DNA of 40,329 nucleotides. Origin: a virus. The first letter of the stretch is position 1. Every line of letters begins with the position of its first letter. The DNA is taken from IMG/VR virus record IMGVR_UViG_3300049215_000026, positions 1 to 40,329 of that record. One strand, written 5' to 3'. The translations under genes and the position numbers were made by a program. Positions 1-40,329 of this stretch are shown piece after piece. The notes below the pieces were generated by a model. It worked only from the letters and a program-made list of their open reading frames with translations, was not told where the DNA came from and searched no databases.

Positions 1-129
1 GCAGCCGGCCAAACTCTGCACATGGTCCGGTTACAGACCGGCAATTTGCTAAATCGGTTAAGCATTGGGATGCCTGATGTTCAGGCCCGTTGCTTGGTGT
101 ACAGCGACCGATACAATGGTCCCTATCGA

Positions 130-156
130 CAGTATCTGGTATTGTCAAAGATACTG
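130..156. promoter_or_regulatory. 8-bp inverted repeat near the left edge, possible operator
   Basis: CAGTATCT (130-137) and AGATACTG (149-156) form a perfect inverted repeat around an 11-nt spacer. The spacer and right arm carry TTGTCA (142-147), followed 18 nt later by TTGTAT, a weak sigma70-like pair pointing at the gene at 275. The first 230 bases are distinctly more AT-rich than the rest. An operator or promoter fits, but the -10 is poor and no second copy was found. Confidence 0.3.
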
Positions 157-274
157 ATTGTGGAGTTGTATGAGCGTGGCAACGCAAGTATGGGGCTAGA
201 CAAATTTGAGACAACGTGTCTCCATTCTCCTGCGGCGATTGGTGCGTCACTGGCGATGGAGGCACGTCAGACAA

Positions 275-523
275 ATGGGGCACATTGCAAACATCGGCTT
301 CGAACCGGAACTTCTGGACGCTACAGGAGTCCCGGAACTGTACGCAGAGGGCAGTTCCTACGTGGTCGACGACGACATGGCGCACGCCACGCTCTACATC
401 GAGCGGATCGTGGCCGGCGTGCTGGTGCGCATCCCTGTGGCTGTCGTGCATATGCCGAGGAGCCGCTGGGTGCGGAACGTCGCTCGGCTGGCCGACCGCT
501 ATCTGCGCAGCCTGAAGCATTAG
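275..523 (+). CDS. small hypothetical protein, 82 aa
   Basis: The ATG at 275 was chosen because GGAGG lies 12 nt upstream; an in-frame ATG at 206 has no such site and adds 23 Arg/Trp-rich residues that look like non-coding translation. The protein begins MGHIANIGFEPELLDATG, has a hydrophobic strand pattern (VAGVLVRIPVAVV) and ends in a basic helix. I do not recognise the family. Its stop overlaps by 4 nt the stop of the repressor-like gene on the other strand, so the two converge. Confidence 0.5.
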   Translation: MGHIANIGFEPELLDATGVPELYAEGSSYVVDDDMAHATLYIERIVAGVLVRIPVAVVHMPRSRWVRNVARLADRYLRSLKH

Positions 524-732
524 GCGCGGCCCTTCGCCTTGCTCTGCGTCGTGTAGGCGGTCGGCGGAACTTCGCTGTCCGTGATCTCGGCAATCTTGAT
601 CGCCAGATCGAGCGATGGGCGCGTCTGCCCAAGCCGGAGCTTCGTGATCGTGCTGCGGTCCCGGCCGACCTGGTGCGCAAGCGCCTCGTCGGTCAGGCCG
701 GCTTTCTTCATGTAGGCGGCAAGGCTGGTCAT
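520..732 (-). CDS. small Cro/CI-type helix-turn-helix repressor, leaderless
   Basis: This 70-residue protein is almost entirely one XRE-type HTH domain: MTSLAAYMKKAGLTDEALAH, then QVGRDRSTITKLRLGQTRPS as the recognition region. It has no dimerisation or peptidase domain, so it resembles Cro or a minimal lysogeny repressor. The reading frame opens further upstream to a GTG at 771. I prefer the ATG at 732: TTGACA (767-762) and CACATT (744-739), 17 bp apart, put the transcription start at or within a base of that ATG, giving a leaderless message like lambda cI from PRM. It diverges from the XRE gene at 825, as expected for a lysogeny switch. Which gene is the repressor and which the antirepressor cannot be settled from sequence. 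Confidence 0.75.
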   Translation of the reverse strand: MTSLAAYMKKAGLTDEALAHQVGRDRSTITKLRLGQTRPSLDLAIKIAEITDSEVPPTAYTTQSKAKGRA

Positions 733-738
733 GCGGGC

Positions 739-790
739 AATGTGGACCAGATGAACGTGGATGTCAAGCACCCATGTTCAGGAGATGCTA
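739..790 (-). promoter_or_regulatory. leftward repressor promoter with upstream CATCTCCTGAAC element
   Basis: Reading the minus strand: CATCTCCTGAAC (787-776), 8 nt, TTGACA (767-762), 17 nt, CACATT (744-739), then the ATG at 732. The same 12-mer, in the same orientation and 7 nt from its -35, sits at the rightward promoter near 1192, which also has a 17-bp spacer and an identical CACATT. This pairing is the main support, since CACATT alone is a poor -10. The element may bind one of the two HTH proteins encoded beside it. Confidence 0.6.
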
Positions 791-824
791 TGGACTCGTT
801 TTCGGGGCCGGTCATATGTGAGCC

Positions 825-1160
825 ATGCCGTCCCGAGCCCGTCCCAAGCCCGTCCTGAGACGCCACTACTGGAAGGAATGGCGCGAGTTCCGCCAGCTTG
901 ACCAGGAAGTGGCGGCCGAGCGGATCGGCATCTCGCGGACGCAGCTCTCCAAGATCGAGAACATGAAAAGCCCGTATTCACAGGGGCTTCTGCAAGCGGC
1001 GGCCTACGCCTACCAGTGTTCCGAGGCGGACCTCCTGATCCGCAACCCGCTCAATGCCGACGCGCCGTGGTCGCTCATGGACGCCATGCAGCGAGCACCC
1101 GAGAGCACCCGCGCCCAGATACGGGCCGTCGTGGAAACCCTACTGAAAACAGGCTCCTAG
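825..1160 (+). CDS. XRE-family HTH transcriptional regulator
   Basis: This 111-residue protein has a clear XRE DNA-binding domain at about residues 19-70: REFRQLDQEVAAERIGISRT followed by QLSKIENMKSPYSQGLLQAA, the standard helix 2/helix 3 pattern with the SKIE motif. The C-terminal tail is short and helical (ESTRAQIRAVVETLLKT) and could dimerise. It diverges from the leftward repressor-like gene, and the control DNA between them holds the leftward promoter. It is a candidate lysogeny regulator of the early promoter near 1192. The ATG at 825 lacks a strong Shine-Dalgarno, so the start is less certain than the identity. Confidence 0.8.
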   Translation: MPSRARPKPVLRRHYWKEWREFRQLDQEVAAERIGISRTQLSKIENMKSPYSQGLLQAAAYAYQCSEADLLIRNPLNADAPWSLMDAMQRAPESTRAQIRAVVETLLKTGS

Positions 1161-1169
1161 CAGAAAAAC

Positions 1170-1220
1170 GTTCATCTCCTGAACTTTCCGCTTGCCTTTC
1201 ATGTGGATTTCCTCCACATT
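1170..1220 (+). promoter_or_regulatory. rightward early promoter with two inverted-repeat operators
   Basis: GTTCATCTCCTGAAC (1170-1184) is an inverted repeat, GTTCA/TGAAC with a 5-nt centre. Seven nt later come TTGCCT (1192-1197), a 17-nt spacer and CACATT (1215-1220). A second perfect repeat, ATGTGGA/TCCACAT with centre TTTCC (1201-1219), covers the spacer and -10. Predicted transcription starts near 1227, ahead of the gene at 1257 with its GGAGG site. Layout and the CATCTCCTGAAC box match the leftward promoter at 739-790. The palindrome over the -10 is a natural repressor site. Confidence 0.6.
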
Positions 1221-1256
1221 ACGGGCATACCGGCACGACGCCGGATGGAGGTTCCG

Positions 1257-1475
1257 ATGACCACCCCAAGCCCACACAAGCTGTATCTGCCGTGGCGGGT
1301 TGTTGAAAACTGGTCCGGCAAGTTGGCGATCGTGGACAGCCGAAATGATGGCAAGACCACGAGTAGCGGGCGCGTCTGCAATCTGCCCAAGGGCAAGGAC
1401 GGGCGTGGCAAGTACATCGCCTTGATGATCTGCGCTGCGATGAACAGCTACGTCAAAGAGGGGGATCGGCCATGA
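1257..1475 (+). CDS. first early-operon protein, 72 aa, unknown
   Basis: The start at 1257 is set by GGAGG six nt upstream. It is the first gene after the rightward promoter. The protein begins MTTPSPHKLYLPWRVVENWS and is basic in the middle (RNDGKTTSSGRVCNLPKGKD), with an amphipathic C-terminal helix. No family recognised. Its TGA overlaps the next ATG (ATGA), which starts a long chain of coupled early genes. Confidence 0.65.
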   Translation: MTTPSPHKLYLPWRVVENWSGKLAIVDSRNDGKTTSSGRVCNLPKGKDGRGKYIALMICAAMNSYVKEGDRP

Positions 1476-2008
1476 ACGCCATCACCCGCACCGATCCCAC
1501 TCTCCCGCGACCCGGCTGGCAGGAGCAGACCTGCTTCAACCCCTGTCCCGCATGCGAGGGCGAGGGCGTCCTGACCCGCGTCATCGACTGGGACCGCATG
1601 ACCGGTGCCCCGATGGAAGACTACGCCCCGTGCCACGTCTGCAACGGCAACGGCGAGATCGAAGAGCCCGTCCAGCCCGTCACGCTCGACGATCTCGACG
1701 CCATTCCCCCGCTCGAAATCCCCGACGACCTGCCCGACTACGCCCGCGACATGCTGTCGATGATCGACGACGGCTACACCCGCGCGGCGAAGCTCATGGC
1801 CGACGATCCCGCGATGCATCGCGGCTCCCCGCAGGCCGAGGCCCACGCCGCCCTGCTGCGCCTCGATCCCCGCCTCCCGCTGGCGATGGACGCGCACCTG
1901 CTCGTCACCGGCAGGGCCTCGCTCGATGACGGCGGCATGGCCGTGCATCTGGCGGAATACATCAAACTGCTGACGGCGCAGGCCGAGGCACGGAGGGCCG
2001 CGAAATGA
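1472..2008 (+). CDS. zinc-binding CxxCxGxG-type early protein
   Basis: This 178-residue protein has two Cys pairs, CPACEGEG near residue 25 and CHVCNGNG near residue 54. This is the DnaJ-type CxxCxGxG pattern, expected to hold one zinc. A long acidic linker and a helical C-terminal half (ARDMLSMIDDGYTRAAKLM) follow. There is no J domain, so it is not DnaJ; only the zinc module is shared. Start and stop both overlap neighbours by 4 nt (ATGA). The role is unknown. Confidence 0.75.
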   Translation: MNAITRTDPTLPRPGWQEQTCFNPCPACEGEGVLTRVIDWDRMTGAPMEDYAPCHVCNGNGEIEEPVQPVTLDDLDAIPPLEIPDDLPDYARDMLSMIDDGYTRAAKLMADDPAMHRGSPQAEAHAALLRLDPRLPLAMDAHLLVTGRASLDDGGMAVHLAEYIKLLTAQAEARRAAK

Positions 2009-2349
2009 GCGAGACCAAGTTCACGCCGGGGCCGTGGGAATACGTGGCGTCGACTGAGGCGCATGGGCCTTACGTGATCGGCACATGGGGTGGCGACATC
2101 TGCGATTGTTACACGATGTCAAACCTGCGCGATGCGGCGGTTGTCAACGGTGGCACGTCAAAGCCCATTCACTTCCAAGGCGAAACGGCCGATGCCAACG
2201 CCCGCCTGATCGCCGCCGCGCCCGATCTGTATGAGGCGCTGGTAGCGCTCCGCGAGCAAGTTGAACGGATGTTCGGCTTCCCCACGAAGCCGACCGAGAT
2301 CGACGAGCGTGTTTCCGCCGCCATCGCCAAAGCGGAGGGCCGCACATGA
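2005..2349 (+). CDS. phage early protein of the TPGPW...ANARLIAAAPD type
   Basis: The protein starts MSETKFTPGPWEYVASTEAH and carries ADANARLIAAAPDLYEALVAL. These two signatures define a very common but functionally unassigned early phage and prophage protein; the length (114 aa) is typical. The N-terminal half looks beta-rich and the C-terminal half is a helix. It is coupled by ATGA overlaps to both neighbours. Family recognition is firm; function is unknown. Confidence 0.8.
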   Translation: MSETKFTPGPWEYVASTEAHGPYVIGTWGGDICDCYTMSNLRDAAVVNGGTSKPIHFQGETADANARLIAAAPDLYEALVALREQVERMFGFPTKPTEIDERVSAAIAKAEGRT

Positions 2350-2582
2350 GCGCCCTCCTGCACGCCCGCCTCGCCGGCTCTCTCGTCGCATCTCCCGACC
2401 TGATCGGACTGGCCGGAGACGTCGACACCGCCGCCGCCACGCTGCACGGCGCATCCGTGGCGATCGCGTTCGCGTCCTCGTCGGGCGCCCAGCCGTCCGA
2501 AGCAACGCTGCGCGAGATCGAGGTCGCAGCATCCATCGTGCTGCGCTCCGTCGAGGCGCACCGGCTGGCGAGGGTGCTGTGA
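2346..2582 (+). CDS. hypothetical early protein, 78 aa
   Basis: This small, Ala/Ser-rich, mostly helical protein starts MSALLHARLAGSLVASPDLI. It overlaps the upstream gene by ATGA and shares the A of its TGA with the next ATG. No domain recognised and no membrane segment. Reality is supported by the coupled start and by a continuous gene chain. Confidence 0.6.
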   Translation: MSALLHARLAGSLVASPDLIGLAGDVDTAAATLHGASVAIAFASSSGAQPSEATLREIEVAASIVLRSVEAHRLARVL

Positions 2583-2842
2583 TGCCGGGCGTGGTTTTCG
2601 TCGACAGCTTCTCTGCGCTTGATGACCTGCCCGTAAAGTCACGGCGGGACAGGCTCGCCATTCTGGCCGCGCTCGAAAAGGCTGGTCGGTTTTCGGCCTT
2701 CGAGGTCGACAGGCATTTGGCGCCGACCGTGACCGCGATTCTGGCGTCGGACTGGATTGCGCGCACATGGGGGGAGTACCCGTGGACCTATGTCGAGCTT
2801 TCGGATGCAGGCCGGGAAGCCCTTTGGGGAGCGAACATCTGA
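2582..2842 (+). CDS. hypothetical early protein, 86 aa, possible winged-helix
   Basis: The start at 2582 overlaps the upstream stop as TGATG. The sequence RRDRLAILAALEKAGRFSAF ... TAILASDWIARTW ... WTYVELSDAGREAL has the helix-helix-wing rhythm and the terminal ELSDAGREAL seen in small winged-helix proteins. I infer a possible DNA-binding fold from pattern alone. No better family match is visible. Confidence 0.6.
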   Translation: MPGVVFVDSFSALDDLPVKSRRDRLAILAALEKAGRFSAFEVDRHLAPTVTAILASDWIARTWGEYPWTYVELSDAGREALWGANI

Positions 2843-3219
2843 TGCCCCGCGCCGTCGCCGAGTGGATCGGAGAAACGGACGATACGCGCCCGCCGCCCCG
2901 CGTTGAGGCCCGCGTATTCCTCCGCTGTGACGGCCGATGCGACATCTGCGGCACCAAGCTCACCCGCCGCAGGGACTGGATACTTGAGCACCGCAAGGCG
3001 CTGATCAATGAGGGCCAGAACCGCGAGTCAAACCTGGGCGTGACCTGCGTTGGCTGCGCCAAGATCAAGACCCGCGCCGACGTGGCGGAGAAGGCAATCA
3101 TCGCCCGCAAGCGCGCCAAGCACATCGGGGTAAGGCGATCCGCCCGCCCCATGCCCGGCAGCAAGGCGTCCAAGTGGCGCCGCAAGATCGATGGAACCAC
3201 CGAGAGGAGGACACCATGA
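2842..3219 (+). CDS. HNH endonuclease-like protein
   Basis: The start at 2842 overlaps the upstream stop (TGATG). Residues about 30-85 form a zinc-framed HNH core: CDGRCDICGTKL, then WILEHRKALINEGQNRESNL with its conserved His and Asn, then VTCVGCAKIKT as the second Cys pair. A basic C-terminus (KASKWRRKIDGTTERR) fits DNA binding. Small HNH nucleases in phages serve packaging or homing. Here the gene lies in the early operon far from the expected terminase, so a packaging role is not supported by context. Confidence 0.8.
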   Translation: MPRAVAEWIGETDDTRPPPRVEARVFLRCDGRCDICGTKLTRRRDWILEHRKALINEGQNRESNLGVTCVGCAKIKTRADVAEKAIIARKRAKHIGVRRSARPMPGSKASKWRRKIDGTTERRTP

Positions 3220-3425
3220 GACAGAATGCATGCGCAATCCACGTCGGACAATGGATGTTCGACCCGATCAACTACGTCGCGTGGAACATCCACAACGGGA
3301 ATCCCGCCACGTTCCACTACGACGGCCACAAGTGGATGATTATGACGGTCAATGCCCCGGCCCAGTGGATGGTCGACCAGTTGTGGGCGTGGTTCTGCAA
3401 GTGGATCGAGGGGAAAGTCGCATGA
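3216..3425 (+). CDS. hypothetical early protein, 69 aa, Trp-rich
   Basis: The start at 3216 overlaps the HNH gene stop by ATGA and has GAGAGGAGG just upstream. The protein contains seven Trp in 69 residues (GQWMFDPINYVAWNIHNGNP, then WMIMTVNAPAQWMVDQLWAW). The C-terminal helix is amphipathic and could touch a membrane, but no clean TM segment is present. No family recognised. Confidence 0.65.
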   Translation: MRQNACAIHVGQWMFDPINYVAWNIHNGNPATFHYDGHKWMIMTVNAPAQWMVDQLWAWFCKWIEGKVA

Positions 3426-3649
3426 CCCACGCTGAAATCCACGCCAACGCGCACCTGGCGCATACCCTCTCCCGCCTGTCGGTCGGGTATCTCTCTCAGG
3501 CCGACATGTACCCGCACATGCGGGCATCGTGTCTGGCAGAGGCCAAGCGGCTGCGCGAGGACGCCCGCTGGTATCTCGCCCGCGCCAAGCGGCTGAAGGC
3601 ACGGCAGGCGCTGGCTCTGGCCGATGTGCTGGTGGGGAGCGTGAACTGA
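3422..3649 (+). CDS. hypothetical early protein, 75 aa, helical
   Basis: The start at 3422 overlaps the upstream stop by ATGA. The protein is helical and basic: MTHAEIHANAHLAHTLSRLS, then CLAEAKRLREDARWYLARAK. Such His/Lys-rich helical proteins recur in alphaproteobacterial phage early regions without assigned function. Confidence 0.6.
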   Translation: MTHAEIHANAHLAHTLSRLSVGYLSQADMYPHMRASCLAEAKRLREDARWYLARAKRLKARQALALADVLVGSVN

Positions 3650-3864
3650 TGGGCGGCTTTAGTTTGGGGAAGCCCTACCGCACCCGAGAGGGGGGCGATG
3701 CACGGGTAATTTGGGGGCCGGACGGCCTTCTGTATGGCTGGTTTGTCGACCTGCCCACCGGAGATGTCAACAGCGATGTCTGGGGGGCTGACGGCAGACT
3801 GTATGACCGCGACGGCGACGAAGGACACCCATGGGACCTCGTCAACTATACGGCCGCCCCATGA
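3649..3864 (+). CDS. hypothetical early protein, 71 aa, tandem G-A/P-DG-LYD motifs
   Basis: The start at 3649 shares a base with the upstream stop (TGATG). The sequence holds two related units, WGPDGLLYGWFVDLPTGDVN and WGADGRLYDRDGDEG, so it looks like a small internal duplication of a beta hairpin. It overlaps the Gp157 gene by ATGA. Function unknown. Confidence 0.6.
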   Translation: MGGFSLGKPYRTREGGDARVIWGPDGLLYGWFVDLPTGDVNSDVWGADGRLYDRDGDEGHPWDLVNYTAAP

Positions 3865-4367
3865 CCCACATGCTTCCCGCCGCATTCGCAGCGCGATACC
3901 TCGCAGAGCGGGAGAAGTTGCTCCAGGCATTCCCCGAACTGGCCGAGGACGAACTCGCCCTGCAGGACACCCTCGCCGGCATTACCAACGCCGAGGACGT
4001 GATTGCCGGCCTGATCCGTGACGCCCGCGAGGACACGGCAATGGCCGAGGCGGTCGAGAAGATGATCGACGAGATGTGCATGCGGCAGAACCGGCTGTCT
4101 GCCCGCGCCGCCCGTCGCAAGCAGGCCGCCCTGAACCTGATGGAAGCGTGCGACCTGCGCAAGATCGAGCAGCCGGACTTCACCGCATCGATCCGCGCGA
4201 CACAGCAGAAGGTCGAAATCACCGACGAGGCTGCATTGCCCGACAGCATGTTCCGCATCAAGCGCGAGCCGGACAAGACGGCCATCAAGGAGGCGCTGGG
4301 GAAAGGCCCCCTACCCGGCGCTCACATGAGTAACGGGGGCGCAACGCTCACTGTACGCACTCGCTAA
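3861..4367 (+). CDS. Siphovirus Gp157-family protein
   Basis: This 168-residue protein follows the Gp157 family closely. The pattern LAGITNAEDVIAGLIRDARE is followed by a long coiled-coil (MAEAVEKMIDEMCMRQNRLS), then DLRKIEQPDFTASIRATQQK, DEAALPDSMFRIKREPDKTA and SNGGATLTVRTR. In related phages it sits beside recombination and single-strand-binding genes, as here. Start at 3861 (ATGA overlap) is preferred to the ATG at 3831. Gp157 was first linked to phage resistance in Streptococcus thermophilus, but the molecular role is unclear. Confidence 0.85.
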   Translation: MTHMLPAAFAARYLAEREKLLQAFPELAEDELALQDTLAGITNAEDVIAGLIRDAREDTAMAEAVEKMIDEMCMRQNRLSARAARRKQAALNLMEACDLRKIEQPDFTASIRATQQKVEITDEAALPDSMFRIKREPDKTAIKEALGKGPLPGAHMSNGGATLTVRTR

Positions 4368-4379
4368 AGGACAACGCAA

Positions 4380-5060
4380 ATGCCACTGAACCTTTCCGTC
4401 AACGACGGCGACATCACCCCATACCTCAAGTACAACGCCAAGGCCGGCCGCTTCTACATCCGACCGCAGGGCTCGTCCGAGGACATCGAGATCGACCGTC
4501 CCCGCCTTGCCTTCGACATGGCGCGCATCAAGACCGGCTGGATTTTCTACCAGGAAGGCGCCGGCCCCGAGAAGGTGTGGGACCCCTCGCAGACCCAGCA
4601 GGCTCCCCGTCCCGCTGGTCCGCGCAAGTTCAAGCGCGGCTTCGAGGTCATGGTGTATGGCAACGATCCGCTCCCCGGTATCGGCATCATCGGGCTGCGT
4701 GAGTTCGGCAGTACGGCCACCAACGTCATCACGGCCATCATCGGCATGTACGCCGAGTACGAGAAGGGCGCCACCGCGCATCCGGGGAAGGTGCCGTTCT
4801 ATGCCTGTCAAGGCGTGAAGCCCATCCAGGGCGCCTATGGCACCAACTACGAGCCGATCTTTGTCCTCAAGGGCTGGATCGACCGGGCGAAGGTGCCGGC
4901 GTTCGACGCCGCCCCGTCAGACACCGACATCGGCTGGGAGGAAGCGCCCCCGATGGCCTCGGACCCGATCCCGGCCCGGGCCGCCCCGCACGCATCACAG
5001 TTTGCCGGCGGCGGTTCGTTCCCCGAAGACGACATCCCGTTCGCACCTGAGTGGCGATGA
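4380..5060 (+). CDS. single-stranded DNA-binding-like protein with DDIPF tail
   Basis: This 226-residue protein has a beta-rich core (residues about 1-175) and a Pro/Ala-rich linker. It ends GGGSFPEDDIPFAPEWR, and DDIPF is the classical SSB tail that recruits replication and repair partners. The core lacks obvious similarity to the bacterial OB-fold SSB but matches a common alphaproteobacterial phage type. It follows the Gp157 gene, the usual context. Likely role: coating phage single strands in replication or recombination. Confidence 0.7.
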   Translation: MPLNLSVNDGDITPYLKYNAKAGRFYIRPQGSSEDIEIDRPRLAFDMARIKTGWIFYQEGAGPEKVWDPSQTQQAPRPAGPRKFKRGFEVMVYGNDPLPGIGIIGLREFGSTATNVITAIIGMYAEYEKGATAHPGKVPFYACQGVKPIQGAYGTNYEPIFVLKGWIDRAKVPAFDAAPSDTDIGWEEAPPMASDPIPARAAPHASQFAGGGSFPEDDIPFAPEWR

Positions 5061-5386
5061 CCGCGCCCGTGAACCACAACCAGCCGCCGAGCGAGCAGTA
5101 CCGCTTGGCGGCCCTCGACTGGGTCGAGAAGGACAGCGCCGCCCGCATGCTGGAAGAGGCAAAGACCGCTATCCTGTCCCAGCACATGAAGAGCTACGGG
5201 GACATCCCCGCAGCTCACTCCGAGCGAGAGGTCAAAGCCTCTGACCAGTGGCACGACTACATCAGGAAGATGGTGTCGGCGAGGACCGCCGCGAACAAGG
5301 CGAAGGTCGAGATGGAGTATCGCAGGATGCTGTTCTCGGAATGGATGAGCGCGGACGCGACCAAGCGAGCGGAGATGCGGCTATGA
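5057..5386 (+). CDS. hypothetical helical early protein, 109 aa
   Basis: Start at 5057 (ATGA overlap with the SSB-like gene). The protein is charged and helical throughout (EQYRLAALDWVEKDSAARML, RTAANKAKVEMEYRRMLFSE), consistent with a coiled coil. Its position straight after the SSB-like gene suggests a replication or recombination accessory, but no family was recognised. Confidence 0.65.
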   Translation: MTAPVNHNQPPSEQYRLAALDWVEKDSAARMLEEAKTAILSQHMKSYGDIPAAHSEREVKASDQWHDYIRKMVSARTAANKAKVEMEYRRMLFSEWMSADATKRAEMRL

Positions 5387-5643
5387 CCACGCACACTTGC
5401 GGGGCAATCTTCGGGCCGGATGGGAGGCTGAAATGTATAGTGCTGGAGCCAGACGAAACAGATGCGTGGCGCCAGTATTTCCGCTGGCCGGCAATCGCTG
5501 ACAGCCTCATCGCCAGAACGAAGGAGGCCGGACACCGCTTTTCCCTCGTCACCGTCACCGAGCAGTCAGCCTCCCCCGCCCCTCCCCCTCCGGGGACACG
5601 GTTCGACGAGGAGGGAGTGCCCATTACGGAGACAGCCACATGA
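5383..5643 (+). CDS. hypothetical early protein, 86 aa
   Basis: Start at 5383 (ATGA overlap). The first 30 residues look beta-rich (THTCGAIFGPDGRLKCIVLE), followed by a helix and a Pro-rich tail (SASPAPPPPGTRFDEEG). The FGPDGRLKC unit faintly resembles the WGPDG units of the 71-residue protein encoded at 3649. No function assigned. Confidence 0.6.
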   Translation: MTTHTCGAIFGPDGRLKCIVLEPDETDAWRQYFRWPAIADSLIARTKEAGHRFSLVTVTEQSASPAPPPPGTRFDEEGVPITETAT

Positions 5644-5807
5644 CGACATCTGAACGCCCCGTCGACCTCCTTTGGAGGCTCCGCGACGTGGTCCGGAAAT
5701 ACGTGCGGGAGAAGGAGAACACTGCCGCCCCGGACTATGTCTACCGCGCCAACCTCGTCTCGCAGATGCGCGAACTGATCAAGAAGCTGTCCCATGACGC
5801 CGGCTGA
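5640..5807 (+). CDS. small early protein, 55 aa
   Basis: ATG at 5640 overlaps the upstream TGA (ATGA) and the frame runs to TGA at 5805-5807. The product starts MTTSERPVDLLWRLRDVVRK and is a charged, likely all-helical protein ending MRELIKKLSHDAG. The coupled start and codon use support it as a gene despite its length. Function unknown. Confidence 0.6.
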   Translation: MTTSERPVDLLWRLRDVVRKYVREKENTAAPDYVYRANLVSQMRELIKKLSHDAG

Positions 5808-6039
5808 ACGCAGGGCACTTCTGGAGCGGTATCACTCGGCGCTAGACCAGGCGCGAACGCGATGGGAGCTTGCCGCCGCAGATGAAAAGTTCTTTGCCAA
5901 GGAACGCAGCTCCACTCAAACCAGATATAAGCCCCCTGGCGATTGGTATGATGTCTACATCTGCCACCTAGATCGCGTTTTGGGCATCTCATCGCCCGCC
6001 GAATGCGACGCCCGCGTGAAGGAGATCATCGGTGGCTGA
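5794..6039 (+). CDS. hypothetical early protein, 81 aa
   Basis: The start at 5794 overlaps the preceding 55-residue gene by 14 nt. The protein is helical and charged (MTPAERRALLERYHSALDQA) with a Tyr-rich turn (TRYKPPGDWYDVYICHLD). Local sequence is slightly less GC-rich than its neighbours. No family recognised. Confidence 0.6.
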   Translation: MTPAERRALLERYHSALDQARTRWELAAADEKFFAKERSSTQTRYKPPGDWYDVYICHLDRVLGISSPAECDARVKEIIGG

Positions 6040-6190
6040 TCGCAAGCGGTGGCGGAGGCTGTCAAAGGCCGCGCGCAAGGAAGCCCACAGGGATCGGAGC
6101 CGGTATATCGCCATGCTCGACAGGGTCATCAAAGCCATGCCGTCGATCCGCGCCGATTGGGAAGCGCGCAAACACCTGCACCAGCAATGA
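6032..6190 (+). CDS. small basic early protein, 52 aa, GTG start
   Basis: GTG at 6032 is preceded by AAGGAG and overlaps the upstream stop by 8 nt; the frame ends at TGA 6188-6190. The product begins (M)ADRKRWRRLSKAARKEAHRD and is strongly basic, with about a dozen Arg/Lys in the first 30 residues, so nucleic-acid binding is plausible. It overlaps the next gene by ATGA. Confidence 0.6.
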   Translation: MADRKRWRRLSKAARKEAHRDRSRYIAMLDRVIKAMPSIRADWEARKHLHQQ

Positions 6191-6564
6191 GTGGCACGTG
6201 CCCCTGCTGCGGCCAGCCCGTATCCACGGACGGGCTGCTGGTGTCGCTGGACGGGAATGCGGCGAGCCGCTGGGGGCATTTGCTCAAGATGCGCTGGCAG
6301 GAAGCCGAGGTTCTGTACCTGCTCTACAGCGCATACCCCGGCATGGTCACTTACGAGCGGATGATAACCCAGGTTTACGGCAGGAACGAGCCGGAGTGCG
6401 CAAAGAAGGTGCTGGAGGCCGTCTACAGCCGGTTGCGCCGCATCATGGCCCCGCTGGGAGTGACCGTCGATGTCGTGTGGGGACGCGGGGTGCGTCTCAG
6501 CATATCGGACACGCCGATTGCCAAGGTGGTGCGTTGGGATTGCTTGAGGAGAGCACGGACATGA
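6187..6564 (+). CDS. winged-helix (OmpR-C-terminal-like) regulator with N-terminal Cys cluster
   Basis: The first residues MSGTCPCCGQPVS hold three Cys typical of a small zinc site. Residues about 35-118 fit the OmpR/PhoB effector fold: a helix (AEVLYLLYSAYPGMVTYERM), ITQVYGRNEPECAKKVLEAV, then the recognition helix YSRLRRIMAPLG and the wing VVWGRGVRLSI, which matches the family TVRGVGYRL ending. There is no receiver domain. A phage transcription regulator, perhaps of middle or late genes, is the best inference. Start at 6187 by ATGA overlap. Confidence 0.7.
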   Translation: MSGTCPCCGQPVSTDGLLVSLDGNAASRWGHLLKMRWQEAEVLYLLYSAYPGMVTYERMITQVYGRNEPECAKKVLEAVYSRLRRIMAPLGVTVDVVWGRGVRLSISDTPIAKVVRWDCLRRART

Positions 6565-6737
6565 GCAAGGCAGAGCCAAAGCGGCATGTGGTGTGGACGA
6601 ATGTCTATCCCGTGGGCGATGGCAGCGATGTGGTCTTTGATGGAGCTTACCGATCGGAGGCCGCCGCAGACTTAGATGCCGGAGACCTCCGCATCGCCTG
6701 CGTCCGTGTCGAGTTCACAGAGGGAGATGGGCTGTGA
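6561..6737 (+). CDS. hypothetical early protein, 58 aa
   Basis: Start at 6561 (ATGA overlap). The sequence MSKAEPKRHVVWTNVYPVGD then YRSEAAADLDAGDLRIACVR resembles short phage proteins with a single beta-alpha-beta unit. Function unknown. Confidence 0.6.
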   Translation: MSKAEPKRHVVWTNVYPVGDGSDVVFDGAYRSEAAADLDAGDLRIACVRVEFTEGDGL

Positions 6738-7153
6738 GTGACCTGACCGCACTGCTGGACCGTGTGCGCGCGGCGACGGGGCCGGATCGGGAGTTGGACG
6801 CGGACCTGTGGTGGGCGCTTGCCCGGGACAGCGCAGAGCGCACCTACTGGCGAGCAACACTCGGCAAGCCGCAAAAAGCACCTGATCGTCTCCCAGATGG
6901 GCTTGGCCGCATCGCCGTGCGCGGGCGCTCTCCAATGGCTTCGGGTTCCATCGACGCCGCTCTGGCGCTGGCCGAGCGGATGCTGCCGGGGACAGCACGG
7001 CCCGGTTTTGTCCAGCAACCGGATAGGTCGTGGCACGGCACCATCCTTTGGGTAGAGCCAGAAGACGCGGAGTGCCCGGAGGAAGTAGCCCCTACTGCCC
7101 CGCTTGCCATCCTCGCCGCCCTGCTCTCCGCCCTGATCGAGCGCAAGGAGTGA
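6734..7153 (+). CDS. phage early protein with ALALAERxLPG motif, 139 aa
   Basis: The GTG at 6734 overlaps the upstream TGA (GTGA). The protein holds DLTALLDRVRAATGPDRELD, then SIDAALALAERMLPG, a signature of a very common unassigned phage/prophage protein family, and ends in a hydrophobic helix (LAILAALLSALIERKE). The family match is clear; the role is not known. Confidence 0.7.
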   Translation: MSDLTALLDRVRAATGPDRELDADLWWALARDSAERTYWRATLGKPQKAPDRLPDGLGRIAVRGRSPMASGSIDAALALAERMLPGTARPGFVQQPDRSWHGTILWVEPEDAECPEEVAPTAPLAILAALLSALIERKE

Positions 7154-7157
7154 CATC

Positions 7158-7355
7158 ATGCCCGCCAGAAGTGAATTAATCTGCGAACCCGCCGAGTGCT
7201 ACGCGGACTGTGACGACCGCATGTGTCCGTACATGCACAGAGACGCGTGGTCTATCAGACGATACCCCGACCTCGGGTATTTTCGAACCCAGGTAGAGGC
7301 TTTGCAGGCGATGGTGGTTCAGGACTGCAAAAAGCGCAAGCAGGAGCCCGCCTGA
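7158..7355 (+). CDS. Cys-rich early protein, 65 aa
   Basis: Five Cys in the first 26 residues (ELICEPAECYADCDDRMCPY) and a His suggest a small zinc- or disulfide-stabilised knuckle. A helix follows (RTQVEALQAMVVQDCKKRKQ). No signal peptide is present, so zinc is more likely than disulfides. Shares a base with the next gene (TGATG). Confidence 0.6.
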   Translation: MPARSELICEPAECYADCDDRMCPYMHRDAWSIRRYPDLGYFRTQVEALQAMVVQDCKKRKQEPA

Positions 7356-7465
7356 TGCAGACCGCTCTGGCATTTCTCGCCGGCCTCATCGTCGGCATCA
7401 TCGCCTGCGGTGCCTGGTGCGAGTGGCGCGGGGTGAATTTCGGTGTCGTTGAGGAAGACGAGTGA
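7355..7465 (+). CDS. single-TM mini-protein, 36 aa
   Basis: Start at 7355 by TGATG overlap. The product starts MQTALAFLAGLIVGIIACGA, one clean transmembrane helix, followed by CEWRGVNFGVVEEDE. Coupled start and hydrophobic pattern support translation. Small membrane proteins in early operons often modulate host functions; no specific role is visible. Confidence 0.55.
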   Translation: MQTALAFLAGLIVGIIACGAWCEWRGVNFGVVEEDE

Positions 7466-7466
7466 A

Positions 7467-7673
7467 ATGCGCCTCATTCTGGACATCCCCGATCTGGTCA
7501 AAGACGGAGCCGCCGCATTGATTGCCGCGTGCCAAACGTCGATCCATCCCGACTGGGCCGACGCTCCAGACGGGCGCGTCTGGGGCGTTGTGCGGCAGGG
7601 CATCACCTACTCAGTCAAGAAGACGAAGGCGGGGATGATCGTTCGCCGGCAGAACGATCCCCACGATGACTGA
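7467..7673 (+). CDS. hypothetical early protein, 68 aa
   Basis: The ATG at 7467 follows the previous stop directly. The protein alternates beta strands and turns (LILDIPDLVKDGAAALIAAC, WGVVRQGITYSVKKTKAGMI). It overlaps the excisionase-like gene by 8 nt. No family recognised. Confidence 0.55.
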   Translation: MRLILDIPDLVKDGAAALIAACQTSIHPDWADAPDGRVWGVVRQGITYSVKKTKAGMIVRRQNDPHDD

Positions 7674-8043
7674 CGACACCCTCCTGACGCTGCGCGAGGC
7701 ATGCGAGACCCTGTTTCGCGGCCTCGTCAAGCCGGCTACGCTGAGGGCCGAGCACGCGAGGGGGAGGCTCGTCATCGAGCGGATCGGCCGCCGGGATTTC
7801 GTCACCCCTGCCGCAATTCAGGAGATGCGCAGGCTGTGCGAACGGAAAAAGGCCCCCGCCTCTGGCTCCGCAAGGCCCGCGTCCACAGAGACGGATGGGC
7901 GCGGCCTGCTACCTGGATCATCCGAGACGGGGCTCGCTCTGTCTCCACAGGATGCGCTGAGGGCGAGATTGCTCGCGCGCGCACGCTCCTCGCGGACTAC
8001 ATCACCCGACAATACAGCCCGGCTCGCAAAGAGCGGGACATAG
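7666..8043 (+). CDS. excisionase-like / AlpA-type DNA-binding protein
   Basis: Residues 8-56 ([20 protein letters not shown], then [20 protein letters not shown]) match the MerR-like winged HTH of excisionases that precede integrases in rhizobial prophages; the [12 protein letters not shown] block is characteristic. The C-terminal half is a Ser/Ala-rich, low-complexity tail. It overlaps the integrase start by about 200 nt in another frame, so the two are translationally linked. Expected role: directing excision at attP together with the integrase. Confidence 0.75.
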
Positions 8044-8933
8044 AGCGCATCCCGGTGACAGACGTGCTCGCCATCTACGACGCCGACTTCGGGGAACGGA
8101 CCACCGACCCGAAGAACTTCGTCAGCCGCATGCTCCGCCTCAACGAGTTCTTCGGCAAGAAGGTGCTGGCCGAGATCGACGGCGAGCTCTGCCGCGCCTA
8201 CGTCGCCGAGCGGGCGGCCGAGCGCAAGCCGAACCAGAGGCCGGGCGGCCCCGGTGGAGCGCGTCGCGATCTGGAAGTGCTGCGCGCCGCCATCAACCAC
8301 CATGCGCGGGAAGGCTACCATCGAGGCATGGTCAATGTGTGGCTGCCGCCGAAGGGCAGCGCGAGGGAGCGGTGGCTGACACGAGCGGAGGCGGCCCGTC
8401 TGATCTGGGCGTGCTGGCGAAATCCGTCGCAGCGGCATCTGGCGCGCTTTATCCTGATCGGACTCTACACCGGCACGCGGGCGGGCGCGATTGCAACGGC
8501 ATCGCCCACGCGGGCAGAAGGCCGGTCGTGGGTGGACCTCGATCGAGGCATCTTCTATCGGCTCGCAGAGGGCAGGCGGGCGACGCGCAAGGCGCAGCCG
8601 CCGGTTCCGCTACCTCGGAGGCTCCTCGCCCATCTGCGGCGCTGGCAACGGCTTGGCATAGCGCGGGAGCACTTCGTCGAGTGGCGGGGCAGGGCGGTCG
8701 TGTCGGTCAAGACGGGATTCGCCAGCGCGGTCGAGGCGGCCGGCATTGAGCACGCATCCCCGCACACCCTGCGGCACACGGCGGCAACCTGGCTCATGCA
8801 GGCGGGCACGCCGATCTGGGAGGCAGCGGGCTTCCTCGGGATGTCCGAGGAGACCTTGAGGAGAGTGTACGGCCACCATCATCCCGACTACATGCGGGCG
8901 GCGGTGGCGGCGATGGACAGGAGAGCGAGATGA
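7836..8933 (+). CDS. int: tyrosine-family site-specific integrase
   Basis: This 365-residue integrase starts at GTG 7836 (GGAG 12 nt upstream), matching the usual RGPRLWLRPAR-like N-terminus here read as [13 protein letters not shown]. The core-binding SAM-like domain is near residues 75-165. The catalytic domain shows the first Arg in [13 protein letters not shown], the HxxR box in [13 protein letters not shown], the following His in YGHHHPDY, and the nucleophile Tyr in HPDYMRAA. The in-frame residues upstream of 7836 are Arg/Pro-rich and look non-coding. The attP with a tRNA-Arg 3' end lies about 280 nt downstream. Confidence 0.92.
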
Positions 8934-9196
8934 ACGACCGCGAAGTCTTGGTGACGCTGATGGGGCCATCGAACATCATGTCGGCGGAAATCGGCGCGCA
9001 GCGTGCCCGCATCGCTGAGTTGGAGGCCGAGGTCGCCCGACTGAGAGCAGCGATGATGCCGCTCACGGATGACAATTGGGCGCTCTACAGCTTTGCGCAT
9101 CAGGAACGGGACATCCGCCGCATCCGCGCCGCCCTTGAGCAATCTGTGGGCGTTTCTGTGGGCGTAACCGACGCCAGCGACAAAACCGAGGGCTAA
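8930..9196 (+). CDS. coiled-coil early protein, 88 aa
   Basis: The ATGA overlap with the integrase sets the start. The centre is a heptad coiled coil ([20 protein letters not shown]), followed by [12 protein letters not shown]. It resembles the 125-residue protein encoded at 9842, which has the same LEAEVARLR and RRxRAAL blocks, so the two are likely paralogs. Its last 20 codons encode VGVSVGV from two CTGTGGGCGT repeats that also look like integrase arm sites, so DNA here serves both uses. Confidence 0.65.
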
Positions 9197-9362
9197 GTCC
9201 TTGATCCGATTGGTGCGCCCGGAGAGGATCGAACTCCCGACCTTCGCGTTCGAAGCGCGGGCGGTTTGCCCGAAAGGCGCAGAAAACCTAGACAGTCCGC
9301 CACGGAAAAGGACTGTTTGTTCCGTAGATGTTCACGTCAATCTGTGGGCGTCCTGTGGGCGT
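9144..9362. other. attP: tRNA-Arg 3' segment with four integrase arm-type repeats
   Basis: Minus-strand 9259-9211 reads as the 3' half of a tRNA-Arg. It has an anticodon loop CTTCGAA (anticodon TCG), a T-arm GGGAG-TTCGATC-CTCTC, an acceptor strand CGGGCGC, a discriminator A and CCA at 9213-9211. The 5' half is not a proper tRNA. CTGTGGGCGT occurs at 9144-9153 and 9156-9165 on one side and at 9342-9351 and 9353-9362 on the other, all in one orientation. Next to the integrase, this is the standard attP plan: a core identical to a host tRNA 3' end, which restores the tRNA after integration, with P and P' arm sites. Confidence 0.8.
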
Positions 9363-9382
9363 TCATGACCGAGGAGACAAAG

Positions 9383-9595
9383 ATGCCAGACGTACTACGG
9401 AAAGTAGCCGCCTCAGCCGTGGAAGCGATCATTGACGATCTTCGCGACCGGGCTGGACTCAGCGACGAGTGGGATGACACCGACGTGGACATTCAGGCAG
9501 AGATACGCTGGGCGTGGGAGCAGGCGATCGTCACGGCGTTCGCCTCGGCGCTGAATGAGCAGCCCCGCTCCGACAAGCAAGGACTCACCCCATGA
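9383..9595 (+). CDS. hypothetical acidic protein, 70 aa
   Basis: The ATG at 9383 was chosen for the GAGGAG six nt upstream; an ATG at 9365 is also in frame. The protein is acidic and helical (DVLRKVAASAVEAIIDDLRD, then DVDIQAEIRWAWEQAIVTAF). It is the first gene after attP and overlaps the next by ATGA. Function unknown. Confidence 0.55.
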   Translation: MPDVLRKVAASAVEAIIDDLRDRAGLSDEWDDTDVDIQAEIRWAWEQAIVTAFASALNEQPRSDKQGLTP

Positions 9596-9840
9596 CCACC
9601 GATACGCAGTTCACGGCGGCTGCCGTTGCCGACGCCATCAAGGTGCTTGAAGCGGGCTGCATCACATCAAGCACGCTTCGGGTCAGCCTCGCCGCTCTCC
9701 ACATCGCCCAGAGGGTGATGACGGATGGCGTGATAGAGGGGGCGATCGCCGACCATCTCGGCTATCGAGACGAGGACAGGGGCGGGTTCAGCGCCGAAGA
9801 AGCCGCAGTCCGCACCGCTCTTACACGCGAGGAGACATGA
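9592..9840 (+). CDS. hypothetical protein, 82 aa
   Basis: ATGA overlap with the upstream gene. The sequence TAAAVADAIKVLEAGCITSS, then LAALHIAQRVMTDGVIEGAI, is helical and mildly acidic. No family recognised; coding is supported by the coupled start. Confidence 0.55.
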   Translation: MTTDTQFTAAAVADAIKVLEAGCITSSTLRVSLAALHIAQRVMTDGVIEGAIADHLGYRDEDRGGFSAEEAAVRTALTREET

Positions 9841-9841
9841 G

Positions 9842-10219
9842 ATGAGCAGCCTAGACGCCAGCAACGATGTTTTGCGCGCATGGCCGTTCGAGCCTTGTGC
9901 GCAGGAGCGATCCCGCATCGCCGCCCTAGAGGCCGAGAACGCCCATCTTCGAAGCGAGAACGCCGTTCTTCGTTCCACGATCGCAAAGGGAGTGGCCGCA
10001 TTCCAAACGCCGCCCATGATAATCACAGCCGACCGAAGCGACTTGGAGGCCGAGGTCGCCCGGCTGCGAGAGGCGCTGAAGCCGTTCGCGGAGGAGTGGA
10101 CCGGCGAGTGGGTGAAGCAGTGGGAGGCAACCGGTAAGGACGACGAGGTGGCAATCGGCGTCGGCACCGATGACCTCCGCCGCGCCCGCGCCGCCCTCAC
10201 CCCGCCAGAGGGGGCGTGA
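9842..10219 (+). CDS. coiled-coil protein, 125 aa, paralog of the 88-aa protein at 8930
   Basis: Two coiled-coil stretches (SRIAALEAENAHLRSENAVL and [20 protein letters not shown]) and a terminal DDLRRARAALTPPEGA resemble phage early proteins of the ead/Ea22-like style. The blocks LEAEVARLR and RRxRAAL are shared with the protein at 8930-9196 on the other side of attP. Function unknown. Confidence 0.6.
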   Translation: MSSLDASNDVLRAWPFEPCAQERSRIAALEAENAHLRSENAVLRSTIAKGVAAFQTPPMIITADRSDLEAEVARLREALKPFAEEWTGEWVKQWEATGKDDEVAIGVGTDDLRRARAALTPPEGA

Positions 10220-10220
10220 G

Positions 10221-10418
10221 ATGGGGGAGGACAAGGTCTACGTCGGGACCGACTGGAGCGGCCCAGATGGAGAGTACGTCCACGTTGCCGGCATGCGGTG
10301 GGACGGCTACGAGCACACTATCATGTGCGTCGCGGACGACGGCGGCGTGATGCTGTTCCCGAAGAGCGCGTTTCTGGCTAACTATCAGCCGGCCCCGTCT
10401 CGCCCTCCCCGCCCATAG
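10221..10418 (+). CDS. last gene of the rightward operon, 65 aa
   Basis: ATG at 10221 follows the previous stop within 2 nt. The small beta-rich protein (DKVYVGTDWSGPDGEYVHVA, then DDGGVMLFPKSAFLANYQPA) ends 16 nt before the convergent stop of the dNMP kinase gene. No hairpin with a T-run was seen in that gap, so the terminator is not evident. Function unknown. Confidence 0.55.
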   Translation: MGEDKVYVGTDWSGPDGEYVHVAGMRWDGYEHTIMCVADDGGVMLFPKSAFLANYQPAPSRPPRP

Positions 10419-10434
10419 CGAGAGCGTGGGCGAT

Positions 10435-10998
10435 CTAGCCGGCAATATCTGCCGGAGCCGTTTCAGGCTCGGGGGTGGCCTTCAGGCGATACAGAATCCA
10501 GTCTATCTGGTCGGCCAGATCGTCCGGCGATGCGTCGTTTCTGACCGTGTAATCCGCCTCCAGAGGCACCGTCTCCGATGGGTGCGCGGATGGCGCCAGG
10601 CCGGAACGCTCCACTTTGATGACCACGCCACCGAGCGCGTGGATTGCATCTATTTCGTTTGCGAACCTGACATCGTCAGCGACAACATTCCCGCTGCAGG
10701 CGCGGACACGATGCGCCCACAGCCTCTCCCACAAGTCGGGCGCGATCAGGTTCCTGCCCCACTCCAGACCAAGCGTCTGCATTGCGTGGCGCGGCGTGCG
10801 CCCGCAAAGAAGGTCGCTCGGCGCTTCCTTGTCGGGGCCATCAACCTGACGCCGCGTTAGGCCGAGGGCGAGCAGCATGTCTTTCAGCGGCCCCGCAAAC
10901 CGGATCGGCTGGAAGTCGTGAACACGCACCAGATGGCGGGAGGCGGTGCTTTTCCCCGCGCCCATCCTGCCGCAGAACCCGATAATCTGCCTGCTCAT
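10435..10998 (-). CDS. deoxynucleoside monophosphate kinase
   Basis: This 187-residue P-loop kinase begins MSRQIIGFCGRMGAGKSTAS with the Walker A GRMGAGKST at residues 10-18. VVADDVRFANEIDAIHALGG and VIKVERSG match phage dNMP kinases of the T4 gp1 type, where DxRF binds the monophosphate. It would phosphorylate dNMPs for phage DNA synthesis. The start at 10998 has AGGAG upstream and overlaps the preceding gene by ATGA. It is the last gene of the leftward operon. Confidence 0.85.
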   Translation of the reverse strand: MSRQIIGFCGRMGAGKSTASRHLVRVHDFQPIRFAGPLKDMLLALGLTRRQVDGPDKEAPSDLLCGRTPRHAMQTLGLEWGRNLIAPDLWERLWAHRVRACSGNVVADDVRFANEIDAIHALGGVVIKVERSGLAPSAHPSETVPLEADYTVRNDASPDDLADQIDWILYRLKATPEPETAPADIAG

Positions 10999-11174
10999 GT
11001 CTTCTCCTTCAGGCTCTCCAGCTCCCCCGCCTCTCTCGGCCCCTCCGCCGCCCACCGTCTCTCTCTATCGTCTACCGGAGGGTAGTCTCCTCGCCTGACG
11101 CCCATCTCTCTCAGGCAGGCGATGGCGATAGACCAAGAGAGGTAGGAATCGCGGGCCTTGTCAGCGGGGGTCAT
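10995..11174 (-). CDS. small helical protein, 59 aa
   Basis: ATG at 11174 to TGA at 10997-10995, overlapping the kinase start by ATGA. The product starts MTPADKARDSYLSWSIAIAC and continues with a very charged Arg/Glu-rich second half (DDRERRWAAEGPREAGELES). It has no recognised family. The overlap and spacing support coding. Confidence 0.5.
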   Translation of the reverse strand: MTPADKARDSYLSWSIAIACLREMGVRRGDYPPVDDRERRWAAEGPREAGELESLKEKT

Positions 11175-11176
11175 TG

Positions 11177-11311
11177 TTACGACTTCAGTCCAGCCATGGG
11201 GCGGCCCTCCTTGCGCTTGGCATAGTGGCGCTTCTTGACGGCGGCGACCTTCTCCGGTGGCTTCTCGGCCTTGGCGGGCTTCTCAGGCTGCACCTTGCGA
11301 AAGCGGATCAT
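11177..11311 (-). CDS. small very basic protein, 44 aa
   Basis: Start at 11311, 16 nt after the phosphoesterase stop. The sequence MIRFRKVQPEKPAKAEKPPE then AVKKRHYAKRKEGRP is Lys/Arg/Pro-rich, like the disordered basic tails that bind DNA or RNA. There is no folded domain. Reality rests on position between two genes and is uncertain. Confidence 0.4.
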   Translation of the reverse strand: MIRFRKVQPEKPAKAEKPPEKVAAVKKRHYAKRKEGRPMAGLKS

Positions 11312-11327
11312 GCGACACACCGCATAG

Positions 11328-12578
11328 TCAGGGGTTATGCTGTTCAGCCGATAGACGGCCGGCGACCATCTCGGGCGACAGCACAATCCGCCCGACCTCG
11401 CCAAACCGCTTGGAGTAGGTGATGACCTTGGCGCTCCGCCCCGCCAGCCAGCCGCCATTCGCCGCATAGGCATCCCGCGCCGCCAGCGTCTCGTGCCGCT
11501 CGATCTTCATCAGGTTCGTGGATTTCAGTTCATCCGTGTGCAGGTGCCCGATGTGGGCGTAGCTGTACCGGGTGCGTCCGTAGACGGAACGGAACTGCCC
11601 CGCAAACACGCTGTCGACGCTGTTGATCTTGCGCTTGTGGCCGTGGTGGTAAAACAGGGAGGTCTCGCCGTGCTCCAGCACATAGTAGGTGCTGGCGCTG
11701 CTATCGACCGTCAGGCGGGGCTCCTGATCGTAGAAGGCCGCGAACATCTCCCGCAGCCACGCCCCGCTGGCAGGGTCGTGGTTCGCATCACACATGACCA
11801 CATGGACGTGCTCGTGCTTCCCGAGCAGCATGGCGATAATCCGCCGCATCGTGCGGATGACCACCCGGATGATCTTCTGCAGGCGGGAGTCTGCGTCCAG
11901 AACGTTGGCGTTCGTCGGCGTGACGCTGACGTGGGAGTCGTGGTGAAGGAGGTCGCCCAGTTGCGCCAGCACTGCCCGAGAGGCTTTCGGGGCCATCTCG
12001 ATCGCGGCAGCAAACCAGTCCAAGAGGAGTTGCTCGGCAATCTTCAGGTCGTAGTCGCTGCCCGTTTCCTCCCGCCAACTCAGCATCCCGAAATGCAGGT
12101 CCGTGACGGTGAACTGGTTGAGCAGGTCGTCATTGCCGGGCGGCGCTATCGGCTCAGGGCTGGTGCGGGGGATTTCCTCCTTGAGCGCGTCGACCACGGC
12201 CCGCATGGCCGCGTCACGCTGCTCCTGGTCGACCTCGGCGCGCACCCAGTCCTGAATGACGCGCCCGTCCGCGTCACGGTTGACGGTGATCTTGCCTAGC
12301 CGATGCGTCGGCGGCATCTCGAACACGTCGCCGGGCTCGGGGCGCTGCGTGATGAACTGCCCGCCATCCGGGGTGGTCGACACCTTCGACACGACATAGC
12401 CCGGCATGGCTGGGGGTGTATCGAGCATCAGACCGCGTTCAGCTGCCACCTTCAGGCGGGATCGGTAGGTGGTTGGATTGAGCCCCAGCGCCTTGGCCGC
12501 AAGGTACAGACGGCCGTGTTCACGGAAGGCGGCTACCGCCTCCCGCATCGATTCCTCGGAAAGCGGCGGGGTTGGCAT
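11328..12578 (-). CDS. calcineurin-like metallophosphoesterase with N-terminal HTH
   Basis: This 416-residue protein has an N-terminal helix-turn-helix of the transposase/terminase-small style (FREHGRLYLAAKALGLNPTT). The phosphoesterase core follows: TVTDLHFGM gives the D-x-H metal pair, QLGDLLHHD the G-D, VVMCDANHDPASG the usual GNHD (here AND for GN), SLFYHHGHK and YAHIGHLHTDE the later His ligands. This architecture is frequent in rhizobial and other phages and often mislabelled oxidoreductase. A nuclease or nucleotide phosphatase activity acting on DNA is plausible by analogy to Mre11. Confidence 0.8.
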   Translation of the reverse strand: MPTPPLSEESMREAVAAFREHGRLYLAAKALGLNPTTYRSRLKVAAERGLMLDTPPAMPGYVVSKVSTTPDGGQFITQRPEPGDVFEMPPTHRLGKITVNRDADGRVIQDWVRAEVDQEQRDAAMRAVVDALKEEIPRTSPEPIAPPGNDDLLNQFTVTDLHFGMLSWREETGSDYDLKIAEQLLLDWFAAAIEMAPKASRAVLAQLGDLLHHDSHVSVTPTNANVLDADSRLQKIIRVVIRTMRRIIAMLLGKHEHVHVVMCDANHDPASGAWLREMFAAFYDQEPRLTVDSSASTYYVLEHGETSLFYHHGHKRKINSVDSVFAGQFRSVYGRTRYSYAHIGHLHTDELKSTNLMKIERHETLAARDAYAANGGWLAGRSAKVITYSKRFGEVGRIVLSPEMVAGRLSAEQHNP

Positions 12579-12587
12579 ATGCGCCCG

Positions 12588-12797
12588 TCAGACCTTCGGC
12601 GGGAGGCCGTTGACCATGTTCGACCGGATCACCCAGCCCTTGATAGTGCTCTCCTTGCCGCTCGCGTCCATCGTGCGAATGGCCTCCAGAGGCTCCAGCC
12701 GCACGTCAACCGGCATGTACCGCTTTGCCCAGTATGTGCGTATCTTGACGCGCAGGCGTTCAGAGCCTTCGCGGTTGAAGGTGTCGCGTTGCATCAT
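12588..12797 (-). CDS. hypothetical protein, 69 aa
   Basis: Start at 12797 overlaps the stop of the acyltransferase-like gene as ATGA. The protein is basic and beta-rich (RLRVKIRTYWAKRYMPVDVR, LEPLEAIRTMDASGKESTIK). It lies between the acyltransferase-like and phosphoesterase genes. No family recognised. Confidence 0.55.
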   Translation of the reverse strand: MMQRDTFNREGSERLRVKIRTYWAKRYMPVDVRLEPLEAIRTMDASGKESTIKGWVIRSNMVNGLPPKV

Positions 12798-13369
12798 GTG
12801 TCCAATTCCCACCGCACCTTGTCAGATGGTGCCTGATCATTCTTGCGAGGGCGGCCAACTCGGTCCCATGTGTTGACACCGCCCTTGGTATAGCCGACCG
12901 CCCGCCAGCCCGCAGCGGCATAGATGATGCCCTTATGGACCTCGGTGTCTTGGTAGCTGATAAACTTTTCTACGGTCGGATAGTCGCGCTTCAGCAGCCT
13001 GCACATCACCGCCAACATTCTGGATGCGGTGTTCTTGGGTGCATCCCCCGCGATGGCAAGTCGCCGCAATTCAAGGTACGGGTGCTTGGTGTAAGTCGGG
13101 GAAACCGGGCTTGTCCATATTGCGCACGCAAACCACTGATTGCCGTATTCTGCCCCGAAACACTCTTTCCGCCGCATTCTGACGATATTGCTTTTGTCGA
13201 CGACAGGCAGGCGAGAGTGCCACGCGGCATTAAGCCTGATTGCCAGATCGACGGAAATCTTGCCGACGCGAAGCTGGAGCGGTGAGGTCGGAGTCGAACC
13301 GCCTTCGGCCGTTTGGAACAACGGATGCACTACCCTTGTGCTATCACCGCGATTTTTGCTCAGGTCCAT
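12794..13369 (-). CDS. GNAT-like acyltransferase of the phage XF1762/Mom-like type
   Basis: From about residue 36 the sequence matches a prophage protein type with LELRRLAIAGDAPKNTASRM, then LAVMCRLLKRDYPTVEKFIS, YQDTEVHKGIIYAAAGWRAV and a terminal KVRW. I know these as XF1762-like or Mom-like; Mu Mom modifies adenine using a GNAT-type fold. The exact activity here is inferred. The ORF opens at an ATG (13369) immediately after the TAG of the upstream gene, but its first 30 codons run through the tRNA-like gene. No ATG, GTG or TTG lies between the tRNA and the conserved part, so the start is unresolved. Confidence 0.6.
   Translation of the reverse strand: MDLSKNRGDSTRVVHPLFQTAEGGSTPTSPLQLRVGKISVDLAIRLNAAWHSRLPVVDKSNIVRMRRKECFGAEYGNQWFACAIWTSPVSPTYTKHPYLELRRLAIAGDAPKNTASRMLAVMCRLLKRDYPTVEKFISYQDTEVHKGIIYAAAGWRAVGYTKGGVNTWDRVGRPRKNDQAPSDKVRWELDT
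13275..13350 (-). tRNA. irregular tRNA-Gly(TCC)-like gene with encoded CCA
   Basis: The minus strand gives a 7-bp acceptor GCGGTGA/TCACCGC, TA, a D-arm GCAC-AAGGGTA-GTGC, an anticodon stem CCGTT/AACGG, a T-arm GGCGG-TTCGACT-CCGACC, a discriminator T and CCA at 13277-13275. Two features are off. The anticodon loop is GTTCCA (6 nt), or 8 nt if the last T-A pair opens, and the T-stem needs one bulged A. TCC (Gly) is the likeliest anticodon by analogy with the TTCCAA loop of tRNA-Gly. It could be a working phage tRNA or a decaying one. Confidence 0.6.
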
Positions 13370-13606
13370 CTAAATCTTATGGATTGCCGTGAACCAGGGG
13401 CCGTCGCTCTCGCCGTCCGTCATCTCGGACCATGCGAGGACAGCACGCTCGTAAGCCTCGGCGTTGGGGCGGTAGGTGACTTTGTGCTCCCTGCCCCAGT
13501 CGATGACGGCTTGGCGGGATTCGAACGGGCCGATCCTGTCCAGAGCAACCGGGTCGGAAGCGTTCGGGGACATGTAGGCGTAGAAGCCGGGCTTGAGCGG
13601 GGGCAT
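13370..13606 (-). CDS. hypothetical protein, 78 aa
   Basis: ATG at 13606; the stop TAG is directly followed by the ATG at 13369. The protein MPPLKPGFYAYMSPNASDPV, then RIGPFESRQAVIDWGREHKV, looks like a small alpha/beta protein with a FES-A-I-WG pattern seen in many phage hypotheticals. No function assigned. Confidence 0.55.
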   Translation of the reverse strand: MPPLKPGFYAYMSPNASDPVALDRIGPFESRQAVIDWGREHKVTYRPNAEAYERAVLAWSEMTDGESDGPWFTAIHKI

Positions 13607-13608
13607 GG

Positions 13609-13731
13609 CTATAGCCCGATGTGCTTTTGAACGAGGTATCGGATGACGGCATATGCAGCGACAACCGCCACCGCCGCAAAGCAGCACAGAACCGTCGCGC
13701 CAGCCCAAGCAACCACGATTGCCGGCGTCAT
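13609..13731 (-). CDS. single-TM mini-protein, 40 aa
   Basis: ATG at 13731, with GAGCGGG upstream, through TAG at 13611-13609. The product MTPAIVVAWAGATVLCCFAA VAVVAAYAVIRYLVQKHIGL is one long transmembrane helix and a short basic tail. It lies at the end of the run of membrane and secreted proteins that begins with the ExbB-like gene, so it may belong to that complex. An accessory TM subunit is inference from position. Confidence 0.5.
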   Translation of the reverse strand: MTPAIVVAWAGATVLCCFAAVAVVAAYAVIRYLVQKHIGL

Positions 13732-13736
13732 CCCGC

Positions 13737-14081
13737 TCACCCTTTGATCAGCAGCATGTGGTGCCCGAGCAATGCCGGCGCGGCCGGGAGGCTGTTCGGG
13801 ACAGGCTTGGGAGTTGCCGGTGGCGCGGCCTGCCAGTGCTCTCCGGTCAGCGCCAGACACAGTGTGCCCTCATGCGGAACCAGCAGCGTCCACGAGCCCG
13901 TGGGCGATACGGTGATGACCACCGTCTGCCCGCCGTCGACCGCAGCCCCGAAGGCCGGAACCTCGGAATACTGCTCCCGCAGGTTCTTCAGCACCGACTC
14001 CGAGGGGCCGCAGTTGTCGCCCGCAGCGACCGCGTAGTCCGCGCCAGAGAGCATCAGCAGAAGGGCTAGTGCGCGTGTCAT
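13737..14081 (-). CDS. secreted/periplasmic protein, 114 aa
   Basis: A signal peptide is visible: MTRALALLLMLSGADYAVAA, with a likely cut after AVAA. The mature part has two Cys (DNCGPSESVL and EGTLCLALTG) that could form a disulfide. It is beta-rich (QTVVITVSPTGSWTLLVPHE) and has a Pro/Ala-rich tail. It overlaps the upstream gene by ATGA and lies two genes after the ExbD-like gene. A periplasmic partner of the membrane complex is a reasonable inference; no family recognised. Confidence 0.65.
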   Translation of the reverse strand: MTRALALLLMLSGADYAVAAGDNCGPSESVLKNLREQYSEVPAFGAAVDGGQTVVITVSPTGSWTLLVPHEGTLCLALTGEHWQAAPPATPKPVPNSLPAAPALLGHHMLLIKG

Positions 14082-14515
14082 TGCGGCGGTCCTTTCGGTG
14101 CTTGGTCGGGGACATCCCCGAAGGAAAAGCCCATGTCGTCGTCGTGGAGCAGACCCGCACGGCCATGCTTGGCCTGCCCGCGCATCGCGTGCCCCTTCTT
14201 CAGGGCTTGCTGCGCCTTCAGGAACTCATCCCGCTGGCCGGGGTCGGTGATGTTCAGATCGTAACTGCGGATGTCGCCCTCGGAATAGCGCACCGTCAGG
14301 ATGAAGCGGCTGTCGGCTACCGGAGCCACGGCCAGCAGTCGCCATTGCTCTGCGGCCAGACGCCCATCGGGCATGGCGGGAGTGCCGGCGGCATGCTGCA
14401 TGATGAGGCCGGCGGTAAGGGCGCAGAGCGCCCATATGATGATAGCCGCTCGCACGTCGGCGAATACCGATGCAACGGCGGCAACGGCAGTGCAGAGCAG
14501 GACCGGCTCAATCAC
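14078..14515 (-). CDS. membrane protein with soluble domain, 145 aa
   Basis: GTG at 14515 overlaps the TGA of the ExbD-like gene (GTGA). Two hydrophobic stretches open the protein (VLLCTAVAAVASVFA and AAIIIWALCALTAGLIM). A beta-rich domain follows (WRLLAVAPVADSRFILTVRY) and then a basic, His/Asp-containing tail. The two helices with a short Asp-Val-Arg turn fit a hairpin. Directly coupled to the ExbD-like gene, it is probably a third component of the same assembly. Unrecognised family. Confidence 0.6.
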   Translation of the reverse strand: MIEPVLLCTAVAAVASVFADVRAAIIIWALCALTAGLIMQHAAGTPAMPDGRLAAEQWRLLAVAPVADSRFILTVRYSEGDIRSYDLNITDPGQRDEFLKAQQALKKGHAMRGQAKHGRAGLLHDDDMGFSFGDVPDQAPKGPPQ

Positions 14516-15108
14516 GGTGTCGCCCCCAGCATTTCGTTGGCGAACAAGTCTTCCGTGGTGTCCGTCGAAACCACGTCGCCGCTGGCGTCGACATCGAACC
14601 TGAAGGCTGTGCGCTCCTCGCGATTGTCGGTAAGCGTTAGCTCTCGGCTCGTGACGGTGCGCGCATGTTCGGACACCGCCGTCAAGATCACCCGCACATG
14701 CACAGGCAAGCCGACAAGGTGGTATGCCTGAACATTGACGGTATAGGTGCCGGGAAGGGTCTGGCGAATGAAATCGACTTCCTCACGATGTGCGACAAGC
14801 ACCGTATTGCCGGCGTCGTCGATCACGGTGTCGGAACTGATCCCGAGGTCGTCACGATCAAGGCTGACAAAGTCGGCCTGCCGCCTGCGGAAGAACACGA
14901 CAGAGCCGGTCGGCATTCTGACCCACAGGTCTATGTCGCTGACGCTTCCGTCGTCCCACGTCATGGTCACGATGTAGCGGGACGCGGACTCGATGTTGGC
15001 TTTCGACGCTTCGTCGCTGATCTTCATAAGAGCCGCGAAGATGAGCAGCAGCAGGACGAGGACCAGCAGCGTCATTACGTCGAGGAAGGGAATGGCGAAG
15101 CGACGCAT
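14512..15108 (-). CDS. ExbD/TolR-like protein with a DUF2135/YfaP-like periplasmic beta domain
   Basis: The N-terminus MRRFAIPFLDVMTLLVLVLL continues as one TM helix carrying Asp10 in the setting PFLDVM. This corresponds to the ExbD/TolR motif (TPLVDVML), whose Asp carries protons. A short helical linker (residues about 30-45) leads to a beta domain with DGSVSDIDLWVRMPTG, FVSLDRDDLG and LPGTYTVNVQAY. That pattern is seen in DUF2135/YfaP-like sandwiches, not in the usual ExbD or OmpA-like domains. It overlaps the ExbB-like gene by TGATG. Role inferred: the ion-conducting, periplasm-reaching subunit of a small stator-like complex. Confidence 0.7.
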   Translation of the reverse strand: MRRFAIPFLDVMTLLVLVLLLLIFAALMKISDEASKANIESASRYIVTMTWDDGSVSDIDLWVRMPTGSVVFFRRRQADFVSLDRDDLGISSDTVIDDAGNTVLVAHREEVDFIRQTLPGTYTVNVQAYHLVGLPVHVRVILTAVSEHARTVTSRELTLTDNREERTAFRFDVDASGDVVSTDTTEDLFANEMLGATP

Positions 15109-15536
15109 CAGGCCGCCCGGCCTCCCGCAAACATCAACTGAAACCGCAGCAGGACGGCAGCCGATACCCCGAGCAGAGTCGGTTGGAAGCTCGTGCCAGC
15201 CCCGATCAGGATGGGGCCGATCAACTGCTTGAAGTCAGAGCCGCCGCTGACGCTGACGTGCGCAAGGGCCGACAGGACAAGGATGATACCCGCAACCGTG
15301 CCGATCAGCGCCACGCCCGGCAGCAGGTCGGCTATCTCCTGCACGACCGCCTCGCTGTGCTTGCCGAAGCTGAGGAAGCCGGCGGCCACGAAGTAGACGG
15401 CGAGGATGACGAACGACAGTTTCGACGCGTCTGTCACCCACAGGAACGTCAGGTATCCGTAATAGGACGCCGCCGCGAAGACGCCGAGCAGCGCCAGGTT
15501 AAGCAGCAGCAGGAGTGCCGACTTGCGTGCGGTCAT
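15108..15536 (-). CDS. miniature ExbB/TolQ/MotA-like membrane protein
   Basis: At 142 residues it is much shorter than ExbB or TolQ (about 230-245). Hydrophobic segments lie near residues 7-30, 41-57, 72-94 and 106-137. The third reads LLPGVALIGTVAGIILVLSA, matching the ExbB/TolQ TM2 motif LGLLGTVxGI. The fourth reads GPILIGAGTSFQPTLLGVSA, matching the TM3 motif (ALxTTxxGLxxAIP). Thr80 and Thr120 fall where the family has pore Thr residues. Its partner, an ExbD-like gene, follows directly. The large cytoplasmic loop of ExbB is almost absent. The call rests on motifs plus the gene pair. Confidence 0.7.
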   Translation of the reverse strand: MTARKSALLLLLNLALLGVFAAASYYGYLTFLWVTDASKLSFVILAVYFVAAGFLSFGKHSEAVVQEIADLLPGVALIGTVAGIILVLSALAHVSVSGGSDFKQLIGPILIGAGTSFQPTLLGVSAAVLLRFQLMFAGGRAA

Positions 15537-15739
15537 GGGGTGGCCTCGTAGGCGTCGGCGTGGACAACTCGCCCCTGATCAAGAACAAGCGAACCCTCCT
15601 TACAGAGGACCGCGTTCATTGCGCAGGACTCATCCCACCCACGCGAGTGCGGGCCTTCATCACCATAAAGGTCTTTCGCGGTCTTGCCGCAGGCACTGCA
15701 AACCCAAATGGCGCCATCGGGAGCAAAGCGGTCGGGCAT
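15533..15739 (-). CDS. small CxxC protein, 68 aa, first gene of the ExbBD-like operon
   Basis: AAGGAG lies upstream of the ATG at 15739. The sequence WVCSACGKTAKDLYGDEG, then SRGWDESCAMNAVLC, contains four Cys and a His, a probable zinc ribbon. Its stop overlaps the ExbB-like start (ATGA). Small Cys-x-x-Cys proteins like this are common in phages. It heads the leftward operon but may be functionally unrelated. Confidence 0.65.
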   Translation of the reverse strand: MPDRFAPDGAIWVCSACGKTAKDLYGDEGPHSRGWDESCAMNAVLCKEGSLVLDQGRVVHADAYEATP

Positions 15740-15774
15740 GGGTTTCTCCTTACCTATGCCGACACCATGACGCG

Positions 15775-15803
15775 CGGAATCCTGCGCCGCAATGACGTGT
15801 CAA
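15775..15803 (-). promoter_or_regulatory. candidate leftward promoter for the ExbBD-like operon
   Basis: On the minus strand CTTGACA (TTGACA at 15803-15798) is a perfect -35 of the alphaproteobacterial type, 59 nt upstream of the ATG at 15739. The hexamer 17 nt on, ATTCCG (15780-15775), is a weak -10. An AT-rich stretch (AAAATAAATCC) lies just upstream. The -35 is good and the -10 is doubtful, so this is a candidate only. Confidence 0.4.
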
Positions 15804-15869
15804 GCGGTTACACGGATTTATTTTCGGGAGGATGTTGAAAGGGGTTTGCGGGCGGGTTAGCGTAGCCCC

Positions 15870-15927
15870 GCTGGCGGACACCGCTGAACAGCGGACGGGC
15901 TTTCAAGTCGGCGCCCAGTCCGCCAGC
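15870..15927 (-). ncRNA. multibranch stem-loop between lysis genes and the ExbBD-like operon
   Basis: GCTGGCGGAC (15870-15879) and GTCCGCCAGC (15918-15927) are a perfect 10-bp inverted repeat. They enclose CCGCT-GAAC-AGCGG (15881-15894) and a GGGC/GCCC pair, which predicts a three-way junction. It starts 3 nt after the stop of the coiled-coil/TM gene. No T-run follows on either strand, so a classical intrinsic terminator is unlikely. A processing site, attenuator or 3'-end protector are options. Confidence 0.5.
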
Positions 15928-15929
15928 AC

Positions 15930-16175
15930 CTAGTGGTGCCAGGTGAATATCCCGATCCAGTCGGCGATCTTCGCAAGGCCAGCGCCCACGGCGGCCGAAG
16001 CCATCGCGATGCCGACCAGCGCCTTCCAGCTACCCTCCGCCCGCAACATGGTGTCACGGACGATGGTCAGTTTCTGATCGATGGATTTGATTGTTTCATC
16101 CATGGAGTTCTGCCGGGCTTCCATGGCGTCAAGCCGTGCCCCGAACTCGCCTAGCTCGCGCTCAGCGGAAACCAT
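15930..16175 (-). CDS. XhlA-like coiled-coil/TM lysis-associated protein, 81 aa
   Basis: AAGGAG upstream fixes the ATG at 16175; the frame further upstream is Pro/Arg-rich and non-coding. Residues 1-45 are a coiled coil (GEFGARLDAMEARQNSMDET, then IKSIDQKLTIVRDTML), followed by one TM helix (ALVGIAMASAAVGAGLAKIA) and a short DWIGIFTWHH tail. This layout is that of XhlA-type hemolysin/holin-associated proteins. With the adjacent membrane proteins and endolysin it completes a lysis block. Confidence 0.6.
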   Translation of the reverse strand: MVSAERELGEFGARLDAMEARQNSMDETIKSIDQKLTIVRDTMLRAEGSWKALVGIAMASAAVGAGLAKIADWIGIFTWHH

Positions 16176-16287
16176 AGCCGTCTCCTTTCTCACATGGGTT
16201 GGGGAGACTCGCGACGCCGAACGCGCTAGGATTGCCTGCCGCGTGCGCGGTGGCGGGGTGCCGGGAGGATCGGCCGGCCTTTCGGCG

Positions 16288-16328
16288 TGCAAGTCTCGGC
16301 TTGCAGTTCACGGGATTGCCGTCCCGTG
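16288..16328 (-). other. two hairpins in the gap between lysis genes
   Basis: TGCAAG/CTTGCA (16288-16293, 16300-16305) and CACGGGA/TCCCGTG (16309-16315, 16322-16328) are perfect stems with 6-nt loops, placed side by side. They sit 32 nt downstream of the stop of the 110-residue membrane protein, in a 184-nt gap with no convincing ORF. No T-run follows. They may shape the mRNA between lysis genes. Confidence 0.4.
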
Positions 16329-16359
16329 GCCCCCGCCGATTGCGGAGGACTTGCAGGAG

Positions 16360-16692
16360 TTAACTGCGGATCGTGGTCAGGAAGTAGAACCCTATGACAA
16401 CCCACGAGACGTGCGTGAGGTCGGACGACAGCGCGTCCGTGCTGCCCCAGCCGAGCACCTTGTCCCACAGGAACAGCTTGGCGTAGTAGATGGCGACAGG
16501 CGCCGCGAACAGCGCCCGCACGATCGCGTTGATGGGCGAGTGCCCCTCGGCCTCCTGCACGCCAGCCTGCGCGTTGACGCGGTTGTTCTCCACGTCGGCG
16601 GCGGTCTGGGCCTGCGCCGTCCGCATACCGAAGAAGGCTTTGATCAGCCCTATGATGGGCGAGAGAAGGCCGAAGAGGGCAAGCATCCTCAC
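16360..16692 (-). CDS. membrane protein, holin candidate, 110 aa
   Basis: Hydrophobic segments at residues 3-22 (MLALFGLLSPIIGLIKAFFG), about 57-75 (IVRALFAAPVAIYYAKLFLW) and 93-107 (WVVIGFYFLTTI) give a three-TM protein, with a polar middle (RTAQAQTAADVENNRVNAQA). It resembles the 3-TM holins of gene transfer agents and alphaproteobacterial phages. It overlaps the next lysis gene by ATGA. Confidence 0.6.
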   Translation of the reverse strand: MRMLALFGLLSPIIGLIKAFFGMRTAQAQTAADVENNRVNAQAGVQEAEGHSPINAIVRALFAAPVAIYYAKLFLWDKVLGWGSTDALSSDLTHVSWVVIGFYFLTTIRS

Positions 16693-16958
16693 ACCTTCGG
16701 GTTATCGCCGTAGAGGCGCTTGTTCACGTCGTTGAAGATGATGATGAGCACACCCACGCCGGCAAGGACTGCCGAGGCGGTCTTGGCGTCGATGAACTTG
16801 GAGAGGTCCAGAGCGCCGACGTAGTTCAGGATTTCGCCGATGACGGGAACTGCCGTCACGATGGCGCCCTTGATGTAGGTGCGGAGGCCGACCGGGCCGA
16901 AGGCCAGCAGCAGACAGCCGGCGCCGACAACGGCGATGAAGATGCCGAGGATTTCCAT
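16689..16958 (-). CDS. small membrane protein, holin/antiholin candidate, 89 aa
   Basis: AAGGAAG precedes the ATG at 16958. Two clear hydrophobic segments, IFIAVVGAGCLLLAFGPVG near the start and ASAVLAGVGVLIIIFND near the end, plus a semi-hydrophobic middle segment (IVTAVPVIGEILNYVGAL). Located between the endolysin and the other membrane protein, it is a second holin or antiholin candidate. Class is uncertain. Confidence 0.55.
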   Translation of the reverse strand: MEILGIFIAVVGAGCLLLAFGPVGLRTYIKGAIVTAVPVIGEILNYVGALDLSKFIDAKTASAVLAGVGVLIIIFNDVNKRLYGDNPKV

Positions 16959-17039
16959 GCGAAGGACTTCCTTTCAGGGGTGCGTGGTGCTACATGTTGC
17001 ATTAGGTGGCGTTCGAAAGCTGCTTGCGATTAACTCGGT

Positions 17040-17156
17040 GGGGCAGGAGCCGACCTGCCCCGATGTCCCCTCCGGAGGGGGCTGTACCGTCCTACGGGTC
17101 CGGCCCGAGCGAAAGCGACAGCCAAGAGCAAAGCTCTACTGGCCGTCAAAGCCAGT
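17040..17156 (-). ncRNA. cluster of four perfect hairpins in a 218-nt untranslated gap
   Basis: Between the endolysin stop and the holin-like gene lie GGGGCAGG/CCTGCCCC (17040-17047, 17054-17061), the palindrome CCCCTCCGGAGGGG (17067-17080), AGAGC/GCTCT (17125-17129, 17133-17137) and ACTGGC/GCCAGT (17138-17143, 17151-17156). Imperfect pairs lie between. No ORF with a start site fills the gap. Such density suggests a structured RNA or a complex terminator/attenuator; no T-run follows the strong stem. Confidence 0.5.
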
Positions 17157-17176
17157 GAACGCCGCCAAGCACTCTC

Positions 17177-18097
17177 TCAGGTCTTGTTCGCGTCAGTCGG
17201 AACCGGGGCGATCGGAGTAGCCGGCGGCGGGGTATTCGCGGCCTGCGGCACGACGGGTTTCGAGACAGGCTTGGCCGGGTGAATGGCGCTATCGATCTCG
17301 GCGCCGAGCTTCTTGTCGAAGTGCTTGATCAGCAGATACGCCGCCACGATGACGGCGATGACAATGACGATGGTCCACATGATGGATGCTCCTGACAGGT
17401 AGGTTGCTGCAGCTGCCGCCCCGCCGGTCACGATGACCGGGGAGGCATGAAAAAGGCCGCTCGTGGCGGCCTTGGGGGGAGCCTCGGGAACGCCGGGATC
17501 GTCCGGCTGTCGAGGCGGTAAGGTGGGAGGCTTCGGCGGGAGGACGGCGGCGGGCTCGGCGGGTATCTGCGCTATGGCAGCCGCCTCGATCGCCCGCTGG
17601 AACGTCTTGGCATAGCCGGCGATGGTCGCGGCCTTATCCGTGCCGTTGATGATCTTCCGCGCACCCTCGTAGTCGCAGAGGATGCCCTTGATGTAGTCGC
17701 CGAGCTTCTTGCCGGTGAACCAGCCGTCGATCATGCCGTCGAACAGAACCACCGTGGCGATCGGCAATTCCATCGCGCGGTCGGGCGACTTGACCAGATC
17801 GACGCCGACGATCTTGCCGGCCTTGGCGTAGTTGGCTTCCCAGGTGAGCTGCACGAAGCCGCGCCCGTAGTACGGGGCATAGCGGGCTGATTTGCCGCCA
17901 TACTCGGCGATCGGCTGCATGGTGCGGGCAGTCTCGTGATAGGTGGTCGCCAGCATGTAGGCGAGCCACCGCTGGTCTGAGAGCTTGCGCCGCTCCCACT
18001 CGTCGAGGATGGCCCCCATACCGTCGACTTGGCCCTGATTGAGACTGCCGCCGAACAGGGCCGATCGGACGGACAGGAAGAATGCGCCTCGGTTCAT
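17177..18097 (-). CDS. GH19-family endolysin with C-terminal membrane anchor
   Basis: GAGGAG precedes the ATG at 18097. Residues about 5-180 form a GH19 (chitinase/lysozyme) domain: LATTYHETARTMQPIAEYGG holds the catalytic Glu, and YYGRGFVQLTWEANYAKAG is the substrate-cleft signature. A long Pro/Ala linker leads to a hydrophobic helix (SIMWTIVIVIAVIVAAYLLI) and a Lys/Pro tail. A C-terminal TM segment is not the usual endolysin plan, where N-terminal SAR or no anchor is typical. The start lies 7 nt from the tailspike stop. Confidence 0.85.
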   Translation of the reverse strand: MNRGAFFLSVRSALFGGSLNQGQVDGMGAILDEWERRKLSDQRWLAYMLATTYHETARTMQPIAEYGGKSARYAPYYGRGFVQLTWEANYAKAGKIVGVDLVKSPDRAMELPIATVVLFDGMIDGWFTGKKLGDYIKGILCDYEGARKIINGTDKAATIAGYAKTFQRAIEAAAIAQIPAEPAAVLPPKPPTLPPRQPDDPGVPEAPPKAATSGLFHASPVIVTGGAAAAATYLSGASIMWTIVIVIAVIVAAYLLIKHFDKKLGAEIDSAIHPAKPVSKPVVPQAANTPPPATPIAPVPTDANKT

Positions 18098-18104
18098 GTG
18101 CTCC

Positions 18105-19019
18105 TCAGAAGTTGTTCGCGGTGACAAGGCCGGTCACGCCGGCCATGCTGATGTTGGTGGTGCTGTTCAGCCGGTTGGCCACGATCCCGACGCCTTGCAG
18201 CCAGCCGGCGCCGCCCGCATTCCAGATGCCGGTCGGGGTGTTGGTGCCGATCTGGTTGCCGACGATGACGACGTTCCCGAAGGTAGCCCCGGCGTTCTTG
18301 TTGAACGTCACGGCCGCTGTCATGCTGTGCTCGATCGAGTTGCCGACGATAATCAGGTCGCTCGTCGCCACCCCGGCAGCAAGCTGCATCAGGTAGCCGT
18401 AGGTCCAGTGGATGATCTTGTTGTTCTCGATGCGGAGGCCGCCGCTGCTCACCTGACTGATGCCGACGCTGCCGGTCGCGCCGTTGCCGCTGATGAGGTT
18501 GCCGTAGATCGTGCTGTCGCCGCTGTCGGGCGTCACCGGGTTGGCGACGTAGATGCCGGTCGCACCGGAGAGCCCTGCAGCGCTGAAATTGCAGTCGTGC
18601 AGGGTCCAGTTGGCGGCGTTGCCCATGCGGGCGGCGATGGCGCAATGCTGGAAGCCTACGTCGGCGATTTCCGACTTGAGGTTGGTGGCGGCAGGAGTGA
18701 CGTTGATGCCGATCTGGCCGGCGTTGAGGCAGTTTACCGTCAGATGCGCGATGAGCACCTGATCGGCGGTCTGCACGTCGATGCCGGTATTGCCGCCGGC
18801 CACCGCAATCGTGGTGCAGCCCGAGCCGGAGCCCTCGAACGCCATGCCCTGCGGGATGACAATGGGGGCGCTGATGAGGGACGTACCGGGCGGCGCCTTG
18901 ACGGACAGATTGCTGGCGACGGCAGCGGCGACGGTTGCCGCCCATGCGGCGGTGTCATCGGTCACGCCGTCGAATGCGGCGCCGTAGTCGACCGGGTTTA
19001 CGGAGACAGGGGTTGGCAT
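18105..19019 (-). CDS. tailspike-like right-handed beta-helix protein
   Basis: ATG at 19019 has AGGGCGAG upstream. The N-terminus VNPVDYGAAFDGVTDDTAAW is the pectate-lyase-3/tailspike opening, in which a short strand and DGxTDDTxA precede the helix. The body repeats beta-helix coils (GNLISGNGATGSVGISQV, GLRIENNKIIHWTYGYLMQL, NSIEHSMTAAVTFNKNAG, GVGIVANRLNSTTNISMAGV). It has 304 residues and no separate receptor-binding tail. The likely role is binding or depolymerising host surface polysaccharide. It stands at the downstream end of the virion genes. Confidence 0.8.
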   Translation of the reverse strand: MPTPVSVNPVDYGAAFDGVTDDTAAWAATVAAAVASNLSVKAPPGTSLISAPIVIPQGMAFEGSGSGCTTIAVAGGNTGIDVQTADQVLIAHLTVNCLNAGQIGINVTPAATNLKSEIADVGFQHCAIAARMGNAANWTLHDCNFSAAGLSGATGIYVANPVTPDSGDSTIYGNLISGNGATGSVGISQVSSGGLRIENNKIIHWTYGYLMQLAAGVATSDLIIVGNSIEHSMTAAVTFNKNAGATFGNVVIVGNQIGTNTPTGIWNAGGAGWLQGVGIVANRLNSTTNISMAGVTGLVTANNF

Positions 19020-19027
19020 GGCTCGCC

Positions 19028-21592
19028 CTAAATGGTGGTGGTGTCGCCCGCGCCGAACTGGCTGATGCCGTAGGGCATGGACTGGCCGGTGCTGGTGACG
19101 TAGACGCCCTGCCCCGTGCTCGGATCGTAGTGGTAGGGGAACAGGCTGCCGCCGCTGATCGGATCGAAGTTCGGTGACGTGAAGCCCGTCAGGTCCGTCT
19201 GGTAACTCGGATGGAACTGGCCGGAGATTGCCCGCTGCAGCCATGACGGCTTGTTCTGCGGGTCGCCGTTGCGGTTCGTTGCAATCTTGATCGGGCCTTG
19301 CACCGGAGCGGAGGCGGCAATGGGAGTGTCTGCCGGCTTGGGTTGGGGCGGAGTGTAGAAGATGGAGGGAGGCTCGCCGAACGCTGACGGCGAAGAAGCG
19401 GGCGTACTGACGCCTATTGGCGGGGCGACGCCATGCCAAAGGTCTCCGCCGCCAATGCCGGTGTCGGAAGGAGGCGCGGCCGAGGCTACCTGTATCGGCT
19501 GCGGCGCGGCTGGCATGGACGACTGCAGCATCATGTCGGAATAGGCGCGAGGCTTGGCGGGCGGAGCCATTGCCGCCTGCGCATCAAACGCCGTCGCCAA
19601 GTCACTGGAGATGACGTTGCCCCTGTTCACGTCCACGGCAGCGTTGACAGCCGCGCGCTGACCGCTATCGAGGCCGTTGTAGATGCCCGGCAGAGTAAAG
19701 GCGGCGGCCATCTTGTTGAGCTTGGAACCGGTGTCCTTGATCGCTGTTGGATCACCCGACACCATCGCGCTGACGAAATCGCCGATCTGCCCCTTGCCGG
19801 CATAGGACGGGCGTTCGCGAGGAGCCGGAATACCGGACGCCACCTGTGCAGGCGTGTCGTCGGGCACGGGAGCCGGCTGTGCGGGCGGAGCGGCAGACTG
19901 AAACAGCCCCGGTCGGCCCAGCGGCGTCTGCGGCGAGTAGCTGTAGGCCAGCGCATCATGCGGCGGGATGCCGGTATCCGCCGGCATGGCGGCAGCCGGG
20001 ATTGCCCCCGATGCGTCGGCGGTGACTACCTTGTCGCGCGGGTTGAAGTTGGCGAGGGCTTGCGCAGCGGATTGCGGCGTCGTCCAGAGGCCGGAGCCGG
20101 TCTCGGGCGTGGGGCCGAAGGACGGCACGCCGGGGATTGGCGCCGCACTTGCCACCGCATTGGCAAAGGCCGCACGCTTGCCCAATTGCGGCGTGCCGGC
20201 GCGCTCGAAACCAGTCGCAATGACCTTGGCGGCATCAGCGGGTGTCTGCGCATTCGCCAGAGCGCCCATCGTGGGAGACGACTGCAGTTCGTGCGAGTAG
20301 AAAAGCGCCTGCCCCTCGCGGCTGTTGGGGTCCAGACCATTCGCCTTTGTCCACTGGACCATGTTGGCGTAGCGGTCGGGCATCCACTGACCGATACCGA
20401 TTTCGCCAGCAGCGCCGCGAGCATCGGGGCGAACATTAGGGTAAGCCTCCTGCATCATGTTGCCGACAGCGCCGGCAGCGACAGCGGGCGAGAGCGGAGC
20501 GACGCCAATGGTGGGGCGCCCCTGCGTCAGCAGCGAGTAAACGCCTTGCGCCTCGGACGGCACGCCCGATCGAGCCGGCTGCGCCGGGGCCTGCGGGGCC
20601 GCCTGTGCGACCTGTGCCGGTGCGGCGGCGGCTTGCGCGGGAGCGCCGCTCTGCATGGTCTGGAGCGCCACTTGCGCCAGAGGCTGCTGCAATGCCCCCA
20701 CACCACGGGTCAGCCCATTGCCCAGCCCATTCTTCCAAACCTGCGGCGGGATGGGGGGCGCGAGAATGCCGCCCGACACGTCGAAATGCATCAGGTCGCC
20801 GGGATTGACGCCGCCCGTGAAATACAGCCCCGCCCGGAACTGCTGCGATAGCTCAGGGTACTTCTGCTCCTGCACCTGCTTGGCGACCTGGGCGAACTGC
20901 TCATAGATCGGATAGGCCGCGGCCGCCTCCTCGCTTTTCACGCCAAACGGATTGCCGGCGTAGTTGGCTATCGGGGTGCCGTTCTGGTCGTAAATCTGCA
21001 CGTCGATGGCGCGGCCGGTCGGATGGTTGCGCGTGCCGGTCGAGCGCGGCGCCAACCCAGACGTGGCCTCCACATGCAGCGGGAAGGCCGTAGCCGCCGT
21101 CTGCAGGATGTCCATGAGCTTGGCGTTGACGTTCGGGTTGAACGGGTTGCCGTGGTTGTCGTGGCCATAGACAAGGCCACTGGCGTCGGCCTGCTGGGTG
21201 TAGCCCTGCAGATTGCCGGTCGGCGACGGGCTGTACGCGGAAAGTGCGTTTGTGATGCCACTGCGAAATATCGGGTGCGCGTTTTCCTGATCAAGCCGAT
21301 CCGGCGGGGACTGTTCAGGCGCCTGCACTGGCATTCCTGCCGGCGTGTGAGTATCGATGCCAAGCCCGCCATAGGAATGCGGGAAATTGGGATGCCACGT
21401 TGGCGGTTGTTGGGCGGGCTCGTCGTCGCTGAATGCGCCCGCTGCGCCAGGGTCAGGCATCGTGAAATAAGATGCCCGAGGCAGTACGCCTCCGAGGTTT
21501 TGCGCCATCTGCGGCAACCCCGAGAGAGCGCTAAACGGAGTCTCCGGCGGAGGCCCATAGAACGGGTCGTAGCCGTATTCGTCATAGGCCAT
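19028..21592 (-). CDS. virion protein with M15-like peptidase and tail-lysozyme domains
   Basis: This 854-residue protein has an M15/VanY-like domain at about residues 150-275: TRNHPTGRAIDVQIYD and DLMHFDVSGG supply the H-x6-D and H-x-D zinc pattern. After a Pro/Ala/Gln linker, about residues 345-470 fit phage tail lysozyme: VGNMMQEAYPNVRPDARG, AAGEIGIGQWMPDRYANMVQ and ALFYSHELQSS. The rest is long, disordered and Pro-rich, ending in a short conserved tail. The pair suggests a cell-wall degrading tail or ejection protein that cuts both peptide and glycan strands. Confidence 0.8.
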   Translation of the reverse strand: MAYDEYGYDPFYGPPPETPFSALSGLPQMAQNLGGVLPRASYFTMPDPGAAGAFSDDEPAQQPPTWHPNFPHSYGGLGIDTHTPAGMPVQAPEQSPPDRLDQENAHPIFRSGITNALSAYSPSPTGNLQGYTQQADASGLVYGHDNHGNPFNPNVNAKLMDILQTAATAFPLHVEATSGLAPRSTGTRNHPTGRAIDVQIYDQNGTPIANYAGNPFGVKSEEAAAAYPIYEQFAQVAKQVQEQKYPELSQQFRAGLYFTGGVNPGDLMHFDVSGGILAPPIPPQVWKNGLGNGLTRGVGALQQPLAQVALQTMQSGAPAQAAAAPAQVAQAAPQAPAQPARSGVPSEAQGVYSLLTQGRPTIGVAPLSPAVAAGAVGNMMQEAYPNVRPDARGAAGEIGIGQWMPDRYANMVQWTKANGLDPNSREGQALFYSHELQSSPTMGALANAQTPADAAKVIATGFERAGTPQLGKRAAFANAVASAAPIPGVPSFGPTPETGSGLWTTPQSAAQALANFNPRDKVVTADASGAIPAAAMPADTGIPPHDALAYSYSPQTPLGRPGLFQSAAPPAQPAPVPDDTPAQVASGIPAPRERPSYAGKGQIGDFVSAMVSGDPTAIKDTGSKLNKMAAAFTLPGIYNGLDSGQRAAVNAAVDVNRGNVISSDLATAFDAQAAMAPPAKPRAYSDMMLQSSMPAAPQPIQVASAAPPSDTGIGGGDLWHGVAPPIGVSTPASSPSAFGEPPSIFYTPPQPKPADTPIAASAPVQGPIKIATNRNGDPQNKPSWLQRAISGQFHPSYQTDLTGFTSPNFDPISGGSLFPYHYDPSTGQGVYVTSTGQSMPYGISQFGAGDTTTI

Positions 21593-21594
21593 GA

Positions 21595-22992
21595 TCAGGT
21601 TCCGCCGATATACTCGGTGATGATGACGATGCCGCCGGCACCAGCGCCGCCAGTGACAGCGCCGCCCGCACCAGACGAGCGACCGCCGCCACCGCCACCG
21701 CCATAGTTGTTGCCGGCGCCACCCGCCGACTGTGCCGCGCCCTGCACAGCGCCAAAGCCAAGCAGCGAATTGCCGCCGTTGCCAGACACCGGGAACTTGA
21801 GCGTGTTTACCGCGCCGCCCGTGTTCAACCCGCCGGGCATGCCGTCCTGGCCGGGGACAGAGAAGTCACCCGTACCAGCAACGCCGCCCGCTCCGCCCGA
21901 TCCACTGGAATTGGCTGCCGCCCCACCGCCCGCCGAGCCGCCCTTGCCAATGCAGAGCGTGCCCACCGACGTGTCGCCACCGGCCCCACCGTCATGGTTG
22001 CCCGACGTGCCCGCCGTGCCACCCGCGCCAATCGTGACCGTCTGCGAGGAACCGATCGTGGCCGCGCTGGCGACCAGTCTTGAATAGCCTCCACCGCCGC
22101 CACCGCCACCCGCGCCATACTGGCCCGAAGACGAGTTGGCCGAGCCGCCGCCACCTCCGCCACCGCCCACGCACTCAATGACGCAATAGAGCATCCCGGT
22201 CGTCGGCGTGTAGGTGCCGCCAGCCACGAACACTTGCTTCGTCACCGAGACGATGGCGCTTGTCCACGTCGGGTTGGAACTGCTGCCCTTGGTCTGCAAG
22301 AACTTGCCCGACGTGCCCGCTGCCAGCCGCGTATTGGTCGACGCGCCGTTGTAGTAGATGATGTCGCCCTGCGTGGTCGTCGGGGCCAGCGCATTGAAGG
22401 CCGCGCTCGCCGTCGTCTGCCCGCTGCCGCCGTTGGCGATGGGCAGCGTTCCCGTCACGCCCGCCGACAGGCTCACCTGCCCCCACGAGGGATCGGTGCC
22501 GTTGGTGATCAGCACCTGGTTGGCGGTGCCGACTGCCAGCCGCGAATAGGTCGTGGCCGAGCGGGTGACGAAATCGCCCCGCGTCGTCAGCAGGTCGGGG
22601 ATGGCGGCGAACTTGACCGCCGTCTCGCTCGGGTCGGACTTGATGAAGGCCCGCGAGGTCTGCGGGACGACGACACCCGTGCCTCCGCTGTATTTCGCGG
22701 TGACGGTATGCGCACCTGACGTGGCGTTCTCGACAATGTAGAAGCCGCCGGCCGATGCGGGATATACAACATTCACGTCACCGGAGAGAGTGCCGGACAG
22801 ATTGTGGATCGGCGCTTGCGTCTCGGACGTGGTAATCGTATGGTCACTGCTGGACAGCGTGATAGCAACTTGCGCGCCGAAGCAGGCGTCGATCGGCGTA
22901 AACGTGCCGCTCGTGACCTCGACCCCCCACGTTGAGGGAAAATCACCCTGCGCCGGCAGCAACAAAGATTTCTGTGTTGAATTCGTCGACAT
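21595..22992 (-). CDS. glycine-rich tail fibre/adhesin protein, 465 aa
   Basis: The N-terminal part (about 1-110) carries MSTNSTQKSLLLPAQGDFPS with a WGVEV block. Collar-like repeats (SGTLPIANGGSGQTTASAAF) follow, then the segment AGTSGKFLQTKGSSSNPTWT. The C-terminal 200 residues are a glycine-rich domain (GGGGGGGGSANSSSG and similar) closing with GGIVIITEYIGGT, the type found at fibre tips. The last third is highly similar to the protein encoded at 32031-32966. GGAGA lies upstream of the ATG. Confidence 0.75.
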   Translation of the reverse strand: MSTNSTQKSLLLPAQGDFPSTWGVEVTSGTFTPIDACFGAQVAITLSSSDHTITTSETQAPIHNLSGTLSGDVNVVYPASAGGFYIVENATSGAHTVTAKYSGGTGVVVPQTSRAFIKSDPSETAVKFAAIPDLLTTRGDFVTRSATTYSRLAVGTANQVLITNGTDPSWGQVSLSAGVTGTLPIANGGSGQTTASAAFNALAPTTTQGDIIYYNGASTNTRLAAGTSGKFLQTKGSSSNPTWTSAIVSVTKQVFVAGGTYTPTTGMLYCVIECVGGGGGGGGSANSSSGQYGAGGGGGGGGYSRLVASAATIGSSQTVTIGAGGTAGTSGNHDGGAGGDTSVGTLCIGKGGSAGGGAAANSSGSGGAGGVAGTGDFSVPGQDGMPGGLNTGGAVNTLKFPVSGNGGNSLLGFGAVQGAAQSAGGAGNNYGGGGGGGRSSGAGGAVTGGAGAGGIVIITEYIGGT

Positions 22993-23036
22993 GCGTCACT
23001 ATCTCCACTGCGCGGCGATTACATCGGAGCGCTTTG

Positions 23037-23723
23037 GTGGCTAACCACATTCTTGACTTGATCGGGCATAAGTTCGGGCGGCTGAAGGTCGAAGCCTTCG
23101 CCGGCCGCAACAAGTACGGCATGTCTGTCTGGAGTTGCGTTTGTGAATGCGGGAATACCGGCGTCTACGTCGGCACCCACCTCCGGCAAGCAAAGGTCCA
23201 GAGCTGCGGCTGTCTCAGACGCGAGCTTTTGTCGGAAAGACAGACGAAGCACGGCATGACAATCACGAACATGCCGGAATATCGGTCGTGGTCACACATG
23301 ATCCGGCGTTGTACGAACCCCAAGGACGCTCGGTATGCGGACTACGGCGGTCGCGGCATCAAGGTCTGCGACCGATGGCTGAACGACGTACATGCGTTCT
23401 TTGCGGACATGGGGCCGAGGCCAAGCCCCAAGCACTCCATCGACCGCATCGACAACAGCGGCAACTACGAGCCCGGTAACTGCCGCTGGGCGACACCTCC
23501 AGAACAAATCAGGAACACGCGCCGCAACAAGCTCTACACCCACGACGGCGTGTCGCTCGGCCTGACTGACTGGGCCGCCAAAACCGGTATCCAGCTTTAC
23601 AAGCTGCGGTACTACGTCGAGCGTCGGAAGATGAGCATTTCCGATGCTCTCGCCTCTGCCGACCCGTCAGAAGGGCGCGGCCAGTGGCACAAGCGCGGCA
23701 AGCGCGTAGCTACCGCCGCTTAA
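23037..23723 (+). CDS. HNH-type homing endonuclease-like protein
   Basis: The start is GTG 23037, with GGAG 8 nt upstream; the ORF extends further but the extra residues overlap the fibre gene and look non-coding. The protein has HKFGRLKVEAFAGRNKYGMS, a zinc ribbon (CVCECGNTGVYVG...SCGCLRREL), the block YRSWSHMIRRCTNPKDARYA DYGGRGIKVC and SIDRIDNSGNYEPGNCRWAT. This is a well-populated phage mobile endonuclease family. It lies on the plus strand in a leftward operon, so it was probably inserted, possibly together with the next gene. Confidence 0.85.
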   Translation: MANHILDLIGHKFGRLKVEAFAGRNKYGMSVWSCVCECGNTGVYVGTHLRQAKVQSCGCLRRELLSERQTKHGMTITNMPEYRSWSHMIRRCTNPKDARYADYGGRGIKVCDRWLNDVHAFFADMGPRPSPKHSIDRIDNSGNYEPGNCRWATPPEQIRNTRRNKLYTHDGVSLGLTDWAAKTGIQLYKLRYYVERRKMSISDALASADPSEGRGQWHKRGKRVATAA

Positions 23724-23797
23724 CTGTTGATCCCTCCAGCCCTTGTCAGTCGATGGTGTTGGCTTCATATTCCGGCGCACGGGGCCGGAGGGATTCC

Positions 23798-24142
23798 TTG
23801 CGGCAGGCTTTCTTCTATGCAGTGCAGATCGCCACGTTCGGTGGCGTCGTTTACGGACTCGAAGTGGCGCGCGACCAGCACGATGGCGGCGTCGCCACCC
23901 CCCAACAGGCAGGCATCAACCTGCTCATCGGCTTCGTTGCCGCTGTTCTGGTGTCGTCGGCCTTCTACTGGCTCTTCGAAGGCTTAGGGGCGCTCCGCAG
24001 GCGGAGACGCCCCACGATTGACCGACTGGTCAAGGTAGTAGAGCGCAAGCCGGGCGGCACTCTCCCGGTCGCTGGCGGTCTTGGCGTTCAGAAGTCGCTT
24101 GAGAAGCGGAGCAGCCGCCGGGTCGGTGATCATCTGGGCTAG
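23798..24142 (+). CDS. two-TM membrane protein, 114 aa, TTG start
   Basis: GGAGGG five nt before the TTG at 23798 marks the likeliest start. The product has two TM helices, FFYAVQIATFGGVVYGLEVA and INLLIGFVAAVLVSSAFYWL, and a basic tail (GALRRRRRPTIDRLV). Its 3' end overlaps antisense the end of the 689-residue internal virion gene by 159 nt. Sitting beside the endonuclease in the same orientation, it resembles a moron gene such as an exclusion protein. Function is not known. Confidence 0.6.
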   Translation: MRQAFFYAVQIATFGGVVYGLEVARDQHDGGVATPQQAGINLLIGFVAAVLVSSAFYWLFEGLGALRRRRRPTIDRLVKVVERKPGGTLPVAGGLGVQKSLEKRSSRRVGDHLG

Positions 24143-26053
24143 GCGCTCAGTGTTCTTGCCGAGGCGGAAGTCCTCGTACATGTCCTTACCGTAGGTCAGC
24201 ACCTTGCCGGGCGAGGCTGCCAGCGTGGCCGCCGCACCGACCGGGGTCCCCGTCTTGAGGCTTTCGGACAGCGCCTGGTTGGCCTGCGTGGGCGAGCCCA
24301 TCGCCTGCCGCTTGCCGGTGGCTTCCATGATGTCCAGAAGCTCGTTCAGGCCATCCCAGCGGATGTTCCCGCCCGGGAGAGCGCGCACCGCCGCTTCAAG
24401 GTTGGCGGCCTGCTGGAGGTTGCCGCGCACCTGACCGGCCCAGTTGGCGCCACCCCATGCGTTAGGTCCTGTGCGGGTTGCCTGCGAGGCTTCGCTGAAG
24501 GTCGACGACAGGTAGTCGCGGATAAGCTGGAAGGCTGCATCCGGGTCCTTGCCGGCGAGACGGCGCACGGTCTGCGTGACCACCCGCTGGCTGCCTTCCG
24601 ACGGAGCCGCCGGCAGAAGTGCGCGAGCTTGTGCCTGCAGGTTGTCGGTCTCGGCCATCTTACCGAGCGGGCCGGCTTCGGCTGGGGCGAGGAACCGCTG
24701 CCGGAGGTCTGCCTGCTTTGCCAGTGCCTGCTGATATTCCGGCGAGACGCCGACCGCAGCCGACTTCGCATCGCTGGCGACGCTGCCGAAGCGCCCGGCT
24801 GCATAGTTCGCGCCGGCACGGCCAGCCTTGGAGGCTTCATCGTCGAGGAACTTCTTGACCGCGTCGAGCGCCTGAACGGAATTGTCCGGGTAGCCGGCGA
24901 TCATCGTCTGATAGACGGGGTCCTTCCTGATCTGCGCCAGCGTGTTGCGGAACAGAGGCTCCTGATTGAGCAGGTTGAACTGGGCCGTCGGGATGACCTG
25001 CGGGCCGGCAGCCGTGTAGAGAGGCCGTGTTACCGCATTGATCTGCTGCCGCACGCGATCAATCGCACCGCCGGCAATCTTCTGCACCTTCAAGCCGGCC
25101 GACACCGGGTCGGTCAGCGTGGCGCCCTGCGTGAGATTGCCGAACTCACTCTGGACCGCCTGATTGATCATCTCCGGCCGGTTCGCCATGAAGTCGGTCA
25201 TGATCGGTCGGCTGGCCTGCGAGCCTTCAAGGAAGCGCTGCAGGTCGGTGACGTCGACGCGACCGTTGGTGACCTTCGCCAGTGCTTCCGGCCATGTCAG
25301 GCCGACGCCACGCCCGGCTGCCGACGTGATCAGTTGCTCGGCAGCGTCGATGTCCGCACCAGACGTGCCGGCAGGAAGACGCGCCTTCAAGGCTTGCGCT
25401 GCGACACCCGGACCGCCCAGCCATGCCGCGAGACCACCGCCGGTAATGGCCGCCATCGCGCGGGCATACGGCTCAAACTTGCTGCCCTTGGTGACGGCAC
25501 CGGCGGCTTCGCTGGCAGCGGCCGGCGCGGCGGCGAACTTGACGAGGTTCCCGGTAGCAGACCCCGGCGAGAGCGCGGCTGCCGGCGCGAACGAGGCGCC
25601 CGTCTGCATCACTTTTTCGGCGAAGTTCTTCGGCTGGTAGTCGATGAAGCCTTTTGGCGTGACCGCCTTGGCAAGCGGGTCGACGGCTGCAGATACGTCC
25701 TGCGTGTTCGGCAGGAACTGGTCCATCTTCACCGTGGCGTCGAACCGCTTCTGCTCCTCGGGCGAGCGCGGGCCGAACATGAAGTTGCGAGCCGCATCTA
25801 CGCCGCTCCCGATCAGCGCGTCAGCCCCGCTGACCATATCCTGTGGGCCGCCGGCAAGGTACTTCAGGCCGGTGTAGAGGCCGGAGCCCAGCGCGCCTGC
25901 AGCGCCCTGCACGCCGCCCCAGAAGCCGCTGCCGTCCGGCGATTGGCTGCCGTCATCCGGGGATGCGGACGGGCTCGCCTGTGCAGCCCGCATACGAGCG
26001 CGGGCGAGTGCCAGCGCCTGCTGCTGCTCGATCGTCAGGCCGCCGTCAGCCAT
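23984..26053 (-). CDS. internal virion / DNA ejection protein, 689 aa
   Basis: This long, Ala-rich, mostly helical protein begins MADGGLTIEQQQALALARAR, has a Ser/Asp/Pro patch (residues 27-45), and two amphipathic hydrophobic stretches (GGVQGAAGALGSGLYTGLKY, AAITGGGLAAWLGGPGVAAQ). It then continues as long helices (AAVDPLAKAVTPKGFIDYQP, QAVQSEFGNLTQGATLTDPV). Size, helical content and position beside the 1056-residue protein fit the ejectosome proteins of podoviruses. No enzyme domain seen. Overlaps the upstream gene by 8 nt. Confidence 0.65.
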   Translation of the reverse strand: MADGGLTIEQQQALALARARMRAAQASPSASPDDGSQSPDGSGFWGGVQGAAGALGSGLYTGLKYLAGGPQDMVSGADALIGSGVDAARNFMFGPRSPEEQKRFDATVKMDQFLPNTQDVSAAVDPLAKAVTPKGFIDYQPKNFAEKVMQTGASFAPAAALSPGSATGNLVKFAAAPAAASEAAGAVTKGSKFEPYARAMAAITGGGLAAWLGGPGVAAQALKARLPAGTSGADIDAAEQLITSAAGRGVGLTWPEALAKVTNGRVDVTDLQRFLEGSQASRPIMTDFMANRPEMINQAVQSEFGNLTQGATLTDPVSAGLKVQKIAGGAIDRVRQQINAVTRPLYTAAGPQVIPTAQFNLLNQEPLFRNTLAQIRKDPVYQTMIAGYPDNSVQALDAVKKFLDDEASKAGRAGANYAAGRFGSVASDAKSAAVGVSPEYQQALAKQADLRQRFLAPAEAGPLGKMAETDNLQAQARALLPAAPSEGSQRVVTQTVRRLAGKDPDAAFQLIRDYLSSTFSEASQATRTGPNAWGGANWAGQVRGNLQQAANLEAAVRALPGGNIRWDGLNELLDIMEATGKRQAMGSPTQANQALSESLKTGTPVGAAATLAASPGKVLTYGKDMYEDFRLGKNTERLAQMITDPAAAPLLKRLLNAKTASDRESAARLALYYLDQSVNRGASPPAERP

Positions 26054-29000
26054 TACCGTAGTTCCACATCATGCCACCGGGATCGTCCAGATGGTGCTTT
26101 GCGGGCGGGGCGAACTGCGGGACTGGAGGCTGCGGCACGAGAGCCGGTGCCGGCGGCGCGGGCGGCGCGGCTGGAGCACCGGAGGAGCCGTTACCCTTCT
26201 GCTGGAACAGCCGCCGTTCGTCGGGCGTCAGGTACTTCCACTCATCCGGCGAGACACCTGCCGGAGGAGGCTCGGCATCGCTCGGCTGCCCCTGCCCCGC
26301 CTTGACGCCAAGAGCCTGCTCCGCGACTTCGTCGGTCAGCGGCTTCTTCGGGTCCCACGGCGACATCAGCGGGTGCTCGGCGTAATACTTATCGACCACG
26401 TCCGCCCAGTCGGTCGGGTCCTTGACGTGACGGGCGAGCGTCGCAAGATCAAAGTCGGCTTGCGCCTGCTGGCGGATGATCGACAGCATGAGCTGCGAGC
26501 CGGGCTTGGACATGACCAGTCCGGGGTTGGCTTCGATGTTCTTCTGAAACTCGAACTGGCTGGGCCGCGACGACAGCGCCTTGGTGCCTTCGGTGGCGAG
26601 CAGGATCGAGCCCTTGGACAGAACGTCCGTCTCACCCATGCCGGCGACATCGATGCCCGCATTCGACAGGGCCGTTTTGACCGTGCGCACAAAGTCCGCG
26701 CCCGCGCCCGTCCAGATGTTGTCGCCGCCCCGGTTCAGGGCGTCCTGCATGAGGTTGGCGTACTGCAGGCGGGCACGCGCGGCCTTGCCGGCGTCGATGT
26801 AGTCGCCCACGTCCTTCGCCTTGAGCTTGTTCAGTTCGGACTCGCCGGTCAGGGCGACATCCGGCGGCTTGATCTGCCGCTTGAACTCAGCAATGTCCGG
26901 CACCTGATCGGCCGGCACTTTGCGCGCGAACTGCTGCTGCAGGAACGCCCGGTAGGCGGAAATGTCTTCGGTCGGCTTGACATTGGAGGTCGAACTCCAA
27001 AGCTGACCATACGCCGCCCGCTCGGCATTGTCGTCCCAGTTACCGGCAGACGGAGCAGGGGCGCCCGCCATGCTCGGCGGGCCCGCGCCACCAGCCGGAG
27101 GCGGAAGAGCGCCGGACGCGCCAGCGGGAGGGCCAGCACTCGGCACACCTGCAGGAGCCGCGCCAGCCCCGAACGGATTGCCGCCGTCGCCGCCCGTCAG
27201 GTACACCACCTTGTACGGATTGCTCGGATCGCCCGTGGGCCGCACCGCCACCAGATTGCCGGCGGCGTCCTGCTTCACGTTGCCCATGAGCAACTGCTGC
27301 TGCTCCATCGCCAGCTTCTGGTTCATCAGCCGCTGGTTCTGCCAAGCCTGGAGGCCCTGTTGCAGCCCCTGCCCGATGTTCACCAGCGGGAACGGAGACT
27401 GTCCCGCCATCGTGGCAAGGCCCGCCTGCACCATCGCCGCGTTCGGAGACTGCAAAAACTTGTCCCATTTGGTGCCCGAACGGCTCGGGCTCGGCAGGCC
27501 GGGGATACTCTCCGCACCGCCGTTGTAGACCAGCATCTGGTTTTTGCCGTCGTCGACAATCTTCGGATGCGGGTCGGCCGACTTCGCGGCTTCGGGGTCG
27601 GCTGGCGGCGAAGCGGAGACCACCTCACGCACACCCTTGTTCGGATCGATATCAGCCAGTCCGGCAGGCGTGGGGGCCTTCAGACCAGCCGTGCCGATGC
27701 CAAGGTCAATACCGCCGAAAGGGCGCTGGCTGGGGTCCTCCGAGACCCCGGCATCCGCGCCACCGCCAACGTCATAGTCAGGCAGGCCGCCGCGCTTGAA
27801 GCCGCCCGACACGCCCGCCGAGGGCTGCTTTGCGTTGACATCGATCAGGCCGGGGAACTTCCTGATGGCCCCGATCAATCCCGGCGTTCCGAACGCCTTC
27901 GAGCCCCAGCCGGTCTTGATCGGGGTGAACTGCTTGAAATTGATCTGCGGCAAGGCGTTCAAATAGTCGGGCAGCGTGCTGGTCACCGCCGACGCGGCAT
28001 TCGTCGCCTCCGGGTAGGACTGTGCGCCCATGCCGGCCGGGATCATCGACGCCGCGTTCATCTGCGGAATGGCAATGTCGCCACGGCCAGCCGCCGGCAT
28101 GAACGAAAAGCTGCCGATGCCCGCCTGCGGGGCCGGGCCAGCGCTCTGCGGCTCGGGAAGCTCGGTCCAGCCCTGAGCGCCCACGGCAGCCGGGTTGGGA
28201 GGCTCGGTCGTGCCGCCTGCGTCGAAGTCGGCAATGCCGCCCCGACGAAGGCCAAGCAGACCCGCGCCAACCGTGTTCGTGCCCAGCCCAAGGATGCCCA
28301 TGCCGAGGCCAGCCGCCTGCGATAGGCCACTCGGGCCCGGCTGCGTGCTGGACGTGGTTCCGCCAAGGTTCGGCTGCGCCCCCGACAGCAGCGAAGTCAG
28401 CCACTGCGCCTGCTGCATCGGGTACGCCTGCTGCTGCTGGAAGTTCTGGTAGGGAACGTCAAGCTGGTTCTGGGCAAGCTGCTGCTGCAAGCCACCCGTC
28501 TGCAACAGCGCCGACGCCCCGGTCAGGGCCTGCTGCTGTGCCTGATTGCCAAAGTTGGCAAACTGGTTTGCGGCGTTGGCAGCCGACTGATTGTTGAACT
28601 GCGACGTGTTCAGGTAATTGGAGGCATTCTGCGCGCTCGCCTGCTGGTTCAGGCCCTGCTGATTCTGGAACGCGCCGAGAGCCGTGTTGTAACCCTGCGA
28701 AGCAAGGTCAGCCATCGTCTGGTTCGATGCCAGCGCCTGATTGCGGGCGAGCTCCGCCGCCGCCACTCCCGCCCGATCCCCGCCGAAGGGAGACGCGCCG
28801 CTTGCGATGGCGTTCCCGACAAGCTGGTTCTGCTGGACCGCATTGTTGCGGTTGATGTTCGCCATCGTCGCGTCGATGACGGACTGCTGGTACGGATTGT
28901 AGAACTGGCTCAGTCCGGCCTGACTGAACTGCTGCGAACCAACCTGCGGGATGGACGTGATCGGCGCCGCGCCCTGCGATGCATACTGCGAGGCGGCATT

Positions 29001-29216
29001 CAGATACGGGATGCCCGCCCCTTGAGCGTTCTGCACCCCCTGAAAGCCCGCCTGCTGGTCGGGCGTGAACCCGGCAACACGGGGACCACCATACTGCTGC
29101 AGCGGCTTGGCCGCAGCGCTGGTGAGGATGTTGGCAATCCCCTGGTATGCCTGCAGAGCCTGCTTCGACGGCTGGTTCGTCTGCGTGGTGGTCTGGTTCT
29201 TCGAGAAGAGACCCAT
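26046..29216 (-). CDS. large internal virion protein, 1056 aa, Gln/Asn-rich
   Basis: The N-terminus MGLFSKNQTTTQTNQPSKQA, followed by GPRVAGFTPDQQAGF, then FYNPYQQSVIDATMANINRN and the Ala/Gln-rich ASGASPFGGDRAGVAAAELA, is typical of large internal virion proteins of rhizobial-type phages. The middle (about 330-760) is low-complexity with Pro/Gly/Ala runs. The C-terminal 250 residues are helical (SELNKLKAKDVGDYIDAGKA). The ATG directly follows the TAG of the GNAT gene. Likely an ejection protein of the tail/capsid vertex; no catalytic residues found. Confidence 0.75.
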   Translation of the reverse strand: MGLFSKNQTTTQTNQPSKQALQAYQGIANILTSAAAKPLQQYGGPRVAGFTPDQQAGFQGVQNAQGAGIPYLNAASQYASQGAAPITSIPQVGSQQFSQAGLSQFYNPYQQSVIDATMANINRNNAVQQNQLVGNAIASGASPFGGDRAGVAAAELARNQALASNQTMADLASQGYNTALGAFQNQQGLNQQASAQNASNYLNTSQFNNQSAANAANQFANFGNQAQQQALTGASALLQTGGLQQQLAQNQLDVPYQNFQQQQAYPMQQAQWLTSLLSGAQPNLGGTTSSTQPGPSGLSQAAGLGMGILGLGTNTVGAGLLGLRRGGIADFDAGGTTEPPNPAAVGAQGWTELPEPQSAGPAPQAGIGSFSFMPAAGRGDIAIPQMNAASMIPAGMGAQSYPEATNAASAVTSTLPDYLNALPQINFKQFTPIKTGWGSKAFGTPGLIGAIRKFPGLIDVNAKQPSAGVSGGFKRGGLPDYDVGGGADAGVSEDPSQRPFGGIDLGIGTAGLKAPTPAGLADIDPNKGVREVVSASPPADPEAAKSADPHPKIVDDGKNQMLVYNGGAESIPGLPSPSRSGTKWDKFLQSPNAAMVQAGLATMAGQSPFPLVNIGQGLQQGLQAWQNQRLMNQKLAMEQQQLLMGNVKQDAAGNLVAVRPTGDPSNPYKVVYLTGGDGGNPFGAGAAPAGVPSAGPPAGASGALPPPAGGAGPPSMAGAPAPSAGNWDDNAERAAYGQLWSSTSNVKPTEDISAYRAFLQQQFARKVPADQVPDIAEFKRQIKPPDVALTGESELNKLKAKDVGDYIDAGKAARARLQYANLMQDALNRGGDNIWTGAGADFVRTVKTALSNAGIDVAGMGETDVLSKGSILLATEGTKALSSRPSQFEFQKNIEANPGLVMSKPGSQLMLSIIRQQAQADFDLATLARHVKDPTDWADVVDKYYAEHPLMSPWDPKKPLTDEVAEQALGVKAGQGQPSDAEPPPAGVSPDEWKYLTPDERRLFQQKGNGSSGAPAAPPAPPAPALVPQPPVPQFAPPAKHHLDDPGGMMWNYGNG

Positions 29217-29918
29217 CTACTGTGCTGGCCTTCCTTCCTCGCCCGCCGCCTCATGCCCACTGCCAGAGCCGTTCATCCTGCCCGCTCTGTCGTGAACCGC
29301 CTTCAGTTTCTCCAGCGCCTGCTCGCGCGTGAGATGCCGCCCGTTGCCCTTGCCGTTCTTCTCGGCCTTGAGCACCCGGTCGACCGCCGTTCGGTACTCG
29401 TCGAGCAGCCGGCCTTCCTCTTCCTCGCGGTCCGCCACCGCTTCCACTTCGGGGGCGAGCCTCGGTATCTTGCCGCCCATGAAGTAGCCGCCAACCGGCG
29501 TCAGTTGCCGGCGGTAAAGGCGCATCTTCGCTTCCACCCGCTGCGTGCTGACGATGCCGATGAAGAGCGGGATGCCGAGTTGTTCCGCCGCCGTCTTGGC
29601 GAACAGGATCAGCCGCTTGGCATGGTCCGACTTGCGGTGATCCGGCCGGACGTAGTTGAAGCACTCGGCGAGATACCAGTCGTCGGAATAGTCCTGCTGG
29701 GCGAGGCGGAGCCCGATGGCCCCCTCGATCTTCTCCGGTCCCCGGATAATGCCGACCATGCCGGTGCGCGGGTCGAACAGGGAGGCGCACATCAGCGCCG
29801 CCTTGTGCTCGTTCATCGAGAACAGGGCGTTCTCGTTCCAGATGGCGACCATCATCTGGTAGACTTCCGGGGCGTCCTCCGGCTTGGCGAACGCCACCCC
29901 GTGGTACTTGTCGGTCAT
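29217..29918 (-). CDS. phage GNAT-family N-acetyltransferase, 233 aa
   Basis: ATG at 29918 overlaps the TGA of the SIS-domain gene (ATGA) and has GGGAG upstream. The core (about 5-155) has the GNAT rhythm: MTDKYHGVAFAKPEDAPEVY, VGIIRGPEKIEGAIGLRLAQ, DWYLAECFNYVRPDHRKSDH, AKRLILFAKTAAEQLGIPLF. RKSDHAKRLI holds the acetyl-CoA pyrophosphate loop. The C-terminal 80 residues are charged and helical. This family is a usual neighbour of internal virion genes in rhizobial phages; the substrate is unknown. Confidence 0.75.
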   Translation of the reverse strand: MTDKYHGVAFAKPEDAPEVYQMMVAIWNENALFSMNEHKAALMCASLFDPRTGMVGIIRGPEKIEGAIGLRLAQQDYSDDWYLAECFNYVRPDHRKSDHAKRLILFAKTAAEQLGIPLFIGIVSTQRVEAKMRLYRRQLTPVGGYFMGGKIPRLAPEVEAVADREEEEGRLLDEYRTAVDRVLKAEKNGKGNGRHLTREQALEKLKAVHDRAGRMNGSGSGHEAAGEEGRPAQ

Positions 29919-30529
29919 ACCACCGACTCCCATTTTGCCGTCCTCTCCTGCAGGCGGGGATGCGTGACGATGGCGTGCCAGATAACCGCCTGGAACGCCT
30001 CGGCATGCGGGGTGACACGCTCGGGGCTGACGGTCGGCACGACAACGCAGGCGTCTGCCATGCGCTTCGTATAACCCCCGTCTCGGCCCACAATGCCGAG
30101 GATGGGCGAAGCGATCGCTCTGGCGTATTCAAGCGCCTTGACGATCGGCATCGAGACGCCCTTCTCGACGCTGCCGCCGCCCACGGACAGGACCAGCACC
30201 ACGTCAAGCACACTGAGGTCATGCGCTCGCAACCACTCGGCGAAGCAGGTATCCCAGCCTTCATCGTTGATGCGCGCCGTCAGTTCCGATGCGTTGTCCG
30301 TCGGCGTCATGGCATTAATGCCGCAGAGCTTGCGGAAATCGTTTACCGCATGCGATGCGTTGGCCGCTGATCCGCCGATACCGAAAATGAACAGTCGCTT
30401 GTGCCGCGTCTTGAGGCGCGCAAGATAGTTCACCATCTCCTCGATCTGGCCGATATCAAGGCTTTGTGCGATGGTGGCGACCTCGTCAAAGTAGGTGCGC
30501 AAATAAGGCATCGGCCCTCCCGCCGTCAT
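29915..30529 (-). CDS. SIS-domain phosphoheptose isomerase-like (GmhA-type) protein
   Basis: The protein contains LFIFGIGGSAANASHAVNDF, which matches the GmhA signature GNGGSAADAQHFAAEL, and GINAMTPTDNASELTARIND (GmhA: SLTDNVSxLTAxANDxxY), then DVVLVLSVGGGSVEKG (sugar-phosphate loop) and ALEYARAIASPILGIVGRDG. GmhA turns sedoheptulose 7-phosphate into heptose 7-phosphate for LPS core or ADP-heptose. Start 30529 has AGGAG; 30511 is an alternative with tight GGGAGGG. It is one of two enzyme genes among virion genes. Confidence 0.75.
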   Translation of the reverse strand: MTAGGPMPYLRTYFDEVATIAQSLDIGQIEEMVNYLARLKTRHKRLFIFGIGGSAANASHAVNDFRKLCGINAMTPTDNASELTARINDEGWDTCFAEWLRAHDLSVLDVVLVLSVGGGSVEKGVSMPIVKALEYARAIASPILGIVGRDGGYTKRMADACVVVPTVSPERVTPHAEAFQAVIWHAIVTHPRLQERTAKWESVV

Positions 30530-30562
30530 GTCTTTCTCCTGAAAGAAAACGCGCTGAAACTT

Positions 30563-31732
30563 TCAGAGCTTTGGTCCCGGCAGGCGCATCATGCGCTGCG
30601 CGATCTGCTTGCGGGCGGACTGGACCCAGCGGCCCAGGTTGCGATGCCCCTCGTTCATGTCGCCGCCACCGACCGCCATCACGTCCTCGGGCGGGACGAC
30701 CATCTCGCCGCCGGCCGCGATGATGTCGACCGGATCGCCGCTATTGCCGTCAGCCGAACCACCCGATGCCAGTGGGGCCGGGTTCTTGCCGAACACGATC
30801 GGAGGCCGGTGATGCTGGCCCATGACCCGCATCTTCATCCGGTGCGGGTTGAGCATTTCGTTGATGATCTTCGCCCCGCCGTGGGTATTGCCCTGCCCGA
30901 CGCCTGAAACCACGTCGGCGGGGATGACGAAGGAGTCCTTCGGGACGGTCAGCGGAAGCTGGTCGGTGCGGCCGGGGACGGCCGAGTTGATCATGCCGAC
31001 ATGCACCGGCTTGGGCATCTGCGGCCTTGGAACATGCGCGATGCCGCCCTTGGCGAAGTTTCCGGCAGTCGGGTCCAGCCCCTTCAGCGTGGCCGCCTTC
31101 TTCTGCAGAAGCATTTGCATCGCCGGGTCCATCAGGCCGTTGTCGCGGGATGACCTAGCGGCGTCAGCGTTCTCAAAATGCGGCGCACCGGGAGCGGCAA
31201 GAGCCGCCGCACCCAGTCCGGCAGGCGGGGGCATGGTCGGCTGATCGGTCATGCGCGCAACCGGGTTCGCCGGCATCCACGCCTGCGCGTCCTTCGGCAG
31301 GAGGCCAATCCCGGCATTGATCCACGCCGTACTGGCTTTGTTCTCCGGCAGGCCGGTCGCAATGTCGTCGCTCCACGCCCGGTTCATGGCGGTGGCATGG
31401 TTGACGTTCGGGTCGTATTCCTTGTTGGCGGAAACGAACGGCTTGTCCTGCGGGACCAGCCGATCTGGCATCTGTAGATCAGAGATGGAAATGCCGGGAC
31501 GCGGGCGCGGCAGAGGCACGTCGGGCGACTGCAGGGCCTTCACCGTCTCGGCGGTCATGGTGCCGGTCGGGTCGATGCCATGCGCCTTCTGGAACGCCAT
31601 GATGGCGGCGTGGGTCTTGTCGCCGGCTACCCCGTCGATCTTGTCGTCGTAGAAGCCCTTCTTGGCGAGTTCCGACTGGATGTAGCGGTTGAAGGACGCG
31701 CCGCCAGCCTTATATGCGCTCAAACCAGCCAT
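30563..31732 (-). CDS. virion-associated protein with N-terminal peptidoglycan-binding domain
   Basis: This 389-residue protein (ATG 31732 by TGATG overlap) has a PG_binding_1 fold at residues 13-70: YIQSELAKKGFYDDKIDGVA GDKTHAAIMAFQKAHGIDPT GTMTAETVKAL. A Pro-rich linker and a C-terminal part with PLTVPKDSFVIPADVVSGVG and DIIAAGGEMVVPPEDVMAVG follow, the latter resembling phage virion proteins with repeated G-G-x-V-PP turns. No catalytic domain is visible. It probably helps the ejection apparatus engage the cell wall. Confidence 0.75.
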   Translation of the reverse strand: MAGLSAYKAGGASFNRYIQSELAKKGFYDDKIDGVAGDKTHAAIMAFQKAHGIDPTGTMTAETVKALQSPDVPLPRPRPGISISDLQMPDRLVPQDKPFVSANKEYDPNVNHATAMNRAWSDDIATGLPENKASTAWINAGIGLLPKDAQAWMPANPVARMTDQPTMPPPAGLGAAALAAPGAPHFENADAARSSRDNGLMDPAMQMLLQKKAATLKGLDPTAGNFAKGGIAHVPRPQMPKPVHVGMINSAVPGRTDQLPLTVPKDSFVIPADVVSGVGQGNTHGGAKIINEMLNPHRMKMRVMGQHHRPPIVFGKNPAPLASGGSADGNSGDPVDIIAAGGEMVVPPEDVMAVGGGDMNEGHRNLGRWVQSARKQIAQRMMRLPGPKL

Positions 31733-32031
31733 CACTTCACCTTCCGCTCGCGCCGCTTGCCGGCAGGCTCAGGCTCGGCAGCCACAGCCCTCGGAGCCGG
31801 CTTTGCCACCGTGCCAACCACCTCCCACTTCGAAATCCCCGGCACCAGGCCCTCCACCCGCTTGGCCCGCACCCAGTCCTCGTAGCGATAGTCATGGAAC
31901 TTGGAGAACGGTCGCGACTGGTTCAGCGTCGCGATCACCGTGTCCTTGTCCTCCACCGCCTGAACCTCGGCCCGCGTCACTTCGGACGGCAGGCCAACCG
32001 TCAGGACTTCCCCCACTTCAGGAATGCGCAT
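31732..32031 (-). CDS. small virion-region protein, 99 aa
   Basis: Starts MRIPEVGEVLTVGLPSEVTR and has a beta-barrel-like alternation, then SRPFSKFHDYRYEDWVRAKR and a Lys/Pro-rich tail (PEPAGKRRERKVK). Short phage proteins with the RPFSKxHxYRxxD pattern sit between fibre and injection genes in related genomes. Function unknown. Both ends overlap neighbours by one base (TGATG). Confidence 0.6.
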   Translation of the reverse strand: MRIPEVGEVLTVGLPSEVTRAEVQAVEDKDTVIATLNQSRPFSKFHDYRYEDWVRAKRVEGLVPGISKWEVVGTVAKPAPRAVAAEPEPAGKRRERKVK

Positions 32032-32966
32032 CAGCTGCCTTTCACAAATTCAAGGACGAATGCCACGCCCTGCGCCCCATTGCCCCCAGAGGCAGTGCCA
32101 CCACCATTCCACGACACACCGCCATTGCCGCCCGCGCCGTAGTTCGCGCCCGCAGCGCCGTTGGTATTCGTGCTGACGTTGCCGCCCCCGGCAGAGCCGC
32201 CCAGCGGGCCGGAGCCGCCGCGCCCGGTCATCAGCGCCACCGTGATGATGCTTGCCTTCGGCCCGGTCGTGCCCGAGTTGCCGACGAAGGTCAGGTCACC
32301 CGTACCGGCGACACCGCCCGCACCCGCCGTGCCGCTTGCCGTGCCATCGGAGCCGCCGCCGGCCGAACCACCCTTGCCGACGCAGATCGAGCCGATGGAC
32401 GTGTCGTTGCCGGCCGTGCCAGCGTTGTTGCCGGCCGAACCGCCGTTTGCCACCGCCCCGATGGTGACCGTCTGCGAGGCCCCCACCGTCGCGGCAGTGC
32501 TCAGCTTGATCGAGATACTGCCGCCACCGCCACCGCCACCGCCGGCAGCCGAGCCGCCCGCGCTGTTGGCCGAGCCGCCGCCCCCCGCCCCGCCCCCGAT
32601 GCATACCATCAGGCAGTAGAGCATTCCGCTCGTTGGGGTATAGGTACCGCCCGACGTGAACGTCTGCAGGGCAACCGTAACCAGCCCGTTCGCCCATACC
32701 GGGTTGGCGGATGAACCCTTGGTCTGCAGGAACTGGCCCGAGGTCCCGGCCGCCAGCGCCACCCATGCCGAAGCGTTGCGGTAGATCAGGTCTCCGCGCA
32801 CATCGCCGAGCTGGTCCAGCGCAACCTGCAGGGTATTGACAAACCCGTCGTTCAGCGCCGTCTGCAGGCCGTTGATGCCCGCGACCATGTCCTGCTTGGC
32901 TTTCAGATCAAGCGGGTTACCCGCCGCCATCGTGGGCAGCGAGGTCATGCGGTCATTGGGTGCCAT
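32031..32966 (-). CDS. glycine-rich tail fibre/adhesin protein, 311 aa
   Basis: The N-terminus MAPNDRMTSLPTMAAGNPLD and a helical segment (KQDMVAGINGLQTALNDGFV) may attach to the tail. AGTSGQFLQTKGSSANPVWA, then GGTYTPTSGMLYCLMVCIGG and a glycine-rich block ending GGNGAQGVAFVLEFVKGS, follow. The C-terminal 230 residues are a clear paralog of the 465-residue protein at 21595-22992. Two fibre tips with the same fold suggest two receptor-binding options or one fibre complex. Confidence 0.75.
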   Translation of the reverse strand: MAPNDRMTSLPTMAAGNPLDLKAKQDMVAGINGLQTALNDGFVNTLQVALDQLGDVRGDLIYRNASAWVALAAGTSGQFLQTKGSSANPVWANGLVTVALQTFTSGGTYTPTSGMLYCLMVCIGGGAGGGGSANSAGGSAAGGGGGGGGSISIKLSTAATVGASQTVTIGAVANGGSAGNNAGTAGNDTSIGSICVGKGGSAGGGSDGTASGTAGAGGVAGTGDLTFVGNSGTTGPKASIITVALMTGRGGSGPLGGSAGGGNVSTNTNGAAGANYGAGGNGGVSWNGGGTASGGNGAQGVAFVLEFVKGS

Positions 32967-34973
32967 TTACCTGCGTCCGGCGGGCGTCGAGAGGTAGCGA
33001 ATGGCGCCAAGCCTCACCAGGCTCTCGCCGTCGAAGTCCACCCGGATGGCAATCTGCCGCTTGCGGATGCGCACCGTGATGTAGGACGTGCTCGCCGTGA
33101 CCGTGTAAGGCCCGTAGGTGGTCGGCGTGTCCCCCGGAAAGTTCTGCCCGTAGAAGGTCAGCGTCAGGCTCGCATCAGCCGTCAGCCACTTGAAGTCCGG
33201 GATGATCTGCTGGATCGAAATGTAGATTGTGCCATCCGACACATCGGCATAGCCGCTGCGGGCGTAAATCCCGGTGATCGGACTGCCGTTGTCGGAAACG
33301 CCCGTCTCGTGCTGCTGCAGATAGCCGCTGCCGTCCACCCCGATCGGCATGCCGAAGATGCCTTGATCGATCCATGCGGTACGAACCAGTTCGCCCTCGT
33401 CCCACAGGTTGCCGAGCGCGTTCAGCTTCACATAGTTGCCGGGCTCGGTATCGTCCCCCGCCGCGAAGTAGAAGAATACCTCGTTGAACGGCGTGTCCCC
33501 GGCCGCAAAGCTCTTGTCGGAATAGTCCGACGCAACCCCGTTGGGGCCGAACACGTCATCCCAGACCGGCGTCACCAGCGGCTGCACACCACTTGGCCCG
33601 AGCATGAAAAAGTTCTTCTGGCTCATCCAGTAGATGTTCTGGTTGAGCACTGTGAAGGCATTCTGCGCGATCAGCCCGCACGTCTGCCCGATGATCGAGA
33701 ACGAGAAGATGTACGGCGTCTGGACGTAGTTCATCACCCACAGGTCGGTGTCGGTCCAGATATAGGCCGACTGCGGCCCTTGGAACGCCCCGACGATCTT
33801 CGATCCCCGCGACAGGCGGTAGCTGCCCGCCTGGTTGGTCGCCGAGGCCGTCCAGTCGGTGTTGTCGCCGGCATCGGACCAGCGGATCAGAAGCGGGTCA
33901 TGCGTGCCGGAACTCTCCGAGCCCCAGCAGACCACGATTTCCGCCGGCATGGAAACAAACATGCCGTTGTTCATGGTCGGCGCCGTGCCGATGACGGCAG
34001 CGACGTTCCCGTTCGATACCGGCGGCACCCACTGGTACAGCGCCCCTCCGGTCGGCACCGCCTGCAGGTTCTGGCCGAAGTTGTCGAGCGACCAGATGCG
34101 GAGCGGGTCGGTTGCAGCGGCGCCCGAGCTTACCCCCCAGGAACCACTACCCCAACTGCCGGCGCCCCAGCCGGTCGTGGTCGTGGTCGAGACGTTCCCA
34201 GTCGCCAGAAGATACTGCACCCGCGCTTGGTCGCTGTTCTCATACGCGTTCGTAGTGGACGTCGCCATGCCGGCTGCAGTAATCGTGAAAGTCGAGGACG
34301 AAGGGACCGTGTTGACGATGTAGTCCCCGCTGATGGTCAGGCCGCCAACAGAGGTCGACACCAGCACCGTGAACGTCGCGCCAACCCCATAGCCGTGGTT
34401 TGCCAGCGTGACCGTGACGGTCGACGACGTGTTGGTAGTATCGAACTTCGGCGAAGCTCCCCCAAGCGACACCGAAGATGCCGCCGCACTGGCCGCCGTG
34501 ATGGTGTAGTTATCGGAATCGATGATGGTGGCGACTTGGTAATAGCCCGACAGGACGATGCCGCCGATGGCGATCGGCACCACCATGTTGATCCAGTCGC
34601 CGACCGCAGCCCCGTTGCCGGTGTCGGTCACCTGAACCGACGTGCTCGATGCGGTGGTGGTGATGCCGCTGCCGAAGTTGGTCGTAGCGCGGATCGGCGT
34701 GATGTCGTTGAGCGTGCCGGCGGCGAAGAGCTGCAGGCGCTGTTCGGTGCCGACCGCGAGATAGTCGTTGGCGTCCAGGTCCTGCCAGGCATGCATCTGC
34801 CGGGCGGTTCCGGTCACGGCGGACGGGTTGAACTTCTGCCAGCCGCCGATGGGCTGGAGAAAGGTCTCGTCTTGCCAGCGGATCAGGTTGGCCGCCGACC
34901 AGCCGGTTGCATTGAGGGTTGGCGTCGGGTCGGTGGCGATGCCCGGCGACAGGGTAATCTTTGAAACCGCCAT
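32967..34973 (-). CDS. tail/packaged-DNA-stabilisation-like protein, 668 aa
   Basis: Begins MAVSKITLSPGIATDPTPTL, then WSAANLIRWQDETFLQPIGG WQKF, the opening of a widespread podovirus virion protein. Residues about 92-215 hold two related beta modules (VQVTDTGNGAAVGDWINMVV, VTLANHGYGVGATFTVLVST). The rest is beta-propeller-like: LWVMNYVQTPYIFSFSIIGQ and NIYWMSQKNFFMLGPSGVQP are typical. Similar proteins are tail or connector components. The modules also occur in the 397-residue protein upstream. Confidence 0.7.
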   Translation of the reverse strand: MAVSKITLSPGIATDPTPTLNATGWSAANLIRWQDETFLQPIGGWQKFNPSAVTGTARQMHAWQDLDANDYLAVGTEQRLQLFAAGTLNDITPIRATTNFGSGITTTASSTSVQVTDTGNGAAVGDWINMVVPIAIGGIVLSGYYQVATIIDSDNYTITAASAAASSVSLGGASPKFDTTNTSSTVTVTLANHGYGVGATFTVLVSTSVGGLTISGDYIVNTVPSSSTFTITAAGMATSTTNAYENSDQARVQYLLATGNVSTTTTTGWGAGSWGSGSWGVSSGAAATDPLRIWSLDNFGQNLQAVPTGGALYQWVPPVSNGNVAAVIGTAPTMNNGMFVSMPAEIVVCWGSESSGTHDPLLIRWSDAGDNTDWTASATNQAGSYRLSRGSKIVGAFQGPQSAYIWTDTDLWVMNYVQTPYIFSFSIIGQTCGLIAQNAFTVLNQNIYWMSQKNFFMLGPSGVQPLVTPVWDDVFGPNGVASDYSDKSFAAGDTPFNEVFFYFAAGDDTEPGNYVKLNALGNLWDEGELVRTAWIDQGIFGMPIGVDGSGYLQQHETGVSDNGSPITGIYARSGYADVSDGTIYISIQQIIPDFKWLTADASLTLTFYGQNFPGDTPTTYGPYTVTASTSYITVRIRKRQIAIRVDFDGESLVRLGAIRYLSTPAGRR

Positions 34974-34989
34974 TGATCTATGCTAAACT
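34961..34989 (+). promoter_or_regulatory. sigma70-like promoter on the plus strand inside the leftward operon
   Basis: TTGAAA (34961-34966), a 17-nt spacer, and TAAACT (34984-34989) make a good plus-strand promoter. AACTC/GAGTT (34986-34998) forms a palindrome directly over the -10 and start. It faces against the virion operon. A short ORF begins about 90 nt downstream. It may drive an antisense transcript or a small moron gene. Confidence 0.4.
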
Positions 34990-35078
34990 CTTTGAGTTGG
35001 CGGTAGGAACGAAGCTGGACGCTGTCCTGCGCACACCGTCTCCAGTGTGGGCTGTCCCGAGTCCAAAGGGCTGTGACA

Positions 35079-35254
35079 TGGCCAGCCACGGGCGCCCAAG
35101 GCTGATCGAAGACCAACGGCAGCGCAAACGACGGTTCGGTCTGCCGCCAACAAACATCACTGCCTCGGCGGGTTTGCGGTCGGTGCCGGCATCATGGGCG
35201 TCCACGCGCTTGACCAACTGCGCTTGCGGAACTCCACCACCATGTCGGACTTGA
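35079..35254 (+). CDS. possible small plus-strand ORF, 58 aa
   Basis: ATG at 35079 with AAAGGG eight nt upstream gives MASHGRPRLIEDQRQRKRRF GLPPTNITASAGLRS. The start resembles the GRPxLPEDxRRxxR opening of small phage DNA-binding proteins, but the rest is low-information and overlaps antisense the end of the adaptor gene by 98 nt. The 183-nt gap it partly fills has no leftward ORF. Weak call, mainly from the promoter 90 nt upstream. Confidence 0.3.
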
Positions 35255-35900
35255 GCAGGCTCTGGTAAGTGGCTTCCCACGACATGGTGGTCATCGGGTT
35301 GTCAGCCGATGGCGCCCCGCCGGACATTGCGGGACCGAGGTCGCGTTGCCATGAGAACCCCCACACGCAGCAGGCGGCGAAGAACAGTTCCGGCAGGTTG
35401 TTGGTCAACCACGTTGTGGTGGTCGTATTCGACAGCATGGCCGGGCGATAAACGCCGACCACTTCGACCTGGTAGGTGGCATCCGGGGCCGGGCCGAGGA
35501 CCAGCGTCGTGTCGTCCTGCAAGGCGAACTCCTTCGGCAGGCCGGTGCTGGTCACCGTGGGCCATTCGAAGTTCAGCTTTTCGAGCGACACCCGGTAGAG
35601 CGGATTGCGCGTGCCCGAGTTCGGCGCGGTCGAGGCCGGCGTGATGACGTTGGCGCTCTCAACGATGTAGATTGGCCCATTGCCGGCCCCCGAGGGCGTC
35701 GGAATGGTTGCCGTGCGCGTGCCCGAAACCAGCGTTACCGTCGCTGTGGCGTGCTGCGAGAGAAGGTCGAGGTCGTTCTCGATCCTGTCCGTGGCGTACT
35801 CGATGACGCGCGGCAGGATGGCGAGATAGTCGGCGTTGTCGGCCTCGACCTGCAGGACGTTGGCGAGGTCAGTGACCAGTTCGGAGTAGGTGAACGACAT
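35157..35900 (-). CDS. head-tail adaptor-like protein (SU10-type), 247 aa
   Basis: Begins MSFTYSELVTDLANVLQVEA, then ILPRVIEYATDRIENDLDLL, the typical helix-rich start of phage adaptor proteins. A beta sandwich follows (TVTLVSGTRTATIPTPSG, LVLGPAPDATYQVEVVGVYR). NLPELFFAACCVWGFSW and WEATYQSLLKSDMVVEFRKR close the fold. In related podoviruses this protein joins connector and tail; it stands among tail genes here. Its stop lies 183 nt from the downstream 668-residue gene. Confidence 0.7.
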   Translation of the reverse strand: MSFTYSELVTDLANVLQVEADNADYLAILPRVIEYATDRIENDLDLLSQHATATVTLVSGTRTATIPTPSGAGNGPIYIVESANVITPASTAPNSGTRNPLYRVSLEKLNFEWPTVTSTGLPKEFALQDDTTLVLGPAPDATYQVEVVGVYRPAMLSNTTTTTWLTNNLPELFFAACCVWGFSWQRDLGPAMSGGAPSADNPMTTMSWEATYQSLLKSDMVVEFRKRSWSSAWTPMMPAPTANPPRQ

Positions 35901-36182
35901 CTAGTTTTCCGCCTCCTGCAACTGCCACGGCGCCGGGCGCGGGTTGGCGATTGGCACCGGGTCGGCGGGAATGCGGAGCGCGCGGACCTGCTCGTTGCGC
36001 ACGTCGAGGCAGACTTCGCAGACGAGAAGGCCGGAGTTCACGAAGTGGTTGCCGGCCAAGATCGGCTGGAATTGCAACTTAGAGTGGTTGTAGACGAACC
36101 CGCAACGATCACAGCACGCAAGCGGATCGAGGGCGTTGGGGTCGATTGTCGCGTGCAACTGACCATGCGGCAAACTTCCCAT
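35901..36182 (-). CDS. phage zinc-ribbon protein, 93 aa
   Basis: ATG at 36182 has GCGGAG eight nt upstream, inside the end of the endonuclease gene. DPLACCDRCGFVYNHSKLQF and GLLVCEVCLDVRNEQVRALR form two Cys pairs of a zinc ribbon. The terminal PADPVPIANPRPAPWQLQE is a constant of this phage family, which sits among head-tail joining genes. Molecular role unknown. Confidence 0.75.
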   Translation of the reverse strand: MGSLPHGQLHATIDPNALDPLACCDRCGFVYNHSKLQFQPILAGNHFVNSGLLVCEVCLDVRNEQVRALRIPADPVPIANPRPAPWQLQEAEN

Positions 36183-36186
36183 CGGT

Positions 36187-36984
36187 CTACTCCGCGTATG
36201 CGAATTTCTTCCCGCCAACCGACTGCCGGTTCGGGCGCTTCAGGCACATTTCAATGACCGCGCTCTTTGCCACCGCATATGCGCGCGCGGCGGCTGATGC
36301 GCTTTCGTATGTTTGGCCGTCAGTCAGGCAAACCACTCGCCGGGCATTGGTCAGAGGGCCGCGCGCACTCCGTCCAAGGACATCGCGCCCATTCAGCGAC
36401 GCCTGCTCCTGCTTTCGCTCTGTTTTCCGTCTTCGCTGTGCGCCAGTTTCGTCAAGGCTCAGGATCAGAGCCTCGCGCTCCGCAACAGGCATCTCGTGTT
36501 CGCTGAACACGAAGTGCCGTCCCTCCACCTTGGAGCCGGCTACATTGCACGCACGAGAAATCGTACCCACAGCGTATCCAAGCACATCAGCGGCTCCCGA
36601 CACGCTGTCAAACATTTCGCCCGTTTCGAGGCAAAGAACCCGCTTTGATCCCGCCAGCCGCCCAAAATACGCAACAAAGCCGGGGAACACGTTGTATGCC
36701 GGCTTATGCAGGCTGATCAGGCGTCTTTCCTCGCACATCGCCTCCCTGCGAGTGGCGAACGTCGCCAGCACAGACCACTCAAATGCATCCTCGCCGAACT
36801 TCACGATGGCTCCGTGAAATTTCGGGCATGAATGCTTCCCGAGGATTGCGTCCCTCACATGCTGGCGCCATCGCGCTTTCGGCACACGCATGGTGGTGCC
36901 GATATACAGGTCTCCCGTCAACTTGTTGCGGGCTTGGTAGACGCAGGCGGTTCTGATTTTCATGCCCGGCATTATAGCCGGCAT
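36187..36984 (-). CDS. free-standing GIY-YIG homing endonuclease with IENR/NUMOD1-like repeats
   Basis: The catalytic domain is residues about 12-95: CVYQARNKLTGDLYIGTT gives the VY...YIG pair, RVPKARWRQHVRDAILGKHS the Arg helix and CEERRLISLHKPAYN the Glu. Two IENR-type DNA-binding repeats follow: KRVLCLETGEMFDSVSGAAD and RRVVCLTDGQTYESASAAAR. It is inserted between the 397-residue tail gene and the zinc-ribbon gene in the same orientation. Start is 36984 or 36963; neither has a strong ribosome site. A selfish element, not a virion part. Confidence 0.85.
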   Translation of the reverse strand: MPAIMPGMKIRTACVYQARNKLTGDLYIGTTMRVPKARWRQHVRDAILGKHSCPKFHGAIVKFGEDAFEWSVLATFATRREAMCEERRLISLHKPAYNVFPGFVAYFGRLAGSKRVLCLETGEMFDSVSGAADVLGYAVGTISRACNVAGSKVEGRHFVFSEHEMPVAEREALILSLDETGAQRRRKTERKQEQASLNGRDVLGRSARGPLTNARRVVCLTDGQTYESASAAARAYAVAKSAVIEMCLKRPNRQSVGGKKFAYAE

Positions 36985-37001
36985 CTATCACAAAGTCCCG
37001 T

Positions 37002-38195
37002 CTAAGGCCGCCAATACCCCGATAATTCGGGGATGATCTGCGTCGTCACGCGCTCGGTGTCGGCGTTCGACGCCTCAAGCCACTTCTTGTCGGAATAGAC
37101 GGCCAGAGCCTCCGCCTTCGCCGTATTCCACTTCATGGCATAGTTCGCCGCACCAGCCGCGACGAACGCTTCCAGAAACCTGGGCGGCAACTGGATCGTC
37201 TCCGTCCCCTGCCCCGACACGTCCTGGATCTGCGTCGTGCAGTCCATGTAGAGGACATACGGGCCGTTCTGGTCAGGGACCTCCCACAGCGTGATCGTCG
37301 GATTGATCAGCCGGTCGACCCAGTATGTCGTGGGGAAGCCCTGAGCGAGCTTGTTCGGCTGGGCCGCATAGTCGCCACGGCTGATCGGCGCCATGATGCG
37401 GTCGGTGTAGGCCGCCGTCGTGCTGGTGCTCGACCCGGAGATTTGCGTATCGCCGTCGTTCTCCGAAGCGGTCGCCGTCGAGCCCGCCGTCTGCTCCGAT
37501 GTGATGGTGAAGCTGTTCGCGTCGACAATGGTCGCGATGGTGTAGGTGCCAGTCAGCGTGATGCCGCCGACATCGGTTGCCACTTCAACCTCGAAGGACT
37601 GCCCTGCCAGGTAGCCGTGCGCGGTCAGGAGCACGTTGACGGAGGTCGACGAGGCCGTGGTGGTGAACACCGGCACTGCACCGCCCGTGGCACTGCTGGT
37701 GGCGTTGCTGGCCGCCGTGAACGTGTAGGTGTTGGCGGAGGGAACTGAGGCGATCTGGTAGATGCCGGAGAGGATCAGCCCGCCCACCGCAACCGGCACA
37801 ATGATGTTGACGAAGCCGTTGGCGGCATAGCCGTGGTTCGCCTGCGTCGCCGTGATGGTCGCCGTGGAAATGGTGGTGGCGAAGTTCGGGGTTACGTCCA
37901 CCGCCCCCTGCATCGAGTATTGCCGCAGGTAGACGCTATCGGGCAAGACATCGATGGTGTAGGCGGGGAGATCGTAGGTGGCGACGCCTTGCGAGAGGAT
38001 TTGCGTGAACGTCTGGACGGTCCAGAGGTTGACGCCAAGGTTCGACCACGATTGCAGAACGAAGTTCATGGTGCGCTGGCAGGAGAGAAGGTGCTCGACC
38101 GTCACCTCCGAGCCGCGAATGTCGCAGCGCTCCATGATCTCGGTGGCGAGTTCGCTGGTGCGAGGATTGAAAGCGTAGGTGCCTGAGACAGCCAT
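37002..38195 (-). CDS. tail protein with two beta modules, 397 aa
   Basis: GGAG precedes ATG 38195. The ends, MAVSGTYAFNPRTSELATEI...LLSCQRTMNFVLQSWSNLGV and APISRGDYAAQPNKLAQGFP TTYWVDRLINPTITLWEVPD, match a podovirus tail/adaptor family in which these parts are normally contiguous with a short link. Between them (about 105-245) sit two related modules, ATITATQANHGYAANGFVNI and SVNVLLTAHGYLAGQSFEVE, also found in the 668-residue protein. The insert looks acquired. Confidence 0.75.
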   Translation of the reverse strand: MAVSGTYAFNPRTSELATEIMERCDIRGSEVTVEHLLSCQRTMNFVLQSWSNLGVNLWTVQTFTQILSQGVATYDLPAYTIDVLPDSVYLRQYSMQGAVDVTPNFATTISTATITATQANHGYAANGFVNIIVPVAVGGLILSGIYQIASVPSANTYTFTAASNATSSATGGAVPVFTTTASSTSVNVLLTAHGYLAGQSFEVEVATDVGGITLTGTYTIATIVDANSFTITSEQTAGSTATASENDGDTQISGSSTSTTAAYTDRIMAPISRGDYAAQPNKLAQGFPTTYWVDRLINPTITLWEVPDQNGPYVLYMDCTTQIQDVSGQGTETIQLPPRFLEAFVAAGAANYAMKWNTAKAEALAVYSDKKWLEASNADTERVTTQIIPELSGYWRP

Positions 38196-38222
38196 CTCGC
38201 ACTCCAAATGGAAACGGCGGGG

Positions 38223-38450
38223 TTAGTCCCCGCCGTCCACTGCGATGTCTGGATACTTCGACTTCACCTTGCGCTTGATGGTGGCAAGCTCGTCGGATGA
38301 AGCGTGCTGAGCCCCACGGGCCAGCGCATTCCGGGCGTGTGACTTGTCGGGTATCGGATAGCGCTCGCCCGAGAGCGCGAAATCCTTCGCTGGCAGATCG
38401 TGCCGCTCTGCAGCCGTCAGCCTGCCCCCGCGAGCGTATTTGCCGTCAGG
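38223..38450 (-). CDS. DUF6582-like segment lacking a start codon, in frame after an amber stop
   Basis: Reading on from the TAG (38453-38451) of the upstream gene, the same frame is open for 75 codons to TAA. It gives PDGKYARGGRLTAAERHDLP, AKDFALSGERYPIPDKSHAR, NALARGAQHASSDELATIKR, KVKSKYPDIAV. This matches the DUF6582 pattern (RLTAxxRxxLPxxxFALPGxRxYPIxDxxHARNALAR). No ATG, GTG or TTG exists before the domain (the first is near its end), only CTG at codon 11. Amber readthrough, CTG initiation or a mutated stop are the possibilities. Confidence 0.55.
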   Translation of the reverse strand, partial: PDGKYARGGRLTAAERHDLPAKDFALSGERYPIPDKSHARNALARGAQHASSDELATIKRKVKSKYPDIAVDGGD

Positions 38451-38732
38451 CTAGTCGCACTCGTTGCCCTTCTCGGGCGCCTTGTTCATCTCGTGCGCGG
38501 CCGAGAAGGCGGACCCGCCGCGCTTCATGGCCGGGCGGGGACCGCGCGGGGCGCGATCGAGGCGCGGGGCCGGAGCCTTGCCGGCAGCGATGCCGCCGGT
38601 CTTGAGCTTGCCGCCCTTCTTGAAGCCGTCGTCGCCCTTGCCGGCTTCCGACATGACCCCGCCGAGGTCGGGACCCTTCTTCACCATTCCGCCGTCAGCG
38701 TACTTTTTCATTCCACGATGGCGCGCAGCCAT
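38451..38732 (-). CDS. small basic Gly/Lys-rich virion-region protein, 93 aa
   Basis: AAGGAAG precedes ATG 38732. The protein MAARHRGMKKYADGGMVKKG, then KGGKLKTGGIAAGKAPAPRL and PAMKRGGSAFSAAHEMNKAP, is a disordered, basic protein typical of a small phage gene upstream of tail genes. It ends with TAG, after which a DUF6582-like sequence continues in the same frame. In the readthrough product the basic tail would be fused to that domain. Confidence 0.65.
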   Translation of the reverse strand: MAARHRGMKKYADGGMVKKGPDLGGVMSEAGKGDDGFKKGGKLKTGGIAAGKAPAPRLDRAPRGPRPAMKRGGSAFSAAHEMNKAPEKGNECD

Positions 38733-38775
38733 GGTAGTCTTCCTTCTCAGGTTGTCCGGGCTAAGCCCTGGTCGT

Positions 38776-38799
38776 GGCCGAACACCTCGGCCGGGTTTT
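38776..38799 (+). other. terminator-like hairpin upstream of the plus-strand gene
   Basis: GGCCGA (38776-38781), loop ACACC, TCGGCC (38787-38792), then GGGTTTT (38793-38799) resembles a weak intrinsic terminator for the plus strand. A second stem, GGGCT/AGCCC, lies just upstream. Since a plus-strand gene starts 31 nt later, the pair may be an attenuator in its leader. The same DNA is also the 5' region of the minus-strand gene at 38732. Confidence 0.4.
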
Positions 38800-38829
38800 C
38801 CCCTGGACGGGAAACGGAGGCTCCTCCCG

Positions 38830-39021
38830 ATGATCGATGTGGACCTTGACCGCCTCGTCCTTGATGGACGGGCATACAAGACCCTCTCCCAGTTCTTTGC
38901 CGCCCTGTATGACCTGCAGGGCGAGACAGTTGCCGTCATCAAGGCAACCGCAGACGGGGTCATCATTTCGGAGATTGGGTCGTCCCGAACGGATAGTTCG
39001 ACCCCGCCACGACGGGCGTAA
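38830..39021 (+). CDS. plus-strand small protein, 63 aa
   Basis: ATG 38830 has GGAGG nine nt upstream. The product MIDVDLDRLVLDGRAYKTLS QFFAALYDLQGETVAVIKAT ADGVIISEIGSS has a compact alpha/beta composition with no membrane segment. It overlaps antisense the 3' end of the 138-residue gene by 59 nt. Its orientation against the whole virion operon suggests separate control. No family recognised; coding is supported by codon use and the site. Confidence 0.55.
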   Translation: MIDVDLDRLVLDGRAYKTLSQFFAALYDLQGETVAVIKATADGVIISEIGSSRTDSSTPPRRA

Positions 39022-39379
39022 CGTGGTACTCGCCGAGCTGGTCAGCGGGGATGCGCGAGAACAGCACGAACGGCTTGCCAGCGTTCGATGCATCCCGATC
39101 GGTGACGATCATCGAGATTGCCGTCAGCGCGGCGTCCTGTGCCGGCAGGCCGATCCAGAGATACCAGTAGGGGAGGACGGAGCGGATTTCCTGCTGGTAG
39201 GTCTGTCCGGTGTCGGCATCGGTGACGGTCTGTGTGCCGGCGACGGTGTAGACCTGCAGCGGGACCGGGTCGGACGACGTGAGGCAGAGGGAGCGGTTCC
39301 AGCCTTCCTCGCCATGAAAGCGCGGGACGGCGGCGATTGCCGAAGCTTCGTCGGCGAAGCGGAGCAGGTGGTCAATCAT
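38963..39379 (-). CDS. virion-region protein, 138 aa
   Basis: Begins MIDHLLRFADEASAIAAVPR FHG and contains VYTVAGTQTVTDADTGQTYQ, PYWYLWIGLPAQ and SRIPADQLGEYHVTPVVAGS NYPFG. Composition is beta-rich; it overlaps the upstream LamG-like gene by ATGA. Located among structural genes, it is probably a minor tail or capsid protein. No firm family. Confidence 0.55.
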   Translation of the reverse strand: MIDHLLRFADEASAIAAVPRFHGEEGWNRSLCLTSSDPVPLQVYTVAGTQTVTDADTGQTYQQEIRSVLPYWYLWIGLPAQDAALTAISMIVTDRDASNAGKPFVLFSRIPADQLGEYHVTPVVAGSNYPFGTTQSPK

Positions 39380-40329
39380 GTCGTGCCCGCGATGAGGCCG
39401 GCATTGGGGATGCGGGTCGAGGCCCAGACAGCGAGGTCAGTGATGTAGCCGTTCAGCGGGTTGGAGCTGGAGTTGTTGCAGCCGATGTGGATGGCATTGA
39501 TGCCGGTCGGCAGGGCTGACGAACCAGTGGTCACCGCCGCGCCATTGAGCGAAGACGCCTGATCCGATGCCGCTATTCCTGCTGCAGCCTTGTATGTGCT
39601 CCCGGTTGTAAGCGCGACGCCGGAAGCCGGCCACACGCCGAGACCAGCATAGTTGCCCGCCGCGTTTTTGACTGCTCCCGCACGATTGCTGGTCGTGCCG
39701 TCGTCTATGGAGAGGATGGTTTCGTTCGTCGCTCCAACTGCGCCTGGGATGAATGCGACATAGGCAGAGAAAGCGCCGAACGTCGGCACCCTCGTCACCG
39801 TCACCACATCCGCCGCGCGCGTCGCCGCTGCGTTGGTCGTGCGGATCGGGGAGGTCGCGAATGCGCCGAGTTCAAGCTGGGGCCAGCCGATGCGGATCGT
39901 GAAGTTCACCGACGACGTGTTGTTGCAGGTGAACACCAGAAGCGGCTGCAGGAATGCCGTCGACGCACCGCCTGCGAGCGTCGGGACATACGATGACCGA
40001 ACAAGCGAAGATGTCAGCGATCCACTGAGGTCGGGCCCCGTGTTACTCGCGACAGGGCCGCCACCGCTGTCGCGTTCCGCCGCGCGCCACTTGATGGTGG
40101 TGATGTTCGTCAGGTTTCCGCCGACGATTGCCAGAAACCCACTTAGCGCCCACGTCTGTCCAGTCAACGCGGCGATTGCCGTTGACGTGTCGAACGCAAT
40201 CTGGAAGCTCGTGCTCGACGTGGTGCCAGAATATTGGAGATCGATATAGTCGATGGCACCATTTGTCGTGCCGACGCCAATGACTGACCGCGTAAGCCCG
40301 GCGGTGGTATCCGTCCAATTCGTCGGCAT
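39376..40329 (-). CDS. LamG/concanavalin-like virion protein, N-terminus cut by window edge
   Basis: Three hundred and seventeen residues are visible. The segment WPQLELGAFATSPIRTTNAA followed by ATRAADVVTV is the hallmark of phage fibre or decoration proteins with a jelly-roll/LamG domain (QLExGxxATSxI...TRAAD). A second beta sandwich follows (FSAYVAFIPGAVGATNETIL, GINAIHIGCNNSSSNPLNGY ITDLAVW). The first visible codon is ATG at the last base of the window, but the opening NWTDTTAGLTRSVIG reads like mid-protein, so the true start is likely outside. Confidence 0.7.
   Translation of the reverse strand: MPTNWTDTTAGLTRSVIGVGTTNGAIDYIDLQYSGTTSSTSFQIAFDTSTAIAALTGQTWALSGFLAIVGGNLTNITTIKWRAAERDSGGGPVASNTGPDLSGSLTSSLVRSSYVPTLAGGASTAFLQPLLVFTCNNTSSVNFTIRIGWPQLELGAFATSPIRTTNAAATRAADVVTVTRVPTFGAFSAYVAFIPGAVGATNETILSIDDGTTSNRAGAVKNAAGNYAGLGVWPASGVALTTGSTYKAAAGIAASDQASSLNGAAVTTGSSALPTGINAIHIGCNNSSSNPLNGYITDLAVWASTRIPNAGLIAGTT

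Follow-up and report, generated by a model that had tools for sequence, protein, structure and literature searches.

A three-gene operon joining ExbB-family and DUF2135-like ExbD proteins to a two-helix membrane protein in phages and on alphaproteobacterial chromosomes

An ExbB-family protein, an ExbD-like protein and a protein with two transmembrane (TM) segments are encoded together as one operon by phages as well as by bacterial chromosomes. Flagella, nutrient import, upkeep of the outer membrane and Zorya defence all draw on proton-driven 5:2 motors, and the sequence features of the module make it very probable that it encodes an ion-driven machine of this type (A5B2). The reading preferred here, to which a probability of about 40% is given as a whole, is that of a phage-borne proton motor carried as a moron module, which would act on the envelope and exclude competing phages. 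In the open-licence literature, no published description of a phage ExbB/ExbD pair or of DUF2135-ExbB pairs was found, and a motor branch distinguished by its periplasmic domain and by a third subunit, common to phages and chromosomes, would widen the known uses of 5:2 motors.

The window, i.e., the whole stretch of DNA analysed, is a 40,329-base IMG/VR virus record. It codes for a tyrosine-type integrase (7701-8933), for structural proteins of the virion, for DNA-ejection proteins and for a lysis cassette whose endolysin is of the GH19 type, a combination which indicates a temperate phage. The six open reading frames (ORFs) proposed as a unit in the initial annotation are all present on the minus strand, at the same coordinates and overlapping by a few bases. 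In order of transcription, the features of this region are the following:

15930..18127, minus strand: lysis cassette upstream of the module
17177-18127, minus strand: GH19 endolysin of the lysis cassette (phrog_181, E=3.7e-36; GH19, E=1.5e-8)
16689-16958 and 16360-16692, minus strand: two holin-like small membrane proteins of the lysis cassette
15930-16292, minus strand: XhlA-like protein of the lysis cassette
15533..15739, minus strand: small Cys-rich zinc-ribbon-like protein, 68 aa (weak Pfam zinc-ribbon match, E=0.043)
15108..15536, minus strand: ExbB/MotA-like motor A subunit, 142 aa (Pfam MotA_ExbB, phage profile against the PDB, invariant Thr120)
15297-15299 and 15177-15179, minus strand: ExbB codons for Thr80 (GTVAG motif) and Thr120, respectively
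14512..15108, minus strand: ExbD-like motor B subunit, 198 aa (AlphaFold2 model, invariant residues, phage homologues)
15079-15081, minus strand: codon for Asp10 of ExbD (1-nt overlap between the ExbD gene and the ExbB stop)
14078..14515, minus strand: two-TM protein, third subunit, 145 aa (homologue downstream of ExbD across loci)
13737..14081, minus strand: signal-peptide protein, 114 aa (phrog_25396, E=1e-10, function unknown; ATGA overlap with the stop of the third subunit)
13609..13731, minus strand: one-TM protein, about 40 aa from the internal ATG 13731 (13609-13860 in the 83-aa ORF version)
11328..12578, minus strand: DNA repair exonuclease/metallophosphoesterase, downstream flank (phrog_704, E=2.4e-119)

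The ExbB, ExbD, two-TM and signal-peptide genes of the window operon are joined by overlaps of 1-4 bases, a layout resembling that of a translationally coupled operon. As for the last of the six, a one-TM ORF does exist, but the length of 83 aa first assigned to it probably does not hold, since the GTG start of that version sits deep within the preceding gene and the protein probably comprises about 40 aa from ATG 13731. No sigma-70 promoter was detected and terminators were below chance, which carries scant weight for an alphaproteobacterial phage.

By tblastn, ExbD homologues were found in 26 records of Rhizobium and Sinorhizobium phages, all annotated as hypothetical or unnamed, with ExbB upstream and the two-TM protein downstream wherever the neighbours were read. 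Scanning with an alignment brought in a further 32 loci from IMG/VR, some of which duplicate one another or named phages. The window ExbB yielded no tblastn match in phages, and scans of viral contigs with the single sequence of the window ExbB or ExbD recovered no relatives, alignments alone being successful. An ExbB-like ORF adjoins ExbD in all phage loci (38/38) and in 83 of the 84 phage and chromosomal loci taken together, so the pair does co-occur in other genomes, a point on which the initial proposal depended. The two-TM homologue (E<0.01) follows ExbD in 36/38 phage loci and is present in at least 76 of the 84, several of the loci without it being truncated by contig ends or holding weak matches. 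With dN/dS values of 0.05-0.27 in close pairs, purifying selection acts on the ExbB, ExbD and two-TM genes; this, together with the linkage in 38/38 and 83/84 loci, argues against chance as the source of the ExbB-ExbD pairing. Among the four dedicated partners originally ascribed to the pair, only the two-TM protein is thus conserved, whereas the other three (the Cys, the signal-peptide and the one-TM protein) lack any equivalent next to other copies of the module, with no homologue of the Cys protein in 84 loci, and are local to the window phage. A conserved module of six genes was rejected on this ground, i.e., for the first, fifth and sixth genes.

The ExbB-like protein of 142 aa displays four hydrophobic segments in an N-in/C-in pattern. 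Its proposed membership of the MotA/TolQ/ExbB family holds, as it just reaches the curated cut-off of Pfam MotA_ExbB (PF01618; E=7.8e-5, 22.9 bits for a cut-off of 22.9), all members of the phage ExbB alignment (6/6) match the same family, and chromosomal relatives score 31-32 bits. Searched against the PDB, the profile of six phage ExbBs matches ZorA (5.5e-5), MotA (1.2e-4) and, more weakly, TolQ/ExbB (0.02-0.1). Out of the two threonines to which attention had been drawn, Thr120 is invariant over 96 aligned sequences (42/42 phage, 54/54 chromosomal), as is Gly79 in the aligned ExbBs, but position 80 is variable, being T, N or A in phages, where half of the copies have N. The Thr ring and Gly motifs that the family conserves in its last two TM helices are in this sense retained. 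The span from the TM1-TM2 loop to the GxxG[TN] motif (D-to-G) measures 41-66 residues in phages (median 41, n=40) against 57-154 in chromosomal copies (median 98, n=47), which indicates that phage ExbB has lost most of the cytoplasmic loop. As such, phage ExbB represents a natural minimal A subunit with most of the cytoplasmic structure gone, useful for studying how ion flow is turned into movement.

Among solved A subunits, the profile comes closest to ZorA (5.5e-5), and PADLOC ZorA models give weak matches as well (5.8e-4). The module and ZorA-ZorB have in common a minimal motor of the 5:2 type, and a Zorya-like defence could be envisaged, where the motor would sense an incoming phage via the envelope and trigger a cytoplasmic effector. 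However, the window ExbB scores 13.5 bits with the NCBIfam ZorA model for a cut-off of 100, and it lacks the cytoplasmic tail of ZorA, most phages having a D-to-G span of about 41 aa where the chromosomal median is 98. No ZorC/D/E effector occurs among the neighbouring genes read, the ExbD domain differs by the lack of the OmpA domain of ZorB, and PADLOC returned no match for the ExbD, two-TM and signal-peptide proteins. The comparison with Zorya drawn in the initial annotation consequently fails, and a defence of this kind appears quite improbable.

For ExbD, the AlphaFold2 single-chain model (mean pLDDT 83.7) consists of a helix at residues 5-36 and is all-beta thereafter, the periplasmic domain spanning approximately residues 45-183 and being DUF2135/PPC-like. 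ExbD has no Pfam match to PF02472 (ExbD/TolR), and ExbD/TolR folds are absent among the 50 PDB matches listed for the model. No match in this fold search reached E 0.001, the most credible being the beta-sandwich protein TTHA1873 (7wwo; probability 0.98, TM-scores 0.34/0.41); pore-toxin beta matches, top of the PDB results by E-value, were discarded for their low probability and TM-scores of about 0.15. Pfam searches on ExbD relatives gave weak similarity to PPC and DUF2135, with 0.066 for DUF2135 in one relative, i.e., below the cut-off, and the ExbD family profile recovered in genome searches, at 1e-4 to 1e-6 per genome, domains at the C-terminal end of large proteins, two of which were examined and both bear PF09906 DUF2135 domains. 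The all-beta model, the weak Pfam similarity and this recovery uphold the DUF2135/YfaP-like domain originally put forward, with the window protein itself below the Pfam cut-off. Proteins of the DUF2135/YfaP family (PF09906) share with the module the C-terminal domain found by the profile but differ in being large, TPR-containing and devoid of a helix with a TM Asp.

The intramembrane Asp10, also part of the initial description, is confirmed, this residue being kept in all ExbDs of phages and prophages (43/43) and in 28/28 aligned sequences. At the same position, 44 of 55 chromosomal ExbDs have the TM Asp; Val or Ala is found in 11, nine of them a Bradyrhizobium-like set, so ion use may not hold family-wide. 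Besides D10, the residues invariant in 28 phage sequences are W51, D58, D60, L83, R85, D86, D87, G89, E110 and E165, where D58, D60, D86, D87, E110 and E165 suggest a bound metal ion. The third protein combines two TM helices with a small domain at its C-terminus, which a positive-inside reading places probably in the periplasm; its AlphaFold2 model (pLDDT 70.9) gave no usable match in a fold search against the PDB.

Respective to known motors, the module has in common with ExbB-ExbD (TonB) and TolQ-TolR (Tol-Pal) a PF01618 A subunit, adjacent genes for A and B, and a one-TM B subunit with a TM Asp. It differs from them in (i) a B subunit lacking PF02472 and carrying an all-beta domain, (ii) an ExbB of four TM segments with hardly any cytoplasmic domain, and (iii) a dedicated two-TM third protein, and inspection of the loci read revealed none of TonB, TolA, TolB or Pal beside the module. 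MotA-MotB likewise combines an A subunit of four TM segments with a B subunit bearing a TM Asp, but the module possesses neither the torque-generating cytoplasmic domain nor the peptidoglycan-binding OmpA domain. A further precedent is provided by vWA “transpore helix” proteins, which replace the B subunit of TolQ-like motors (PMC12204202): there too, the usual periplasmic domain of the B subunit is swapped behind an Asp-bearing TM helix, but for a vWA domain tied to TolQ in Proteobacteria and Verrucomicrobia instead of a DUF2135-like one, and the available part of that article makes no mention of phage copies or of a two-TM partner. Varied DUF appendages have been described (PMC12505986), with no mention of DUF2135 B subunits, phage copies or the present operon in the available parts of either article.

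Subunits this small could mix into host motors, and the phage proteins might co-assemble with host TolQR or ExbBD, poison them and thereby block Tol- or Ton-dependent phages; Rhizobiaceae hosts usually lacking the module, such interference would have to be aimed at the Tol or Ton motor of the host. A poison needs a single subunit, though, while three genes are under purifying selection here; moreover, the invariant, catalytic-looking residues favour an active machine and the operon is stable on chromosomes, which together render interference the least probable of the readings considered.

The module occurs in several unrelated phage types, and its genomic place differs between them. The order lysis cassette, module, DNA-repair exonuclease is found in the window and in phage AP-16-3, the exonuclease/metallophosphoesterase gene coming after the module in 23 loci as well. 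Copies are present in the classical temperate phage 16-3 (p038/p040/p042). In 26 loci, all of 16-3-like phages or prophages, a trypsin-like serine protease (PF13365) is encoded directly upstream of ExbB, and a related protease about 3 kb downstream in loci L002 and L008. The 16-3-like module lies just past the endolysin, where the late region ends and the “silent” region starts (PMC10460002), a boundary made uncertain by the disagreement between the published coordinate (16,823) and the position of the endolysin in the record (21,736). Elsewhere, the module adjoins the DNA polymerase in T4-like marine contigs, gyrase and a late sigma factor in Pootjesviridae, and tRNAs in RHph_I1_18. Given this variation, position does not fix the expression class, and with three genes kept together when their place is not, the whole looks like a self-contained accessory module.

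Location is also what could suggest a lysis module, where a controlled ion leak or a periplasmic pull would time or complete lysis, e.g., by disrupting the outer membrane: in the window and in 16-3-like phages, the module follows the endolysin and holin genes on the same strand. Conversely, virulent Rhizobium phages and marine T4-like contigs carry it amid genes for DNA replication, and chromosomal copies have no lysis genes. Rz/Rz1-like spanin genes are also present in several relatives, for which reason replacement of the spanins was rejected. Altogether, a role in lysis seems improbable, albeit less so than Zorya-like defence.

The phage-only scope first given to the module was not borne out and had to be dropped, the operon being also chromosomal in many Alphaproteobacteria. 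In the sample of this class (that of genome G006), matches occurred in 53/337 genomes, of which about 47 were strong (about 14%), against 16/398 strong matches in the Pseudomonadota draw (centre genome included), 1/345 in the phylum of genome G002 and 1/287 matches in the Patescibacteria draw; the same operon is carried by one Patescibacteria and one Deltaproteobacteria MAG contig. Only 5/298 Rhizobiaceae genomes had strong matches, at least three of the five looking prophage-like, one of them (L113) with the linked protease; since Rhizobiaceae chromosomes mostly lack a copy, the phage would add a function and not replace one. The chromosomal neighbours vary, namely era and recO, sfsA and radC, purN, SufBCDS, PQQ-dehydrogenase and cytochrome c, or formate dehydrogenase/SelD, and no defence-island context was seen around these copies, which suggests a housekeeping envelope role and weighs against the preferred reading. 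A general PQQ/lanthanide role was not adopted for the chromosomal operon, many lineages having other neighbours.

These ordinary neighbourhoods, several of them with PQQ-dehydrogenase, cytochrome c and ABC-transport genes, argue for an auxiliary metabolic or envelope function, where the motor would energise the transport or envelope upkeep normal to the bacterial operon, to the benefit of the lysogen or infected cell. A DUF3108-like lipoprotein gene following seven chromosomal operons is consistent with it, as is carriage beside the DNA polymerase by marine T4-like phages, rich in auxiliary genes. However, in phages the module has neither TonB, a TonB-dependent receptor nor an ABC transporter linked to it, and, as the neighbours differ among chromosomal lineages, the PQQ link may reflect lineage history. 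On its own, this function remains rather unlikely.

In an unrooted maximum-likelihood tree of 73 ExbDs, two label changes are required to account for the phage sequences, and branches with good support impose them: 16-3-like temperate phages stand beside one chromosomal clade, and the virulent Rhizobium phages, marine T4-like contigs and the window are in the other half, the exact place of the window being unsure because of its long branch (2.06). Transfer from bacteria to phages is the simpler reading, its direction not being fixed by an unrooted tree. An accessory, host-derived moron module is the probable status of the phage copies, which would have been acquired from bacteria at least twice and then trimmed.

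Returning to the preferred reading of an envelope-acting motor, what is known of the family predicts a pentamer of ExbB-like subunits enclosing the TM helices of an ExbD-like dimer, where Asp10 and a ring of conserved Thr would conduct ions under the proton motive force and the dimer would turn or change shape. The DUF2135-like domains and the portion of the two-TM protein that lies in the periplasm would then act on a periplasmic or outer-membrane target, with the possible participation of the linked trypsin-like protease in 16-3-like phages. An accessory envelope function is suggested by retention in unrelated phages, by changing positions and by the lack of the module in most host chromosomes, and energised modification of the envelope in the infected or lysogenic host would be its most likely form. 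Among purposes, superinfection exclusion tentatively ranks first, followed closely by an auxiliary role in the envelope or in transport. The fullest version, namely an undescribed family of 5:2-type motors characterised by a B subunit of DUF2135-like type and a third subunit with two TM segments, spread across the Alphaproteobacteria and taken over by phages on at least two occasions in a miniature form, supplemented in 16-3-like phages by a periplasmic protease, for superinfection exclusion, is doubtful in its entirety. The recurrence of the three-gene unit in unrelated phages and alphaproteobacterial chromosomes makes its job testable, and directly so because copies exist in temperate phage 16-3, in miniature form, and in the tractable Azospirillum brasilense Sp7, whose chromid carries two ExbD copies, the one examined having the full operon.

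The genes flanking the module, i.e., those of the ExbB-like, ExbD-like and two-TM proteins, differ between loci. In the temperate phages and the prophages of the 16-3-like type, a trypsin-like protease gene is closely linked 5' of ExbB, and the His, Asp and Ser motifs of its product, either secreted or anchored, appear intact in the sequence of L005; no linked trypsin-like protease was found at the chromosomal operons or in the window. Several chromosomal operons are adjoined by genes for a PQQ-dependent dehydrogenase, a cytochrome c, a YNCE-like beta-propeller and an ABC-2 transporter, neighbourhoods resembling PQQ/alcohol-oxidation gene clusters, and in one chromosomal group a DUF3108-like lipoprotein constitutes the fourth gene, downstream of the operon.

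Loci (phage, prophage or chromosomal) by gene linked to the module
Trypsin-like protease upstream of ExbB: L005, L006, L019-L038, L041-L044, L113
PQQ-dependent dehydrogenase/cytochrome c-type neighbours: L057-L060, L068, L079-L087, L091
DUF3108-like lipoprotein after the operon: L061-L064, L067, L077, L078

The position of the TM Asp (Asp10 in the window) is occupied by Val in the Bradyrhizobium-like chromosomal ExbDs (L098, L100-L105, L109, L110), where an Asp lies about four residues upstream, and by Ala or Val in those of L085 and L086. In these substituted proteins, either the ion site has shifted or the motor has lost ion use.

At chromosomal locus L072, the gene 5' of the operon (3999-5948) looks by eye like a podophage head-tail connector/portal protein, which hints at a possible prophage remnant. 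On a Patescibacteria MAG contig (L039), the operon sits alongside the typical housekeeping genes ObgE, TypA and NadA, an unexpected occurrence if such cells lack an outer membrane; mis-binning of this contig is possible. In the window, a second endolysin-similar protein, possibly a virion-associated lysin, is encoded at 30563-31735 amid virion genes, distant from the lysis cassette.
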